From positions 1 through 64,000 of the forward strand of contig JANYCZ010000059.1 in NCBI GenBank assembly GCA_025360015.1: DNA of 64,000 bases. The letters run 5' to 3'. Below, one piece after another: positions 1-64,000 of this stretch (within the stretch, counting starts at the first letter, position 1; each line of letters starts with the position of its first letter). Below the pieces are notes generated by a model. That model was not told the DNA's origin. It searched no databases and worked only from the letters and a program-made list of their open reading frames with translations. The stretch comes from Verrucomicrobiota bacterium. Its GTDB lineage: Bacteria > Verrucomicrobiota > Verrucomicrobiia > Verrucomicrobiales > Verrucomicrobiaceae. A program made the translations under genes and the position numbers.

Positions 1-283
1 AATCGTATCAACAACTCACAACAAACACGAGGCGAACCACTCGCCGTAGAGTCATCACGAAAAAGAAACCCGAAGAAAAACACAACTCACCTTTGACAGG
101 CCCTCATAGCAGGATGGGTGTGGCGACAGCCCGCCCGTCCAACAGCGTACGGCAGACACTGGGGCGTGCGAATGTCCTCGAAGTCGGGGCGGTTTGGCGA
201 AGGTGCCTGTGGGTGATTGCGAGGGAACTGCCCGCCAAACACACCCAACCTACGTCCCGAATAGCCAGTCGTCATCCCACTGC

Positions 284-1273
<990 letters not shown>

Positions 1274-1313
1274 GGGGCGATTCTCGCCAGCGGCTCCCAT
1301 TGCGCAAGGCGCG

Positions 1314-3938
1314 TTAGTCCATCTGCACCAAAATCTCGCGCGGCTTGGCACCTTCGCCGGGGCCGATGATGCCGCGGTCTTCGAGGATGTCGATCATGCG
1401 GGCGGCCTTGCCATAGCCGAGGCGCAGACGGCGCTGCAGCAGGCTGGTGCTGGCTTTTTTCTCCTGGCGGATGACTTCCAGGCACTTCTCCAGACATTCC
1501 TGTTCATCGGAGCTGACACCTTCTCCATCGTCCCCTTCTTCATCGCCAAACTCGCCCGTTTCGTCATCGACTTTGACGTCGAAGACCGGCTTGCCCTGCG
1601 CGACGCAATGCTGCACCAGCGCGTGAATTTCATCATCGGTGACCAGAGCGCCCTGGCTGCGAATGGGCTGCGCACCGCCGGGCGGCACGTAGAGCATGTC
1701 CCCTTTGCCGACGAGATTTTCCGCACCTTTGCGGTCGAGAATGACGCGGCTGTCCAGCGCAGACGAAACTTGGAACGCGATGCGCGTCGGGATGTTCGCC
1801 TTGATGACGCCGGTGATGACGTCCGCCCGCGGTGTCTGCGTGGCGACGATGAGATGGATGCCGGCCGCACGCGCCATCTGCGTGATGCGAGCGATGGCGA
1901 CTTCGATGTCCGCAGGCGCGGTCTGCATCAAATCCGCGAGCTCATCCACAATGACGACGATGTAAGGCATCGTGTCAGGAATGACGACCTCCTGCCGACG
2001 TGGTGGCGGCGGCTGGGAATCCCCGAGCCAGGTGCCGCTGGCATCGCGCAGTTCGTTGTCGCCATCTACGGTGCCGACTTCGGCGGTCTTTGGCACAGGA
2101 TTTTCTTCCGCAGCTTCCTTGGCGAAAGCAGCGGAGACACGAGCATCATCCACTCCGGCCTTGGTCTTGGTCTTGGGCGCATTCTTGAGAGCCTCCGCGG
2201 CAGCGGCATTGCGCGCGGCACGGGCGGCGTCTGCCTCGGCCTTGCGTTTGATATTGCGGTTGTTGAAGGCTTCGAAATTACGGCAGCCTTCCTGCGCAAA
2301 AATCTGGTAGCGGTTTTCCATCTCCTTGACCACCCAGCGCAGGGCCAGCAGTGCCTTCTTCGGATCCGTCACCACAGGCAGCGCCAGATGGGGCAGCTCT
2401 TCGTAGTTCTGCATTTCCACGACTTTCGGATCGATCATGATGAAGCGCAGCTCATCCGGCGCAAAACGGCAGATCAGACTGGTGATGATGCTGTTGATGC
2501 ACACGCTCTTGCCACTGCCCGTGGCACCCGCGACGAGCAGATGCGGCATGGCCGCGAGATCGCCGATGATCGTCTTGCCATACACATCCTTGCCCAGTGC
2601 GACGGGCAGCTTGGACTTGCCGTTGACGAAGACATCGTCCTCCAGCAGTTCGCGCAGCGGCACGATGGTCTTCTCCGAATTGGCCAGCTCGATGCCCACG
2701 GTGTCCTTGCCGGGAATCGGCGCGAGGATGTTGATCCGCTCGGCACGTGTGGCACGGGCAATGTCCGCATCCAGATTGGCGATGCGGCTGACACGCAGGC
2801 CATCGACAGGACGCACTTCATAACGGGTGATCGCTGGGCCACGGGTGATGTCCCCCGGCTCCACGCTGATACCGAAACTCGCCAGCGCTTTGACGATGGT
2901 GGCCTGGATGCCGAGCAGTTCGCTCTTGTCCGTGGGAGCACGATTCGTTTCCTCCGGCCATTTCAGCAGCTCCATGGGCGGCAGCTTGTAGTCCTTAAAA
3001 AGCTTGGTGAGATTTCCCAGCGAGCCATGCGGCGCCTGCTCCATCTTCTGCGCACGTTTCTGCTCCCAGACCTCGGCCAGTTTCGGTTTGTCGCTGCGGT
3101 CCTCATGCGCACGCGAGATGGAGGAGTCGATGATCTTCGGCGGTGGCGGGTCAAACTTGAGCGGCAGCTCCATGTTCGTGGCGGCCATGACCGGAGTGTC
3201 TCCCCGCAGTTCCGCCCCGCCCTTCTTCTTTCGACGCAGCCCTTCAGGCACCGGCGTCACCGTACCCGGAATGGTGTGCGCCGCTTCCTCGGCCAGTTTT
3301 TCGTCGATCAGGCGCTGCGCCTCGCGCTCCGTCTTCCAGCGCGTCAGTTCTGCACGGATGTTTTGAATCACCATCAGCGGATGCTGGCCGGTCACGAGAA
3401 AGAGTCCAGCCATGTACACCGTGCCGAGCACCAGGGTGGCACCGGCCTTGCCGAGCAGATTCTTCAGGAGCGTACCGCCGATCACATAGCCCAGCCCGCC
3501 CGAGCCACCCAACGGCGTGAAGTGATCCCGCTCGCTCAGCAAATTCTGCACCTCCAGCAGTGCCGCCCCACTGATGATCATGACCGCCACGCCCAGCCAG
3601 GCGGCGCGCGTGATCTTCACCTTGGAGTGCAGTTTGCACACACCAAACCACGTCATGCTGAAGGGCAGCAGATACGCCGCGAAGCCCATCAGCCATAGCA
3701 TGTGTCCTGCCGCCAGCGCGCCCACACGGCCCACAAAATTGTGCGTCTGCTCCCCCGAAGATTCCGACAGCGCCAGAAACGACCACGAGGGCATATCGCG
3801 TGGATCATACGAAATCAGCGCCAGCAGCAGCATGGCAGCCACCATCAGCAGCAGGATGCCGAAGACATCGTTCCATGGTCCCTCCTTCTCGTCCGTGGAT
3901 CGGGCGCGAGGGGGACGGGCGGCAGCGGCACGGCTCAT
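1314..3938 (-). CDS. ftsK: DNA translocase FtsK/SpoIIIE
   Basis: N-terminal TM helices, PHLLVAGATGSGKSVCINSIITSL, VVIVDELADLM, ARAAGIHLIVATQTPRADVITGVIKANIPTRIAFQV, and C-terminal gamma winged helix (STSLLQRRLRLGYGKAARMIDILEDRGIIGP). Confidence 0.95.
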   Translation of the reverse strand: MSRAAAARPPRARSTDEKEGPWNDVFGILLLMVAAMLLLALISYDPRDMPSWSFLALSESSGEQTHNFVGRVGALAAGHMLWLMGFAAYLLPFSMTWFGVCKLHSKVKITRAAWLGVAVMIISGAALLEVQNLLSERDHFTPLGGSGGLGYVIGGTLLKNLLGKAGATLVLGTVYMAGLFLVTGQHPLMVIQNIRAELTRWKTEREAQRLIDEKLAEEAAHTIPGTVTPVPEGLRRKKKGGAELRGDTPVMAATNMELPLKFDPPPPKIIDSSISRAHEDRSDKPKLAEVWEQKRAQKMEQAPHGSLGNLTKLFKDYKLPPMELLKWPEETNRAPTDKSELLGIQATIVKALASFGISVEPGDITRGPAITRYEVRPVDGLRVSRIANLDADIARATRAERINILAPIPGKDTVGIELANSEKTIVPLRELLEDDVFVNGKSKLPVALGKDVYGKTIIGDLAAMPHLLVAGATGSGKSVCINSIITSLICRFAPDELRFIMIDPKVVEMQNYEELPHLALPVVTDPKKALLALRWVVKEMENRYQIFAQEGCRNFEAFNNRNIKRKAEADAARAARNAAAAEALKNAPKTKTKAGVDDARVSAAFAKEAAEENPVPKTAEVGTVDGDNELRDASGTWLGDSQPPPPRRQEVVIPDTMPYIVVIVDELADLMQTAPADIEVAIARITQMARAAGIHLIVATQTPRADVITGVIKANIPTRIAFQVSSALDSRVILDRKGAENLVGKGDMLYVPPGGAQPIRSQGALVTDDEIHALVQHCVAQGKPVFDVKVDDETGEFGDEEGDDGEGVSSDEQECLEKCLEVIRQEKKASTSLLQRRLRLGYGKAARMIDILEDRGIIGPGEGAKPREILVQMD

Positions 3939-4097
3939 GACAACAATCTGGTAATTGTGGCAGACGAAATTATTTAAGGCTACCGAAATATTTACCTTGC
4001 CTCACTTTTATGAATCGGCTTCGATCCTGCCCGGGATGCCGCTTGACCGCGATATTCCTGCGAACATCTTTGCCCGTCTCTTCGTCACACCACTCTT

Positions 4098-4532
4098 ATG
4101 AAAAACACACTCGCCCTCACCCTTGCCGCCGTGCTTGCCCTCGGTGTCTCCATCCAATCCACCACCAGCGCGCAGGACGCGGGCAAAGTGGACTTTGAGA
4201 AGCAGGTCCTCCCCATCTTGAAGGAGAGCTGCTTCAAGTGCCACGAGAAGGAGCATGAAGACGGTGGCAAGATCAAGAAGCCCAAGGGAGGTCTGCGTCT
4301 CGACAATGCTGCCGCCATCATGAAAGGCGGCAAAGAGAACCCGGAAGAAACCGTGGTGGCCGGCAAGCCGGACGCCAGCTGGCTGGTGAAGACCATGGCC
4401 CTCCCTGACACCGACGATCTGGCCATGCCTCCGGAAGGCAAAGGCGACCGCGTCTCTGCCGCCAACATCGCCCTCATCAAGAAGTGGATCACCGAAGGTG
4501 CCAGCTTCGGAGCCTGGAAAGGCGTCGAGTAA
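4098..4532 (+). CDS. Secreted planctomycete-type cytochrome c (PSCyt1-like)
   Basis: Signal peptide, then VDFEKQVLPILKESCFKCHEKE (CxxCH) with GGLRLDNAAAIMKGG and LVKTMALPDTDDLAMPPEGKG. Confidence 0.82.
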   Translation: MKNTLALTLAAVLALGVSIQSTTSAQDAGKVDFEKQVLPILKESCFKCHEKEHEDGGKIKKPKGGLRLDNAAAIMKGGKENPEETVVAGKPDASWLVKTMALPDTDDLAMPPEGKGDRVSAANIALIKKWITEGASFGAWKGVE

Positions 4533-4561
4533 TTTCTCAGTAACCACATCTCACCACGAAG

Positions 4562-4582
4562 GGCGGAGCCTTGGGCTCCGCC
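4562..4582 (+). terminator. Rho-independent terminator after the cytochrome c gene
   Basis: GGCGGAGCC-TTG-GGCTCCGCC perfect 9-bp stem followed by TTTCTTTTT. Confidence 0.8.
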
Positions 4583-4597
4583 TTTCTTTTTCCATTC

Positions 4598-5638
4598 ATG
4601 AACATACCCTTTCGTTTCACCACCTGCCGCGCCGGATCTGAAGCCACGCTCAAGCGTGACATCGCCAGCCACTTTGCCGGTGAACTCAACCCTGCGTTCA
4701 TGAAGCCGCAGTTCATCACCTGGAAGGTGCGGCATCCAGGCTTCAGCCCGCCGAAGAACCTCAGCCACTTCGCGCGCGTCAGCGGCATCTCCATCGGCCT
4801 GTGCAAAACCATTGGAGAACTCGTCGAGCACGCCCGCCAGTTCGGCACCAAGCCGCTGCGCCTGCATGTCTTCCCCCGCATCACAGCCGAAGACGGCGTA
4901 GAAGCCGCCACCTGGCAGCGCATCGACACCCTCGCCGCTGAAATCACCAGCGTGCTGGAGCAAGCGGGCATCCCTCTCGAAACCAAGTTGCCCCTCGCTC
5001 ATGGCGATCTGATTCTGGATGTCATCGTCGGCGAAACTGCGGAAGAGCCCCTCTTCCTCGGCAGCCACGAGCACCAGCCGGGCATGCACGCGCAGCCCGG
5101 CGGCCTGCCACGCATTGCCTTGCCGGAAGACGTACCCTCACGCGCCTGGCTCAAATTTGAACAAGCCCTCGCCTGGCGCGGCTGGGATGAACTCGATCTG
5201 CGCGGGCAGACTGCGCTCGACCTCGGCTGCGCCCCCGGCGGAGCCACCTACGCCCTGCTGCAGCGCGGCATGAACGTCCTCGGCATTGACACCGGCGAGA
5301 TGGACCCGCGCGTGCTGGAGATCGCCAAAACGCAAGGCGTCCGGTTCGACCACTGGCGCACCGCCGCAGGCCGGCTCAATCTCACAGCCCTGCCGAAAGA
5401 GGTCGCTCTGCTGCTCTGCGACATCAATCTCGCCCCGCCGCTGGTGATTCCCGAGATCCAGCGCATTCAGGATGCCGTGCAGGCCCGCCGCCTGATCCTC
5501 ACGATCAAGCTCAACACCCCTGCCCTCGAAGATCGCGCCCACGAGTTCATCGACACGATCCGTGATTTCGCCCCCGCTCCCGTGTTTGCCACGCAGCTTG
5601 CAGGCAATCGCCGGGAGATATGCATCTGCGCCGGATAG
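4598..5638 (+). CDS. SAM-dependent methyltransferase, RlmM/FtsJ-like
   Basis: LDLGCAPGGATYALLQRGMNVLGIDTGEMDP SAM-binding motif and RlmM-like layout; start at MNIPFRF. Confidence 0.75.
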   Translation: MNIPFRFTTCRAGSEATLKRDIASHFAGELNPAFMKPQFITWKVRHPGFSPPKNLSHFARVSGISIGLCKTIGELVEHARQFGTKPLRLHVFPRITAEDGVEAATWQRIDTLAAEITSVLEQAGIPLETKLPLAHGDLILDVIVGETAEEPLFLGSHEHQPGMHAQPGGLPRIALPEDVPSRAWLKFEQALAWRGWDELDLRGQTALDLGCAPGGATYALLQRGMNVLGIDTGEMDPRVLEIAKTQGVRFDHWRTAAGRLNLTALPKEVALLLCDINLAPPLVIPEIQRIQDAVQARRLILTIKLNTPALEDRAHEFIDTIRDFAPAPVFATQLAGNRREICICAG

Positions 5639-6106
5639 CGTGTTTAAAATGAGTGCCGGAGCGTCGGGAAAACCCAGCTTTCAAGTTCCACTTCTGAACG
5701 GAGAGCTGACTGTGAAGAAGGGCTGGACTCAGTCTACAGGCAAGAACCATGGTCGCCCCCCCTTGGAATTTGAACTCTGAAACTGGAGTCTTCGTGGCGG
5801 GAGAAGGGCTGTCCCACCAACCGTGACATGTTAAGTCATGCAAACCATGCCCTGCCCCTAAGAAAGGGTGCACCGAAATAAATTCCTCTTTAAAAAAAGT
5901 CGCTGTGAATGGCTTGTCAGGCATCGTTTTTGCTATATGAAATTCTGTCCTTCGGGCGGGTTTTTCAGGTCGAAGCCCTTTTTGGCTCCACTCACACATG
6001 GCTGGGTAGCTGATCCCCGGCAGGGCCGTGCCCCCCCTTCAGATCCTGCTTCCAAAACCTCCCGCGTGCCGACTTCCTGCGCGCGCCAGTTCATCTATTT
6101 CCACTT

Positions 6107-9100
6107 ATGCTTACCCCTCGCCTCACCCGCCGTCTGCCCGCTTTCATCCTCGGCTGCCTGACGGCGGCGCTGCTGACCAGCCAAGTCATGGCGCAGGGCG
6201 GAGCGTTCATCAATTACACCAACGGCCAGACGTATGCGGCGGGCTACGACACCACCGGATCGATTGTCACCCTCACGCTGACCCTCGGAACGGCCACGCA
6301 GAGTGGCTTGCTCACCGGCAGCGGCAGCGTGCTCAAAGCCGACACTGGCACTCTCATCCTCTCCGCTTCCAATGATTATTCCGGCACCACCACGCTGACT
6401 GCCGGCACCCTCCAGGTGGTGGCCAGCGGGGCCATCTCTCATAGTTCCTCCGACCTCTACGTCGGGAAGCAGTCCGGCGACGTGGCCACCCTGCTCATCT
6501 CCGGCGGCAGCGTCAGCAATGCCAATGGCTATCTAGGCTACGACTCTGGCAGCAACGGCACGGCGATGGTGAGCAGCGGCACCTGGACCAACAACAGCGA
6601 TCTCACCATCGGCAATGACGGCACCGGGGTGCTCAACATCTCCGGCGGCAGCGTCAGCAACGACAACGGCATTCTGGGGGCCAGCAAAGGCAGCAGCGGC
6701 ACGGTGAATGTGAGCAGCGGCACCTGGACCAACAACAGCGATCTCACCATCGGCAATGACGGCACCGGGGTGCTGAACCTTACGGACCAAGGCAAGGTCT
6801 CCGTCAATTCTGGCAACGGCACACTGTACCTGGCGAATAGCAGCGACAGCACCGGCACGCTCAACCTCGGCACCGGCGGCACGGCCGGCATACTGAAAGC
6901 GGCCAGCGTCTCCGGTGGGGACGGCACCGCTGTGGTGAACTTCAACCACACCGGAGTCAACGTCTTCACCCCCACGCTGGGGGGTGCCCTGACGGTGAAC
7001 CAGATCGGCCCCGGCACCACCACGCTCACGGCTGGGAACACATACACCGGCAGCACCCATGTCCTGGGCGGCACGCTGTTGCTGGGCTTTTTCCCATATT
7101 CACCGTCTGCGTCAAACATTCTGCCCAGCACCACGGACCTCACCCTCGGCAGTGGCACGCTCCACGTGAGCAGCTACATCAGCATAATCTTGGTCGGCGG
7201 CGGCATTATCCAGACCGGGAACAGCTTGGCCCCCGCTTTCCAAAGCGACAGCATCATAGTCATCGGGCCTGGAGGTGGAGGTATTTACCCGAGCACCCCT
7301 ACCCAAACCGTGAACAGCTTCTCAACCGCTTTTCAAGGTGGTGGCAGCATCGTGCTGGACATGAACCGAACCTTGGTTCTCGGCACTCTCAACTCCATAG
7401 GCAAGCTCTCCGCAGTGAATTTCAACACCGCCGCCACGGGTGCGAACGGAGCCAACACAGGCAGTGGCGTCATCGTTCTCACCGGCCCGAGCGCCGGTGA
7501 CGCCATCTCTTCAGGCTTCACCGTCACCGATGCCACCGGCTTTGGTCTGGCCACGGTCGATGGCTCGGATCAGGTCATCCGCCTCACCACCACCGCGCTC
7601 CTGCCCGCCAGCGGAGCGGACGCCGGCACAGACTACCTCATCAACAACAATGCGGGAAGCAGTAGCACAGCAGGCAGTTCCTCCCTCCTCATCTCCACTT
7701 CCCAGTCCGCTCGCAGCATCACCGTGGACACCACCGCCGCCTCTGGCGTACTGAGCCTAGCCTCGGGCGTGGTGCTTGGCAGTGATGTCTGGAACTTCGG
7801 CAGCAACGGCAACGGCGGCTTCTTATTCCTGGGCTCTGGCGGCGGCAGCCACACCTTTGAGATCACGGGCAGTGACTCCGGCGCAGGCATCACCACGACC
7901 ACCGCAGGTGGCACCCTCCAGTTCAACAACTACAACGCCTCCCCTGTCACCCTCTCCACCAACATTCTGGACCACGGCACCACTAGCGTACTCTTCCACG
8001 GCCCGGGCACCACGATCCTCACTGGCACGAACATGTACAACGGGGACACCACTGTCTCCAGCGGTGTGCTTCAGGTGGCCGGCTCCGGCTCCATCACCAG
8101 CCTTGGCACCACCACCGTCGGCAGCCAGACGGGCGACAATGCCGTGCTCAACATCCTCGGCCTCGTGCAAGACTTTTCCGCCGTGGTCGGCGACGCCGCT
8201 GGCTCAACCGGCACCGTGAACGTGAATGGAAACGGAGAGTGGGACCAAAAAGACACCCTCACCGTCGGCAATTCCGGCACCGGCGTGCTGAACATTGACG
8301 GCGGCCTTGTCTCCAGCAGAGTCGGCATTCTCGGTGCCAATGCCGACTCCAGCGGCACCGTGACCGTGAGTAACTTCGGGGAGTGGGATGTCTATGGCGG
8401 TCTCTTCATCGGTCAGGACGGCACCGGCGTGCTGAACCTAACCGACGGCGGCGCTGTCTATTTGAACGGGTTTAAAAAGATTGCCGGTGGCACCGTCACC
8501 CTCGGGGCGCAGGGCACGTTGAACTTTGGCACTGGCGGAGCTACTGGCTATTTGTTGGGCACCACGACTGTGACAGGCGACAGCGGTGCCGTGGTGAACT
8601 ACGATTATAACGACTTCGGAAGATTCAAATCTCCGTCCAACCCGGTGCTGACGGGCGATCTGGCGGTGAACAAGCTCGGCGGTGGCTATCTCTTCTTCGA
8701 CCAACAAAACACCTATACCGGCGGTACCACGGTGAACGGTGGCACACTTGAACTCGATTTTTTCAGTGTCAAATCAGACATCATTTCCAGATCCTCCGCC
8801 CTGACCCTGGGCGGCGGCACACTGAGCCTCTACGCTGGAAAAGGCCCCAACAGCCAGACCCTGAACGGCCTCACCACCACCGCAGGCACCGGCAGCCAGA
8901 TCTACCTCAGCTCCAGTGTCACCCTCAATCTGGGCGCGCTCACTTCCGCAGGCAGCGGCTCTGCGCTGAACTTCGACACCTATGACGGCGGCGCGGATGG
9001 TGCCAGAGTGGGCACCGGCATCGTCTTGCTCTCCGGTCAGACCACCGGCAGCGTCATCAATCCCGGCTACACCGTCACCGACTCCACCGGCTTTGGCCTC

Positions 9101-11974
9101 GCCACGGTCAATGACTTCAATCAAATCATCCGCCTCTCCAACACCAGTCTTCTGCCAGACAGCGGTGCTGTCGCAGGCACAGACTACCTCATCGACAACA
9201 ACGACGGCGACAACACGGACCCCGGCAGCTCCATCCTGGAGATCACCGCCTCCCAGACCGCCCGCAGCATCACGGTGGACGCCACCCAATCTGCCGGTCG
9301 GCTCACACTGGACGCCGCCGTCGTCCTCAGCAGTGACGTATGGAATTTCGGCAGCAGCAATGGTTACCCATACGAGATCACCGGCAGCGGCCCCGGCACA
9401 GGCATCACCACGGCCACCGCAGGCGGCATGCTCCAGATCAATAACTACAACTACGGCACAAAAACGACCGTAACCATCTCGGCCCCGATCATGGACAACG
9501 GCGGCAGCGGCCTCCGGGTCGCAGGCACCGGCCTCACCATCCTCACCGGCGCTGACACCTACACCGGGGAAACCATCATCAACGGCGGCACACTCTTCAT
9601 CAATGGCGACCACACGGCTGCCACCGGTGAAATCACTGTGCAGTCCTCCGCCGAACTGGCTGGCACCGGCATGCTCGGCAGCCACATCCACGTGCAGAAT
9701 GGCGGCATCCTGACCCCGGGAAGCATTGCTGCTATCGGCACACTCACCGGGACGACCGCCACCTTTGACACCAACAGCATCTTTCATGTGATAGGCGGCG
9801 GCACCACCCTGAGCAGCCTGCACCTCACCGGCACCGTCACCCTTGCCGCTGGTGCTCTCTTCTACATCGACACCGACTCCCCGCTCACGCTCACCAAATA
9901 CACCCTCATGACCGCCGCCAGCGGCCTGGATGGCAGCACCGCCTTCAATGTGGAGAGCAGTTTCGGGAAGCCGCTGAAGGGCGGCGATGTGCTCCCCGGC
10001 TACCATCTCGTTTACACTGGCAAAACACTTGAACTCGATGCCGATGTCACCGCACCCGCAGTCGCCTACTGGACCGGCAAGGTGGACAACAAATGGTCCT
10101 CCCTCACCTCCGGCAACAGCAACTGGGCTACCGCCGCAGACGGCCTCACCGACACCGCCGCACTCCCTGACTCACCCACAGATGTGACCTTCACCGCCCA
10201 AACCGTCCCCCTCAATACGACGGTCCTCACCGTCCTCGACCTCGACCTCACCATCAACAGCCTCACTGTCAATACGCCCACCATCATTACCGCAAATGGG
10301 GTCATCCTCACCGGGCCTGGTGCTCCACCACTGACCACGCACACGCTCACGGTGACCACCACCACGACGATCAACAGCCAGCTGGGCATCTCTGACGGAG
10401 CCACCCTCATCGACAATGGCACCCTTACCATTGCCAAAGAAGGCAACCTCTATGGCAACGGTGCCGTGCAGATGGCTGCGGATCAATCCATGATCGTCAA
10501 CGGGAGCATTACCGGGCCCATTTCCGACTTCATCGTCCCCGGCGCGCAGGCACTCTCACTCACCACCTCCGGCACCGGTGCCATCATGATGGAAGCAGGC
10601 AGCACTCTTCATCTCAATCTCAACACAGGGGCAGGCCTCGGAGACAACACGGGCATCAGCAGCGCCGCAGGCGTCCTTAATCTCCACGGCATTCTCAATG
10701 CCACCGCAGGAGGCACCCTCGTGCTGGAAAACCACAATGCCATGACCGGCTTTGCCGGCGGCGACCAGTGGAAGGTCATCGATCTCAACAGCGGTGCCGG
10801 TGCCATCACCGGTCACCTCGCCCTCAACGACAGCAGCCTCGGCCTCGCCACCGGCTTCATCGGCACCTTTGACCAGACCACCGGCATCTACAGCATCGCC
10901 GACCACCGCCCTGAAATGACCACGCAAAGCTCCGGCCTGCCCATGGCCAATGCCGAAGGCCAGTCCATCAACTCCGGCGTGCAGACCGCCACCAACGACG
11001 TCAACAACCACCTCTTCAACCTCCGCTCCGGTGGCGGCGAAGAAGACTCGGACGGCAGCATCGCCTCCTCCTTGGATGAAGGCGTGGTCCTCGGCCAGGG
11101 CGACGGCCCCGAAGACCCCATCGCCAAGCGCGTCAAACGCACCCGCCAGTGGGAAGTCTTCACCACCGTCAACTACGGCAACGTCCGCCTCAATCCGATC
11201 AGCAACCAGTCCGGTGTGCAGATCGACTCCTGGGCCTCCAGCGTCGGCGTTGAGCGCCACCTCTCCCGCGGCTTCATGCTCGGCTTTGCCGCCACCTTTC
11301 TGCAAAGCACCCAGAGCTACACCGGCGGCCTCGGCAATCTCCATCTCGAAGGCCCTTCCCTTTCCGCCTACGTCTCCTACGTGCGCAGAAACTACTGGAG
11401 CAGCCTCCTCTACTCCTTTGGCGACTACGACCTCGGCTCCCAGCGCAATCCCGGCCTTGGCCTCCCCACCGCCTCCGGTGCCACCAATGCCTACACCAAC
11501 GCCGTTCAATACAACACCGGCTGGAACTTCCGCTTCCAAAACAACACGCTCATCACCGGCCCCTTCGCCGGCATCGACTACCTCCACGGCACCGTGGACG
11601 CCTACACCGAGACCGGCGGCGGTGCCGGTGCGCTGCACTACGGCAAGCAGACCTTCGAATCCCTCGTCACCCGCATCGGCTGGTCCGCCTCCAAGAAAAT
11701 CGAAACCACCTGGGCCAGCATCATCCCGCAGCTCCGCCTCAGCTACGAGCGCCAGAACCTCAAGAATAACGGCACCAGCGTCAACCTCATCAATGCGCCT
11801 TTCAGCGCCGCTGGCGGCAATCAAAGCCCCGGGCAGGACTACATGGTCATCGGCACCGGCGTAAGCTTCCAGTTCAGCCCCGAGTTCAACCTGGTGCTCG
11901 GCTACCAGACGCAGATCTTCCGCAACAACCTCTCAGCCCACTTCGGCAGCATCCGCTTCGGCTACAGGTTCTAA
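6107..11974 (+). CDS. Giant autotransporter with autotransporter-associated beta-strand repeats and C-terminal beta-barrel domain
   Basis: 1955 aa, signal peptide, many T(L/I)LTG.N.Y(T/S)G.T.(V/I).(G/S)GTL PATR-type repeats, G/S/T/N-rich passenger, C-terminal beta-domain ending in aromatic residue (FGSIRFGYRF). Confidence 0.9.
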   Translation: MLTPRLTRRLPAFILGCLTAALLTSQVMAQGGAFINYTNGQTYAAGYDTTGSIVTLTLTLGTATQSGLLTGSGSVLKADTGTLILSASNDYSGTTTLTAGTLQVVASGAISHSSSDLYVGKQSGDVATLLISGGSVSNANGYLGYDSGSNGTAMVSSGTWTNNSDLTIGNDGTGVLNISGGSVSNDNGILGASKGSSGTVNVSSGTWTNNSDLTIGNDGTGVLNLTDQGKVSVNSGNGTLYLANSSDSTGTLNLGTGGTAGILKAASVSGGDGTAVVNFNHTGVNVFTPTLGGALTVNQIGPGTTTLTAGNTYTGSTHVLGGTLLLGFFPYSPSASNILPSTTDLTLGSGTLHVSSYISIILVGGGIIQTGNSLAPAFQSDSIIVIGPGGGGIYPSTPTQTVNSFSTAFQGGGSIVLDMNRTLVLGTLNSIGKLSAVNFNTAATGANGANTGSGVIVLTGPSAGDAISSGFTVTDATGFGLATVDGSDQVIRLTTTALLPASGADAGTDYLINNNAGSSSTAGSSSLLISTSQSARSITVDTTAASGVLSLASGVVLGSDVWNFGSNGNGGFLFLGSGGGSHTFEITGSDSGAGITTTTAGGTLQFNNYNASPVTLSTNILDHGTTSVLFHGPGTTILTGTNMYNGDTTVSSGVLQVAGSGSITSLGTTTVGSQTGDNAVLNILGLVQDFSAVVGDAAGSTGTVNVNGNGEWDQKDTLTVGNSGTGVLNIDGGLVSSRVGILGANADSSGTVTVSNFGEWDVYGGLFIGQDGTGVLNLTDGGAVYLNGFKKIAGGTVTLGAQGTLNFGTGGATGYLLGTTTVTGDSGAVVNYDYNDFGRFKSPSNPVLTGDLAVNKLGGGYLFFDQQNTYTGGTTVNGGTLELDFFSVKSDIISRSSALTLGGGTLSLYAGKGPNSQTLNGLTTTAGTGSQIYLSSSVTLNLGALTSAGSGSALNFDTYDGGADGARVGTGIVLLSGQTTGSVINPGYTVTDSTGFGLATVNDFNQIIRLSNTSLLPDSGAVAGTDYLIDNNDGDNTDPGSSILEITASQTARSITVDATQSAGRLTLDAAVVLSSDVWNFGSSNGYPYEITGSGPGTGITTATAGGMLQINNYNYGTKTTVTISAPIMDNGGSGLRVAGTGLTILTGADTYTGETIINGGTLFINGDHTAATGEITVQSSAELAGTGMLGSHIHVQNGGILTPGSIAAIGTLTGTTATFDTNSIFHVIGGGTTLSSLHLTGTVTLAAGALFYIDTDSPLTLTKYTLMTAASGLDGSTAFNVESSFGKPLKGGDVLPGYHLVYTGKTLELDADVTAPAVAYWTGKVDNKWSSLTSGNSNWATAADGLTDTAALPDSPTDVTFTAQTVPLNTTVLTVLDLDLTINSLTVNTPTIITANGVILTGPGAPPLTTHTLTVTTTTTINSQLGISDGATLIDNGTLTIAKEGNLYGNGAVQMAADQSMIVNGSITGPISDFIVPGAQALSLTTSGTGAIMMEAGSTLHLNLNTGAGLGDNTGISSAAGVLNLHGILNATAGGTLVLENHNAMTGFAGGDQWKVIDLNSGAGAITGHLALNDSSLGLATGFIGTFDQTTGIYSIADHRPEMTTQSSGLPMANAEGQSINSGVQTATNDVNNHLFNLRSGGGEEDSDGSIASSLDEGVVLGQGDGPEDPIAKRVKRTRQWEVFTTVNYGNVRLNPISNQSGVQIDSWASSVGVERHLSRGFMLGFAATFLQSTQSYTGGLGNLHLEGPSLSAYVSYVRRNYWSSLLYSFGDYDLGSQRNPGLGLPTASGATNAYTNAVQYNTGWNFRFQNNTLITGPFAGIDYLHGTVDAYTETGGGAGALHYGKQTFESLVTRIGWSASKKIETTWASIIPQLRLSYERQNLKNNGTSVNLINAPFSAAGGNQSPGQDYMVIGTGVSFQFSPEFNLVLGYQTQIFRNNLSAHFGSIRFGYRF

Positions 11975-12004
11975 CGCATCGCAGACTCGCCTTCAAACAA
12001 GGCG

Positions 12005-13054
12005 CTAAACCCGCAGGGGCACGACCTTGCGGTCCAGATCATGGGTGGCGTGAATGCGCCGGACGGTGCCGCTGCGCGAACGCATCAGAATGGAGTGCGT
12101 TTCCACACGATGTCCCACGAGACGGCAGCCTGGCAGCAGGGGGCTGTCACTGATGCCTGTGGCGCAAAACAACGCGCTCTCACCGACGATGAGCTCATTC
12201 ACTCGAAAGACCTGCTCCATCTCAGCCGCAGGCGTGTATGCCGCGACCTCGGCGCGATGCGCTTCATCGTGAAACCACATGCGCAACTGCATGTCGCCAC
12301 CGAGGCATTTCAGCGCGGCAGCCGCCAGAATGCCTTCGGGAGAGCCGCCCATGCCCACGTAGAGATCGCAGTTCGACTCCGGCATGGAGGGCGCGACCGC
12401 CGCTGCGATGTCGCCATCCGTCACCATTCTCAAGGCAGCGCCCGTGCGGCGGATCTGCTCCACAATGTCGTGATGGCGGGGACGATCCATGGTGGAAACA
12501 ACGAGATCGCGTTCACGCTTGCCCAGGGCCTGGGCCACGAATGCGATGACCTCCTGCAGCGGCATGTCGAGGAAACAGCGGTCCCCCCTGCCCTCCAGCG
12601 CCTTCTTCACCGCCGGTCCGTAGGCGATCTTGTGGCTGTAAAAGCTCGGAATGCTTTTCATCGCACACGGCGCGCCGTCAGGGATCTGCGCCGCCGCAAT
12701 GACGGAAATGCTGTTGGGCAGGCCTTTGGCGATGTTGCTGGTGCCGTCGATGGGATCGAGAGCGATGTTGAAGCGCGGTGATCCATCACGCCAGGTGCCC
12801 AAGTGTTCACCCACGAAAATGCCGGGAGCATTGTCCTTGATGCCTTCACCGATCACGACCTCGCCACGAATGTCGAGAATGTCGAAGACGCCATAGATCG
12901 CGCTGCAAGCCGCACCATCCGCGAGTTCTTTCTCACCGCGCCCGAGCCAGTGGATCGCCTGCAGGGCCGCGTTTTCCGTGGCACGCACGAATTCAAATTC
13001 GAGGATGCGTTCCAGATCGTGAGTACTGCGCAGCGGTGGGAGAGATGTGGACAT
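12005..13054 (-). CDS. glpX: Class II fructose-1,6-bisphosphatase (GlpX)
   Basis: EFVRATENAALQAIHWLGRGEKELADGAACSAIYGVFD, IGEGIKDNAPGIFVGEHLG, ALDPIDGTSNIAKGLPNSISVIA. Confidence 0.92.
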   Translation of the reverse strand: MSTSLPPLRSTHDLERILEFEFVRATENAALQAIHWLGRGEKELADGAACSAIYGVFDILDIRGEVVIGEGIKDNAPGIFVGEHLGTWRDGSPRFNIALDPIDGTSNIAKGLPNSISVIAAAQIPDGAPCAMKSIPSFYSHKIAYGPAVKKALEGRGDRCFLDMPLQEVIAFVAQALGKRERDLVVSTMDRPRHHDIVEQIRRTGAALRMVTDGDIAAAVAPSMPESNCDLYVGMGGSPEGILAAAALKCLGGDMQLRMWFHDEAHRAEVAAYTPAAEMEQVFRVNELIVGESALFCATGISDSPLLPGCRLVGHRVETHSILMRSRSGTVRRIHATHDLDRKVVPLRV

Positions 13055-13117
13055 GGCGGGGGCGTGATTGGCACGTGGCTGGTTGCCACGCAGAAATGCC
13101 AGAATGCCGGACGAATG

Positions 13118-13936
13118 TCACGATCCCTTTTGGCATTTCGGGCAGAAGAACGTCGAGCGCTGGCCTTGGACGATGCGTTGGATGTCTGTTTTGCAGACAC
13201 GGCAGGGCTCCTCCGCCCGGTCATAGACACGCAGGGCGAGCTTGAAGTAGCCGGGTTCGCCGCTCTCATTCACAAAGTCACGCAACGTGGTGCCACCCAT
13301 CTTGATCGAAGCCGCCAGCACCTTGCGAATGGCCTGCACCAGCTTGACGAGTTTCGGCTTTGTCACCTTCCCCGCCGCCTGCTGCGGATTGATCCCTGCC
13401 GTGAACAAGGCCTCGCTGGCATAGATATTGCCGACGCCGACCACGACATGCGCGTCCATGATCACCTGCTTGATCGCGGCGGTCTTGCCCTTGCAGGCGG
13501 CCTGCAGATGCGCAGCATTGAATTTATCCTCCAGCGGTTCGGGCCCGAGGTTTTTGAGCAGCGCATGCTGCAGCGGATCGCCCTCAATCCACAAAGCCGC
13601 CCCGAAGCGACGCGGATCGTGCAGACGCAACTGCTTGCCCCCCTCCAGCGTGATGGCGAGATGATCGTGCTTCTTGAACGGTGTTTCCGCCGGCAGCACC
13701 CGTAGATTTCCCGACATGCCGAGGTGCAGCAGTAGCGTGCCTTTGGCGGTGCCAAACAGCAGGTACTTCGCCCGGCGTGTGCCTGTATCAATCCGGCAGC
13801 CTTCAAGCTCATGAATCGTGTCCGGCACCGGCCAGCGCATCCGCTTGTCCCGCACGATCACCTCCCGCACCCGCTTGCCAATCACATGCGGCGAGACACC
13901 GCGCAGCGTGGTTTCGACTTCGGGGAGCTCAGGCAT
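13118..13936 (-). CDS. mutM: Formamidopyrimidine-DNA glycosylase
   Basis: MPELPEVETTLRGV N-terminus, GVGNIYASEALF, C-terminal CRVCKTDIQRIVQGQRSTFFCPKCQ zinc finger. Confidence 0.95.
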   Translation of the reverse strand: MPELPEVETTLRGVSPHVIGKRVREVIVRDKRMRWPVPDTIHELEGCRIDTGTRRAKYLLFGTAKGTLLLHLGMSGNLRVLPAETPFKKHDHLAITLEGGKQLRLHDPRRFGAALWIEGDPLQHALLKNLGPEPLEDKFNAAHLQAACKGKTAAIKQVIMDAHVVVGVGNIYASEALFTAGINPQQAAGKVTKPKLVKLVQAIRKVLAASIKMGGTTLRDFVNESGEPGYFKLALRVYDRAEEPCRVCKTDIQRIVQGQRSTFFCPKCQKGS

Positions 13937-13939
13937 GGC

Positions 13940-14377
13940 CTATTTGCTTTCCAGCGCCTGCTCCAGCGCTCTCCAAGCCAGCATGGCGCACTTCACGCGC
14001 TGCGGAAACTTCTGCACGCCCTCAAGCAGGATAAGCTCACCCAGCGCATCCTCATTCACAGGAGCACCGTCGCCCATGACGACGCGGCGGAAATCTTCGC
14101 GCACGGCGGCGGCTTCGTCCTTGGACTTGCCTTTGATCTTCTGCGTCATCATGGAGGCGCTGGCCTGGCTGATGGCGCAGCCCTGGCCGGTGAACTTGAG
14201 ATCGTCGATGTGGCCGGTGTCGGACACGCGCACCCAGACGTCGATCTCGTCGCCGCAGGAGGGATTGTCGCCGTGGGCATGGAGGCAGGGCGGCGGGAGT
14301 TCGCCGCTATTGCGCGGGTTCCGGGAGTGATCGAGGATCACCTGCTGGTAAAGGTCGCGGAGGTCGTCGGAGAGCAT
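13940..14377 (-). CDS. sufU: Fe-S cluster scaffold/sulfur acceptor SufU (NifU-like N-terminal)
   Basis: LYQQVILDHSRNPRNSGELP, NPSCGDEIDVWVRV, GQGCAISQASASMMTQKIKGKS, VKCAMLAWRALEQAL. Confidence 0.92.
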   Translation of the reverse strand: MLSDDLRDLYQQVILDHSRNPRNSGELPPPCLHAHGDNPSCGDEIDVWVRVSDTGHIDDLKFTGQGCAISQASASMMTQKIKGKSKDEAAAVREDFRRVVMGDGAPVNEDALGELILLEGVQKFPQRVKCAMLAWRALEQALESK

Positions 14378-14379
14378 GA

Positions 14380-15597
14380 TCAGGTGAAGAACTTACGTGC
14401 GAGGAGCAGTACTTCGACGAGGCGATTGATCTCTTCGAGCGTGTTGTAGAAATAAAAGCTGGCGCGTGTGGTGCCGGGGACCTTGAAGCGCTTCATCAGC
14501 GGCTGCGTGCAGTGGTGCCCGCCGCGCATGGCCACGCCGTGGCTGTTGGCGAATTCCACAAGATCGTGCGGATGCGCGAAATCGAGATGGAAGGCGGCGA
14601 GCGCGCCCCGGTGGCCGCCCTGGGGGCCGAGGATGCGGATGCCCGGCACCTCGCCCATGCGCTGCACAGCGTAGTTGGTCAGGTTGTGATCATGCCGCTG
14701 GATTTTTTCGAGACCGATGGCCTCCAGATAATCAATGGCAGCCCCGAGACCGATGACACCGGCAATGTTGGGCGTGCCCGCTTCAAAGCGATGCGGCGGC
14801 GCTTTGTAGGTGCTGCTCTCCATGGAGACGGTCAGGATCATCTCGCCGCCACCATGCCAGGGCGGCATGGTTTCCAGCAGGGCCATGCGGCCATAAAGTA
14901 CCCCGATGCCGGTGGGGCCGCACATTTTGTGGCCGGAGAAAACGAAGAAGTCGCAGCCGAGATCACGCACGTCGATGGGCATGTGGCCCGCACTCTGCGC
15001 ACCATCGAGCACCGTCACGGCACCCACGGCTCGCGCCTTGGTGCAAAGTTCCTTGGCCGGATTGATGGTGCCGAGAGAATTGGAGATATGAACGAAGGCG
15101 AACAGCTTCACCTGTTCCGTGAGGAGGGTTTCAATGGATGCCTCGTCAAGCGTGCCGTCATCCAGCACCGGAATGTACTTGAGGGTCGCGCCAGTGCGCT
15201 GGGCGAGCAACTGCCATGGGACGATGTTGCTGTGATGCTCCATGCCGGTGATGAGGATGACATCCCCCGCCCGCAGATTTTGCGTACCCCAGGTGTTCGC
15301 CACGAGGTTGATGCCCTCGGTGGTGCCGCGGGTGAAAATGATCTCATCGTCCGACGCAGCACCGATGAAATGTGCCGCTTTTTTCCGCGCCGCTTCAAAG
15401 GCCTCCGTGGCGCGATTGCTCAACTCGTGCAGCGCACGGTGGACGTTGGAGTTGTCGCGCTCGTAGTAATGCGAAAGGGTCTGAATGACCGCGCGCGGTT
15501 TCTGGCTGCTGGCCGCGTTGTCCAGATACACCAGCGGGTGCCCATTCACCTGCTGATCGAGGATGGGGAAATCAGAGCGTATGCGATGCCAGTCCAT
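14380..15597 (-). CDS. sufS: Cysteine desulfurase SufS
   Basis: DFPILDQQVNGHPLVYLDNAASSQKP, GHKMCGPTGIGVLYG (PLP lysine), RGGHHCTQPLM; adjacent to sufU. Confidence 0.95.
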   Translation of the reverse strand: MDWHRIRSDFPILDQQVNGHPLVYLDNAASSQKPRAVIQTLSHYYERDNSNVHRALHELSNRATEAFEAARKKAAHFIGAASDDEIIFTRGTTEGINLVANTWGTQNLRAGDVILITGMEHHSNIVPWQLLAQRTGATLKYIPVLDDGTLDEASIETLLTEQVKLFAFVHISNSLGTINPAKELCTKARAVGAVTVLDGAQSAGHMPIDVRDLGCDFFVFSGHKMCGPTGIGVLYGRMALLETMPPWHGGGEMILTVSMESSTYKAPPHRFEAGTPNIAGVIGLGAAIDYLEAIGLEKIQRHDHNLTNYAVQRMGEVPGIRILGPQGGHRGALAAFHLDFAHPHDLVEFANSHGVAMRGGHHCTQPLMKRFKVPGTTRASFYFYNTLEEINRLVEVLLLARKFFT

Positions 15598-15614
15598 GAT
15601 CTTGGACCCTGGCG

Positions 15615-15905
15615 CTAGCGTGTCACCACGCCCTGGCGCGGTGAAGCAGCGGCGGCAGGCACCTGTCCGGCGTAGTGACCACGGCTTTCGATCTGACGGG
15701 CGCGCTCCTGCATGGTGGCAGGCTTGCCGTCAGTCGGCAGATTGTTTTCGGAAATGTAGCCCAGCAATGCTGAACCGGTTTGATCCAAAATTCTCAACGG
15801 ATAGGTGTTCTTGAAAGCACTCCATGTCTGGCAGCTGGTCAGGCCGGAAGAAAGCAAAACGAGAAAACTAAGACGGGCGAATTTCATTACGGTCGTGTTT
15901 ATCAT
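15615..15905 (-). CDS. Small putative lipoprotein
   Basis: N-terminal hydrophobic stretch with lipobox-like SGLTSC. Confidence 0.5.
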   Translation of the reverse strand: MINTTVMKFARLSFLVLLSSGLTSCQTWSAFKNTYPLRILDQTGSALLGYISENNLPTDGKPATMQERARQIESRGHYAGQVPAAAASPRQGVVTR

Positions 15906-15935
15906 GACGATCCAATTCTGTAAACAACAAGATGC

Positions 15936-16175
15936 TCAGTGCTTGAAAGCTACCTGGGAGCCGGTGCCATCCGCTGCCAGGAGGCCACGGCCATTTTTGG
16001 CCTGAATCTCGCGCCCGCGCATTTCCATGGCCTTGCCATTGGCTGCCCCCTTGCCGTTCTCATCCGCAAACATCAGGTAGTATGGTGCAAGACGCAATGC
16101 CGTACCGATCAGCCCGCAGTTGCTGAGCAACAGGCAGGCGGCAAGGGCAAAGATCAGACGGGAATTCACGGGCAT
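15936..16175 (-). CDS. Small putative lipoprotein
   Basis: Signal peptide with lipobox LLLSNC. Confidence 0.5.
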   Translation of the reverse strand: MPVNSRLIFALAACLLLSNCGLIGTALRLAPYYLMFADENGKGAANGKAMEMRGREIQAKNGRGLLAADGTGSQVAFKH

Positions 16176-16308
16176 TTGTTGGTAATATCACAGCGCCCCC
16201 CAAGAGTAAACATTTTTGATCTCCGCAGCCCAAGGCGAAACTTGCGTTTTCCCCAGCAAACATTGATCCTGCCCTTCCGTATTGGACAGCCCTTTCGTCC
16301 CAACCCAC

Positions 16309-19300
16309 ATGAAGCAACTGCTCACCCTCCTCCTCGCCCTCACCGCTTCGCTCCACGCGGAGATCGAACTCAAGCAGGGCGACAGCATCGCCATTCTAGG
16401 CAATGCGCTGCCGGACCGCTCGCAATATTCCGGCTGGCTGGAAACCATGCTGACCCAGGCCAATGCCGGCAAGGACCTCACCTTTCGCAATCTGGCCTTC
16501 TCTGGCGATGAGGTGCAAACCTGGCACCGCATCGACAACTTCGGCACGCGTGACGAATGGCTCACGAAGGTGAAGGCGGACGTCATTTTTGCCTTCTACG
16601 GCTTCAATGAATCCTTCAAAGGCTACGAGGGCATCGCGGAGTTCAAAAAGAACCTCGCCAAGTTCCTCGACGACGCCAAGGCGCAAAACTACAGCGGCAA
16701 GGGCGCGCCACGCATCGTCCTCTTCTCACCCATCGCCCTGCAAAAGCTCGCCAGCCCCAGCCTGCCGCCGGTGGACGAAAAGAACACGAACATCCAGAAC
16801 TACACCGCTGCGATGAATGAAGTCGCCGCAGCCAAGGGCGTGACGTTTGTGGATCTCTACCAGCCCAGCGCCAAGGGCCTGCCGGAAGGCTCGACACTCG
16901 ACGGCCTCTACATCACCGACAGCGGTGAAAAGGCCATCGCCGAGGCCGCCTTCAAGTCCCTCACCGGCAAAGACGCCCCGCAGGTGAATGAAAAGCTGCG
17001 CCAGGCCATCAACGACAAAAACTGGGAGTGGCACCAGCGCTACCGCACCGTGGACGGCTACAACGTCTATGGCGGCCGCTCCGGCCTCGCCTACGCCGCC
17101 GGGGTGGGTGGATTCAAGCAGAACGAGCGCAATCCGGAGAAGCCCTACATTTCCAACTACCAGGTCATGATGGAGGAAATGGCCCAGCGCGATGTGAAGA
17201 CCGCCAACCGCGATCTGCGCGTGCACGCCATCGCCAAAGGCGGCGATCTGGTGGTCAAAGACGACAACCTGCCGTCCGTGGAAAAAGTGCCGACGAACAT
17301 GCCCAATCCGAAGGAGGGCAAGGAGTTCAACAAGGTGCCAATGACCGGCATGACATTCACTCCTGAAGGCCTCGTAGAATTTCCCGACGCGAAGGAGGCC
17401 ATGAAAAACATCCAGCCGGAGGCCGGCCTCAAGCTCACGCTTTTTGCCGATGAAAAAATGTTCCCCGAACTCGTGAAGCCGGTGCAGATGGCCTGGGACA
17501 CACGGGGCCGCCTGTGGATCAGCGCCTGGCGGAACTACCCTGAGCGCACGCCAACGAGCACAAAGGGCGACAGCCTGCTCGTCTTTGAAGACACGAACGG
17601 CGACGGCACGGCGGACAAGATGACCGAATTCGCCGACAACCTGAACTGCCCCACCGGATTCAATTTCTACAAGGACGGCGTCATCGTCATGCAGTCGCCA
17701 AATCTCGTGTACCTCGAAGACACCAATGGCGATGGCAAGAGCGACAAGCGCACCATCCTGCTGATGGGCCTGTGCGCCGCCGACTCCCACCATGAAACCA
17801 ACGCGCTGAGCTATGACTGCGGCGGCGCATTGTATCCAAGCGACGGCGTCTTCCACCGCACGCAGGTGGAGACACTCTACGGCCCTGTGCGCAACACCAA
17901 CGGCTGCATCTACCGCTTTGACCTCAACCGCCGCTCGCTCGAACGCTTCACCACGGACGCCACGGTCAATCCGCATGGCAAGACCTGGGACCGCTGGGGC
18001 AATGCATTCTTCACCGACGCCACCGGCAACGTGAACACCTTTGCCGAGGCCTCCTCCTGCTACCTGCCCCGCGAAGGCGGCGGCAGCGCCAAGCTGCAAG
18101 AGTTCTGGAAACGCCCCGCGCGCCCCGGTGCTGGCAACAACATCATCTCCAGCCGCCATTTCCCCGAAGAGTGGCAGAACAATTTTCTCAACTGCAACGT
18201 CATCAGCTTTCAGGGCATCTGGCGCGTGCCGCTCCTGCCAGACGGCTCCGCTTTGAAAGGCGAGGTCAGCAACGAACTCGTGAAGGCCGATCCCGCCGTG
18301 TATCCCACCTTCCGCCCCAGCGCCGTCAGCGTCGGCCCGGATGGCGCGCTGTATTTCTGCGACTGGTCCAACGCCATCATCGGTCACATGCAGCACCATT
18401 TGCGTGACCCCAATCGCGACCACCTGCACGGCCGCATTTACAAGCTGACCTATGAAGGCCGCGACCTGCTCAAGCCCGTGAAGATCCACGGCGAAAGCAT
18501 CGAACACCTGCTTGAAAACCTCAAGGTGTGGGAAGACAACGTGCGCATGCGCAGCAAGATCGAACTCGCCAAGCATGATGCCGCGAAGGTCGCCGCTGCC
18601 GCTAAAACCTGGGCCGCAAAGCTCGATCCGAGCGACAAAGAATACGAGCACCACCGCCTCGAAGCGCTGTGGACGCACCAGTGGGTCGATGTGGTGGACG
18701 TGGATCTGCTCAAAGCCGTTTTGCAATCCCCCGAACCCCGCGCCCGGGCCGCTGCGACGCGTGTGCTTTGCTACTGGAAAGATCGCGTTCCCGGTGCGCT
18801 CGATCTGCTGAAGGTGGCTGTCAATGATCCTGCCATGCCTGTGCGCATGCACGCCGTCCGCGCCCTCAGTTTTTACCAGCCCACGCCCGATGCGGAGAAG
18901 GCGCTGGAGATTGCCTACGACGTGCTCAAGCAGCCCACTGATTACTACATCGACCACGTCTTCAGCGAATCCCGCAAAGGCCTGCAGTCCGTGCTCAAGA
19001 CCAAGATCCTGCCGAAAGACCCCGGCGCGCTGGCCGAATTCATCGCCAAGACCACCAATGCCGATCTCAAGGGCCTGCCTGATCTGGAACCCGTGCTTGT
19101 CGAAAAACTCACGCGCCCGAAAATCACCGCCGATGTCCGCGCCAAAGCGCTCGAAGAGCTCGCCAAGACTAGCGGTGACGACACGCCCGTCGTACTCGTG
19201 AAGATGCTCCAGCGCATCGAAGCCGCCGACGGCAAACTCAACGCCACTGCCGATGACCTTGGCAAGCTCCTGCTTTCGCAATCGCCCAACCTGCTTGCGC

Positions 19301-20256
19301 GTCACGGCACGCTCATCAAGACTCTGGCCAAAGACGCCAAACAAGCCCCCGTGAAACGCGCCTGCTACGCCGCCTACATCGTCGGCGACAAAACGCCTGA
19401 CAATCTCTGGAAAGCCACCACGGACGGCGGCGAGCGCAACTACCTCATCGAAGCCATCGCTCTCATCCCTGCCAACGAAGCCGCTCTGCGCGCCAAGTTC
19501 CAGCCCCATCTCACCACGATGCTGGGAGACGCCAGCCTCGATGGCGGCCGCCTGCGCGCCGTGCTCACCGCCCTGCCCCTCATGGGTGCTGACCATGCAG
19601 GCGCGAATTTCCAGATTGTCGCGCAGCACCTCATCGACGGCAAAGAGCGCAACGCCGCCGCCAAGGCCCTCATGAAGTTCCCCAAGAACAACTGGGACGC
19701 CACCAAGGCGAAGCCCATCACCGATGCCGTGCTCGCCTACGGCAAGACCATCAAGCCCGCCGACCGCAGCAAACCCGAGTACGTCGAAATCATCGCCGCC
19801 GCCAAAGAAATGGCCGCACTGCAGGGAGATGCGGGCAAAGCCATTCTCACCGAACTGAAAACCATCAGCGTCGATGTCTTCGTCGTCCACACCGTGCATG
19901 AGCAGCTCCGCTTCGACACCACCAAACTTGAAGTCACCGCCGGCAAGCAGTTTGAAGTCATCTTCGAAAACGACGACGTCATGCCGCACAATTTTGTGAT
20001 TGTCCCGCCCGGCAAGCACATGGAAGTCGGCACCGCCGCCATGACCATGACGCCTGACAAAGTGGACAAGCAAGGCCGTGCCTTCATGCCCACCGCATTC
20101 GAAAAAGACATCCTCGCCGCCACCAAGCTCCTCGAACCCGGCCAGACCGAAACCGTCAAACTCAAAGCCCCCTCACAACCCGGCGAATACGAATTCGTCT
20201 GCACCTTCCCCGGCCATGCGGTGCTCATGTGGGGCACGCTGAGCGTGGTGAAGTGA
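16309..20256 (+). CDS. Multi-domain PVC-type protein: SGNH/GDSL hydrolase + membrane-bound dehydrogenase beta-propeller + HEAT-like repeats + C-terminal cupredoxin
   Basis: N-terminal SGNH-like (IAILGNALPDRSQYSGWLETML, DEVQTWHR); LTLFADEKMFPELVKPVQMAWDTRGRLWISAWRNYPE; C-terminus DVMPHNFVIVPPG...FVCTFPGHAVLMWGTLSVVK has azurin-type His/Cys/His/Met ligands. Confidence 0.85.
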   Translation: MKQLLTLLLALTASLHAEIELKQGDSIAILGNALPDRSQYSGWLETMLTQANAGKDLTFRNLAFSGDEVQTWHRIDNFGTRDEWLTKVKADVIFAFYGFNESFKGYEGIAEFKKNLAKFLDDAKAQNYSGKGAPRIVLFSPIALQKLASPSLPPVDEKNTNIQNYTAAMNEVAAAKGVTFVDLYQPSAKGLPEGSTLDGLYITDSGEKAIAEAAFKSLTGKDAPQVNEKLRQAINDKNWEWHQRYRTVDGYNVYGGRSGLAYAAGVGGFKQNERNPEKPYISNYQVMMEEMAQRDVKTANRDLRVHAIAKGGDLVVKDDNLPSVEKVPTNMPNPKEGKEFNKVPMTGMTFTPEGLVEFPDAKEAMKNIQPEAGLKLTLFADEKMFPELVKPVQMAWDTRGRLWISAWRNYPERTPTSTKGDSLLVFEDTNGDGTADKMTEFADNLNCPTGFNFYKDGVIVMQSPNLVYLEDTNGDGKSDKRTILLMGLCAADSHHETNALSYDCGGALYPSDGVFHRTQVETLYGPVRNTNGCIYRFDLNRRSLERFTTDATVNPHGKTWDRWGNAFFTDATGNVNTFAEASSCYLPREGGGSAKLQEFWKRPARPGAGNNIISSRHFPEEWQNNFLNCNVISFQGIWRVPLLPDGSALKGEVSNELVKADPAVYPTFRPSAVSVGPDGALYFCDWSNAIIGHMQHHLRDPNRDHLHGRIYKLTYEGRDLLKPVKIHGESIEHLLENLKVWEDNVRMRSKIELAKHDAAKVAAAAKTWAAKLDPSDKEYEHHRLEALWTHQWVDVVDVDLLKAVLQSPEPRARAAATRVLCYWKDRVPGALDLLKVAVNDPAMPVRMHAVRALSFYQPTPDAEKALEIAYDVLKQPTDYYIDHVFSESRKGLQSVLKTKILPKDPGALAEFIAKTTNADLKGLPDLEPVLVEKLTRPKITADVRAKALEELAKTSGDDTPVVLVKMLQRIEAADGKLNATADDLGKLLLSQSPNLLARHGTLIKTLAKDAKQAPVKRACYAAYIVGDKTPDNLWKATTDGGERNYLIEAIALIPANEAALRAKFQPHLTTMLGDASLDGGRLRAVLTALPLMGADHAGANFQIVAQHLIDGKERNAAAKALMKFPKNNWDATKAKPITDAVLAYGKTIKPADRSKPEYVEIIAAAKEMAALQGDAGKAILTELKTISVDVFVVHTVHEQLRFDTTKLEVTAGKQFEVIFENDDVMPHNFVIVPPGKHMEVGTAAMTMTPDKVDKQGRAFMPTAFEKDILAATKLLEPGQTETVKLKAPSQPGEYEFVCTFPGHAVLMWGTLSVVK

Positions 20257-20271
20257 TATGGCATAGTTGCA

Positions 20272-20371
20272 CGCGGAGCGTCCTGGAGTGCGCCGGTCCT
20301 CCGGCGCTTTCGAACGTCCCCCTGCCCGCGAAAAGCTCCAGAGGGCTAGAGCACTCAAGAACGCTGCCGCG
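20272..20371. repeat. Imperfect inverted-repeat element (MITE/dispersed-repeat-like) between convergent genes
   Basis: Left CGCGGAGCGTCCTGGAGTGCGCCGGTCCTCCGG matches the reverse complement of the right arm CCAGAGGGCTAGAGCACTCAAGAACGCTGCCGCG; nested perfect hairpin GCGCCGG-TCCT-CCGGCGC at 20290-20307. Confidence 0.7.
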
Positions 20372-20401
20372 CCTGCCATGCTCCATGCATGGCGAAGAGC
20401 C

Positions 20402-21835
20402 TCAGTTCTCCTTGATCTTCCCCGCCAGTGAATCCAGCGTGCGCTTGAAGTCGTTGGAACCGGTGATGAGGTTGGTGACGACCTTGCAGGCGTGGATGAC
20501 GGTGCCGTGGTCACGGCCACCGAATTCATCGCCAATCTGCACCAGCGGCAGCTTGGTGAGCGTGCGCGTGAGGTACATGGCCACCTGACGCGCTTCGGCG
20601 ATGTTTTTCGGACGTCGCGGGCCGGTGAGGTCGCTGACGCGCAGATCGTAATGCGTGGCGATGATGCGCTGGATGCGGTCCACGGTGACAGTCTTTGACG
20701 GATCCTCGTCGATCACGTCATGCAGCATCGTGGCGAGCGCGGATTCCGTGGGGACGGAGCCTTCCAGCGAGACATGGGCGGCCACACGCATGAGCGCGCC
20801 TTCCAGCTTGCGCACGTTGATGCGGATGCGCTGGGCCATGAAGTCGAGGATCCATGGATCGAGCGAGACATTGAAGTCGCTCTGCTTGCGGCGCAGGATG
20901 GCAATGCGGGTTTCAAAGTCCGGCACCTGGATCTGCGTGGCAAGGCCCCATTCAAAGCGTGAGACGAGACGGCTTTCGAGATTTTTGATCTCGCTCGGCG
21001 GGCGGTCGCTGGCGAGGACAATCTGCTTCGCGTTGTTGAAGAGTTCGTTGAAGGTGTGGAAGAACTCCTCCTGCGTGCTGTCCTTGCCCTCGAAAAATTG
21101 CACATCGTCGATGAGCAGCACATCCACCTTGCGGTATTTCTGGCGGAACTGGCTGAAGGTCTGGCGCTTGATGGCGTCCACAAACTCGTTGGTGAACTGC
21201 TCGGAGGTGACGTAGCGCACGTTGGCACGTGGTTTGCGCGCCAGCACTTCCTGGCCGATGGCCTGTAGGAGATGAGTCTTGCCAAGGCCGGTGGCACCGT
21301 AGAAAAACAGCGGATTGTAGATGCGGCCCGGCTTCTCTGCCACGGCACGGGCCACGGCCACAGAATAGCTGCTGTTCGGGCCGATGACGTAGCTGTCGAA
21401 GTTGAACTTGGCGTTCAGTCCGGCCTCGCTGAAAAAGCGAATCGGCGCATGGTCAGCGGCATTGACACGCGCCGCCTTGAGTTCAGGCAGGGGCGCGAAC
21501 GCAACGGGGGACGCCTCGGTCGCGACGTGGAATTCGATGACCGTCGGCACTCCAGTCACCTCCGCCACCGCATCGGTGACGGCGGCCGTGTGATTGCTCT
21601 CAATCCACAACTGATGGATCGGATTTGGCACGGTGATGACAAACCGGCCATCATCCGCAAGGCGCCCGGAGGTGCCGCTGAAGCAGCGTTGAAAGTTATC
21701 CCCACCCAGGCGCTTCACCAAAACTTCGCACACTTGATCCCAAACCGTGGGGACAGGCGTGAAGAGTTCAGTGTGTGCATGGTGTGCCGATCCGTTGAGA
21801 GAAGTGTTATTCGTGTGTTCATCGTTGCGCGCCAT
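20402..21835 (-). CDS. dnaA: Chromosomal replication initiator DnaA
   Basis: NPLFFYGATGLGKTHLLQAIG, VDVLLIDDVQFFEGKDSTQEEFFHTFN, RIIATHYDLRVSDLTGPRRPKNIAEARQVAMYLTR, FGGRDHGTVIHA. Start at MARNDEH. Confidence 0.95.
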   Translation of the reverse strand: MARNDEHTNNTSLNGSAHHAHTELFTPVPTVWDQVCEVLVKRLGGDNFQRCFSGTSGRLADDGRFVITVPNPIHQLWIESNHTAAVTDAVAEVTGVPTVIEFHVATEASPVAFAPLPELKAARVNAADHAPIRFFSEAGLNAKFNFDSYVIGPNSSYSVAVARAVAEKPGRIYNPLFFYGATGLGKTHLLQAIGQEVLARKPRANVRYVTSEQFTNEFVDAIKRQTFSQFRQKYRKVDVLLIDDVQFFEGKDSTQEEFFHTFNELFNNAKQIVLASDRPPSEIKNLESRLVSRFEWGLATQIQVPDFETRIAILRRKQSDFNVSLDPWILDFMAQRIRINVRKLEGALMRVAAHVSLEGSVPTESALATMLHDVIDEDPSKTVTVDRIQRIIATHYDLRVSDLTGPRRPKNIAEARQVAMYLTRTLTKLPLVQIGDEFGGRDHGTVIHACKVVTNLITGSNDFKRTLDSLAGKIKEN

Positions 21836-22161
21836 GATGAGTGTTTCTGGGAGAGTGAGGTCGGAATGAGGTTGAGAAGCGATGTCGAAGAATTTCAAAC
21901 GGGAGCAATCAGAAGGCCATTGAATATCTTTTTAAATGACGACGCTTTGTATGTCGAAAACGACACGTGAAACAAGCTCTTCTTCGATATATTTTTAAAG
22001 TTTTGATGCGGGCATCGTAAAACATTTAAAAATAAATTCCCATTGGAATGTGGCGTGGACCGTGAAGATCCTGCGAATAGCCGTTTGCAACACAATAGAC
22101 ACGCAAAATACGTGCATGATTTGCCATAGATGCTGTCATGCGCCGGGCTGTGCCGTCGGCA

Positions 22162-23208
22162 TCAATGCGCCTGCTTCACATGCTCACCGAGCAAATCACG
22201 ACCAAAGTCGCCATCAAAGCTGCGCCAGACGCTGTGCACATGATTGGCATCGTTCTGCGTGTTGTCATACTCAAGCAGGAAGGTCTTGCCCTGCACACGG
22301 TAATAATGCGGCTCGCCGCGCTCCTTGCCGCCCGCCCAGGCAAAATAAATCGGGCCGCCGGCTTGAAACTCTGCGCGTGCAGCATCAGCGATTTCAGGGC
22401 GCATGCGGTCAATGTACTCGGAAATGATGCGTGTGAGCATGTCCTTCTGTTTTTCGTTGAGCTCGGAATTCGCGAGACCGGCAGGTGACAGCGCGCTCAC
22501 TTTGTGCTCAGCAGCGGTGATCATTTCCTTGGGGGCTTCCGTGGTGATGAAGGCTGTCTTGAACTGCTCAGGTGTGAGCGACTTGACGAGCTCACGACCC
22601 AGTTCCTCCTCAACACCGAGCACGCGCAGGCCGGTGAGCGGTCCCTGGCGGATCTCTCCTGGATTGGTGCCCATGAACGCAGGGGTGGCGCGGATCATCT
22701 GGCCGTCCTTGAGGGTAAAATTCAGTGACAGGTGATGCCCTTCGACACGCCAGCCCCAGACTCCCTTGTCAGCAGGTTCGCCGAAGATCGAGACAAAGTA
22801 CTTTTCCGGATCACGCTTTTCGCGCGTGGCTGCGCGCTTGGATTCATCCGCGCCTTCCATTTGATAGAGCACTTCTTCGAGGCTCATGATCGTCACCGCC
22901 TTGGCGGAGCCACGAAAGCTGAGACCCGTATTTAAGAGGGCGTGGGCGAGCAGGCGCTGCTGCGGCGTCATCTCCTTGAGTGGCAGCCCCTTGCGCTCAC
23001 GCGGAATGAAATGCCAGTTTTCACGCTCCTCGGCGGCGAAATCGAAACAGGCCTTCGCCTTTTGCTCCGGGGTCAGCGCTGCCAGAAAGACCTTGGCGAT
23101 GGCGGACATCTGGGTGCCAGCATCGTGAGCCTCGACATTGCGCAGAGTGAAACTGGAAAAAGCAAGGCAAATGCCAAGAAACGGTGAGAGGCGCTGAGCG
23201 AGGTGCAT
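22162..23208 (-). CDS. Secreted DUF3500-family protein
   Basis: FLAALTPEQKAKACFDFAAEERENWHFIPRERKGLPLKEMTPQQRLLAHALL is characteristic of DUF3500. Confidence 0.75.
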   Translation of the reverse strand: MHLAQRLSPFLGICLAFSSFTLRNVEAHDAGTQMSAIAKVFLAALTPEQKAKACFDFAAEERENWHFIPRERKGLPLKEMTPQQRLLAHALLNTGLSFRGSAKAVTIMSLEEVLYQMEGADESKRAATREKRDPEKYFVSIFGEPADKGVWGWRVEGHHLSLNFTLKDGQMIRATPAFMGTNPGEIRQGPLTGLRVLGVEEELGRELVKSLTPEQFKTAFITTEAPKEMITAAEHKVSALSPAGLANSELNEKQKDMLTRIISEYIDRMRPEIADAARAEFQAGGPIYFAWAGGKERGEPHYYRVQGKTFLLEYDNTQNDANHVHSVWRSFDGDFGRDLLGEHVKQAH

Positions 23209-23403
23209 GGTGGTGAATGAATCGGCGTGAATGGTTGGCGGGGCAAGTCGAACGCTCCTTCCACCAGCGGTTTGTCATTCATTGTCATCAATTTTCGTGT
23301 TTGCGCACGCCGAGTCGTTGACACTTTCCGCCGCGAGGTTGTAGTCTGATGATTATCGTAAAATACCGATTTCTCGTACCACCCGCCACGCCGATCCGAA
23401 TTC

Positions 23404-25062
23404 ATGTACTCCAATGAAGCATACCTCCTCGAACAGCTCGAAGAAACCGGTCAGCTGACCGGGCGTGACATCCAGCAGGCAAAAACGGGGCTGAAACCCG
23501 GCGAGAGCGCCATTGCGGTGCTGATTAAATCGGGAGCGATCACGGATGAGCAGATCGCACGTACGGTGGCGGTGAACTCCGGCATGGAATACGTTGATTT
23601 GAACGGCTTCGAAGCCAACCCTGCCCTGAAGGGGCTCGTTCCTGTGGATGTGGCGAAGAAATATAAAATCGCGCCGCTGGGGATGAATCAGAGCACCTTG
23701 CAGATTGCGGTGGCCGACCCGTTTGATTTCGAAACGCTGGATGCGCTGCCACACGTGCTGCAGCCAGACATTGAGTTCTTCTGCTCCACACCGGCGCTGA
23801 TCAAGACCGTACAGTCCAACATCTATGGCAATGACGCCATTCTTGGCATTGAAACGAAGGGCGCAGACGCTGGCACTTCCTCAGATGCCGATGCCCCGGT
23901 CATCAAGCTGGTGCAGAACCTGCTGATGGAGGCGTTCAAGCAGAAGGCTTCTGATATTCATATTGAACCGCTGGAAAAGGACATCCGCATCCGCTACCGC
24001 ATGGACGGCGTGCTGGTGGACGTGGAGCATCATCCGAAACGCCTGCACTCCGCGATCATCGGCCGTATCAAAATCATGACCGGCTCCATGCAGCTGGATG
24101 AAAAGCGCGTCCCGCAGGACGGCCGCATCCAGATGCACTTCAACGACAAGGAGATCGACATGCGTGTGTCCATCATCCCCACCAACAACGGCGAGAGCGT
24201 CGTCATGCGTGTGCTCGACAAGAGCAGCCTCAAACTCGGCCTGGTGGATTTGGGATTCTTGAGTGATGACCAGGCCTCCTTTGAGCAGCTCATCACACTG
24301 CCGGACGGCATCATTCTGGTCACCGGCCCGACGGGCTCCGGTAAAACGACCACGCTGTACGCCTGCCTCAATTTCATCAACCGCCCTGACCGCAAGATCA
24401 TCACGGTGGAAGACCCGGTCGAATACGAACTCGCCGGGATCAATCAGGTCATGGTGAGGGAAGACGTGGGCATGACCTTCGCTGCGGCACTGCGCGCCAT
24501 GCTGCGGCAGGCGCCCAACATCATCATGCTGGGGGAAATTCGAGACTTGGAGACGGCTTCCATCGCCATCCAGGCCTCGCTCACAGGCCATCTGGTCTTT
24601 AGTACGCTGCATACAAACGATGCCCCGAGCGCCGTGGCACGTCTCACGGACATCGGGGTCAAGCCCTTCCTCACCGCCTCCGCCGTGCGGGCGATCGAAG
24701 CTCAGCGGCTCGTCCGCAAGCTCTGCCCGGACTGTAAACAGCCCGGCTCTCTGTCCACTCATGAACTGCGTTCCCTCGGACTCGAAGCAGCCCAGATGGC
24801 CGAGTCCACCATCATGAACGCCGTCGGCTGCTCCAAATGCCGCCAGCGCGGCTTCCGCGGCCGTATGTCCATCGTCGAAATTTTCAAGATCAACGACGAA
24901 GTGCGCGGCATGATCAATCAGCAGCTCACCACCCCCCAGCTGCGCAAACGTGCGCGTGAACTGGGCATGCGCACCCTGCGTGAGGATGGCATCCGCAAGG
25001 TACTTTCCGGCTCCACCACCGCCGACGAGGTCATTGAGTCGACCATGTCCGACGCCGATTGA
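23404..25062 (+). CDS. Type II secretion / type IV pilus assembly ATPase (GspE/PilB family), copy 1
   Basis: MshEN-like N-domain, GPTGSGKTTTLYACLNF, TVEDPVEYELAGINQV, tetracysteine CPDC...CSKC. Confidence 0.92.
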   Translation: MYSNEAYLLEQLEETGQLTGRDIQQAKTGLKPGESAIAVLIKSGAITDEQIARTVAVNSGMEYVDLNGFEANPALKGLVPVDVAKKYKIAPLGMNQSTLQIAVADPFDFETLDALPHVLQPDIEFFCSTPALIKTVQSNIYGNDAILGIETKGADAGTSSDADAPVIKLVQNLLMEAFKQKASDIHIEPLEKDIRIRYRMDGVLVDVEHHPKRLHSAIIGRIKIMTGSMQLDEKRVPQDGRIQMHFNDKEIDMRVSIIPTNNGESVVMRVLDKSSLKLGLVDLGFLSDDQASFEQLITLPDGIILVTGPTGSGKTTTLYACLNFINRPDRKIITVEDPVEYELAGINQVMVREDVGMTFAAALRAMLRQAPNIIMLGEIRDLETASIAIQASLTGHLVFSTLHTNDAPSAVARLTDIGVKPFLTASAVRAIEAQRLVRKLCPDCKQPGSLSTHELRSLGLEAAQMAESTIMNAVGCSKCRQRGFRGRMSIVEIFKINDEVRGMINQQLTTPQLRKRARELGMRTLREDGIRKVLSGSTTADEVIESTMSDAD

Positions 25063-25108
25063 TTTACATTCCTCGAATCTCCAACGAACTTCAATCTTAC
25101 AGACGACT

Positions 25109-26773
25109 ATGACCCCCCATAATGTGGTAGAGATGCTCAAAAGCCGGGGCGTGATCGACAAAGGTCTCGCCTATGACATCGAGCAGGATGCCGTGCAAAA
25201 CGGCAAAGACATTGTTCAGGTGCTGCTGTCCTACGGCATCTACACCACTGAGGACGAATTCTGGGCGCAGGTGGCCGATGAACTGGGCGCCGACCACTTC
25301 GATCTCGACAATTTCGAGCCACCGCCCTCCGTGGTGGCGTTGATTCCGGGGGGGATGGCGCGTCTCTATGGCGCATTCCCGATCACTCTGGATGCCCAAG
25401 GCCTCCATGTGGCCTTCACCGATCCGCTGAATCCCCAGCTGGTCGAGGACCTGCGTTTCGGTCTCGAAAAAACCATTGTGCCGGTAGTCGCCCGCCGCAG
25501 TCAGGTACTGAACCTGATCGAGAAGTACTATGGTGCCGGCGCACCCAGCATTGAGGAAATTTTCGGCCAGCTCGGCAAGGCTGGCAAAGACGGGATCACG
25601 GCTGAAGCCGAAGCCAATTCCGCGCCCATCGTCAAATTCGTCGATCTGGTGATGCAGCAGGCCATCAAGGAACGTGCCAGCGACATTCACTTTGAGCCGT
25701 TCGAGCGTGAGTTCAAAATCCGCTACCGTGTGGATGGCTCCCTCTATGAGATGGCGCCGCCACCGCTCCACCTGGCGACTTCCATCATCTCCCGTGTGAA
25801 GGTGATGGCGAGCATGAACATCGCCGAGCGCCGCATCCCGCAGGACGGACGCATCATGACCAACGTGGGCGGCAAGCCGGTGGACATGCGCGTAAACTCC
25901 CTGCCCACCCAGCACGGCGAGTCCGTGGTATTGCGCGTTCTTGACCGTTCATCAATCAACATTGAGCTCGATGCGCTGGGCATGCAGCCCTTTCTTCAAG
26001 ACTACATCGTCGAGACCATCCACAAGCCCAATGGCATCTTCATCGTCACTGGTCCGACTGGTGCCGGCAAGACCACCACGCTCTACGCCTGCCTGCGGCG
26101 GATCAACACCATCGACTGCAAGCTGATCACCGCCGAAGACCCGGTGGAATACGAGCTCGATGGCGTCATGCAGGTGCCGATCAACGAGGCCGTCGGACTG
26201 ACGTTTGCCAAGGCCCTGCGTTCCTTCCTGCGTCAGGATCCCGACCGCATCATGGTGGGAGAAATGCGCGACCTTGAAACCGCCCAGATCGCGATCCAGG
26301 CCTCGCTCACCGGCCACTTGGTGCTCAGCACCCTGCATACGAATGATTCCGCCGGTGCTGTCACACGTCTGGTGGACATGGGAGTGGAGCCCTTCCTCGT
26401 CTCAGCCACGCTGGAGGGGGTGCTCGCCCAGCGCCTCCTGCGCACCATCTGCAAAAGCTGCCGCTCACCGTATGAGCCCAGCCTGCACATTCTCAATCAG
26501 CTCAATCTCACGCCGGAAGATATCGGCGGGAAACACTTCTACACCGGCTCAGGCTGCTCCGTCTGCGGCAGCAGCGGCTACAAAGGCCGCAAGGGCCTTT
26601 ACGAACTGCTGGATGTCACCGACCCCATCCGCGAGCTCATCACCAGCCGCGCCCCCTCCATCGTACTGAAGCAGAAAGCCATTGAGCTGGGCATGGTCAC
26701 CCTGCGTGAAGACGGCCTGCGCAGCATTTATGATGGCTCGACAACCATTGAAGAAGTCCTGAAATACACCTGA
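25109..26773 (+). CDS. Type II secretion / type IV pilus assembly ATPase (GspE/PilB family), copy 2
   Basis: GPTGAGKTTTLYACLRRIN, TAEDPVEYELDGVMQV, CKSC...CSVC; start at MTPHNVVEMLKSRG. Confidence 0.92.
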   Translation: MTPHNVVEMLKSRGVIDKGLAYDIEQDAVQNGKDIVQVLLSYGIYTTEDEFWAQVADELGADHFDLDNFEPPPSVVALIPGGMARLYGAFPITLDAQGLHVAFTDPLNPQLVEDLRFGLEKTIVPVVARRSQVLNLIEKYYGAGAPSIEEIFGQLGKAGKDGITAEAEANSAPIVKFVDLVMQQAIKERASDIHFEPFEREFKIRYRVDGSLYEMAPPPLHLATSIISRVKVMASMNIAERRIPQDGRIMTNVGGKPVDMRVNSLPTQHGESVVLRVLDRSSINIELDALGMQPFLQDYIVETIHKPNGIFIVTGPTGAGKTTTLYACLRRINTIDCKLITAEDPVEYELDGVMQVPINEAVGLTFAKALRSFLRQDPDRIMVGEMRDLETAQIAIQASLTGHLVLSTLHTNDSAGAVTRLVDMGVEPFLVSATLEGVLAQRLLRTICKSCRSPYEPSLHILNQLNLTPEDIGGKHFYTGSGCSVCGSSGYKGRKGLYELLDVTDPIRELITSRAPSIVLKQKAIELGMVTLREDGLRSIYDGSTTIEEVLKYT

Positions 26774-26894
26774 TTCCGGCGACGCAAGCTGGCTCAGCCT
26801 GTCCGTATGCATCCCTGCATATTATTTGATGGACAGAACGCCAGCCGTCCCGGTATTCTAAAATTACACCGAACAACCGCCGCAGATACGCCCT

Positions 26895-28178
26895 ATGCCC
26901 ACGTTTCATTACATCGCCCTGGATCAGAACGGACAGGAAACCGCCGGAGATCTTGATGCTGCCTCCGAGGCAGATGCCATCAATCAACTGCGCCAGTCCG
27001 GCCTGTATCCGACCAGCGTCGCCGCTGAAGGTCAGGGGCAGGCGGCTGCCATCAAGAAACGGGTCAAATCCAGCTCGAAGGGCAAGACGAAGTCCGTCAA
27101 AGTCGGTGCCAATGCCAAGGTGAAGAGCAAGAGCCTGATGATTTTCACGCGTCAGCTCGCAACACTCATCGACTCCGGACTGCCCTTGCTGCGCGGTCTC
27201 ACCGTGCTGGGCCGGCAGGAGCCGAATCTGGTGATGAAAGGGACGATCACCACCCTCGCGGACAATGTGCAGACAGGCAGTACTTTCTCCGAAAGCCTGC
27301 AGCAGTACCCCCGCATCTTCAACAAGCTCTACGTCAACATGGTGAAAGCCGGCGAACTTGGCGGTGTCCTTGAACTCGTTCTCAACCGTCTCGCCGAGTA
27401 TCAAGAGAAGGCCCAGAAGCTCAAAAACAAGATTGTTGCCGCGATGGTTTACCCCATCATCGTCATGTTCATCGCCGCAGGCATCATGGTCTTCCTCATG
27501 ATGGTCATCGTGCCACGCTTTGAGTCCATCTTTGATGACATGATCCCTGGCGGCAAAGAAAAGCTCCCGGCGCTGACCAAATTCGTCATCAACTTCAGCC
27601 GCGACATGCTTGACTACAAATGGGTTCTGCTGAGCCTCATTGCCGGAAGCGTGGCTGGCTGGCGTGTGCTCGCCTCCACCCAAGGCGGACGCCGGTGGAT
27701 TGATCGCATGAAACTCAAGCTTCCGCTCTTCGGCGATGTGCAGCGCAAGACCGCCATTTCACGCTTCACCCGCACCCTGGGAACCCTGGTGACCTCCGGT
27801 GTGCCGATCCTGCAAGCCTTGAACATCACCCGTGACACCGCCGGCAACATGATTGTTTCCGACGCCATCACCAAAGTGCATGATGCCGTGAAAGAAGGTG
27901 AGTCCATGGTCGCCCCCCTGGAGTCCAGCGGCGTGTTCCCACCCATGGTGATCTCCATGGTCGATGTGGGTGAAGAAACCGGCCAGCTCCCCGAGATGCT
28001 TCTCAAAATCGCCGATGTGTATGAAGACGAAGTGGACAATGCCGTATCCGCCCTCACCTCCATGCTGGAGCCGCTGATGATCGTCGTCCTCGCCGTCGTC
28101 GTCGGTGTGATCGTGATGGCCCTCTTCCTTCCGCTCATTGAAGTGATCAAGAACCTCAGCGGCGGCGCTGGCGGCTAG
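26895..28178 (+). CDS. Type II secretion/type IV pilus inner-membrane protein (GspF/PilC)
   Basis: FTRQLATLIDSGLPLLRGLTVL, SRFTRTLGTLVTSGVPILQALNITRDTAGN, MVDVGEETGQLPEMLLKIADVYEDEVDNAVSALTSMLEPLMIVVLAVVVGVIVMALFLP. Confidence 0.93.
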   Translation: MPTFHYIALDQNGQETAGDLDAASEADAINQLRQSGLYPTSVAAEGQGQAAAIKKRVKSSSKGKTKSVKVGANAKVKSKSLMIFTRQLATLIDSGLPLLRGLTVLGRQEPNLVMKGTITTLADNVQTGSTFSESLQQYPRIFNKLYVNMVKAGELGGVLELVLNRLAEYQEKAQKLKNKIVAAMVYPIIVMFIAAGIMVFLMMVIVPRFESIFDDMIPGGKEKLPALTKFVINFSRDMLDYKWVLLSLIAGSVAGWRVLASTQGGRRWIDRMKLKLPLFGDVQRKTAISRFTRTLGTLVTSGVPILQALNITRDTAGNMIVSDAITKVHDAVKEGESMVAPLESSGVFPPMVISMVDVGEETGQLPEMLLKIADVYEDEVDNAVSALTSMLEPLMIVVLAVVVGVIVMALFLPLIEVIKNLSGGAGG

Positions 28179-28221
28179 ACCGGCCAAACCTGCAGCTACA
28201 CCCCAACCTTTCTCTGGAGTC

Positions 28222-28899
28222 ATGAAAACAACCCTCTTCAAATTCCGTTCTCGCGCACGCGCCTTCACCTTGGTGGAGATGCTCATCGTGGTCACCATCA
28301 TCTCGATGCTCGCCGCCCTGACCCTCGGCGGCTATACCTATGCCATGCGCTCCTCCAAGCGGCGCCTCACCACTGGAGCATTCGAGGCGATCAAACTCGC
28401 TCTTGAACGTTACAATTCGGATTTCGGCGAATACCCACAGCCCGCCGCCACCAATCAAATGGTCCAGTTCCCTCCGGGGACCTTAGCCTATGACACGTCC
28501 GGGGCGGCATGCCTCTACCAGGCGCTGACGGGAGATGGTTATGACCAGATCAGCGGGGTCACTGCAGCAGGCGGCGGAGGTGGAACTTCGGATGGAAAAG
28601 TGGAGGGCACCAACGAGATCAAAAACAAAATGTTCGTCGAAGTCCCCCAGACCATCTTCACCCGCAAAGGCTCCACCTACATTCTTATCGATGGCTTTGG
28701 TCACCCGTTTCAATACATCAAGGCCGCTCTTCCAGCCGTCGCTGTCGGTGGCGCGGCTCCCGCCCCCGTTACGCCCACCACCATTAACTCCACCTACGAT
28801 CTGTGGTCATTTTCAGAGGACGAAGTAAACACCTACAAGAAAAGCATCGACACGCTGAAAGACCCCACGCTTTCCGTGAAATGGATCAAAAATTGGTGA
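28222..28899 (+). CDS. Type II secretion pseudopilin (GspG-like)
   Basis: N-methylation motif RAFTLVEMLIVVTIISMLAALTLGGYTYA directly after the PilC gene. Confidence 0.85.
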   Translation: MKTTLFKFRSRARAFTLVEMLIVVTIISMLAALTLGGYTYAMRSSKRRLTTGAFEAIKLALERYNSDFGEYPQPAATNQMVQFPPGTLAYDTSGAACLYQALTGDGYDQISGVTAAGGGGGTSDGKVEGTNEIKNKMFVEVPQTIFTRKGSTYILIDGFGHPFQYIKAALPAVAVGGAAPAPVTPTTINSTYDLWSFSEDEVNTYKKSIDTLKDPTLSVKWIKNW

Positions 28900-28966
28900 T
28901 GCGAGGCTGCTGCATCCTTTGAAAAACGATATTGACGGCTGGTTCATGGGCGAAGATTGATAACGT

Positions 28967-29314
28967 ATGCCCATTGGTCTTGCCATTGCCTCCATTCTTG
29001 CGCTGTTCATCAGCTTCTGGACGCTGAACATCGCGCGTGACCCGAGCGTCTGGCGCCTCTGGTGGATGGATCTCCTGGGAGTTCTTGACGTCGATTCCGA
29101 CCGTGAGCAGCGGCGGAGTCAGGAGCGCCAGATGTCCTTCATTTGCTATGCCTTGTTCATGCTGCTGCTGGCCAGCAGCCTGAGCGGCGCTTTCTGGACG
29201 GTGGATCTCGTACGAGAATTCAAACGCGACAAGACGCGATTTGAACGCGAGGTGGACAGCTCCGCCCGCGAATTCGAAAAAGTCAAAAGCAAGCCGCAGA
29301 GCATCAAACGCTGA
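28967..29314 (+). CDS. Hypothetical membrane protein (two predicted TM segments)
   Basis: Hydrophobic segments IGLAIASILALFISFWTLNIA and FICYALFMLLLASSLSGAFW. Confidence 0.45.
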   Translation: MPIGLAIASILALFISFWTLNIARDPSVWRLWWMDLLGVLDVDSDREQRRSQERQMSFICYALFMLLLASSLSGAFWTVDLVREFKRDKTRFEREVDSSAREFEKVKSKPQSIKR

Positions 29315-29400
29315 GCCTCCGGGCCAGCAGGAGCCGGATTTTGGTTTGCACGGGGCGTCCATCGCTGCGAAGGAAACGTTTCATTCCATTCCCGACCCCC

Positions 29401-30195
29401 ATGAACCGCCAGGAAAACCTCGAAGCTCTCTTTCGCAACGGCAAGACCGTCATTCTCCCCATCGACCACGGTTGCGCCATTCCCGTGCCTGGTTTGGAAA
29501 ATCCCTTTCAGCTCATCGATCAGGTCAATGAATTCGTCGATGGCTACGTCATGAACCTCGGCGTCGCCCTGCGTGCTGCCGACAGCCTTGCAGGCAAGGG
29601 CATCATCCTGCGCACGGACGTCTACAACACCCGCACCACCGGTGAAGGTGCTGGCAGCATCGGCGTCTATGGCGTCGAGGAGGCGGAAATGGTGGGTGCC
29701 AATGCCGTCATGAACATGCTCTACCCTGGCTCCGCCTATGAGAAGGCCAACTTCCAGGAGTGCGCCGACCTCATTCGCCTCAGCCTCGACACGGACATCC
29801 CCGTCATCCTTGAGTCCCTGCCCTTCGCTCTCGGTGCGCCGGAAAAATACACGGTGGAAAATGTCAGCTTCGCCGTCCGCCTCGCAGCCGAACTCGGCTC
29901 CGATGTCGTGAAGACCCCCTACCCCACCAACGGCACGGTCGAAGATTTCCGTCGCATCGTGGGGCAGAGCTTCGTGCCGGTCATCATCCTTGGCGGTGCT
30001 GCCATGGGAGACGACGCTGGCCTCTTGAAGATGGTCGAGGACGCCATGGACGCCGGAGCCGCTGGCATCGCCATTGGTCGCAATGTCTGGCAGCACAAAA
30101 ATCCTGCCGCCATCTCCCGCAGCCTCGCCGCCATCGTGCATGAAGATGCCTCCGCTCTCGAAGCCCTCGCGCTGCTGAAAGAACCGGTGCGCTAA
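29401..30195 (+). CDS. Class I (archaeal/DhnA-type, DeoC/LacD-fold) fructose-bisphosphate aldolase-like protein
   Basis: VILPIDHGCAIPVPGLENP, DVVKTPYPTNGTVEDFRRIVGQ, VIILGGAAMGDDAGLLKMVEDAMDAGAAGIAIGRNVWQ. Confidence 0.85.
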   Translation: MNRQENLEALFRNGKTVILPIDHGCAIPVPGLENPFQLIDQVNEFVDGYVMNLGVALRAADSLAGKGIILRTDVYNTRTTGEGAGSIGVYGVEEAEMVGANAVMNMLYPGSAYEKANFQECADLIRLSLDTDIPVILESLPFALGAPEKYTVENVSFAVRLAAELGSDVVKTPYPTNGTVEDFRRIVGQSFVPVIILGGAAMGDDAGLLKMVEDAMDAGAAGIAIGRNVWQHKNPAAISRSLAAIVHEDASALEALALLKEPVR

Positions 30196-30217
30196 ACCAG
30201 TTTCGTTTCAACCCACC

Positions 30218-30859
30218 ATGAAACGACTGCTTCTCGCCGCCAGCCTGTTCACCGCCTGCTCTCTTCACGCCCAGCAGCTTCAATCCTTCGACATCAAGGC
30301 CGACGGCTGGGCTGAAGGCGAGCCGCCAAAGGATGTCTTCGTCGTCGATGGCACCATCAAGATCGCTGCGCGCGATGGCAACAAAGCCATCGTCATTGAT
30401 CCCAATCCCATCACCGACGCCAGCGCCCAGTTCGCCGTCTCCGCCAGCGGCAATGCCAGCATTGAGGCCAGGATTCTCGCCATCAAGCGCGGCCGCAGCA
30501 CGCCGCGCTTCGGCGTCAGCGTTCATGGCATGAGCGGCCACCGTCTAATCGTCAATCCCGCCAAAAAATCCCTCGATCTCGTCAAGGGTGATCAGACGCT
30601 CGTTTCAGTCCCCTTTGCCTGGACCAGCGAAGTCTGGGTGAAGGTCAAACTCGAAGCCAAAAAGGGCGCAGGAGACGCCTGGGCCATCACCGGCAAAGCC
30701 TGGACCGCCGACGCGGCCGAGCCTGCCGAGCCCCTCATCAAACACGAGGAAACCAAACTCAAGGGCCAGGGCAAATGCGCCATCTGGGCCACCCCCTTCT
30801 CCGGCGAGCCGGTGTTCTTTGACGACATTAAAATCAGCGTCGAAACTGCGGCTCCTTAA
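30218..30859 (+). CDS. Secreted hypothetical protein, possible concanavalin-like/DUF1080-type fold
   Basis: Signal peptide MKRLLLAASLFTACSLHA and beta-rich body. Confidence 0.5.
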   Translation: MKRLLLAASLFTACSLHAQQLQSFDIKADGWAEGEPPKDVFVVDGTIKIAARDGNKAIVIDPNPITDASAQFAVSASGNASIEARILAIKRGRSTPRFGVSVHGMSGHRLIVNPAKKSLDLVKGDQTLVSVPFAWTSEVWVKVKLEAKKGAGDAWAITGKAWTADAAEPAEPLIKHEETKLKGQGKCAIWATPFSGEPVFFDDIKISVETAAP

Positions 30860-30918
30860 AGTAGAGTCTTGTTCCTGCGGAACAAGACACCCTTGTTGCA
30901 CAGCAACAAGGCAACTTT
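30858..30918. repeat. Double perfect-hairpin element
   Basis: GTCTTGTTCC-TGC-GGAACAAGAC (30866-30888) then CCTTGTTGC-ACA-GCAACAAGG (30891-30911), bounded by AAAGT...ACTTT. Confidence 0.85.
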
Positions 30919-30925
30919 CCATCGC

Positions 30926-31789
30926 TCACGGCGTGGACGGTGGGCTGACGGTGGTGCTGGCAGGCAGCGTGGCCGCCGCGTCTTTACCGCTGAGCAGTTC
31001 GAATTTCGTCAGGCGGGCAAACATGAACCCGACAAAGACACTGGCATTCATCTCGATGGGAACTCGCAGTTCGTCATCCGAAACCCAGATGGTCGCCTCC
31101 TTCATCTTCTTGTAGGCGCTGAGGACCAGCGTCGTGCGATCGATTTTTCGGATCTGCAGCCCCAGCTTGATGCAGGGGCGCTTTTGCCCCCCATACACAA
31201 TGGTTTCACGCCCCTTCACCTCGAACGTGGTCAGGTAGGGCGTATCCCAGGGCTGCACCACCCGTGTGATTTTTTGCCCGTTCTTCAGTTCCAGGCTGCG
31301 CACATAGAGGATCACAGAAAGAAGGTCATCCATGGGTCCATAGGCGCACGATGTTGTCGAAGTGCTCGGTGAGCCCTTCACCGGCTGTACGTGCGTCTGC
31401 GTGATCACACGGTTCCGTTCAAACGACACGCGGTAGCGGCAGGTCTCTTCACGGTCCGTCTCACGGTACTGCAAAAAGTGCGCCCGCAGATCACCGCGAT
31501 GCATGATGGAGGTCATCTCGCAGTCGTATTTCCACAGCGCACGCGCCAGACCAGTGCTCGCTGCGGTGGCATCAGCACGCAAGAAATCTCCCGCCTCACG
31601 TACAGTCAGCGTCGCCTGCCCCGCCGTCATCACATGACTCCAGCCGATGTCAAAAGTCAGCTTGCCTGGTGGCACCGGCCTCTGGGTTCCGGCGGTGCCA
31701 GGCGTGAGCTCTTTCACCCATTCCGGCGTCTGAGCACGAGCCACCGCATGATTCAGCAAACCAAGGAGGAGGAGCAGCAGAGTGCGCAT
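30926..31789 (-). CDS. Secreted DUF3108-family protein
   Basis: GKLTFDIGWSHVMTAGQATLTV, DDLLSVILYVRSLELKNGQKITRVVQPWDTPYLTTFEVKGRE resembles DUF3108. Confidence 0.65.
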   Translation of the reverse strand: MRTLLLLLLGLLNHAVARAQTPEWVKELTPGTAGTQRPVPPGKLTFDIGWSHVMTAGQATLTVREAGDFLRADATAASTGLARALWKYDCEMTSIMHRGDLRAHFLQYRETDREETCRYRVSFERNRVITQTHVQPVKGSPSTSTTSCAYGPMDDLLSVILYVRSLELKNGQKITRVVQPWDTPYLTTFEVKGRETIVYGGQKRPCIKLGLQIRKIDRTTLVLSAYKKMKEATIWVSDDELRVPIEMNASVFVGFMFARLTKFELLSGKDAAATLPASTTVSPPSTP

Positions 31790-31855
31790 TCAGCAGTATT
31801 CCCCCGATTTTCCCTTTTGCCAGTCTGTGTCTTTTCCGCCACAGTCCCGCCAATC

Positions 31856-32956
31856 ATGCACGATCCACGAATTGACGCCCTCTCCCGCCAGCTTGTCCGT
31901 TATTCCACCAAGGTGAAAAAAGGCGATCTCGTCTGGATCGACCTCTTCGATGTGCCAAACACCGTGGGCCAGAGCCTCATCCGCGAAGTCGTCGCCGTCG
32001 GTGGTCTGCCCATGGTCCGCATCAACGATGCGGTGCTCACCCGTGAGCAGATGATCCATGCGGGCGAAAAACAGTACGACATCATCGCGGAAAACAACCT
32101 CGCCCTCATGAAGCAGACCGACTGCTACATCGCCGTGCGTGGCAGCCACAATATCACCGAAGCCGCCGATGTGCCGCCGGAGAAGATGAAGCTCGTCATG
32201 GCCAAGCTCCGCCCTGTGCAGAACGAGCGCGTCAACAACAGCCGCTGGGTCGTCCTGCGCTGGCCCACCGCCTCCATGGCCCAGCAGGCAGGCATGAGCA
32301 CCCAGGCCTTTGAAGACTTCTTCTTCCGCGTCTGCCTGCTCGACTACGCCGCCCTCCTACCTGCCATGAAAGCGCTGAAGCAGCTCATGGACAAAACCAA
32401 GCACGTCCACCTCATCGGCCCCGGCACGGATCTCAGCTTCAGCCTCAAAGGCCTCAAGGCCATCGCCTGCGGCGGCAATCACAACATCCCCGACGGCGAA
32501 GTCTTCACCTCTCCCGTCAAAACCAGCGTCGAAGGCGTCATCAGCTACAACGCCCCCACCATCTACCAGGGCATCGCCTTCGACAGCGTGAAGCTTGAGT
32601 TCAGCAAGGGCAAGATCGTCAACGCCACCGCCAACAACACCCCCGCTATCAACAAGATTCTCGACAGCGACGAAGGTGCCCGCTACATCGGCGAATTCGC
32701 CATCGCCTTCAATCGCGAGATCAAGGAGCCCATGCGCGACATCCTGTTCGACGAAAAAATCGCCGGCAGTTTCCACTTCACCCCCGGCCAGGCCTACGAA
32801 GGCGTTGCCGACAACGGCAACCGCAGCCAGGTCCACTGGGATCTTGTCAACATCCAGCGCCCCGAATACGGCGGCGGCGAGATCCGCTTCGACGGCAAAG
32901 TCATCCGCAAAGACGGCAAGTTCCTCCTGCCGGAACTCAAGCCGCTCAACTACTAA
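31856..32956 (+). CDS. M29-family (thermophilic-type) aminopeptidase
   Basis: LVRYSTKVKKGDLVWIDLFDV, GTDLSFSLKGLKAIACGGNHNIPDGEVFTSPVKTSVEGVISYNAPTIYQG, GEFAIAFNREIKEPMRDILFDEKIAGSFHFTPG. Start at MHDPRID. Confidence 0.88.
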   Translation: MHDPRIDALSRQLVRYSTKVKKGDLVWIDLFDVPNTVGQSLIREVVAVGGLPMVRINDAVLTREQMIHAGEKQYDIIAENNLALMKQTDCYIAVRGSHNITEAADVPPEKMKLVMAKLRPVQNERVNNSRWVVLRWPTASMAQQAGMSTQAFEDFFFRVCLLDYAALLPAMKALKQLMDKTKHVHLIGPGTDLSFSLKGLKAIACGGNHNIPDGEVFTSPVKTSVEGVISYNAPTIYQGIAFDSVKLEFSKGKIVNATANNTPAINKILDSDEGARYIGEFAIAFNREIKEPMRDILFDEKIAGSFHFTPGQAYEGVADNGNRSQVHWDLVNIQRPEYGGGEIRFDGKVIRKDGKFLLPELKPLNY

Positions 32957-33012
32957 AGTTGACCCGTTGCGCCGCAACCGTCGGAAAGAACTCCCGTTGC
33001 AGCGCCACTGGA

Positions 33013-33630
33013 CTACTTCGCCACCGGCGGCTGAAAGTTCAGCAGTTCGATCTCCACCGCATGCTTCCGCTCCGGCAGCAGCTCCACCATGCTGATGCTG
33101 CCGTACTCAATGTTGAAATGCGCAAGATGCGCCAGCGGCACCTCCAGCAACAGCGCGATCATCACGCGGATGATGCCGCCATGGCAAAAAATCGCCACCT
33201 TCTGATCCGGGTGCGCATGGATGATCTTCAGCAGGCACTCCTGCACCCGCGACTTCAATTCCCCGATGTCCTCGCCATTCGCGATGCCATTGCTCTCGAT
33301 GATCTCCAGCCAGTCAAACGCACTCACGCCGAAGTTCTTCTTCACCTCATCCCAGCGGCTGCCGGTCCAATCCCCGAAATCGATCTCCCGCAGTCCGGTC
33401 ATCAGCACCGGCTCCATGCCCCGCTGCTTGGCCAGCGGAGCCATCGTCTGCTGCACCCGCAGCATCGGGCTCGCATACAGCCCATCTAGCTTCGTATCCT
33501 TCAGCCACTCCGCTACCGCCTCCCCCATCCGCACCCCCAGCGGCGAAAGCCCCATGTCAATGCGCGAGCCTCCAAACACCTTGTGATACTTCTCATCCAC
33601 CTCCCCGTGGCGGATGAAGTAGATCTGCAT
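33013..33630 (-). CDS. Histidine phosphatase (phosphoglycerate mutase-like) family protein
   Basis: MQIYFIRHGEVDEK (RHG motif), LDGLYASPMLRVQQTMAPL, VAIFCHGGIIRVMIALLL. Confidence 0.88.
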   Translation of the reverse strand: MQIYFIRHGEVDEKYHKVFGGSRIDMGLSPLGVRMGEAVAEWLKDTKLDGLYASPMLRVQQTMAPLAKQRGMEPVLMTGLREIDFGDWTGSRWDEVKKNFGVSAFDWLEIIESNGIANGEDIGELKSRVQECLLKIIHAHPDQKVAIFCHGGIIRVMIALLLEVPLAHLAHFNIEYGSISMVELLPERKHAVEIELLNFQPPVAK

Positions 33631-33687
33631 GGGATGATTCGGGAGATGAGATTTCACAAGTGGTCGATGAAAGGTGGGGAAAAATAA

Positions 33688-33715
33688 GGAAGGCAGCGTT
33701 TTGACGCTGCCTTCC
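33688..33715 (-). terminator. Rho-independent terminator of the fba gene
   Basis: Perfect 11-bp stem GGAAGGCAGCG/CGCTGCCTTCC; on the minus strand it is followed by TTATTTTT. Confidence 0.88.
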
Positions 33716-33743
33716 AGAATGGTTGGAATAAAATCCGGCGGCC

Positions 33744-34775
33744 TTACACCGTGCCGAAGATGGTCTTGCCGGTGCTGAGGAGGTCGTTGCAGGCTTCCTT
33801 CATGCGGTCGCAGAGGCCTTGCTCACCCTTCTTGAGGTAGGAGCGTGGGTCGTAGGTCTTCTTGTCGCCCACTTCACCGTCGATCTTGAGGACGCCGGCG
33901 TAGTTTTTGAACATGTGATCGACGATCGGGCGGGTGAAGGCATACTGGGTGTCGGTGTCGATGTTCATCTTCACCACGCCGTAGCCGAGGGTCTCGCGGA
34001 TTTCTTCGAGCAGGGAGCCGGAACCACCGTGGAAAACGAGGTCCATTTCGGACTTGGCACCGTGCTTGGCGGTGACGGCGGCCTGGCCATCGCGCAGGAT
34101 GGTGGGCTTGAGCTTCACAGCGCCGGGCTTGTAGCTGCCGTGGACGTTGCCAAAGGTAGCGGCGAACATGAAGCGGCCGATGCCACTGAGGGTCTCATAC
34201 ACTTCCAGCATGTCTTCAGGCGAGGTGTAAAGCTTGTCGGCGGCGACACCGCTGGTGTCGTGACCGTCTTCTTCACCACCGACGACGCCGGCTTCGACTT
34301 CGAGGATGATTTCGTGCTTCACGCACTCTTCGAGCAGTTCCTTGGAAAGGCGCATGTTCTCAGCCAGCGGCAGTTCCGAGGCGTCGAGCATGTGGCTCTG
34401 GAAAAGATTGTTCAGGCCGGCAGCGCGACGCTTGGCAGTTTCGGCGATGAGAGGCTTGAGGAAGCTGTCCACCTTCTTTGGCTGGCAGTGGTCGGTGTGC
34501 AGACCGACGAGGATGTTGTAGCGCTCAGCCAGACGATGGGTGGCTTCAGCGAGGACGATGGCACCAAAGGCCTGGTCCTTGAGGGAGGTGCCGGAGGCAA
34601 ACTCGCCGCCGCCCGTGGAAACCTGGATGATGCCGTCGGACTTGGACTCCGCGAAGGCCTTCAGCGCGCCATTGATGGTCGTGATGGAGGTGACGTTGAT
34701 CGCAGGATAGGCGTAACCACCCTTCTGGGCGGCATCAAGCATGGCACGGTATTGGGCGGGTGTGGCTACGGGCAT
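33744..34775 (-). CDS. fba: Class II fructose-bisphosphate aldolase
   Basis: YAYPAINVTSITTINGALKAFAESKSDGIIQVS, VGLHTDHCQPKKVDSFLKPLI, LVFHGGSGSLLEEIRETLGYGVVKMNIDTDTQYAFTRP. Start at MPVATPAQYR. Confidence 0.92.
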   Translation of the reverse strand: MPVATPAQYRAMLDAAQKGGYAYPAINVTSITTINGALKAFAESKSDGIIQVSTGGGEFASGTSLKDQAFGAIVLAEATHRLAERYNILVGLHTDHCQPKKVDSFLKPLIAETAKRRAAGLNNLFQSHMLDASELPLAENMRLSKELLEECVKHEIILEVEAGVVGGEEDGHDTSGVAADKLYTSPEDMLEVYETLSGIGRFMFAATFGNVHGSYKPGAVKLKPTILRDGQAAVTAKHGAKSEMDLVFHGGSGSLLEEIRETLGYGVVKMNIDTDTQYAFTRPIVDHMFKNYAGVLKIDGEVGDKKTYDPRSYLKKGEQGLCDRMKEACNDLLSTGKTIFGTV

Positions 34776-35033
34776 CTTTGTGGTGTGTGTTTGAGAGTGG
34801 AACGTCCCGAGGGAAGCAAGAAACGGGCCGGGTGCAAGAAGCGCTTCGTATTCAGCGTGCGTGAACAAAAGGCGGCACGGCATGTCTGCTCCTGTATGCC
34901 CCCGTTGGATGCGTGCGAATTCTGCGACCCCAAAAGCAGTCTCACCCTGCTGGTCTCCCCTCATTCTCCCCGCACTCGCTGGTTGACGCCCGACTATTAA
35001 GGTTCTTTAACTACAGCAACTCATCCACCCGCA

Positions 35034-35885
35034 ATGCCGCCCATGGAATCCTTTCTCTCGCCCGGCCTGCAGTATGGCCTCGAACACAGCACTCCCACCT
35101 GCTGGATCATCTGCGGCGTCCTCGCGCTGCTTTCCATCACCAGCTGGGCGGTGATCCTGAGCAAGCACTTCCTGCTCTCCCGCGTCCACAAGGCCAACCT
35201 GTCCTTTCTGCGGGAGTATCGCGAGAGCAACCACGCGCTGGAGCTGTATCAGCAGCGCGAGCCGCATGAGTTCTCCTCCTTCTACCACATCTACCACGCC
35301 GCCTGCCGTGAGATGTCGTGGTACCTCCTGGGTGAAGACGAGCCTGGCACCACGTTTGCGGCGCGGCTGCAGGGCGCGGGACGCATCACCCCCTCGCAAA
35401 TGAATGCGGTGCAGGTGGCCATGGAACGCAGCGTGGCAGAGGCGGCGCTGCGGCTGGAGGCCCGCATGAGCTGGGTGGCCACCGCCCTGAGCGGCGCGCC
35501 CTTTCTCGGTCTTCTGGGCACCGTATGGGGCATCCTGGACACCTTCAGCACCCTGACAACAGCGTCTGACACAGCAACACTCGCCACCCTGGCTCCTGGC
35601 ATCACCACCGCGCTGGTCACCACGGTGCTGGGCCTGGTGGTCGCCATCCCGAGCATGGTCGGCTACAATGCCCTCGTGAACCGCATTCGCGGCATGGTGG
35701 TCCGGCTGGACAACTTCGCCAGTGAGCTGAATGCAGGCTTTGACCGCACCTTTGTGGACCATCGCTTCAGCAACGAAGCCCTGCCCAGCATGAGCGCGCT
35801 CGGCAGCCCATCCATGCCCGCCTTTACCGGCACCAGCTCCTCCCCCCTGCCCACGTCAATGCATGCCATGCATGCCCGCGCATGA
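35034..35885 (+). CDS. tolQ: MotA/TolQ/ExbB proton channel family protein (TolQ)
   Basis: SGAPFLGLLGTVWGILDTF, LATLAPGITTALVTTVLGLVVAIPSMVGYNAL; first gene of a Tol-like operon. Confidence 0.88.
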   Translation: MPPMESFLSPGLQYGLEHSTPTCWIICGVLALLSITSWAVILSKHFLLSRVHKANLSFLREYRESNHALELYQQREPHEFSSFYHIYHAACREMSWYLLGEDEPGTTFAARLQGAGRITPSQMNAVQVAMERSVAEAALRLEARMSWVATALSGAPFLGLLGTVWGILDTFSTLTTASDTATLATLAPGITTALVTTVLGLVVAIPSMVGYNALVNRIRGMVVRLDNFASELNAGFDRTFVDHRFSNEALPSMSALGSPSMPAFTGTSSSPLPTSMHAMHARA

Positions 35886-36310
35886 AACGCCACTCCAACA
35901 GGCATCAGCTCCGGCTCATCACTGAGATCAGCATCACCCCGCTGATGGATCTGGTGCTGGTGCTGCTGTTTGTCTTCCTGCTGGCCGCCCCGTTGCTCAA
36001 GGCGGACAAAGGCATGCTGACCCCGCCTGCGCCCACACCACCGCCCGCCCCCACCAGCGCTTCTGCTCCCACGGAAATGATGACGCTGCTGGTGAACAAC
36101 GACCAGTCCGTCACATTGAATGGAGCGATGATGGCGCGCGCGGACCTTCCCGTTTCTTTAAAGCAACTCGTGCAGCGCAAACCTGGCATCGGCATCGAAG
36201 TACGTATGCACCGTGACCTGCAGGTGCAGCAGCTGGTGGAAACCATGCAGATGCTGGAGCAGGCGGGCATCCAGAAGACCACCGTCACGACACATGCCGA
36301 CGAACCCTGA
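35882..36310 (+). CDS. tolR: ExbD/TolR biopolymer transport protein
   Basis: ITEISITPLMDLVLVLLFVFLLAAPLL; overlaps tolQ stop. Confidence 0.88.
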   Translation: MKRHSNRHQLRLITEISITPLMDLVLVLLFVFLLAAPLLKADKGMLTPPAPTPPPAPTSASAPTEMMTLLVNNDQSVTLNGAMMARADLPVSLKQLVQRKPGIGIEVRMHRDLQVQQLVETMQMLEQAGIQKTTVTTHADEP

Positions 36311-37192
36311 TTGAAAACGAACCGTAAACGCCCTACGACGCTGGAGCCGATTTCAGCAGCGGTGATTGTCATCGTCTCGCTGCATCTCGGTGCCGTGTTG
36401 GGTGTCTGGGGCTGGTGGCAGAATACCCGCAGCGCCCAGCGGGATGCCAGGGCCTCAAAGCTGACCTGGATGAACCCGGGTGATTTCAAAACTCAGGTAC
36501 CACTGACCTCCACCGTGCCACGGGCCGTCAAAGTGGCTTCAGCAGCCAAGGCGGCCCACAAGGCCCCACCCGCAGCACCACCACCCAAACCGCCTGCGGA
36601 TCCCCCGGTGCAAAAAGCCACGCTCATCGCCGCCCCGCCCCAGCAGCATGTGATGGAGCCCGTGCCAAACCCTACCGGCACCCCCTTGTTTGCAGGCACC
36701 GCCGTGCCACCGGCCAAACCTTCTGCCAATCGCAGCATCACTCTGCGCCGGGCTCCGGAAAAGCGTGCTGGAACCACGATGTTCGGCGCTCCCGCGCCAC
36801 CGATGACCAGCCCGACGCTGATGGACATCGCCCGTCTCAACACCCTTCGCCCTTCGGCGATCCCGCCACCCGGCAGCGCCCCTGACACTCCGGTGGACGA
36901 AGCGGATCTGGATGCCGTCGATGAATCGGTCAATGCGGCATTTCTCGCCAGCTGGACCGCCCCGCCCATCGAAAGCGTGCCCGATGGCCAGCGCGAAGGG
37001 CGGCTGAACATCTCCATCGGCAAGGACGGCAGCATCTTGAAGGCGCAGATGAGCAAGTTTTCCGGCTCGCACGTCCTGGACCAGTCCATCCTCGAAGCCG
37101 CCGCCAAAGTGAAAAAAATTTCCACGACACTGCCTTCTAATTACTCCAAAGACAGCTACGATCTGGAAATGAATTTCCTCCTGCTGCCCTGA
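36311..37192 (+). CDS. TonB/TolA-like periplasm-spanning protein
   Basis: Single N-terminal TM helix, Pro/Ala-rich linker, C-terminal TonB-like domain; TTG start directly abutting tolR. Confidence 0.78.
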   Translation: MKTNRKRPTTLEPISAAVIVIVSLHLGAVLGVWGWWQNTRSAQRDARASKLTWMNPGDFKTQVPLTSTVPRAVKVASAAKAAHKAPPAAPPPKPPADPPVQKATLIAAPPQQHVMEPVPNPTGTPLFAGTAVPPAKPSANRSITLRRAPEKRAGTTMFGAPAPPMTSPTLMDIARLNTLRPSAIPPPGSAPDTPVDEADLDAVDESVNAAFLASWTAPPIESVPDGQREGRLNISIGKDGSILKAQMSKFSGSHVLDQSILEAAAKVKKISTTLPSNYSKDSYDLEMNFLLLP

Positions 37193-37201
37193 CCCTTCCG
37201 C

Positions 37202-38419
37202 ATGAACGTCCGCACCCTGCTTCTTGTTCTCACCCTTGCCATCTGCCACGGCACGCGGACGGAGGCTGGTGTCCTGGACAGTCTGCGCGGCTGGGTCGGC
37301 CTCGGCGGCAAAAACAGAACCGAGGAAGCAAAGAAAACCATGCCGCGCATCCGCGTGGGGGCCTTCACCGGTGGCACGGGCTCCAGCGCCCAGCAGACCC
37401 TGCGGAAGGAACTGCTCGACTCCCGCGAGTTCTTCGTTGCCAGCGCCGAGGAGAAAGTCGATTACACTGTGGAAGGCACATCCGTGGGCGGGCGTGTCAC
37501 CGGCAGGCTGCGCGACACCAAAGGGAAGGAACTCTTTCAGCGCAGCTATGCCGCGCCGGGGCTGGATGAAAACCTCAAGGCCCTCACCGACGATGTCATC
37601 TACACCATCACAGGCCGGCCCGGCCTCGCCACCAGCCGCATCGTCTTTGTCAGTGATGTGACCGGCAAGCGCCAGATTTACGTCTGCGATTCCGAAGGCG
37701 GAGAGGTACATCAGGTCACGCATGACAAAAATGGCGCGGTGGCTCCATCCCTCTCCCCGGATTCCTCCATGATCGCCTTCACCAGCTATCGCAGCGGCTT
37801 CCCCATCATTCGTCTGCTGGATCTGAATGTGGGCTGGGAGCGCGGCGTGACCGACACTCCCGGCAGCAGCTTTGGCTCGGCCTTCTCACCCGATGGCACG
37901 CACCTCGCTGCCGTGATGAGCTTTATCGGCAATCCCGAAATTTTCGTCAGCGATCTCAACACCAACACCGCCGCGTGTGTGAGCGATTCCGTCGGCGCGC
38001 CCTCCAGCCCCTCCTGGCATCCGAACGGTCGCGAGCTGGTCTTTTCCAGTGACGATGGCGACGGCCCGAAGCTGTACATTGTGGAAGTGCCGCAGAAAGA
38101 AGGCGGCTCTTCGCGCCTGTTTCGCTGGCGCACCGGCTATCACTTTTGCACCGATCCCGAATGGTCGCCCGATGGCCATCACATCGCCTTCACCACTCGC
38201 ACCAATGGTGAATGGACCGTCGCCGTGAAGCCCTACCCCAACGGCGGCGTGCGCGTCGTGCAAACAGGTGGTGCGGAGCATCCATCCTGGAGTCCCAACG
38301 GGCATTTCATCACCTATGTGCAGCACGGGGAGCTCTTTGTGCATGATCTCCGCAGCGGCAACCGTCGTGCCATCGTGCGCGGCTATGGCCGCATCACCGA
38401 ACCCCGCTGGATGCGCTGA
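37202..38419 (+). CDS. tolB: TolB beta-propeller protein
   Basis: SRIVFVSDVTGKRQIYVCDSEGGEVHQVTHDKNGAVAPSLSPDSSMIAFTSYRSG and further WD40-like PD40 repeats. Confidence 0.9.
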   Translation: MNVRTLLLVLTLAICHGTRTEAGVLDSLRGWVGLGGKNRTEEAKKTMPRIRVGAFTGGTGSSAQQTLRKELLDSREFFVASAEEKVDYTVEGTSVGGRVTGRLRDTKGKELFQRSYAAPGLDENLKALTDDVIYTITGRPGLATSRIVFVSDVTGKRQIYVCDSEGGEVHQVTHDKNGAVAPSLSPDSSMIAFTSYRSGFPIIRLLDLNVGWERGVTDTPGSSFGSAFSPDGTHLAAVMSFIGNPEIFVSDLNTNTAACVSDSVGAPSSPSWHPNGRELVFSSDDGDGPKLYIVEVPQKEGGSSRLFRWRTGYHFCTDPEWSPDGHHIAFTTRTNGEWTVAVKPYPNGGVRVVQTGGAEHPSWSPNGHFITYVQHGELFVHDLRSGNRRAIVRGYGRITEPRWMR

Positions 38420-38422
38420 GCC

Positions 38423-38902
38423 ATGATGAACGCCGCCATTCGCTCCTGCCTCCCTGCACTCAGCCTCCTACTGGCCTCCTGCAGCAGCATGTCCATGCCA
38501 TCTTTCCTGCGCAGCCCTGCGTCTGAAGCCGTTGTCTTCGCGCTCGGTCCTCGGGAGGGCTACACCTCCCCGCTGAATGGCAGCCTCAAGCCAGCGTGTC
38601 CCGCACTGGTGTTCGACCGCGCTGACTTCAAGCTCACCGAAACGCATCAGCAAACGCTGCACAGCCTCGCGCAGGAGATGAGCAAGAATAAAAAAGCCCG
38701 CCTGCTGGTCGCGGGTTACGCACCGCCGAACCTGCCCCAGGATCATGCCCGCTCCATCTCTGAACGTCGTGCGCTGGCCGTGCGGCAGCGTCTGATCGAA
38801 CTCGGACTGGAAGCCGCGAATATCCAGACCGTTGGTTTTGGCAATGACTTCTCCCCCACCGGTCCATCCTCGGATGTGGTGGTCGTTTATAGGCAGAACT
38901 GA
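38423..38902 (+). CDS. pal: OmpA/Pal-family peptidoglycan-associated lipoprotein
   Basis: Lipobox LLASC, ARSISERRALAVRQRLIELGLEAANIQTVGFGND OmpA-like domain. Confidence 0.85.
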   Translation: MMNAAIRSCLPALSLLLASCSSMSMPSFLRSPASEAVVFALGPREGYTSPLNGSLKPACPALVFDRADFKLTETHQQTLHSLAQEMSKNKKARLLVAGYAPPNLPQDHARSISERRALAVRQRLIELGLEAANIQTVGFGNDFSPTGPSSDVVVVYRQN

Positions 38903-38993
38903 AGCCCCACGTCGGCCGCCGGGAGGGGTGCAAACAGCGGCGCTGTCTGGTCGCAAGATCACGGCATTACGCCCGTTCATTCTGCCCCCAATC

Positions 38994-41726
38994 ATGCTCA
39001 ACCGTCCAAACCTCCTCCTCGTCGTTCTCGCCTTGGCCGCGCCGTTTGCCTTCATGTCCGCGAGCCCGGACACTCCCGCCAAGGCCAAAAAGGACAAAGG
39101 CCCCTTCGTCGCGGGAAAACCCGCCTTCACCCCGGACGCAGCCACTCAGCCCTTCGATCCCGCAGCGGTAAAGCCGGATCATCTCGACCCCAGTGCGTTC
39201 AAAGTGCCCGAGGGGCTTGAAATCACCGTGTGGGCCACTTCCCCGCAGCTCTTCAATCCGGCGAACATGGACATCGACCACGCGGGCCGCGTCTGGATCA
39301 CGGAAGGGGTGAACTACCGCCGCCACTCCGGCCGCAGCCGTGAGGGCGACTGCGTGCGCGTGCTGCAGGATACCGATGGCGACGGCACCTGTGACAGCAG
39401 CCACGTCTTCGTGCGTGAAAAGGAGCTCGAATGCCCGCTGGGGGTCGCGGTTTTCGACAACGTCATCTTCGTCTCCAACACGCCGAACATCATCAAGTAC
39501 ACCGATGTGAACCGCGATCTGAAATTTGATCCCGCCATCGACAAGCGCGAGGTCTTCCTCACCGGTTTTGAGCAGCCGCAGCATGACCACAGCTTGCACA
39601 GCGTCTATGCCGGGCCCGACGGCCGCCTCTATTTCAGCAATGGCAACTGCGGTGCGGAATTCAGCGACAAAAGCGGCAAAACCTTCCGCATTGGCAGCGC
39701 GTACCTGAACAACCCCTATGCCGGTGCCAAAAGCGACGACGGCCATGTCTATGTCGGTGGCTTCACCGCCAGCATCGATGCCGACGGCCGCAACGCACGC
39801 GTCCTCGGCTTCAACTACCGCAACAGCTTTGAAGGCGTTCGCACCAGCTACGGGGACATGTTTCTCAATGACAACGACGATCCGCCCGCGTGCCGCGTAA
39901 GCCACCTCATCGAAGGAGGGAGCTTCGGCTTCTTCTCCCGCGATGGCAAACGTCAGTGGCGCGCGGACAAACGTCCCGGCCAGAGCATTCCCACCGCCGA
40001 GTGGCGGCAGGAAGATCCCGGCAGCATCCCCGCTGGAGACGTCTATGGCGGCGGGGCGCCTACCGGTATGTGCTTCTATGAAAACGGCGCGCTCGGTGAG
40101 AAATGGAAGGGCCTGCTGCTGAGCTGTGAAACGGGACGCAATGTCGTCTTTGGCTACCTGCCGACACCTGAGGGCGCAGGCTTCAAGCTGGAACGCTTCG
40201 ACTTCTGCACCACCAACACTACGGGTGTATTTAAAGGCAGCGACTTCGTGGGGGGAGCCAACAACCTGTCCAATGAACGGCACACGCTTTTCCGTCCTTC
40301 GGATGTGTGCGTGGGGCCCGATGGTGCAATCTATGTCAGCGACTGGTTCGATAAACGCACGGGAGGGCATCAGGACACGGATGAAACCTGCAGCGGGACG
40401 ATCTACCGCATCGCGCCGAAGGGCTTCAAGCCCAAGGTGCCTGCGCTTGATCTCAGCACGGTTGCAGGCCAGCTCACCGCGTTGCAATCTCCTGCAACGA
40501 ATGTGCGTCAGGTGGGCTTCACACGGCTGAAGGCAGCAGGCGATGTCATCATGCCTGAAGTGCTCAAGCTGCGTGAGAATGCCGATCCCTACATTGCCGC
40601 GCGTGCGGTCTGGCTGCTGGCGCAGCTTGGTGATCCGGGGCTGATCTCGGCACGCATTTGGCTGGAATCTGAGGACACCACGAAGCGCCTGGTGGCACTG
40701 CGTGCCATCCGTGCGGCGACGAATGAGGGCATCGACATTTTCAGCAATCTGACCACGGACCTTTCGCCCATGGTTCGGAGCGAGGTCGCGGTGGCGCTGC
40801 GGGATGTGCCGGCGGCGCAAAGCGTGGCACTGCTGTGCAAACTATCGCACCACATTGACGGTGGAGACCGTTCATTGCTTGAAGCCTGGGGCATCGGTTG
40901 TGAGGGCAAGGAGGAGGCGGTCTGGGCCGCGCTGAAGCCGGTGGGGGCCTGGAGCGATGATTTTGCCCATATCACCTGGCGTCTGCATCCTGTTGCGGCT
41001 GTGTCGGATTTGGCAAAACGTGCGGCTGATGACAAGCTCACCGTGGAGCAGCGCAAGCTCGCCTTGGACACTCTGGCCTTCATCCCGGAAGCCGGAGCGG
41101 CCCAGGCGGTGCTGGAACTGGCCAAGGACAAAGAGTCCCCCATTCATGAGGATGTCATGTGGTGGCTCATCAAGCGCAGCACGGATGACTGGTCCGCGTT
41201 TGGCATCGCGGAGGAGTTGAAGAAGGCTGGCATCTTCGATCCTCAAAGCGCCAAGCTCATCACCATCATCACGCCTGCGCCGATCCCGAGCACGGTGAAG
41301 CTCGAAGAGGTTCTCAAACTTCAGGGCAACGCCAAAAACGGCGCGCAGCTGGTCACCCGCTGCGTCATGTGCCACCAGATCAATGGGCAGGGCGTTGAGT
41401 TTGGGCCGAACCTGGAGGGCTGGGGCCGGAGCCAGCCGGGTGACATCATCGCGCAGGCGCTCATTGATCCGAGCAAGGACATCGCGCATGGCTATGATGG
41501 CCAGGAAATCATCACCAAGGACGGCGTCACGATCCACGGCATGCTCCTCACGGAGGGCGACATCATGATCATGCGCAGCATGGGCGGCCAGAATCAATAC
41601 GTGGCACGCTCCCGCATCAAAAGCCGGAGGAAACTCGACCACAGCATGATGCTCAACGCCACGCAGCTCGGGCTGAGCGCGCAGGACGTGGCTGACATCG
41701 TGGCTTATTTGCGTACCGGGAAATAA
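38994..41726 (+). CDS. PVC-type heme-binding (membrane-bound dehydrogenase) protein with C-terminal cytochrome c domain
   Basis: GLEITVWATSPQLFNPANMDIDHAGRVWITEGVNYRRHSGR, DTDGDGTCDSSHVF, C-terminal RCVMCHQINGQGVEFGPNLEGWG (CxxCH). Confidence 0.88.
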   Translation: MLNRPNLLLVVLALAAPFAFMSASPDTPAKAKKDKGPFVAGKPAFTPDAATQPFDPAAVKPDHLDPSAFKVPEGLEITVWATSPQLFNPANMDIDHAGRVWITEGVNYRRHSGRSREGDCVRVLQDTDGDGTCDSSHVFVREKELECPLGVAVFDNVIFVSNTPNIIKYTDVNRDLKFDPAIDKREVFLTGFEQPQHDHSLHSVYAGPDGRLYFSNGNCGAEFSDKSGKTFRIGSAYLNNPYAGAKSDDGHVYVGGFTASIDADGRNARVLGFNYRNSFEGVRTSYGDMFLNDNDDPPACRVSHLIEGGSFGFFSRDGKRQWRADKRPGQSIPTAEWRQEDPGSIPAGDVYGGGAPTGMCFYENGALGEKWKGLLLSCETGRNVVFGYLPTPEGAGFKLERFDFCTTNTTGVFKGSDFVGGANNLSNERHTLFRPSDVCVGPDGAIYVSDWFDKRTGGHQDTDETCSGTIYRIAPKGFKPKVPALDLSTVAGQLTALQSPATNVRQVGFTRLKAAGDVIMPEVLKLRENADPYIAARAVWLLAQLGDPGLISARIWLESEDTTKRLVALRAIRAATNEGIDIFSNLTTDLSPMVRSEVAVALRDVPAAQSVALLCKLSHHIDGGDRSLLEAWGIGCEGKEEAVWAALKPVGAWSDDFAHITWRLHPVAAVSDLAKRAADDKLTVEQRKLALDTLAFIPEAGAAQAVLELAKDKESPIHEDVMWWLIKRSTDDWSAFGIAEELKKAGIFDPQSAKLITIITPAPIPSTVKLEEVLKLQGNAKNGAQLVTRCVMCHQINGQGVEFGPNLEGWGRSQPGDIIAQALIDPSKDIAHGYDGQEIITKDGVTIHGMLLTEGDIMIMRSMGGQNQYVARSRIKSRRKLDHSMMLNATQLGLSAQDVADIVAYLRTGK

Positions 41727-42532
41727 TCGACAAGCGGCGGAAGAGAGTCCTTCACCAAAGGCTTGCCCGGAGAGACATGCCCCTTTAAATCCGTGACATG
41801 AACTTTTTTCGCCTCAGCATTCCCGCCGCTGTTTTAAGTCTTGGCGGTTGCAGCTTTTCCACCGCTCCGGAACCACCCGAGTTCAAGCTGTCAGCCGAGG
41901 CTTTGAACCAGCAATATGCCGCCAGGAGGGAGACCGAGGCCGGCCGTCTCTATGCTGGAGAGATTGCAACGGCACGAGATGATGAAGGGCGCAGAACTTA
42001 TCGTGCCACAGGTGGCGCGCTCTATGTGATCGACTCGGTGCCGCCCATTCAGGTGATGGCTCCCGAAATCACCATCACTCCCGACTTCTCTGAAACCCTT
42101 GGCAAAGCCACGGTGAAAAAGGACGACCGTCTTTACATCGCGCATGGAACCACGAAATTCCGCGTGGAGGGGACCACCCTCAAACCGGATGGCGCACACC
42201 TCATACGCCGGATCGCCGTTGAGAAAGTTCCGTTAAAAAATTCCGCAGCGGCGGAAGCCGGGGCGGCCGCAACCAGCACCACCGGGGCAGAACCGGCAGC
42301 GCCGCCTCCGCCCAAACCGGTCAATCGGAAAGCTGTTTCCGAGCCCAAGGCAAGGAAGAGCAGCCCGCCCCGTGCGGACAAGCCCAAGGAAGCGCCTGCG
42401 GTGGACCGCCCGCGCCTGCTCAATTTGATGCGAGAACCCACGGAACGCTGATTTTCAAGATGATGGGCGGAAGGGTGCCATGAGCCGATGAGGCTGACAT
42501 CGCGGCTTATTTGCGTACCGGCAAATAATCGG
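41691..42532 (+). repeat. Tandem-duplication signature: repeated 3' end of the PVC dehydrogenase gene, 802 bp apart
   Basis: 41691 gctgacatcgtggcttatttgcgtaccgggaaataatcg vs 42493 gctgacatcgcggcttatttgcgtaccggcaaataatcg. Confidence 0.85.
41798..42451 (+). CDS. Putative lipoprotein, paralog A
   Basis: Lipobox SLGGC; STAPEPPEFKLSAEALNQQYAARRETEAGRLYAGEI...ITPDFSETLGKATVKKDDRLYI; ends LLNLMREPTER. Confidence 0.7.
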   Translation: MNFFRLSIPAAVLSLGGCSFSTAPEPPEFKLSAEALNQQYAARRETEAGRLYAGEIATARDDEGRRTYRATGGALYVIDSVPPIQVMAPEITITPDFSETLGKATVKKDDRLYIAHGTTKFRVEGTTLKPDGAHLIRRIAVEKVPLKNSAAAEAGAAATSTTGAEPAAPPPPKPVNRKAVSEPKARKSSPPRADKPKEAPAVDRPRLLNLMREPTER

Positions 42533-42604
42533 CAAACATCCGATCCGTCGGTCCTGTCACATTCGCTCAATGCAGTGCCGATGACAAAGCTCCAACCTCC
42601 CTCC

Positions 42605-43342
42605 ATGATCTTCCTCCGCTTCGGCGTTCTTGCAGCCGCCATCACTCTCTGCAGTTGCAGCCTTTCCACCGCGCCCGAGCCGCCTGAGTTCAAATTGTCC
42701 GCCGCAGCTCTCGGCAAGCAGTATCGTGCGACGCGCAAGACCGGCTCGGTGAGCCTGTACGCCGGCAAAATTAAGACCTCGCGGGACGAGTGGGGGCGAG
42801 AGACTCACCTTGCCAGCGGTGGCGCGCTGCTGGTGAAGGAGACCTCGCCGCCCATTCTGGCGCTGGCTCCCAGCATCTCGATCACTCCGGAGTTTTCCGA
42901 AGTGCGCGGGCAATCCACGGTGAAGAAGAATGATCTGCTCTACCTCGGGCAGGACGAGTCCACGGCCATCCGAATCGACGGTACTGCCATCACGCCGGAA
43001 GGATCGTATCTCATTCGCGCCATCGCCGCAGCCGAAGTCGATCCACCCACGGGGATTGAACGCGCAGACGCGGTGGCCACCAGTCTCGCCTACGTCCCCA
43101 CCTTTGGCGCGAAGGAAGCCCCGGCTGCAACACCTCCGAGTGAGCCGGTGGAGGTGAAGCCAAAGACGGTTTCAAAGCCCAAGCGCAAGGCCCGGCCGAG
43201 CCCGGCCAGAAAGCCAGCTTCTGAGGTGGTCAAAGCCAGTGCTCCCCCGCCAGCGCCAGCGCCAGCGCCCAAGCCGAAGGCAGCACCTACGGTGGACCGC
43301 TCCAAGTTACTTAATTTGATGCGCGAGCCTACGGTCCGGTGA
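42605..43342 (+). CDS. Putative lipoprotein, paralog B
   Basis: STAPEPPEFKLSAAALGKQYRATRKTGSVSLYAGKI...ITPEFSEVRGQSTVKKNDLLYL; ends LLNLMREPTVR. Confidence 0.7.
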   Translation: MIFLRFGVLAAAITLCSCSLSTAPEPPEFKLSAAALGKQYRATRKTGSVSLYAGKIKTSRDEWGRETHLASGGALLVKETSPPILALAPSISITPEFSEVRGQSTVKKNDLLYLGQDESTAIRIDGTAITPEGSYLIRAIAAAEVDPPTGIERADAVATSLAYVPTFGAKEAPAATPPSEPVEVKPKTVSKPKRKARPSPARKPASEVVKASAPPPAPAPAPKPKAAPTVDRSKLLNLMREPTVR

Positions 43343-43405
43343 TGGGAAAAGGTTTCAGGATTGAGGGCTGCGGGCTGACGCAGACAAGGCATGGCTCAAT
43401 CCTCA

Positions 43406-43605
43406 GAAACCGCACTCGGAGAGTGCGGACCACTCCACTAGGGGGACTTGCACGCCTTGGGCAGCGCGCGGTCATGCGCGATGCTGAGCATGCAATCCTC
43501 TGGGTGTTTTCGACTGCCCTGAAACCGCACTCGGAGAGTGCGGACCACTCCACGAGTTGGCCTTACCACGCCTCTGCAGCTCGCGGTCATCCGCGCTGCT
43601 GATCC
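43406..43605. repeat. Two tandem copies of a hairpin-containing repeat
   Basis: Perfect 33-bp direct repeat GAAACCGCACTCGGAGAGTGCGGACCACTCCAC at 43406-43438 and 43521-43553, with internal hairpin CCGCACTC-GGA-GAGTGCGG; following CACGCC...CAGC.CGCGGTCAT.CGCG.TGCTGA also partly conserved. Confidence 0.9.
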
Positions 43606-43616
43606 CGCCGTTCCGC

Positions 43617-44261
43617 TCAATAGGGCCAGCGGAAGGGTTCGTTGGTGATCAGTTTGCTTTTGGGGTAGGCGGCGATGCGGACCTGGTTGTGGGAGTTGCC
43701 GCTGAGGAGCCAGACGTTGGTGTCGTCTTCGGCGTGCAGGAAGCCGATGTGGCCGCTGCCGGCCTGGTCCACGGTGAGAGGCTGCATGATGCAGATGGAG
43801 CCGTAGGCGGGAACGACCGGGCGGCCCCAGCCCCACCAGTCGGAGACGCGGGCGCTGTGCTGGGGCTTGTAGCCGGAGCGCAGGACGCACCAGTTCACAA
43901 AGGCAGCGCACCAGGCGGTTTCGTCATGCAGCAGATTGCCGGCGATGCCACAGCTCTGCAAATACTCGAGGATGCGCGGGTTGTCGCCGCTGGCCCATTC
44001 CTGCACACCGACCTCCATGATGGCGATCTGCATCCAGGGCGGCGGCGCGGCAAAATCCGTCGGCGCACTCGCGGCGGGTGCATCCACAGGACCGCCCGCT
44101 CCGGCGTCGTCCACATTCACGAGCTGGCCGGGAAACAGCACCTTCCAGTTGCCCCATTCGACCAGATCAGGATTGGAAGCCTGAAATTGATCGAGCGTCA
44201 TGCCAAAGGACGCTGCGATTTTGGAGGGATTGTCGCCGGGCTGAACGGAGTATTGGGCCAT
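43617..44261 (-). CDS. LysM + TIGR02594/CHAP-like amidase (peptidoglycan hydrolase) protein
   Basis: LysM-like YSVQPGDNPSKIAASFGMTLDQFQASNPDL; catalytic-type WCAAFVNWCVLRSGYKP...GHIGFLHAEDDTNVWLLSGNSHNQVRIAAYPKSKL. Confidence 0.82.
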   Translation of the reverse strand: MAQYSVQPGDNPSKIAASFGMTLDQFQASNPDLVEWGNWKVLFPGQLVNVDDAGAGGPVDAPAASAPTDFAAPPPWMQIAIMEVGVQEWASGDNPRILEYLQSCGIAGNLLHDETAWCAAFVNWCVLRSGYKPQHSARVSDWWGWGRPVVPAYGSICIMQPLTVDQAGSGHIGFLHAEDDTNVWLLSGNSHNQVRIAAYPKSKLITNEPFRWPY

Positions 44262-44336
44262 GAGCTGACCACTGCCGTAGCAAGCTGAAGACTTCAACAA
44301 TCAAAAGCGATGGCGCGACCACGCGCACTCAGTCGC

Positions 44337-44355
44337 AGCCGCGCAAGTCGCGGCT
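44337..44355. repeat. Perfect hairpin upstream of the HUH-protein gene
   Basis: AGCCGCG-CAAGT-CGCGGCT, 7-bp stem. Confidence 0.75.
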
Positions 44356-44413
44356 CCTCGCATACTCGGGCTTCGCAGCCAACCCGTTTCGCAGGAGGTT
44401 CTCATTTCCGAGG

Positions 44414-45769
44414 TTGCCGGGGACTAACCACTATTCAGGGCCGGGGCCTGGCTTGATGCCATGCCTCCGGCCCGGTGGTCACGATGCGTTCATGATGCCG
44501 CCGCTCCCTGCATTCCTGCCGGTGCGCTGTGGCCTGCAACCTTCACGCCGTGCGCCCCCATGCCCCTTTCATGTCCTTCTGCTGCAACAACCACAACCAC
44601 CGCGACACCCTCAGCCCGGCAGGCCGGGAAGGAAGCCGGAGGCGCTTTCCCCGGCCTGCCGGGCCGGGGCTGCGGGCTTGTCTAAGCAGCATAATAGAAC
44701 ACTCACCCCACATGCCCCGGCAACGTTGCGCTGGTTCCCCGGTGCGTCGTTGATTGATATTGAGCTGCCTGCGCACCACTCGGACATACGGAAGCGCAAG
44801 CAGCAGCCCCGGGGCCGCATCAAGGAATGGAGCGCCGCCAGCCGCTCCCGTTTGAAGCACACCCTCGGCAGGCTCCAGCGCAAGGAACTGGGCCGCGCCA
44901 TGCTCGTCACCCTCACCTATCCGTTGGAGTGCCCGGCACCCGATGACCACGAAGTTTACAAGGCCCATCTGCACCGGTTCAACATGGCCTTGCGCCGCCG
45001 CTGGCCGCTCTGCTCGGGCATCTGGAAGCTGGAGTTCCAGACACGCGGCGCCGCGCATTACCACTTCATGCTCTTCGGCCTGCATGACGAACCGCTCGAA
45101 GCTCTGCACACCTGGACACGCAAGACCTGGTATCGCATCGCCCACAATGGCGACAAGCATCTGGGCGCATCATGCGAAAAGGTTGAACCGGTTAAAAGCA
45201 CCGGCGGTTCCATGGGCTATTTTGCCAAGTATATCGGCAAGGGAGATCAGACCATGCCGGGGAACTTCAGCGGCAGATACTGGGGCAAGGTCAATGCTGC
45301 ACACCTTCCCACCGCTGCTTCAAAGAGCATCGAGGTGCCGCACAAAATCGCCGCCACCATCCGCCGCATCGCTCGCAAAAAGATGCAGAGCGATGTCAAC
45401 ACCGCCTGCTGGAAGCGCTGGCTGGAGCACCGGCGCAAGGACGGGTTCCGGTTCAGCCGCTTGCAATGGGAGCGCGCCATGGGCCAGCACCACGGCGGCG
45501 CTCAGCGCATCGCCCTTTGGGAGCACGTACCCGCCGTGCGGTTCTTCGATGAGGGCGAGTGGTGGCACCTTTCCGCCCACCACCTGCGCATGCGCTACGA
45601 CCTCGACCACTTCCAGCAAATCATGAAGGACCACCCGCTGCCCAAACGCTGGCGGCTCCGCGACAATGACCGCGTCCGCCTGCTCTGCGACGCCTCCTCG
45701 TTCATCGCCGCTCTCGCTCGGCTGGACAAGCCGGAGGGGTGTTTTCTGACGTTCTCTCAAGCGGGTTGA
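44414..45769 (+). CDS. HUH-type rolling-circle replication initiator-like protein (REP_ORF2/G2P-like); true start probably internal
   Basis: Motif I AMLVTLTYP (44897-44923), motif II HYHFMLF (HUH, 45056-45076), motif III YFAKYIGK with candidate catalytic Tyr/Lys (45218-45241). The first ~100 residues are low-complexity and coincide with a long palindrome, so initiation is likely downstream. Confidence 0.75.
   Translation: MPGTNHYSGPGPGLMPCLRPGGHDAFMMPPLPAFLPVRCGLQPSRRAPPCPFHVLLLQQPQPPRHPQPGRPGRKPEALSPACRAGAAGLSKQHNRTLTPHAPATLRWFPGASLIDIELPAHHSDIRKRKQQPRGRIKEWSAASRSRLKHTLGRLQRKELGRAMLVTLTYPLECPAPDDHEVYKAHLHRFNMALRRRWPLCSGIWKLEFQTRGAAHYHFMLFGLHDEPLEALHTWTRKTWYRIAHNGDKHLGASCEKVEPVKSTGGSMGYFAKYIGKGDQTMPGNFSGRYWGKVNAAHLPTAASKSIEVPHKIAATIRRIARKKMQSDVNTACWKRWLEHRRKDGFRFSRLQWERAMGQHHGGAQRIALWEHVPAVRFFDEGEWWHLSAHHLRMRYDLDHFQQIMKDHPLPKRWRLRDNDRVRLLCDASSFIAALARLDKPEGCFLTFSQAG
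44615..44663. repeat. Perfect 14-bp GC-rich inverted repeat upstream of the HUH domain
   Basis: CCCGGCAGGCCGGG (44615-44628) and CCCGGCCTGCCGGG (44650-44663) are exact reverse complements. Confidence 0.9.
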
Positions 45770-45776
45770 CCTGGCT

Positions 45777-45793
45777 CCACCGCTTCGCGGTGG
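45777..45793 (+). terminator. Hairpin just downstream of the HUH gene, possible terminator
   Basis: CCACCGC-TTC-GCGGTGG 8 bp after the stop; no strong U-tract. Confidence 0.45.
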
Positions 45794-45891
45794 ATGGCTC
45801 GAAGACCCACCATGCCCGCGTCCGGCGGCCCATGATCAAACTCTTACCTCAAACAAGCTGGCACGTCCCGCTATTGGTTAGCGCGAGAGGG

Positions 45892-46260
45892 TCATTTTAA
45901 TTGGTTCATTTCCCTCAAAACAGTGTCCGTTAAGTCCGAAACATTGTCAAAATCGCTTATGAGCAGGTCAAAGCTGTAATCCGAATCAATCATATGGAGA
46001 CTTACGGGATAGCCTTTCTGGATGCGAAACGCTAAGTCAATGCCTGCATTTCCCGCGCCCGAAAGCGCTATGCTTTCTAAATCGTCCTTGAGTTCAACAA
46101 TTGTGCTGTCGCCGCCGTGGTCGTAGCGCCCCTTGAGGGAAGCGCCATCATCAGGCGATTCTTCGATGTTACTAATCTCACTAATTGTAGAAAAGAGTTC
46201 CCTTACTTTTTCACGGTCGAACACTTTTCCCTCGTCGATATATAGCATGAAGAAGTTCAT
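45892..46260 (-). CDS. Candidate immunity protein for the adjacent Rhs-type toxin
   Basis: 122-aa acidic protein; start ATG overlaps the toxin stop (ATGA, 46257-46260), the standard toxin-immunity order. Confidence 0.6.
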   Translation of the reverse strand: MNFFMLYIDEGKVFDREKVRELFSTISEISNIEESPDDGASLKGRYDHGGDSTIVELKDDLESIALSGAGNAGIDLAFRIQKGYPVSLHMIDSDYSFDLLISDFDNVSDLTDTVLREMNQLK

Positions 46261-47729
46261 CGAATAATAACCCGCCCGTCGAGGTTGTGCTTTTTGAGCA
46301 TATTGAGGAAGAAACTTTCGGCTGCTGGATTGTTGATGATCACTTCAACATCTCGTAGAGGATTGCCGGGGTCTGCAATAATACGCCTCATTCTGGCGAA
46401 CTCATCATCGACCTGCCCAACGATTTTAGTTCGTAAAAAATCAGGGATTTTGGAACCCGGAATGAAAGGGCTGCTTCCGGGTTTCATGATGAACTTTGCT
46501 TCTTGGATCGTCCTTCCGATTATGCCATCGACATCTAGTGTGGTGCCTCCCCCACTGACAGTGTAGTTGTATCGGCCAGTATTTGCGATTTCCCACTGTC
46601 CTGTGACTGTTGTGGTTGGAGTGTTGAATCGCCGCAATGATGCCTTAAAAATCTCCGGTGTTACACTTCCCGCCGTTACAACAGCATTTGGAACCACTCG
46701 AAACGGCTTATACAAAGGCCATCCACCGTACAAGACCGCCGGAGATCGGTTGAACTCCAGCCGCCATGTAATACGATCCAGAAGAGCAGCTGCACTGCTT
46801 GTCATGGCTCCCATAAAGCGGGGGACCTTAATTGGTGCCAACATCACAAGAACATCACCTCCAAGTTTACCTGACCCAGTGATCAAACTGTTATGATCCA
46901 CCTCAGGGTAAATCCCTTCACGAGCCCAGGTCTCGGTGCTTTCGGCATCGAAGTAAGGCTCCATAGATTCATCGCGGTCCCACCCTCTCAGAACTCTGGA
47001 AAAAGTGACGAGAAAATTCGCTATATCCTTAGGAGCTCTGGCAATAGCGCCGCCACCTCCGGCAGCAAGGTTTCCAGCTTTGTGTCCTTCAGTGCCGCTG
47101 TTATAGTCGTCTCCACCCAGCCAACTGTAGTTCGAGGAAACCCCAGGGATGCGCCCCATCCCGTTACGGCCATGGCAAACCATGGTGGGGACTCCCAGAC
47201 CGCCCATGAAGTTCATCATTTGCAGTGGTGGCAGTCCTTCTTGAATGCGCTGCCGGTTGATCGCAGCCAGCTCTTCGCCAGTGACCATCCCCAGATAATC
47301 CCAATTGTTGACCGGATCCCCATTGCAGTAGGCATAGAGGTTCATGCCAACCTGGATCCACACAATGAAGAGGTGGTTTTGGGCATCCCACTGGTACGCC
47401 ATGACCACCACAGTGGCAGGTGGCCTGGTGGGGCCTTCACTCAGGGCTCTGATGCCACGCTTCATGGCGTGGAGACCCTCGGCATCGTAGGTCAATGCCG
47501 CCCACTTTGGCGAGGTGGCCGGGCAGTCTGCATTCTCCCCGAGAGGGAACTGATTCGCCAAGTAGCAGCCGTGCGTTCGTGGGTGATGGCCGCGGTCACC
47601 GATGACCGCCTTCTGGTTACGATGGGCTGCCGCATCGTAGGCGTAGTTGCAGCGCACACCACCCCAGGCGCGGTTTCCCGCGCCAAGGAGCATCAGCAGC
47701 ATCAAGCAAGACTGGAGGATCGACCGCAT
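46257..47729 (-). CDS. Orphan Rhs-type protein: signal peptide + degenerate Rhs core remnant + C-terminal restriction-endonuclease-fold toxin (Tox-REase-like)
   Basis: Signal-like MRSILQSCLMLLMLLGAGNRAWG; Rhs signature MNLYAYCNGDPVNNWDYLGM (47286-47345); C-terminal TTLDVDGIIGRTIQEAKFIMKPGSSPFI (D...QEAK). Confidence 0.7.
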   Translation of the reverse strand: MRSILQSCLMLLMLLGAGNRAWGGVRCNYAYDAAAHRNQKAVIGDRGHHPRTHGCYLANQFPLGENADCPATSPKWAALTYDAEGLHAMKRGIRALSEGPTRPPATVVVMAYQWDAQNHLFIVWIQVGMNLYAYCNGDPVNNWDYLGMVTGEELAAINRQRIQEGLPPLQMMNFMGGLGVPTMVCHGRNGMGRIPGVSSNYSWLGGDDYNSGTEGHKAGNLAAGGGGAIARAPKDIANFLVTFSRVLRGWDRDESMEPYFDAESTETWAREGIYPEVDHNSLITGSGKLGGDVLVMLAPIKVPRFMGAMTSSAAALLDRITWRLEFNRSPAVLYGGWPLYKPFRVVPNAVVTAGSVTPEIFKASLRRFNTPTTTVTGQWEIANTGRYNYTVSGGGTTLDVDGIIGRTIQEAKFIMKPGSSPFIPGSKIPDFLRTKIVGQVDDEFARMRRIIADPGNPLRDVEVIINNPAAESFFLNMLKKHNLDGRVIIR

Positions 47730-47776
47730 TTGAAGTGCCCTTTGTAGCAGGCAGCAGCGGCTAAAGGAAGGAGGAT

Positions 47777-48000
47777 TCACCCCATTTCGCAGCTCAGGAC
47801 TTCAATGCGCCCGCAATGTCCGTCCCTGGTGGCCACGGTCAGCCCCCACTGCATCGCGCAGGCGGCGATCCACATGCCATGTCGTTGTGAGGAATGGGCT
47901 GGCCTGCGGCGGCGAGCTGCGTGCTGATCCTGCGGTAATACCCGGTGGTTGCGTCATCCACGGTGATCAGGGTGATGCCGGCGATGAACGCCTCGGAACA
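47777..48000 (-). pseudogene. VapC (PIN-domain) toxin remnant, truncated and frameshifted
   Basis: SEAFIAGITLITVDDATTGYYRRISTQLAAAGQPIPHNDM, then after a 5-nt shift at about 47873-47877, WIAACAMQWGLTVATRDGHCGRIEVLSCEMG-stop: a typical VapC C-terminus split over two frames. Confidence 0.8.
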
Positions 48001-48124
48001 TCGGAGGTGGCGGAGCGCGGGCTGACTGCGGAGCCCATGCGCGGCGGAACTGCTTGCAGACGCTGCTGGTGAACGTTGGGTGTGGCGGAGTGCCCGGTTT
48101 GCTTCCCGGCTGGTGGTCAGCCAA

Positions 48125-48187
48125 CCCAGGGGAGCCTCGCTAAGGCTTAGCACCCCTGGGCTGCATTACGCAGCCCTTTCAGGGCTG
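48125..48187. repeat. Nested palindromic repeats
   Basis: CCCAGGGG (48125-48132)/CCCCTGGG (48153-48160) enclosing GCTAAG-G-CTTAGC (48139-48151); then CAGCCCT-TTC-AGGGCTG (48171-48187). Confidence 0.88.
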
Positions 48188-48297
48188 GTGTGTGGCGGGA
48201 CGGAGCGGCGAAGAGAACACGGCCCGTGCTAGGAAATGAGAGGTTCCGTTCTCATGGAGGCAGCGAAATGCTGCATTCACCGAAGGCCCTTTAACCC

Positions 48298-48565
48298 GAC
48301 CCGTTTTCAGTTGCTCATGGCACCAGCTGAACATGCCCAATGATACCACGATTCATTGAAAACGGGTCTGCATCTCAGCCCAGCCAGGGAAAGCTTTCTG
48401 CGTGAGATCGTATTCGAGCCGGGCAGAACTCGCGCTGGCATCACTACGCGATGCGAGTGCAATGCATACGAGGGGTGTCGCTGCGCTTAACCCCTCGCTA
48501 CATGCTGGAATGGCTCCGCCATTCATCCGGCCCTATGCAGACCTGTTTTCAATTGATTGTGGTAT
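48298..48565. repeat. Three related copies of a GACCCGTTTTCA element in alternating orientation
   Basis: GACCCGTTTTCA at 48298-48309 (+); its exact reverse complement at 48357-48368; reading 48368-48343 on the minus strand, GACCCGTTTTCAATGAATCGTGGTAT matches GACCTGTTTTCAATTGATTGTGGTAT at 48540-48565. Between them are CGAGGGGT...ACCCCTCG (48469-48497) and GAATGGC-TCC-GCCATTC (48508-48524). Confidence 0.85.
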
Positions 48566-48605
48566 GAGAAGTGGACGGAAACGGCTTTGCGATGAGTGAA
48601 GGTTA

Positions 48606-48686
48606 CTTCTAAAAAGAAGGCGAGGAGACGCTCGGCGGCGGTTGGGGACCAACCGCTCTACCGGTCCAGGGCGAGCTAAAGCTCGC
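48606..48686. repeat. Three consecutive short hairpins downstream of the ABC ATPase gene
   Basis: CTTCT-AAAA-AGAAG (48606-48619), GCGGTTGG-GGA-CCAACCGC (48638-48656), GCGAGC-TAAA-GCTCGC (48671-48686). Confidence 0.8.
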
Positions 48687-48698
48687 TAGTACTTTGGC

Positions 48699-49451
48699 TC
48701 AAGCGGCGAGGCTGTAGTGGGGGCCGATGACTTTGCCGCGGAGGCGGTCGGCTTTGGCTCCGGCTTGATCGTGCTCGATGACGCCGTCCCGGAGGCGGAT
48801 GATGCGGGTGCAGCGCTGCACCATGCGCTCGTCATGGGTGACGAAGACGAGGGTCTTGCCCTGCTGATTGAGATCGTCGAAGAGATCGAGGATTTCCTTG
48901 CCGGACTTGGAGTCGAGATTGCCGGTGGCTTCGTCGGCGAGGATCACGAGGGGACTGTTGGAGAGGGCGCGGGCGATGGCGACGCGCTGCTGCTGGCCGC
49001 CGGAGAGTTCGTTGGGCTTGTGATTCAAGCGGTGCTCCAGGCCTACCTGAGTGGCGAGACGGGTGCCGGTTTCAATCATGTCGGAATCCTTCGCTCCGCC
49101 ATAGTACATGGGCACGGCGATGTTTTCGATGACGCTGAGCTGCTGGATGAGATTGTAGCTCTGGAAGATGAAGCCGAGGTTTTTGTTTCGCGCGGCGGAA
49201 AGGTCATCGTCCTCAAGATGAGCCACGTTGAGACCGCCGAGGTAGTAGTCGCCGGAGGTGGGCTGATCGAGGCAGCCGAGTACATTGAGCAGGGTGGACT
49301 TGCCGCAGCCGGAGGGGCCCATGATGCAGACATATTCGCCGGGATAGATGGAGAGAGAGACGCCCTGCAGCACGTGCTGGGTGGTCTCCCCCATCTGGTA
49401 GCTCTTGCAGATGTCCACCAGCTTGATGATGGGATCAGTGTCCGGCATCAC
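48699..49451 (-). CDS. ABC transporter ATP-binding protein (MacB/LolD-type)
   Basis: [71 protein letters not shown]. Confidence 0.93.
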
Positions 49452-49453
49452 GG

Positions 49454-51256
49454 TTACGGTTTGGCGACGGCCACGGCTTTTTCCTTGGGCTTGGAAGGTT
49501 TGGCTTTGGGGGTGACCTCATGCTCAGGCCGGGCGGGGCCGCCCATGTCGGCCTCAGCTTTCTTTGGCAGGGCGAGGGCCACGGCTTCGCCGCCGTTCAA
49601 ACCATCCCGCACTTCAATGAACTCATCGTTGAAAAGGCCGGTGCTGATCTGCCGGCGCTCCAGCGTGCCGTTGTTGCTGACGTAGCAGAAATGATGATCC
49701 TGCTCCACCTCGATGGACTGGACGGGGACGTAGAGCACGTCGGCCAATTGATCGACGATGATCTCGACCTTGGCGTTCATGCCGGGCTTCATCCAAGGGT
49801 GGTAACCTTCGATGTGAACGGTGCAGGGATAGACCTTTAAATTAGGCGTGAAACGGCTGCTGCTGGAGTCCGGCAGCACGGCGAGCTCGGCCACGCGGCC
49901 ATCCAGCTCCTTGCCGGGCTCGGCATCCACCCGCACCTTGACGGGCTGGCCGATGCGCACCTTTTTGATCTGGGATTCATGCACGTTCACGCGCACGCCC
50001 ATCTGGCTCATGTCCGGGATGGTGAGCATGGTCTGGCGCAGGCGCACGGTGGCTCCTTCCTCGATGCTGTTGCTGTAATTGTAGGAGGCGCTGGCGTTCA
50101 GATCGCCGTAGGCCACCAGGCCGGACTGCGGAGCTTTGATGACGCAGGCCTTGAGCTGCAGCTCGAGGTTTTCGCGCCGTGCCAGCTCCATTTCGTAGCG
50201 CCGCTTGGCGGTGCTGAATTTCGTTTCCGCCTGGGCCATGCGGGAGCGGTTGGCGCGGATGGTGCGCTGGAGCTTGTTCAGCGCCTCACGATAGGCGGCG
50301 AGGTAAGTGGCGCACTGCTTGCTGAACTCGTATTTTTTAAACAAGGCGAGAGCGGTCTCCGATGTCTTCACGGAAAGCTCCACCTTGTCAAAGCTCACCT
50401 GGTCATTTTCAAGGAGGGCAGCGGTGACGAATTTTTTCTCCTCCAGACGTTTGGAGGACTCGACCTTCTGCTTGGCCAGGGCGAGCTCCGAGCGGTGCAG
50501 CAGCAGATCATCCTCCAACTGCCGCAGCTTCTGCTGCGCCTCGCCATCGCTCTGAGCCTTCTGCCCGAGGAAAGGCGAGAAGTCGATCATCTCACTTTCA
50601 GGGGGCGCGAGCACTGACTTTTTGGATCCCGTCTTGGCAGCAGGCGCATCCCGTTTTGCGATGGTTGACGCAGCGTTGATCGGAACGCTGGCCTGCGACT
50701 CAAGGACGTCCGCGTATTTTTCAAAGGCCTCAACGTCCGGGGGCAGCATCGCCGCTGTGAGGATGGCACCGGTGACTTCACGGCCGAGGTACTTTTCGAA
50801 GTCCATCAAAGCGAAAATGCCCGTTTGCTTGGTGTCACGCACCAGGGTCTGGTTTTCACTCTTCTGGATCTCGCGGTTTTCATCGGCATCGATGTAACTT
50901 GAGACCGTGGTTTGAAAATCGATCTCGTGGGTTTCGATCTTGGTTTTGAGGTCGGTGCTGTCGAGCTCGATGAGCACCTTGCCATCCTTGATGTCCTCTT
51001 CGGTAATCATGTACCCCTCGGGGATGAGGCTGAGGATTTTGGTGGGGACTTCGATCTCACTTTTCACTTCATTGTTTTGCAGGGCGCGGATCTCTCCGCC
51101 TTGCAGCACGCTGATCTCCAGCGGGCCGCGCTGCACGATGCGTGTGGGCACTTTCTCAGCGGTGGTGCCGCCGCCGGACAGACTCCACCAGCCGACGACA
51201 GCAAGAACGCTGACGCCCGCGATGATGATTCCTTTGCTGGATTTTCCCTTCTTCAT
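49454..51256 (-). CDS. HlyD/MacA-family periplasmic adaptor (membrane fusion) protein
   Basis: N-terminal TM, long coiled coil, APQSGLVAYGDLNASASYNYSNSIEEGATVRLRQTMLTIPDMSQMGVRVNVHESQIKKVRIGQPVKVRVDAEPGKELDGRV. Confidence 0.88.
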   Translation of the reverse strand: MKKGKSSKGIIIAGVSVLAVVGWWSLSGGGTTAEKVPTRIVQRGPLEISVLQGGEIRALQNNEVKSEIEVPTKILSLIPEGYMITEEDIKDGKVLIELDSTDLKTKIETHEIDFQTTVSSYIDADENREIQKSENQTLVRDTKQTGIFALMDFEKYLGREVTGAILTAAMLPPDVEAFEKYADVLESQASVPINAASTIAKRDAPAAKTGSKKSVLAPPESEMIDFSPFLGQKAQSDGEAQQKLRQLEDDLLLHRSELALAKQKVESSKRLEEKKFVTAALLENDQVSFDKVELSVKTSETALALFKKYEFSKQCATYLAAYREALNKLQRTIRANRSRMAQAETKFSTAKRRYEMELARRENLELQLKACVIKAPQSGLVAYGDLNASASYNYSNSIEEGATVRLRQTMLTIPDMSQMGVRVNVHESQIKKVRIGQPVKVRVDAEPGKELDGRVAELAVLPDSSSSRFTPNLKVYPCTVHIEGYHPWMKPGMNAKVEIIVDQLADVLYVPVQSIEVEQDHHFCYVSNNGTLERRQISTGLFNDEFIEVRDGLNGGEAVALALPKKAEADMGGPARPEHEVTPKAKPSKPKEKAVAVAKP

Positions 51257-52941
51257 TCTCCTTTTGGCTTCTCCTTGTTCAATACGTCCACCCAGCCGCC
51301 ATCTTTCTCAATGAAGAGGACGCCCATGTCCCGCCAGAGTCTGAGCCGCACCAATGTGTGGTTGATCGTGGTGGAGACCATGAGGTTTCGCGTGGTGTTC
51401 AAATCGCGCTGGGCATCGACGAGGTTGATGGCGGAGCCGAGGCCTTCGGCATTGAAGGCTTCCTCCACGCCCAGACGCTGGGTGCTGATTTCCAAGCCCA
51501 CTTTGGCCAGATCGTACTGCTGGCGCGCCAGGCGCAGATCACGCCAGCCGGTGCGGACGTCGCTGCGGGCGTTTTCCTCGGCCAGATCCACGGCGCGTCG
51601 TGCCTGCTGCTCGGCAATGATGGCGGCGCGCAGGATGTTACGTTCGGGTTTTTGGTTGAGGTTCAGATCGGTGTTAAACCCCATGCTGTAGTTGCGATTG
51701 CCTGGCTGCAGCGCGAAGTCCGTACGGCTGGGATTGTCGAGGACGTTGTAGTTCACCAGCGCATTCACAGTGGGCAGCGCCTGCTGTTTCGCGATCAGCA
51801 CTTTCCGGCTGGTGTCCTCCACCTGATCCCGCAGATTCAGCAGGTCGAGGCGGCTGTTCATCATGACGGTAATGCCATCGTCCAGTGTCCCGGGTGACTC
51901 GATGATCTGCAAAGCGTCCCTGTCCTTGTAATCGGGCACGATGCGCTCGATGACGGGCAGCCCGAGATTGACCTTCAGATCATCCAGGCTCTGCTCGTAG
52001 TCACGGATGGCGCTGAGCCATGAACGCTCGAACACAATGCGCGACTGGACCAGACGAAAGACGGAGGACTTGGTGCTGCCTGCCGCATTTTCCTTCTGCA
52101 TGGCGGTCTCACGGGCCACCACAAAGTCAAAGGCCTTGAAGGCGAGGTAGGCATTGCGAGCGGTCTCCCGCAGCAGAATGACATTAAAGTACTGAGTGGC
52201 GATGTCCACCGTGAAGGACTTGCGATACTGGCCAAAGGTGCGGATGGCGTAGAGGACAGCACGCTCGTTTTGGGTGAGCACTTCCGAGGCGGAAAGATAG
52301 CCGGCTCCGCTGAGCAGCGGCTGAGTGAGGGAGAAACCGAGTGCGGAGAGGCCATTGCCCCTGCCGCCACCGGTCAGGAAACGCACAAAGTTGCTGGTGA
52401 GATTGGTGCCGATCTGCGCCCCGGTGCGAGTCAGTGCTGACACTCCCAGATTGCCGGTGGTGGTCTGCGTCGAGGAACGCACCAAGTTGCTGACGCCTGA
52501 CAAGGCGACCGAGCTGGTCTTGGTCCCGGAGCCGGTGCCGGCGAAGATCGGTGAAAACTGCTGACGCGTGAGCGTGAGGCCCAGCGCCGCCTGGTACACG
52601 GCCTCCTTCTGCGTCAGATAGGTACGGTTACGATGCACCGCATAGTTCAGGGCCTCGGCCAGACTGACCATGCGGGCATTTTTTTCCACATAGGCGCGGT
52701 CGCCCATGAACTCCTCTGTCTTCAAGTTGTTGCGGAGTTCCTCCATCCGCACGGGAGGCGGGATCGAGATGTCCAGAAACGCATCTCCTGAGTTTGGCAC
52801 CTTGCTGGCTTTTTTGCGCAGGATGCCATAGGTCTCCTTGTCCGCCCACTTCTTGTAAAACCCCGTGGTACAAGCGCTCAGCCCCCAAACCAGCAGCGTG
52901 AGAGACGCGACGGCAGGGTGGAACAGGCGAAGTTTAGGCAT
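51253..52941 (-). CDS. TolC-family outer membrane efflux lipoprotein
   Basis: Lipobox LSAC; SLAEALNYAVHRNRTYLTQKEAVYQAAL; duplicated coiled-coil halves (ARRAVDLAEENARSDVRTGWRDLRLARQQYDLAKVGLEIS). Confidence 0.87.
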   Translation of the reverse strand: MPKLRLFHPAVASLTLLVWGLSACTTGFYKKWADKETYGILRKKASKVPNSGDAFLDISIPPPVRMEELRNNLKTEEFMGDRAYVEKNARMVSLAEALNYAVHRNRTYLTQKEAVYQAALGLTLTRQQFSPIFAGTGSGTKTSSVALSGVSNLVRSSTQTTTGNLGVSALTRTGAQIGTNLTSNFVRFLTGGGRGNGLSALGFSLTQPLLSGAGYLSASEVLTQNERAVLYAIRTFGQYRKSFTVDIATQYFNVILLRETARNAYLAFKAFDFVVARETAMQKENAAGSTKSSVFRLVQSRIVFERSWLSAIRDYEQSLDDLKVNLGLPVIERIVPDYKDRDALQIIESPGTLDDGITVMMNSRLDLLNLRDQVEDTSRKVLIAKQQALPTVNALVNYNVLDNPSRTDFALQPGNRNYSMGFNTDLNLNQKPERNILRAAIIAEQQARRAVDLAEENARSDVRTGWRDLRLARQQYDLAKVGLEISTQRLGVEEAFNAEGLGSAINLVDAQRDLNTTRNLMVSTTINHTLVRLRLWRDMGVLFIEKDGGWVDVLNKEKPKGE

Positions 52942-53087
52942 AGGATGGCTGACCGGCATTGATGTGGTTGGGCCGGGATTGGTTTTTTGGGGGGCATGGA
53001 TTACGCCTGTCCTGACGATGATCTATCGAATGGATGACAAAACCTCGTTGCCACGTCTCAAGCCGCCGTTACTATTCGTTCCGCCGT

Positions 53088-53762
53088 ATGTCCGACCTCC
53101 CCAAAGTCGCTGAAACTGAACAACTCCTCAAGGAGACCTCTGGATCGCCACCGACCCGGAAGACGCTCATTGAGAAACTGGACAACTGGGATGACTGGGC
53201 GAGCTGGGACGAATTTTACCGCACGTATTCGGGTTTCGTCTTCCACGTCGCGCGCAAGACGGGGCTGAGTGATGACGAGGCCAGTGACGTCGTGCAGGAG
53301 ACTTTCATCGGCGTGGCCAAGAACCTGCAAAAGAAGAAGTTCGACACGAGCCTCGGCTCCTTCAAATCGTTCCTGCTCAATCAGGCGCGCTGGCGCATCC
53401 TGGATCAGTTTCGCCGCCGCAAGAAACAGCAGAGCCGCGAGGCGAATCTCTACGCCGATGAAACGGACGAACGCCGCACGGCACCGATCGAACGCTGCGC
53501 GGACCCCAACGGCGTGGCGCTCGAAAAGCTGTGGGAAAAGGAATGGCAGGACAAGGTGATGGACATCGCGCTGCGCCGTGTGCGTGCGCTGGTATCGCCA
53601 CGGCAGTTTCAGATTTTTTCCTGCTACGTAATCAAAGGCTGGAGCCCTGAACGTGTGAAGAAGGAGCTGGGCGTGAATGCCGCGCAGGTGTATCTGGCAA
53701 AGCATCGCGTGGGGCGGATTTTGAAGAGGGAAGCGGCGAAACTGTCTGAGGCGGAGCAGTAG
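53088..53762 (+). CDS. ECF-type RNA polymerase sigma factor
   Basis: WASWDEFYRTYSGFVFHVARKTGLSDDEASDVVQETFIGVAKNL (sigma-2); C-terminal RQFQIFSCYVIKGWSPERVKKELGVNAAQVYLAKHRVGRILK (sigma-4). Confidence 0.88.
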   Translation: MSDLPKVAETEQLLKETSGSPPTRKTLIEKLDNWDDWASWDEFYRTYSGFVFHVARKTGLSDDEASDVVQETFIGVAKNLQKKKFDTSLGSFKSFLLNQARWRILDQFRRRKKQQSREANLYADETDERRTAPIERCADPNGVALEKLWEKEWQDKVMDIALRRVRALVSPRQFQIFSCYVIKGWSPERVKKELGVNAAQVYLAKHRVGRILKREAAKLSEAEQ

Positions 53763-53858
53763 GATTGAGAGTCGCATCATAGGAAACTTATGATCTCTTT
53801 TCGAGCGGCCTGCCCCTGCTTGCTGAAAGCGACTACCTTCCTGTCACGTAGCCGTCTC

Positions 53859-55256
53859 ATGCGCCGCACTCTTGCCCTCCTTGTCGCCATCTCGTCTTTG
53901 CATGCGGCGGATCCCGTTTCGCTTTTCATCGAAGGCTATGCGGGGCAGCGCAGCATCGCGCAGGGGGAGGAGATTCCGATCCATGTCAGTACGACGGCGG
54001 CGAAGTATGAGATCGAGGTGGCGCGGCTGGGGGCGGTGCGGGAGGTGGTGTGGAAGAAGGCGGATGTGCCTGGAGTCGCGTATGCCGTGCCGGAGGATGC
54101 TTCGGCGAATGGGTGCCGCTGGCCGGAGAGTGTGCGTGTGCCCAGCGGGGAGACGTGGAAGAGCGGCTACTATGAGGTGACGCTGCGGGCTGCTGATATG
54201 GGGGGCAAATGGACGCAGCGTGGCAAGCGCACGGCGGAAGGCAGCGCGTGGTTCATCGTGCGTGAGGCGAAGCCGGGGACGACTTCGAAGATGCTGCTGC
54301 AGCTTTGCACGAACACTTACAACGCGTACAACAACTGGGGCGGCTTTTCCGTGTATGCCTACAGCAGCCTGTCGAATAATCAGGGGCATCGCGTGAGCTT
54401 TGAGCGGCCAGGGCCTTCGCAGTTCAGCCGGTGGGAGCTGCCCTTTGTGCAGTGGGCGGAGAAGAACGGCTATGCGCTGGAATTCGCCGCGAATGACGAT
54501 TTGGAATTTAGGCCTGAGATTTTAGCGAGTTACAAGCTGGTGCTGAGTGTGGGCCATGACGAATACTGGAGCACGCCGATGAGGGATCACTTGGAGGAGT
54601 GGATCGGCAAGGGTGGCAACGTGGCTTTCTTCAGTGGCAACACCTGCTGCTGGCAGGTCCGTGCGGAGGATGGCGGGCGGGCCTTCACCTGCTGCAAGCA
54701 GAACTACCACCTGGATCCCGTCTATCAGTCACGCGAGTTTAAAACGGTGAGCACGTTGTGGAGTCATCATTTGCTGCAGCGGCCGGAGAACGAACTCACG
54801 GGTGTCGGCTTTCTGTGGGGTGGGTATCGTAAGAGTCATGGGCAGTTCATGACGGATCCGGCGGAGTATGAGGTGCACCGACCAGAGCACTGGGTGCTCG
54901 CGGGCACGGGCTTGAAGCGTGGGGAGAAGTTTGGCGGCAAGGACACGATCGTCGGTTATGAGTGCGATGGCTGTGAACTGGTGTGGAGGGACGGGCTGCC
55001 CTTCCCCACTTGCAAGGATGGGACGCCGAAGACTTTTGAAGTGCTGGCCACGTGTCCGACGCGCTGGCACCCTGATGATGCGGAGTGGTATGAGAAGTGG
55101 GAGAGCGGGCGCACGGGCGCGGCCTGCATGGGGCTCTATACGCGTGGCGGGACGGTCTTCACCGCAGCCACCACGGACTGGGCGCATGGACTGATGGGAG
55201 GGGATGCGGCGGTGATGCGCATCACGCAAAACGTGCTGGAGAGGTTGTCGAAATAG
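53859..55256 (+). CDS. Secreted N,N-dimethylformamidase beta-subunit-like domain protein
   Basis: Signal peptide, LLQLCTNTYNAYNNWGGFSVYAY, LVLSVGHDEYWSTPMRDHLEEWIGKGGNVAFFSGNTCCWQVR. Confidence 0.78.
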   Translation: MRRTLALLVAISSLHAADPVSLFIEGYAGQRSIAQGEEIPIHVSTTAAKYEIEVARLGAVREVVWKKADVPGVAYAVPEDASANGCRWPESVRVPSGETWKSGYYEVTLRAADMGGKWTQRGKRTAEGSAWFIVREAKPGTTSKMLLQLCTNTYNAYNNWGGFSVYAYSSLSNNQGHRVSFERPGPSQFSRWELPFVQWAEKNGYALEFAANDDLEFRPEILASYKLVLSVGHDEYWSTPMRDHLEEWIGKGGNVAFFSGNTCCWQVRAEDGGRAFTCCKQNYHLDPVYQSREFKTVSTLWSHHLLQRPENELTGVGFLWGGYRKSHGQFMTDPAEYEVHRPEHWVLAGTGLKRGEKFGGKDTIVGYECDGCELVWRDGLPFPTCKDGTPKTFEVLATCPTRWHPDDAEWYEKWESGRTGAACMGLYTRGGTVFTAATTDWAHGLMGGDAAVMRITQNVLERLSK

Positions 55257-55571
55257 AGCGGTGAATGCGCCAGTGTACAGCGCATCTTCTGCCCAGGAAT
55301 CCACAAGATGCGCGGAGCCACGGAGCCAGGATGGCATACGTTCAGGGCATCATGAAACACACCTCCGCCACCTCTGAAAATCCGCCCTCTGCTGCTGAGA
55401 AACCCCTTCCCCGCAAACTGGGAGCCAACCACAATGAGACGGCCTCCAAGCCAAGGAAACATCACAACAACTTCCAGCAGTCCTGCGACCTGCGTGAAGA
55501 TCGTGGCATACGCCAACTCAAGTCGAGTCCCAAAAACAGGCCATGACGCAAAACCAGACGCCAAAAAAACC

Positions 55572-55838
55572 ATGAATGATCTGCCTCCGCCGCATGCAGT
55601 GGAACTCACATGTCATCAAGCCCTGATGCGCGTGGAAGATTATGTGCGGCGGCAACCTACGAAGGCAGCCCTGGCGGCGCTAGGCGCGGGCCTGGTTTTC
55701 AATCTGGTGCCTCCGCGCATGATTGCCAGAGTTGCGGCGACGCTGGCAGCCCGATTGCTTCCACCCGCACTCCTCGGACTCGGTGTGCTCAAGGCTTTTG
55801 AGATGTGCTGTGACAAAGATTCTGCCGGGACTCATTGA
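55572..55838 (+). CDS. Small hypothetical membrane-associated protein
   Basis: MNDLPPPHAVELTCHQALMRVEDYVRRQPTKAALAALGAGLVFNLVP, C-terminal hydrophobic stretch. Confidence 0.5.
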   Translation: MNDLPPPHAVELTCHQALMRVEDYVRRQPTKAALAALGAGLVFNLVPPRMIARVAATLAARLLPPALLGLGVLKAFEMCCDKDSAGTH

Positions 55839-56315
55839 GCCGACGGGTTTCGTTTTTTCCAACGGCTGACCAAGCGGGGCTCACACTTCACAACGCAGGG
55901 CAGTCATCGCCCCAGAGCAGCAGCACAGGCTCGGGATCGTCTTCGAGGCTGTCCCAATGCAGACTGCCATTCGGCTTCACACAGGGTGGCAGATCCAGCG
56001 GATAGTACATCGAACGCACGCCGGAGAGTTGGGCACTGCCCAGGTGACCACCCAGCACGACACTCTGTTTCACCAAGAGCCGCAGGCACTGGCAGGTGGC
56101 CTTCCAAGGACAGGTCAGGGAGCATTCCAAGTTGGTGGCGCGCTTGTTCATAGCCGGAGCGTTGCACACTCAACAAGCGCGCGATGTCACGCTGTGTCCA
56201 TGCGCGATACCACGTGATGGACCCTACTGGCTTCCAGTATGAAGTGGTGCTGACAGCGATGAGAACAGACATTGCGTCATTGCAATCCTGCGCCCGCCCC
56301 TGACAGATGAGGCGC

Positions 56316-58841
56316 ATGAACATTCACCTGCTCGACATTGATACAGCCCTAAAGCAGGTGAGTTCAACGAGAGAAGGCCTCACAGCCGCCGATGCCGCCG
56401 AACGGCTGGCGCTGGCACGTGCCAAGCTGCACAAAACTGGCGGCGGCACCTGGCGCCTGCTGCTCAATCAGTTTCGCAGTCCGCTGGTGATCCTGCTGCT
56501 GGTGGCGATGACGATTTCCTCTTTTCTTGGCGACAAGATGGATGTGCTGATCGTTTCGAGCGTCGTGCTAATGAGCACGCTGCTGGGATTCTGGCAGGAA
56601 TACAACGCCGCCAACGCGGTGGCAGCACTGCTGGCCGTGATCCAGGCCAAGGCCACGGTACTGCGCGATGGCAAGCAGATCGATCTGCCGGCGAATCAGA
56701 TCGTGCCGGGTGATGTGGTGATGCTGAGCGCAGGCGACACCATTCCCGGCGATGGCCTGCTCATTGAATCCAAGGATCTGTTTGTCGATGAATCTGCGCT
56801 GACGGGTGAAAGCTATCCGGCGGAGAAAAAAGTGGGCGCGGTGGCGGCAGACGCACGGCAGAGCGAGCGCTTCAACGCGGTCTTTGAGGGCACGCATGTC
56901 GTCAGCGGCACGGCACGCGTGCTGGTGGTGAACACGGGAGCAGAAACGGAGTTTGGCGCGATCTCCGAGCGGCTGCGGTTGCGCGCGCCCGAAACGGACT
57001 TCGAGCGCGGTCTGCGCCGGTTTGGCGAGATGCTCATCAAGGTGACGCTCATCTTTGTCATCGCCATTTTTGCCATCAATGTGTTCTTCCACCGCCCGGT
57101 GCTGGAGGCTTTCATGTTTGCGCTGGCGCTCGCGGTGGGGATGACGCCTGAACTGCTGCCGGCCATCGTCAGCATCACACTGGCACGCGGCGCGAAGCGC
57201 ATGGCGGAGGATCAGGTGATCGTGCGCCGACTGTCCTCGATTGAAAATTTTGGTAGCATGAATGTGCTCTGCTCTGACAAGACCGGCACGCTCACCGAGG
57301 GCAAGGTCAAACTGCTGGGCGCGTATGATGCGCAGGGGAACGCCAGTGATCTCGTGCGGCTGCATGCCGTGCTCAACGCCACGTTTGAAAGCGGCTTCAC
57401 CAATCCCATCGATGCGGCGCTGCGCGCCGAAGCGAGCCTCGATCTGAGTGGATTCACCAAGTTTGATGAAGTGCCTTACGACTTCATCCGCAAGCGCCTC
57501 AGCGTGGTGGTCGAGCACGCGGACGCGGCACGCCGCCATGTGATGCTCACGAAGGGCGCGTTTGTCAACGTGCTGGCGGTCTGCACCCAGGTTGCCACGC
57601 CGAACGGAGATCAACCGATGGCGGAATTTCATGCGGGCCTGCTGCAGCGGTTTGCCGACTACAGCAACGCGGGGCATCGGGTGCTCGGAGTGGCCAGCCG
57701 CGATGTCACCGGCGATCCCGAGATCAACAAGGATGACGAGCGAGACATGACTTTCACCGGGTTTCTGCTGTTTGATGATCCACCGAAACCCGGTGCGGCA
57801 GAAGCGATCCAGGAACTGCGGCAGCTGGGCGTGGACTTCAAGGTCATCACGGGAGACAACCGCTTCGTGGCACAGCGGCTCGGCACGCAGATGGGCATTG
57901 CCAAACCTGAGGTGCTCACGGGCGAGGACCTGCACAAGATGAACGACGCAGCGCTGGTGAATCGCGTCAGCGACGTGGACATCTTTGCCGAAACGGAGCC
58001 CAACCAAAAGGAGCGCATTCTCATCGCGCTGCGCAAAGCCGGGCATGTCGTCGGCTATCTTGGCGATGGCATCAACGACGCCTCCGCGCTGCATGCGGCG
58101 GATGTAGGCATCTCCGTGGATGGTGCCGTGGATGTGGCGAAAGAAGCGGCTGACATTGTCCTGCTGCGTCATGACCTCGGCGTGCTCGCACGGGGCGTGC
58201 GTAATGGCCGCATCACCTTTGCCAACACGCTCAAATACATCTTCATCGCCACCAGCGCCAACTTTGGAAACATGTTCAGCATGGCGGGTGCTTCACTGTT
58301 TCTGCCGTTCCTGCCGCTGCTGCCAAAGCAGATCCTGCTCAACAACTTCCTCTCCGACCTGCCCGCGCTGACCATCGCCACCGACTCTGTGGACCCCGAG
58401 CAGGCGCTGAGGCCGCGCCGATGGGATCAGAAGTTCATCCGGCGTTTCATGGTCGCCTTCGGCCTCGTGAGTTCCGTGTTTGATTACCTGACCTTTGGCG
58501 CGCTGCTGCTGATGCTGCGCGCCAACGAGGCGCAGTTTCAAACTGGGTGGTTCATCGAATCCGTGCTGACGCAGATGTTCATCGTCATGGTGATTCGCAC
58601 GCATCGCTCCATTTTTCAAAGCAAGCCGGGGCGCATCCTCACCCTTGCCACACTGGCGGTCGCCGGCAGCGTCGTCGTGCTGCCTTACACGCCCGTCGGC
58701 GGCTTGTTCGGCCTTGTGCCCCTGCCCTGGTATTTCATGGTCACGCTCGTGGGCATCACCCTGCTGTATTTGCTGACGAGTGAGGTGGTGAAGCGGGTGA
58801 TGTTTGCCAAGCTGGAGCAGAGGGCTGCGCCCAGCCGGTGA
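56316..58841 (+). CDS. P-type ATPase, Mg2+-importing (MgtA/MgtB) type
   Basis: VLCSDKTGTLTEGKVKL phosphorylation motif, DESALTGESYPAEKK, GYLGDGINDASALHAADVGISVDGAVDVAKEAADIVLL. Confidence 0.92.
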   Translation: MNIHLLDIDTALKQVSSTREGLTAADAAERLALARAKLHKTGGGTWRLLLNQFRSPLVILLLVAMTISSFLGDKMDVLIVSSVVLMSTLLGFWQEYNAANAVAALLAVIQAKATVLRDGKQIDLPANQIVPGDVVMLSAGDTIPGDGLLIESKDLFVDESALTGESYPAEKKVGAVAADARQSERFNAVFEGTHVVSGTARVLVVNTGAETEFGAISERLRLRAPETDFERGLRRFGEMLIKVTLIFVIAIFAINVFFHRPVLEAFMFALALAVGMTPELLPAIVSITLARGAKRMAEDQVIVRRLSSIENFGSMNVLCSDKTGTLTEGKVKLLGAYDAQGNASDLVRLHAVLNATFESGFTNPIDAALRAEASLDLSGFTKFDEVPYDFIRKRLSVVVEHADAARRHVMLTKGAFVNVLAVCTQVATPNGDQPMAEFHAGLLQRFADYSNAGHRVLGVASRDVTGDPEINKDDERDMTFTGFLLFDDPPKPGAAEAIQELRQLGVDFKVITGDNRFVAQRLGTQMGIAKPEVLTGEDLHKMNDAALVNRVSDVDIFAETEPNQKERILIALRKAGHVVGYLGDGINDASALHAADVGISVDGAVDVAKEAADIVLLRHDLGVLARGVRNGRITFANTLKYIFIATSANFGNMFSMAGASLFLPFLPLLPKQILLNNFLSDLPALTIATDSVDPEQALRPRRWDQKFIRRFMVAFGLVSSVFDYLTFGALLLMLRANEAQFQTGWFIESVLTQMFIVMVIRTHRSIFQSKPGRILTLATLAVAGSVVVLPYTPVGGLFGLVPLPWYFMVTLVGITLLYLLTSEVVKRVMFAKLEQRAAPSR

Positions 58842-58843
58842 CG

Positions 58844-59857
58844 CTATTTTTTCAGCAGACGATGTGAGCAGATCAGACCGGGGATCATCGGCAGCCAGAA
58901 GCTCAAACCGCGGAAGAGCAGGGTCGCCGAGAGGCCGACAGAGAGCGGCATGCCGATGCTTCTCAAGGCCATGACGGAGGCCGTTTCAAAAGTGCCAAGC
59001 CCGCCTGGAATGATGCCGATGGTGCGGAACAAGTTTGAAACCATGAAACTGAAAAACACACCGCCCACCGATGAGGATACTCCCAGAGATCGCGCCGCCA
59101 CCCAGATAGTCGCCGCATCCAGCAGGAAAATCATCACATGCATGGCGAAGGCGAGGAAGATCACGCGATGATTTTTAAAAGAGCCGGGAGGGGCGTGCTC
59201 GACCCACTGCAGCAGGCGAGTCAGCCTGGCAAAACGACGCAGCTTTGTTTTCACCCATTTCATTCCACCGATGGGCAGGAAGATCAGGAACGCAGACACA
59301 CCGAACTCGACCAGCACAAAGACAAGCATCGCCACGTTGACCCAGGCTGGAAGATAAGCGTGATACAAGGACACTCCCAGCGCCACGGCCATGCAGGAGG
59401 CATACGCGAGGTGAAACATCGCCACATCCACGAGGACCGCAGACGCCACCAACGCACGCGGCATGCCCATGCGTGAAAGCGCTCCGGATACAAACGCCAC
59501 ACCGCTGATCCCGCCGGTAGGCAGCGCCTGATCCACAAACAGCATTGCAAGACTCAGCTTATAGGATTTGCCCACAGACAGCGCTTGCTCCCCGGCCCCT
59601 GTCACCACGCGCCACACAATGCCCTGCATCATGTAGGTGCCTGATTGCAGCAGCAGCGCCAGCCCGAGCCAATAGATATCCATCTTCCGCAACAAGCGCA
59701 GAAAATCCCCCTGTTCGGTCAGGTGCGTCACCACCAAGATCAAGGCACCACAGGCCGCCGCGCCTAGCAGCCACACCAGCCAGGGCGCGTGCGCCGGCTT
59801 CACCAGAGAATTCTGGAGCGGCCCCTCAGGCTGGTCAGGTTTCGGCGCTTCGGACAT
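58844..59857 (-). CDS. Lysylphosphatidylglycerol synthase-type flippase-like membrane protein (YbhN/UPF0104)
   Basis: Multi-TM; LPTGGISGVAFVSGALSRMGMPRALVASAVLVDVAMFHLAY, IGIIPGGLGTFETASVMALRSIG; next to the P-type ATPase. Confidence 0.82.
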   Translation of the reverse strand: MSEAPKPDQPEGPLQNSLVKPAHAPWLVWLLGAAACGALILVVTHLTEQGDFLRLLRKMDIYWLGLALLLQSGTYMMQGIVWRVVTGAGEQALSVGKSYKLSLAMLFVDQALPTGGISGVAFVSGALSRMGMPRALVASAVLVDVAMFHLAYASCMAVALGVSLYHAYLPAWVNVAMLVFVLVEFGVSAFLIFLPIGGMKWVKTKLRRFARLTRLLQWVEHAPPGSFKNHRVIFLAFAMHVMIFLLDAATIWVAARSLGVSSSVGGVFFSFMVSNLFRTIGIIPGGLGTFETASVMALRSIGMPLSVGLSATLLFRGLSFWLPMIPGLICSHRLLKK

Positions 59858-59982
59858 GCCTTTCTTTGAAAGGACCAGCCGGTGAAGTCAATCTCGAAAC
59901 CACGGACCCACGCCAGATGCCTATGCCTTTTTCAAAACTGCCCGATCACGCTGAAATCAAAATCGCCCATGCCGTTATCGCC

Positions 59983-60834
59983 TTATTTCCTCGCCTTGGC
60001 TTCGGTCTCCCTGGCCGCGGCAGCCCAGCGGATGCCCTCCAGCACATGGTGGCGCACGAAGGGCGTGCTCAGGGAGCGCAGATCGTGACCGAACTCGGTG
60101 TAGAAAAAGCGGCCGCCCGCCGCTGGCTCATGCGTCCAGGCGATGGGATGATCCGCGCCCATCGGCCTGCCGCCGCGCGTCATGAAGTAATCGCGCACGG
60201 GCGTGTAGGTGCTCTCATCCACACGCAGCAGCACCTGAAAGCCGGGCAGCCCGGTCACGCAGCGGTCGTGATTCGTCCAGTCCGCCTCGATCCAAAACTC
60301 TGAGGGCTGCCCCTTGACTGTGGGATGCTCTTTCGCTGCGGGCTCCACGGTTACTTTCGCCTTGGAGAAATCCGAGTCGCTGTTGAAGTCGCAGCCGGCC
60401 AGCTGGTTCAGCCATGGCCAGCCGGTTTGATGCACGAGAGCCGCATGCAGGCCGACGACTCCTTTTTTACCGGTGGCAAACCACGCCTCGACTGACTGCC
60501 GCTGAACCTCGGGAATGATTTTGTCGAGTTCATTGGCGTTGTTGAGCAGCAGCACATCGTACTTTGCGATCACCTGTGGCATGAGGTCTTTGGGGCTCTC
60601 GGTGATGTCCACATCAAAGCCGTTTTCATGGCCCAGCAGCACCAGCCAGCGGTTGATGCCGGGAATGTCGGGATGCCGGTAATAGGCGGTGCCGGAGAAG
60701 ACGAGCACCTTCATGCGGTCGCCAGCAGGCGCAGCCGGAGCCGTGGTATCATGCGCCAAGGCCATAGTGGCGAAGGCCGCGAGGGAGAGTACGGTGAGGA
60801 GATGGAAGGCGCGGTGAATCTTGAGAGAGGGCAT
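59983..60834 (-). CDS. ThuA-domain (trehalose-utilisation-type) secreted protein
   Basis: KVLVFSGTAYYRHPDIPGINRWLVLLGHENGFDVDITESP, GKKGVVGLHAALVHQTGWPWLNQLAGCDF, PIAWTHEPAAGGRFFYTEFGHDLRSL. Confidence 0.87.
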   Translation of the reverse strand: MPSLKIHRAFHLLTVLSLAAFATMALAHDTTAPAAPAGDRMKVLVFSGTAYYRHPDIPGINRWLVLLGHENGFDVDITESPKDLMPQVIAKYDVLLLNNANELDKIIPEVQRQSVEAWFATGKKGVVGLHAALVHQTGWPWLNQLAGCDFNSDSDFSKAKVTVEPAAKEHPTVKGQPSEFWIEADWTNHDRCVTGLPGFQVLLRVDESTYTPVRDYFMTRGGRPMGADHPIAWTHEPAAGGRFFYTEFGHDLRSLSTPFVRHHVLEGIRWAAAARETEAKARK

Positions 60835-60871
60835 CGGCTGATGGGTGGAATGGGACTGCTGGAGGCTTCCT

Positions 60872-60948
60872 GACCGGCTGAAGCCGGGACTACAATACGA
60901 AGAGGCAGAAGGCGGACCGGCTGAAGACCGAACTACGTACGAAGAGGC
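60872..60948. repeat. Two degenerate tandem copies of a GACCGGCTGAAG(A/C)CCG.ACTAC..TACGAAGAGGC repeat
   Basis: 60872 gaccggctgaagccgggactacaatacgaagaggc and 60915 gaccggctgaagaccgaactacgtacgaagaggc; first copy holds hairpin CCGGCT-GA-AGCCGG. Confidence 0.75.
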
Positions 60949-61047
60949 TGGCGCTGGGGCGGAGGCAGGGTGGTGACCTGGGATCTTGTACTTGAATCGT
61001 GGCGCTGTGATCGAGGACGAGGACGATTTTGTCCATGTGCGGTCACT

Positions 61048-61875
61048 TTAGCGCTGGCCGATGACGCTGAAATCGAGATCGCCTTTGCCGGCATCCACTC
61101 CGGAGCGCATGGCGGCGGCGGTGCAGTCGAGGGCTGGGGTGGAGAGCCTGGCTTCGGCGGCGAGTTCGCGGGCGAAGTCGGCGTCCTTGAGCATGTTGCG
61201 CAGGGCAAAGTGGGGCTCGAAGTCGCTCTTGATGATGGCGGGGAGCTTCATGCCGATGAGAGCGGAGAAGTTGGCGTTTGATTCCAAGGCTTCGAGCAGA
61301 CGTTCCAACGGGATATTATTGGCCTTGGTGATGTCTGCGGCTTCAGACACGGCTTCCACGATCACGGCGGAGACGAGATTGGTGACGATCTTGAGCACCA
61401 TGGCATCGCCGATGGCACCGAGTGGGAGTATCTTGGCGGCGCTGGCGGAGAGCACGGGTTTGGCGCGCTCCAGCAGCAGTTCGCTGCCGCCGATGTAGTA
61501 GCTGAGCTTGCCGTTTTGCGCTGCCATCTTGCTGCCGGTGAAGGGGGCATCGAGAAACGCAGCGCCGGTTTCTTCGACGAGCCTGGCGGCTTCCAGCGTG
61601 GCCTTCTTGCTGACCGTGGCGTGGTTCATGATGAGGTGGCCGGCTTTGAGCGCGGGCTGCATGTCCTCAATCGCCTCAATGAGTGCGGCGCTGTCGCGCA
61701 CGAAAATTTGAATGATGCCTGCGGCTTCGGCGACCTCATGCGGCGAGGCGAGGAAGTTCGGCACGGGACGCGCGCTGCGGCTCCAGACAAAGACTTCATG
61801 CCCTGCTTTGCGCAGATTGTCCGCCACACGACTGCCGATGATGCCTAGCCCGAGGATGCCAACGTTTTGTTTCAT
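61048..61875 (-). CDS. NAD(P)-dependent oxidoreductase, 3-hydroxyisobutyrate dehydrogenase/6PGDH family
   Basis: VGILGLGIIGSRVADNLRKAGHEVFVWSRS, FLDAPFTGSKMAAQNGKLSYYIGG, LKIVTNLVSAVIVEAVSEA. Confidence 0.9.
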   Translation of the reverse strand: MKQNVGILGLGIIGSRVADNLRKAGHEVFVWSRSARPVPNFLASPHEVAEAAGIIQIFVRDSAALIEAIEDMQPALKAGHLIMNHATVSKKATLEAARLVEETGAAFLDAPFTGSKMAAQNGKLSYYIGGSELLLERAKPVLSASAAKILPLGAIGDAMVLKIVTNLVSAVIVEAVSEAADITKANNIPLERLLEALESNANFSALIGMKLPAIIKSDFEPHFALRNMLKDADFARELAAEARLSTPALDCTAAAMRSGVDAGKGDLDFSVIGQR

Positions 61876-61883
61876 GGGCGCAT

Positions 61884-62939
61884 TTAGGGCGCAGGCTCGG
61901 CGCGGTCAATGACCTCTGCGCGATAAACGACCGACTGCGGCGAGCGCTCCCGCAGCGCGGACAGGAGGCTCTGCACCGCCTCGGCGCGTCGTTTGCTGGT
62001 GAGCAGCGCGGTGATTTCGCCCTTCACTTCGGCAAAGGCCGGCAGCCGTGAGGCAAGGCGTTCCATGACGATGATGAGGTGCCAGCCGAGCTGGGTCTGC
62101 ACGGGCTCGCTGAACTGGCCGACTTTGAGTTTCTCCACCGCTGCGATGAAATCCGACGGCATGCGCTGCTGCGTGAACCAGCCGAGATCGCCGCCGAGGG
62201 CTTTGCTGCGGGCGTCATCCGAATGCTCTTTGGCCAGTTGCGCAAAGGTTCTCTCTTTGGTCAGAAGCTGGCGCTGGATCTCCAGGATCTCCGCCTCGCG
62301 ATCCGGCTGCGACTTGTCGTGCTGGGTAAGAAAGATGTGTGCCGCGTGGTGCGCCAGCGGGATGCGCAGCGTTTCCTTGAATGCAGCGTACCAAGCGCGG
62401 GCGTCCTGGTCCGAGGTTTCCTTCATGCGCGGCTGAATTTGCTCTGCGATCCATGCTCCATCGAGCTGCGCTTCGTCGATCCGGGCTTCCAGCGACTTCG
62501 CTGTCAGTTGCTGTGCGGCCAGGCGTCTGTGAAACTCCGCCGCATCGGCAAACTGGCGCTGCATCCAGTCCGCCTCGTGCTTCACGGCGGCCTTGGGTGC
62601 TGCGGTGTCGATACTGCTTTGACTGCGGCTGGCACGCACGAGGCGGCCATTCACCAATTCCTCCAGCGCCTGCCAGCGTGTCTGCTTGCGCGCCTCTGGG
62701 GTGAGACTGGCCCATGCGGCATCGCGCTTCCAGAGCTGCTCGCGCATCGCCTCCTCCAGTTCCAGCCGAGTGATCGTTTGGCCATGCACTTCCGCTGCCG
62801 TTTCCCTTTTCGGTTGAGCCATCAGCCATGCACGCAAGGGCCCTTTAAAAACATAGAGGTCTGCCAGGAGGCAGCAAGCGAGGATTAAAAAGGCGGTCAA
62901 CCGCCATGGGAAGCCTGGTGACGAATGCGACATTGGCAC
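61884..62939 (-). CDS. Parvulin-type (PpiC) peptidyl-prolyl cis-trans isomerase
   Basis: N-terminal TM; AHIFLTQHDKSQPDREAEILEIQRQLLTKERTFAQLAKEHSDDARSKALGGDLGWFTQQRMPSDFIAAVEKLKVGQFSEPVQTQLGWHLIIVMER. Confidence 0.88.
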   Translation of the reverse strand: MPMSHSSPGFPWRLTAFLILACCLLADLYVFKGPLRAWLMAQPKRETAAEVHGQTITRLELEEAMREQLWKRDAAWASLTPEARKQTRWQALEELVNGRLVRASRSQSSIDTAAPKAAVKHEADWMQRQFADAAEFHRRLAAQQLTAKSLEARIDEAQLDGAWIAEQIQPRMKETSDQDARAWYAAFKETLRIPLAHHAAHIFLTQHDKSQPDREAEILEIQRQLLTKERTFAQLAKEHSDDARSKALGGDLGWFTQQRMPSDFIAAVEKLKVGQFSEPVQTQLGWHLIIVMERLASRLPAFAEVKGEITALLTSKRRAEAVQSLLSALRERSPQSVVYRAEVIDRAEPAP

Positions 62940-63104
62940 TGCAAACTAGGGGGGGCTTTGGCGATGGCAAGCAGGGCGCATTCTCATAAAAGCGCCTCAC
63001 ACTCTCAAAATTGGCTCGATTTTACATATTTTTTACATGTTTTTCATCATTTTAACAATTTAAACCTAGATTTATTGAGCCTTTACCATTATTTTCATAC
63101 CATC

Positions 63105-63911
63105 ATGACCTTCCCAAAGTTTTTCTCCCTGGTATTTGTTGCTTTAGCCGCCACGGCTTCGGCCGACACCGTCAGTGTGACCGGCTTGGAAAACGACGGC
63201 AATCCAATTGGACAGTATGTGATTGGTGGTCAGACCTATTGGTGGATGTGCATCGAGCCTGGACCGCCAGCCTTGAGCAATCAGACCATCACTGCACAGA
63301 CCTATTCGTTTCAGGATGGCTGGGACAAGCAGAACACCGAGCGTTACGCCATCTATCAGTCAGACCCGAGCCTCTACACCAGCGTCATCCCAAAGCAGGT
63401 CGCGGTCATGGAGTACGTGCTCGACGCTTACCTACCTTGGGACACGCAGGCAGGAGCCTCGGGCCGCTTCTTGGAGCAGGATCCCAGCTTTTCCAGTTTC
63501 ACCAACAACGACACCTTTCACAACTCGATGTTCGCGGTGCAGAACTTCCTTTCCGAAACTCAAGGCAAGGCGGTGAACTCCGACTTCACCACCATCATGG
63601 ACTCCAGCGGGAACACCTTCTACCAAGATTACTATGCCGGTCTCGGAGATGCCACGGACAACGCTCGTTCATCCATCTTCCAGAGCATCCTCAACGATGT
63701 CGTCGCCAAGGATGCGGCGGGCTTCTTCGCCACCTACACCGCCCAGCACAGCTACTTCACCGTGAATACTTTCGCGCCCGTAAACGATCCGAACAACTGG
63801 CAGGATGGCTTGGTCATTGGCGGGTTTTCTCCCGTTCCAGAGCCCGGCGGTGCCCTCCTCATCGCAGCCTGCGGCATCGCATGGACCCTGCGCCGCCGTC
63901 GGATTGGATAG
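63105..63911 (+). CDS. PEP-CTERM sorting domain-containing exported protein
   Basis: Signal peptide MTFPKFFSLVFVALAATASA and C-terminal PVPEPGGALLIAACGIAWTLRRRRIG. Confidence 0.85.
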   Translation: MTFPKFFSLVFVALAATASADTVSVTGLENDGNPIGQYVIGGQTYWWMCIEPGPPALSNQTITAQTYSFQDGWDKQNTERYAIYQSDPSLYTSVIPKQVAVMEYVLDAYLPWDTQAGASGRFLEQDPSFSSFTNNDTFHNSMFAVQNFLSETQGKAVNSDFTTIMDSSGNTFYQDYYAGLGDATDNARSSIFQSILNDVVAKDAAGFFATYTAQHSYFTVNTFAPVNDPNNWQDGLVIGGFSPVPEPGGALLIAACGIAWTLRRRRIG

Positions 63912-64000
63912 AACGGGAGCGTCATCGCCCGCTCTGCAAGGTTTGGGAAAACTGCACCCTCGCGTGCCCGAGTGCTGCATCTGCCATGAGCAGCCGTGAG

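What the first reader, a model, noticed from the sequence alone, without database searches (positions are those of the whole stretch)
43406..48686. A ~5-kb accessory island bracketed by palindromic repeats
Between the lipoprotein paralogs and the exporter operon lie, in order: tandem hairpin repeats, a LysM/CHAP-like hydrolase, the HUH protein, an immunity/toxin pair, a VapC fossil, and >500 bp dense with palindromes. TCTCATTTCC (44400-44409) recurs inverted as GGAAATGAGA (48232-48241), and GGTT..GGGGAC.AACC-type hairpins occur near both ends (about 44413 and 48640). Toxin, nuclease and Rep-like genes in one repeat-bounded block suggest a defence/competition cargo island with an unconventional mobiliser.
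Basis: inference. Interest (0 to 1): 0.72.

Follow-up and report, generated by a model that had tools for sequence, protein, structure and literature searches.

The report
Rhs toxin tip with HUH hairpin
The block is a composite insertion whose heart is a DNA-nicking (HUH) enzyme gene facing a Rhs toxin-immunity pair across a conserved hairpin; the same hairpin sits at the end of Rhs toxin loci in a dozen related genomes, which hints at how these interchangeable bacterial weapons move.

Summary
The island is real but drawn wrongly. The insertion is about 44305-48693: six relatives have the LysM/CHAP gene and the ABC exporter 50-95 bp apart, so the LysM/CHAP gene and the tandem hairpins lie outside it. 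The "boundary" inverted repeat is chance, and the end palindromes belong to repeats scattered over the genome. Inside lies an intact PF23343 HUH (rolling-circle Rep type) gene. Its stop codon is followed at once by a hairpin plus a conserved box ("tail", 45770-45820), then, convergently, by an immunity-like gene and a Rhs-derived orphan toxin tip. A covariance model of the tail finds 22 sites in 12 of 68 family genomes: 18 lie next to a Rhs-core gene, 20 next to a convergent small gene (known immunity families at several), and most have an HUH gene or remnant at fixed spacing on the other side. Two HUH lineages, one close to inovirus Reps, share this site. Best reading: the tail is a recombination or replication site of Rhs toxin-immunity modules, and HUH enzymes act there to circulate tips. 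The anatomy is well supported; nicking and mobility are inferred. No Rhs-HUH association was found in the held literature.

The parts
44305..48693 (.). extent of the insertion absent from relatives (edges good to a few tens of bp)
   Evidence: LysM/CHAP and ABC genes 50-95 bp apart in G002, G013, G023, G004, G011, G008; 316 bp in G001; 497 bp in G012
43617..44300 (-). LysM + CHAP gene: conserved left flank, not part of the insertion
   Evidence: Pfam PF01476/PF05257; syntenic with the exporter in relatives
44428..44478 (+). left-end hairpin of the HUH unit; homology to the G002 copy starts here
   Evidence: DNA fold z -5.6
44606..44672 (+). second hairpin in the HUH leader, conserved in G002
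   Evidence: fold z -3.35
44750..45769 (+). HUH endonuclease gene (probable TTG start 44750; frame open from 44414); motifs LVTLTYP, HYH (His103/His105), Y-x-x-K-Y (Tyr157/Lys160/Tyr161)
   Evidence: PF23343 E 1.2e-11; motifs invariant in 4 homologues; dN/dS 0.35, 0.20 in the first 230 codons
45770..45820 (+). 'tail': hairpin (45776-45794) plus conserved box GGATGGCTCGAAGACCCACCATGCCCGCG; CTYG|A at 45798-45802 resembles a rolling-circle nick site (inference)
45892..46260 (-). putative immunity gene (122 aa), convergent with HUH; stop codon 72 bp beyond the tail
   Evidence: position as in the other tail loci; no Pfam family
46257..47780 (-). Rhs-derived orphan toxin tip: signal-like N-terminus, remnant of the Rhs core (end of core motif at 47286-47351), unique C-terminus
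   Evidence: TIGR03696 residues 144-165, E 0.0024; similar mini-Rhs in L050, L170, L211
47770..48010 (-). VapC/PIN-like fossil with a frameshift
   Evidence: read in two frames; by eye only, no Pfam match
48037..48216 (+). dispersed repeat A (about 20 copies or more in the own genome)
48430..48526 (+). dispersed repeat B (about 9 copies)
48605..48665 (+). dispersed repeat C, contains GGTTGGGGACCAACC (about 12 copies)
43406..43602 (.). tandem hairpin pair with dispersed motif D (GAAACCGCACTCGGAGAGTGCGGACCACTCCAC); outside the insertion
48699..49451 (-). ABC transporter ATPase gene of the exporter operon: conserved right flank
   Evidence: PF00005; syntenic in relatives

Best explanation
The insertion carries a Rhs toxin-immunity tip joined tail-to-tail, through a conserved hairpin site, to an HUH endonuclease gene of rolling-circle Rep type. 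SHOWN: this arrangement recurs across the genus and in two further genera. The hairpin plus a 29-bp box marks the 3' end of Rhs toxin-immunity modules in a fixed orientation. PF23343 HUH genes or their remnants end a fixed distance before it (3-5, 20-23 or 57-59 bp, by lineage). INFERRED: the tail is the single-stranded DNA substrate or origin on which the HUH protein nicks, possibly at CTYG|A. Homologous recombination between duplicated Rhs cores releases a circle holding core, tip, immunity gene, tail and HUH. The HUH protein lets that circle replicate or move as single-stranded DNA. The circle re-enters another Rhs locus through core homology, or lands elsewhere as an orphan tip, as here. 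Later decay and repeat insertions produced the VapC fossil and palindromes.
For: Genome-wide tail search over 68 family genomes, blind to Rhs: 22 hits in 12 genomes, 18 beside a Rhs-core gene and 20 beside a convergent small gene. Rhs cores number only 24 in nine such genomes, so chance would give well under one. Immunity families by Pfam next to tail or HUH: SUKH-3, Imm26, Tdi1_C, Imm44. HUH remnants are on one strand only, with fixed spacing per lineage. HUH2, related to inovirus Reps (37%), shares the site with HUH1. Helix covariation: 9 double-change cells against 2.4 in shuffles, 0/500. C, T and G of CTYG invariant in 22 sites. HUH under purifying selection. Empty sites show that HUH and toxin are both absent in relatives. 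In G018 the Rhs cores flanking tip-immunity-tail-HUH are 93.6% identical over 172 bp, the geometry needed for the circle proposed by Jackson et al. 2009 (PMC2935791).
Against: No circle, excised form or nicking was observed. The HUH gene is lost or broken at most tails. G002 and G013:C76 keep HUH next to the immunity gene without a tail. Closely related HUH1c and inovirus Reps have neither tail nor toxin. The right-hand junction is not at one fixed base. The toxin-linked HUH1a and HUH1b may have a single origin, so independent recruitment rests on HUH1 versus HUH2. The window locus has no second Rhs core, so its arrival by a circle is not shown. No hit in viral contigs.
Confidence: 0.42

Rival explanations
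1. The tail is a conserved downstream element of Rhs loci, and HUH elements (like RAYT, IS66 and an intron-type reverse transcriptase) are selfish insertions that target or tolerate it. Tips are exchanged by ordinary homologous recombination between Rhs core and tail; the HUH protein plays no part in tip traffic.
For: Other mobile elements also lie left of some tails: Y1_Tnp/RAYT at L171 and L172 by Pfam and, by eye, L052, L213, L215; IS66-like and a reverse transcriptase by eye. The second conserved block of the tail persists at Rhs 3' ends without hairpin or HUH (L177-L179). Jackson et al. need only RecA-type recombination.
Against: HUH genes are always in one orientation with lineage-specific fixed spacing to the tail. 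In the window HUH and tip are both absent in relatives, so HUH did not simply join a Rhs locus ancestral to that site. The box is conserved across genera while its flanks are not.
Confidence: 0.33
2. The tail is an RNA or DNA structure serving expression (end of the toxin-immunity transcript or of the HUH transcript), unrelated to mobility.
For: It lies between convergent genes and its helix covaries.
Against: No T-run on either strand and no terminator call there. The most conserved part is the box after the stem, not the stem.
Confidence: 0.12
3. One reading: a repeat-bounded defence island that moves as one unit by an HUH transposase.
For: Empty-site alleles; HUH gene present.
Against: Boundary repeats are chance or dispersed repeats. 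The LysM/CHAP gene is core. The G002 copy shares only the HUH unit and the tail-to-tail plan, not the rest.
Confidence: 0.06
4. An insertion-prone intergenic spot collected unrelated debris, so HUH beside toxin is coincidence here.
For: G001 and G012 carry other small insertions at the same spot; the right half of the block is dispersed repeats.
Against: The same HUH-tail-immunity-toxin order recurs in many genomes and other loci.
Confidence: 0.05

Closest known systems
Rhs C-terminal tip displacement (Jackson et al. 2009, PMC2935791)
   Same: interchangeable tips, orphan tips with core remnants, tandem arrays, proposed episomal circles
   Different: [quoted passage not shown] here a Rep-type HUH gene and a conserved hairpin site do
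IS91/ISCR and Helitron rolling-circle transposons
   Same: HUH nuclease gene with a hairpin near the 3' end; DNA beyond the hairpin can be carried along (read-through shown for Helraiser, PMC4778049)
   Different: PF23343 rather than the IS91 transposase; no defined terminal motif or target; the site stays at Rhs loci after the HUH gene is lost
Inovirus G2P / rolling-circle plasmid Rep (PF23343 REP_ORF2-G2P)
   Same: same Pfam family; HUH2 is 37% identical to a Rep in a Zot-bearing prophage; weak hits to small actinobacterial plasmids
   Different: no phage or plasmid genes seen beside the toxin-linked copies; an added tail site
Integron cassettes and attC sites
   Same: variable gene modules each closed by a conserved folded site at the 3' end
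   Different: no integrase, no attC core boxes at both ends, one site per Rhs module
REP/RAYT systems
   Same: hairpin sites and HUH (Y1) nucleases; RAYT genes lie by several tails
   Different: 1-4 tails per genome, tied to toxin loci; RAYT is not always present

Membership tests
PF23343 HUH endonucleases | profile match above the curated cut-off | tested here: met
   45.2 bits against 27.8
PF23343 HUH endonucleases | HUH motif and catalytic Tyr | tested here: met
   HYH and Y-x-x-K-Y invariant in 4 homologues; activity not tested
Rhs polymorphic toxin | Rhs-associated core before a variable C-terminus | tested here: inconclusive
   window protein keeps only core positions 55-76, E 0.0024, below cut-off; at most other tail loci the core is complete
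Rhs polymorphic toxin | cognate immunity gene directly downstream | tested here: inconclusive
   small gene in the right place, no Pfam family in the window; known immunity families at L051, L053, L213, L217
IS91/ISCR transposon | IS91-type transposase | tested here: not met
   only PF23343 and a sub-threshold Phage_GPA match
IS91/ISCR transposon | insertion with defined ends and target tetranucleotide | tested here: inconclusive
   left end shared by two copies; right end varies
Integron cassette | attC core boxes and an integrase | tested here: not met
   no RYYYAAC...GTTRRRY pair closing the site (inspection); no integrase seen beside the tails annotated
Repeat-bounded genomic island | flanking direct or inverted repeats more than chance | tested here: not met
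   4 against 3.4 expected; edges show no shared repeat
Intrinsic terminator | GC stem followed by T-run | tested here: not met
   no call at the tail on either strand

The most novel reading that the evidence does not exclude
Rhs toxin tips in these bacteria circulate as rolling-circle episomes or single-stranded DNA. HUH Rep proteins taken from ssDNA phages or plasmids use the hairpin tail as their origin, so tip exchange is driven by a dedicated replicase and site rather than by chance recombination.
Probability: 0.3. Interest if true: 0.86.

Novelty: new variant of a known kind. Interest (0 to 1): 0.62.

Why it matters
How Rhs and similar polymorphic toxin tips move between loci and strains has been an open question since C-terminal displacement was described; circles were proposed without a known enzyme or site. 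A conserved hairpin site at the 3' ends of these modules, with a rolling-circle nuclease beside it, gives a concrete candidate that can be tested in a test tube and by long-read sequencing.

Tried and rejected
Boundary inverted repeat: chance. LysM/CHAP as cargo: rejected by synteny. Tail as HUH 3' UTR only: rejected, since it persists at Rhs loci after the HUH gene is lost. Tail as intrinsic terminator: rejected. attC: rejected by inspection. Tail or HUH in viral contigs: none; HUH in phage records: none; plasmids: only weak partial matches in small actinobacterial plasmids. Solved structures by sequence: none. HUH tree: a single origin of the toxin-linked HUH1 rows is not excluded. Rfam: no match. 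The pattern hit in G009 (L174) was chance. A 10-mer (CCACTATTCA) shared by the HUH left end and the G002 empty site was judged coincidence.
Full report
WHAT IS THERE. The window is part of a 6.6-Mb genome (G000:C17, 79 contigs) of a Prosthecobacter-like member of the Verrucomicrobiota: the nearest relatives retrieved by name are Prosthecobacter sp. and uncultured Verrucomicrobia. Comparison with same-genus genomes gives clean empty sites. In G002, G013, G023, G004, G011 and G008 the LysM/CHAP gene (43617-44300) is followed by the ABC exporter gene (48699-49451) after 50-95 bp; in G001 and G012 the gap is 316 and 497 bp with unrelated small insertions. The insertion in the window is therefore about 44305-48693, and the LysM/CHAP gene and the tandem hairpins at 43406-43602 lie outside it.

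INSIDE THE INSERTION, left to right: (i) an HUH unit starting with a strong hairpin at 44428, where homology with a copy in G002 begins, with a probable TTG-start gene 44750-45769. The protein matches PF23343 REP_ORF2-G2P (E 1e-11) and keeps the motifs LVTLTYP, HYH and YxxKY. Between the window and G002 it evolves under purifying selection (dN/dS 0.35; 0.20 in the first 230 codons). (ii) Directly after its stop codon, a hairpin with a conserved box, here called the tail (45770-45820). (iii) Convergent to HUH, a 122-aa immunity-like gene (45892-46260) and a 507-aa Rhs-derived orphan toxin tip (46257-47780) that keeps only the end of the Rhs core. (iv) A frameshifted VapC-like fossil and dispersed repeats A, B and C.

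THE ARRANGEMENT RECURS. The first lead was that HUH homologues in other genomes lie next to Rhs genes. A 22-base piece of the tail, searched in 48 genus genomes, landed beside Rhs genes. A covariance model built from nine tails was then run over 68 genomes of the family without regard to Rhs: 22 hits in 12 genomes and three genera. Eighteen lie beside a gene with a Rhs core or its end, and twenty beside a convergent small gene whose stop codon is close to the tail. The exceptions without any such gene are L212 (truncated tail) and L214 (weak); L051 has a SUKH-3 immunity gene and L173 an unknown small gene, without Rhs. Nine loci were fetched solely because the model pointed to them (L210-L218); seven of these carry a Rhs-core gene in the predicted place and orientation. 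Two more tails that the model found in loci already held (L185, and L049 at 9004) also close Rhs modules. Some small genes match known immunity families: SUKH-3 (L051), Imm26 (L213) and Tdi1_C (L217). Imm44 stands directly against an HUH remnant in L053. Rhs cores are rare (24 hits in nine genomes totalling about 58 Mb), so by chance far less than one of 22 sites would lie within 3 kb of one (own estimate).

THE SITE. The tail reads CTGGCTCCRCCGC-loop-GCGGYGGATGGCTYGAAGACCCACYATGCCCRSG. The stem covaries: 94% of cells pair and 9 cells have changes on both sides against 2.4 in shuffles, 0 of 500 reaching it (the alignment was fitted to the structure, which favours it). In L168, L171, L211, L216 and L217 the loop has grown into nested palindromes that fold strongly. 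The box after the stem is the most conserved part; C, T and G of C-T-Y-G are invariant in 22 sites with A following in 91%. CTTG|A is the type of nick site used by several rolling-circle Reps (own knowledge, not tested). There is no terminator-like T-run. A second conserved block further right persists even at Rhs loci where hairpin and box were not found (L177, L178, L179).

THE HUH SIDE. Upstream of the tail, always on the same strand, lies an HUH gene or what is left of it. The last codon ends 3-5 bp before the tail in the window type (HUH1a), 20-23 bp in the G018/G019 type (HUH1b) and 57-59 bp in a second, shorter type (HUH2, L171 and remnants). Eleven of 23 sites keep protein-level HUH remains; several more keep only the last codons or 3' flank (by eye). 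HUH2 also falls in PF23343, just under its cut-off, and its closest relatives here are 232-234-aa Reps in prophages with Zot (L235) and a Gp8-like coat protein (L232), i.e. inovirus-like. Relatives of HUH1 without tail or toxin sit beside a tyrosine recombinase (HUH1c in G012 and G419). Only 11 of 68 family genomes have a detectable PF23343 gene. So toxin-linked copies are one lifestyle of a family otherwise found in mobile elements, and two HUH lineages share one site. Whether HUH1a and HUH1b joined it separately is unresolved.

MECHANISM. Jackson et al. [quoted passage not shown] In G018 the tip, immunity gene, tail and HUH remnant lie between two Rhs cores 93.6% identical over 172 bp: a crossover there would release a circle holding a rolling-circle Rep gene and its adjacent hairpin. 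Helitrons show that an HUH transposase can read past a 3' hairpin and carry the DNA beyond it (PMC4778049); here the DNA beyond the hairpin is the toxin-immunity module. I therefore favour an HUH-tail system that replicates or mobilises Rhs tips (0.42), ahead of the view that the tail is only a recombination anchor or a landing pad for selfish HUH elements (0.33). Shown: anatomy, recurrence, orientation, spacing, covariation, empty sites. Inferred: nicking, circles, transfer.

LIMITS. No molecule was observed in action. Most toxin-linked HUH copies are decayed; intact ones are the window, G002 and L171. The literature searches cover only open papers, so absence of a report is weak evidence of novelty.

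Noticed in passing
L038 about 1740-2110 (G012 empty site): A MITE-like insert with 20-bp terminal inverted repeats (TTCTACTTTGGTAAGTTATC) that encloses dispersed repeat A, at the same intergenic spot as the window insertion.
   Followed up: partly
window 48037-48216, 48430-48526, 48605-48665, 43521-43555: Four dispersed palindromic repeat families (A, B, C, D) with about 20, 9, 12 and 17 further copies in the own genome.
   Followed up: partly
L171 210-1268, L172 6839-7975 (Pfam); L052 1-648, L213 5743-6900, L215 (by eye): RAYT (Y1_Tnp) genes lie beyond the tail on the toxin strand in five loci; in L052, L169 and L172 the sequence ATGCCTGGCATSTTTTTT is fused at different points of the HUH 3' region.
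   Followed up: no
window 46257-47780, L050 6751-7767, L170 2035-2490, L211 764-1747, L216 2-1060: Mini-Rhs proteins: a signal-peptide-like N-terminus joined almost directly to the end of the Rhs core and a toxin tip; a recurrent architecture that may be functional.
   Followed up: partly
L232-L235 (G249, G451, G452, G442): Inovirus-like prophages (Zot in L235, Gp8-like coat protein in L232) in the same family with PF23343 Reps.
   Followed up: partly
L218 about 7400-8800 (locus strand +): A reverse transcriptase of group II intron type (by eye) next to a tail at an Rhs locus.
   Followed up: no
L036 around 6530 and window 44428: The first ten bases of the HUH unit (CCACTATTCA) occur in the otherwise empty intergenic site of G002; target site or coincidence.
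   Followed up: no
L049 (G018:C18:125000-138522): Array of four Rhs units: two in tandem with 94% identical 638-bp core repeats, two on the other strand with HUH and tails between them, plus IS66-like genes.
   Followed up: partly
window 41798-43342: Tandem paralogous lipoprotein genes (70-75% identical segments) just left of the LysM/CHAP gene.
   Followed up: no

Follow-up and report, generated by a model that had tools for sequence, protein, structure and literature searches.

The window, the whole 64-kb stretch of DNA analysed here, carries a gene for an HUH replication initiator (Rep) inside an inserted island. A toxin-immunity pair (45892-47780, minus strand) lies in the same island, convergent with rep (Table 1). 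The motifs LVTLTYP, HYHFMLF, and YFAKYIGK, reported in a first-pass annotation of the sequence, are all present in the Rep ORF. The longest possible Rep frame begins with TTG at 44414 and encodes 451 aa. The start codon is uncertain because the long inverted repeat falls inside this frame.

Table 1. Features of the Rep unit and the surrounding island in the window.
Feature	Coordinates	Strand	Remarks
Inserted island	44305..48695		Ends approximate; between LysM/CHAP gene (left) and ABC-transporter gene (48696 on)
Small 7-bp-stem hairpin	44337..44355		Inside island, outside conserved unit
Conserved Rep unit common to window and G002	44429..45769	+	5' boundary CCACTATTCAGGGCCGG; 85.7% identity over 1348 bp
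Long hairpin, candidate double-strand origin	44614..44664	+	15-bp perfect arms, 44614-44628 / 44650-44664
Motif GGGCTTGTCTAAGCAGCATAATAGAACA and small GCTT-GTCT-AAGC hairpin, candidate nick/recognition site	44674..44701	+	
HUH replication initiator (REP_ORF2-G2P)	~44714..45769	+	Start codon uncertain
3' tail: hairpin TCCACCGC-TTC-GCGGTGGA, then TGGCTCGAAGACCCACCATGCC	45772..45828	+	Relatives have a conserved, covarying counterpart after the end of Rep
Immunity-like gene, 122 aa	45892..46260	-	Putative, from position directly 3' of toxin gene
Orphan Rhs-type toxin	46257..47780	-	Signal-peptide-like start; weak Rhs match
Dispersed palindromic repeat, ~150 bp	48037..48190		Further copies close to related loci in G002, G012, and G013

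The island and its Rep protein

In G002, G013, G004, G023, G008, and G011, a gap of approximately 35-95 bp is all that separates the LysM/CHAP gene from the ABC-transporter gene, and in G001 and G012 the two genes are about 0.3-0.5 kb apart (approximately 290 bp or 500 bp). Because the flanks are near-adjacent in these eight relatives, the approximately 4.4 kb containing Rep, the immunity-like gene, the toxin, and the repeat is an insertion, which happened in one or more steps. Direct repeats of at least 10 bp were absent between the zones compared at the island ends, and no target-site duplication was identified. A tRNA search and the ORF list gave neither a tRNA nor an integrase in the window; insertion of the window copy at tRNA-Val was rejected since the window has no tRNA. 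The first-pass annotation was right that capsid, packaging, and plasmid genes are absent from the neighborhood, but it missed the toxin-immunity pair and the island boundaries. The immunity-like gene had no family match. Residues 144-165 of the toxin match the last 22 positions of TIGR03696 (E = 0.0024, under the cut-off), and a comparable orphan, L056 (G034:C7), likewise matches the very end of this model below threshold. Rhs matches are clear in G002 and other relatives, in contrast to the weak match of the window toxin.

Several copies of the ~150-bp repeat occur near the G002 Rep locus, one abuts a Rep remnant in G013:C76, and one lies inside the otherwise empty site of G012. Further inverted-repeat-like stretches of the type CCCGTTTTCAGTTG...CAATTGATTG are present at the right end of the island (48300-48600).

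Rep matched Pfam REP_ORF2-G2P (PF23343) with E = 6.7e-12 and 46 bits against a cut-off of 27.8; in a genome-wide scan, PF23343 scored 48 bits on Rep. The only other match in the profile search was a weak one to Phage_GPA; Y1_Tnp and Y2_Tnp gave none. PHROG 3419 (rolling circle DNA replication initiation) also matched (E = 9e-7). In an AlphaFold model built with nine family members (pLDDT 70), strands and helices follow the HUH order. Its best PDB neighbors are the Rep nuclease domains of parvovirus and AAV, with IS200-type transposases ranking lower, and its best neighbors in the viral library (BFVD) are G2P-type Reps. Foldseek probabilities for HUH nucleases reached 1.0, and E values were about 0.01 in PDB and as low as 7e-10 in BFVD. 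The candidate catalytic tyrosine is Y169, the first Tyr of YFAKY, which is invariant in the family; the second Tyr varies, and HYH is present. The assignment to G2P-type HUH initiators made in the first-pass annotation is thus borne out by profile and fold.

Rep is present in one copy in the source genome. Its nearest homolog is in G002 (81% protein identity), and full-length Rep occurs in just a few of 145 genomes. The family is a genus-level group; the matches beyond it were distant ones in actinobacterial rolling-circle plasmids. No phage relative was detected by sequence in the phage set, the phage records, or the viral contigs, and a phage origin was rejected at this level on the lack of matches in the phage set and viral contigs. 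An inovirus signature (Zot/pI, coat genes) was sought among the ORFs neighboring Rep and was absent. Rep resembles the REP_ORF2-G2P initiators of filamentous phages (G2P) and small rolling-circle plasmids in HUH motif, fold, rep-adjacent hairpin, and size range, but it is chromosomal and has no capsid, plasmid, or SSB gene nearby. It is well supported that Rep is an HUH initiator of the G2P kind derived from a mobile element, an origin that the first-pass annotation had suggested.

Hairpins on both sides of rep

The Rep unit shared by the window and G002 has sharp ends, from 44429 to the stop codon, with unrelated flanks. The 7-bp hairpin named in the first-pass annotation is real, but it lies outside this shared block. 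The inverted repeat described there as a perfect 14-bp one upstream of the conserved domain is indeed perfect; its arms are 15 bp long, and it is inside the longest possible frame. It is the sole perfect repeat in 64 kb with arms of at least 14 bp and a short loop, and none of that size arose in 30 Markov shuffles of the window. The stretch 44615-44713 is 99% identical to G002, with one indel, compared with 82.9% for the coding sequence and 74.4% for third codon positions, which indicates selection on the DNA or RNA itself. When L002 (5700-7056) and the window (44429-45769) are aligned, the hairpin loop differs in length by one base (TTTCCCC versus TTTCCC), which shifts the upstream Rep frames out of step.

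A hairpin is conserved in position, with compensatory changes, ahead of every full-length genus relative tested. In relatives at 35-52% identity, a hairpin of other sequence stands at the same place and is followed by GGCTTGTCTAAGNNNCATANTAGAACA, which lies between hairpin and conserved domain in all full-length genus relatives tested. Among the tRNA-Val relatives, 6 of 26 pairs are altered on both sides (four sequences, a modest depth). This covariation score was matched by 0 of 500 shuffles, and slid controls gave at most one double-change pair. In 56 genomes, the motif of 44674-44701 was found solely ahead of Rep genes or in one Rep-deleted element (reversed-pattern control, 0). It can be read in frame as GLSKQHNRT (family form, GLSK(P/Q)HxRT), and coding constraint may account for some of its conservation. 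The covarying hairpin and invariant motif would correspond to the hairpin origin near rep that is expected of a rolling-circle replicon, and the reading of the upstream hairpins as probable origin hairpins of Rep is well supported by these sequence comparisons. Neither outcome that the first-pass annotation named as counting against it, homologs without a conserved flanking hairpin or a model without the HUH fold, occurred.

Two other candidates were discarded. Rfam gave microRNA-like matches alone to the hairpin, all sub-threshold, and matches elsewhere to 44438-44464 that looked like left ends turned out to be a coding motif.

A hairpin just after the stop codon, also noted in the first-pass annotation, was found at 45776-45794, within the 3' tail. 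Rep, entire or truncated at its 5' end, is found away from tRNA genes in G000 (the window), G002, G001, G009, G013:C76, G018, G019, G021, G025, and G034:C7. These copies end mostly in the tail, a covarying hairpin plus TGGCTTGAAGACCCACTATGCC; the tail is absent in G002 and G013:C76, and a pattern search did not recover it in G025 and G009. In the tail hairpin, 96% of cells are paired and two pairs have double changes (e.g., A-T to G-C); 14 of 500 shuffles reached its covariation score, and slid versions scored lower. A related small HUH Rep, which is filamentous-phage-Rep-like and has a small conserved ORF upstream, has a similar tail in G042, G021, and G004. The first two of these sites are Rhs loci. 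The G004 site is not, which argues that the tail belongs to the HUH element and disfavors its being an Rhs component. The structure model of the small Rep was set aside (pLDDT 51).

Rep relatives at tRNA-Val and at Rhs loci

In G012, G013, and G034, Rep resides in elements of 4-6.5 kb bounded by tRNA-Val(CAC) and a copy of the tRNA 3' end. They contain a tyrosine integrase, 49-bp end repeats, and varied cargo between rep and integrase. An integrase with att repeats was thus found in all three, and not around the window copy. Small tRNA integrative elements with Rep and a tyrosine integrase have exactly the architecture of these relatives; the window copy differs from them in having neither integrase nor tRNA, and relaxase/oriT is demonstrated in none. 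G019:C14 holds the remnant of a Rep-deleted element. Most Rep copies outside tRNA genes in relatives are likewise remnants, mostly 5'-truncated. At L023 (7623-7852) and L176 (approximately 5160-5370), a tRNA-3'-end-like sequence is followed by a short peptide (..DLAEVVKAWPVLPLPLRAAVLAVVRSHG), which resembles the C-terminus of an integrase whose frame would run through the attachment site in the circular form. The 9.4-kb contig L177 (G019:C17) has filamentous-phage-like genes, among them one that is Zot-like and one for a distant small HUH Rep.

Outside tRNA-Val, the sequence past the end of Rep carries, antisense, an immunity-like gene and then the end of an Rhs core with a variable toxin. The recurring locus order is Rhs core - toxin - immunity - tail - Rep (antisense). 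Of 19 Rep or tail loci outside tRNA-Val, 13 have an antisense Rhs core motif 0.76-1.64 kb downstream; among the six without one are two that are cut off by the contig end and the window, whose Rhs-like toxin is diverged. The motif was near Rep in none of three tRNA-Val elements and neither of two distant Reps. A genome of approximately 6 Mb has at most 22 Rhs cores, so the probability that a given locus has one nearby in this orientation by chance would be far below 1%. Arrays in G025 and G018 repeat the order Rhs core - toxin - immunity - Rep fragment - next core fragment, and Rep remnants form a constant spacer separating different toxin-immunity pairs. The Rep-containing spacers of G025 and G009 are 83-91% identical, and the G025 toxin-immunity pairs on either side differ. 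In E. coli, H-rpt, a DDE-type insertion sequence next to rhs genes, is likewise a mobile-element remnant 3' of Rhs toxin-immunity modules and between orphan tips; the spacer here is instead an HUH rolling-circle element.

Most Rhs-linked Rep copies are truncated and dead, and two genomes retain a full-length Rep with origin hairpins adjoining the cassette. Most loci of this Rhs subfamily have no large Rep: in 40 additionally sampled Rhs regions, three large-Rep remnants were found at two, and about six regions had the tail, several contigs being short. Rep is therefore not required for most Rhs cassettes. A RAYT-like transposase gene or fragment lies in the 3' flank of an Rhs module at L178 (210-1268), and such genes or fragments also occur 3' of Rhs modules in G008, G009, G043, G045, G056, and G104. 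A search of the literature outside subscription journals found no report of Rhs with HUH, IS91, or rolling-circle elements.

Proposed role in toxin-cassette movement

How polymorphic toxin genes gain their toxin-immunity tips is not fully understood: recombination with standalone cassettes is an accepted route, but the vehicle is rarely known. We propose, with a probability of about 0.4, that Rep is the initiator of a small rolling-circle element linked to the mobility of Rhs toxin cassettes. This reading builds on the observed HUH family, the covarying hairpins, the island with its empty site, and the recurring gene order. The hairpin pair immediately ahead of rep (44614-44701) would be where Rep binds, and the nick in one strand would fall in or close to the invariant GGCTTGTCTAAG. 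Nicking would drive rolling-circle copying, with the 3' hairpin or tail as the other terminus. The family would act in small integrase-encoding elements at tRNA-Val, and in the branch of the window Rep would have become coupled to Rhs toxin-immunity cassettes. A circular copy, if formed, would carry an Rhs-core fragment, the toxin tip, the immunity gene, and Rep. Homologous recombination could insert it at an rhs gene; other chromosomal sites could also receive it, the window being an example. The incoming circle would supply a new toxin tip, and Rep, whole or truncated at its 5' end, would stay as a spacer. Transport of cassettes into rhs loci by such Rep-driven circles is what we infer. It is possible, though less likely than not, that Rep circles are dedicated vehicles of Rhs tip exchange, which would replicate, recombine into rhs, displace the old tip, and leave Rep as the array spacer; if they were, an HUH replicon would play an integron-like role for toxin cassette arrays.

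The main rival takes Rep for a passive hitchhiker. HUH elements would settle just 3' of immunity genes, where insertion between convergent genes is safe. Rep would have no part in cassette movement; its copying and truncation would be a by-product of Rhs modules undergoing ordinary homologous recombination with one another. It is partly favored by the finding of three HUH families (large Rep, inovirus-like small Rep, and RAYT-like gene) in Rhs 3' flanks, as a tolerant target would give. It also accords with the prevalence of broken copies, with the many Rhs loci that have no Rep, and with tip replacement by recombination, which is established without HUH enzymes (PMC3482391). Hitchhiking fits less well with the spacers of one array, whose differences of 9-17% suggest separate arrivals, with the two full-length Reps and origin hairpins beside a cassette, and with the single insertion shared by the window Rep and its cassette. 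We regard it as a serious possibility that falls short of even odds.

A one-ended rolling-circle transposase of the IS91/ISCR kind, with its start terminus at the 3' hairpin, would make the 5'-truncated copies aborted one-ended insertions that sometimes carried cassettes along. IS91/ISCR has in common with Rep an HUH enzyme, a hairpin end on the 3' side of the gene, and variable 5' truncation against a constant 3' end; moreover, the left end common to the window and G002 starts with CCACTAT, a 7-mer also present in the tail (GACCCACTATGCC). Rep differs in matching neither Y2_Tnp nor Y1_Tnp, in being single-copy, and in its tie to Rhs modules. A target of 4 bases would not account for so specific an adjacency to one Rhs subfamily, relatives rely on an integrase, and no transposition is mapped here. 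This reading is improbable. Still less probable is the remnant of a tRNA-type integrative element that lost its integrase and carried the toxin-immunity pair as cargo. The family does occur in tRNA-Val elements with cargo between rep and integrase, and the small-Rep element of G004 keeps a tRNA-like fragment and an integrase C-terminal-like peptide; however, the window has neither tRNA nor integrase, and the tRNA-Val elements have neither an Rhs neighbor nor the tail motif. The mobilization of genomic palindromes by a domesticated RAYT/REP-like HUH protein, raised in the first-pass annotation, agrees with a chromosomal, single-copy Rep beside palindromes, but the genome has no dispersed copies of the hairpin or the tail, Y1_Tnp does not match, and full-length Rep is confined to few genomes. 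That idea can be almost wholly dismissed.

The proposed link between Rep and cassette mobility suggests that small rolling-circle elements may help spread toxin-immunity pairs. With the same HUH Rep and terminal hairpin at toxin-pair junctions, and a full-length Rep next to a cassette at a site that is cleanly empty in relatives, a specific carrier is now testable. Rolling-circle Reps would thereby gain a chromosomal niche beyond phage and plasmid.
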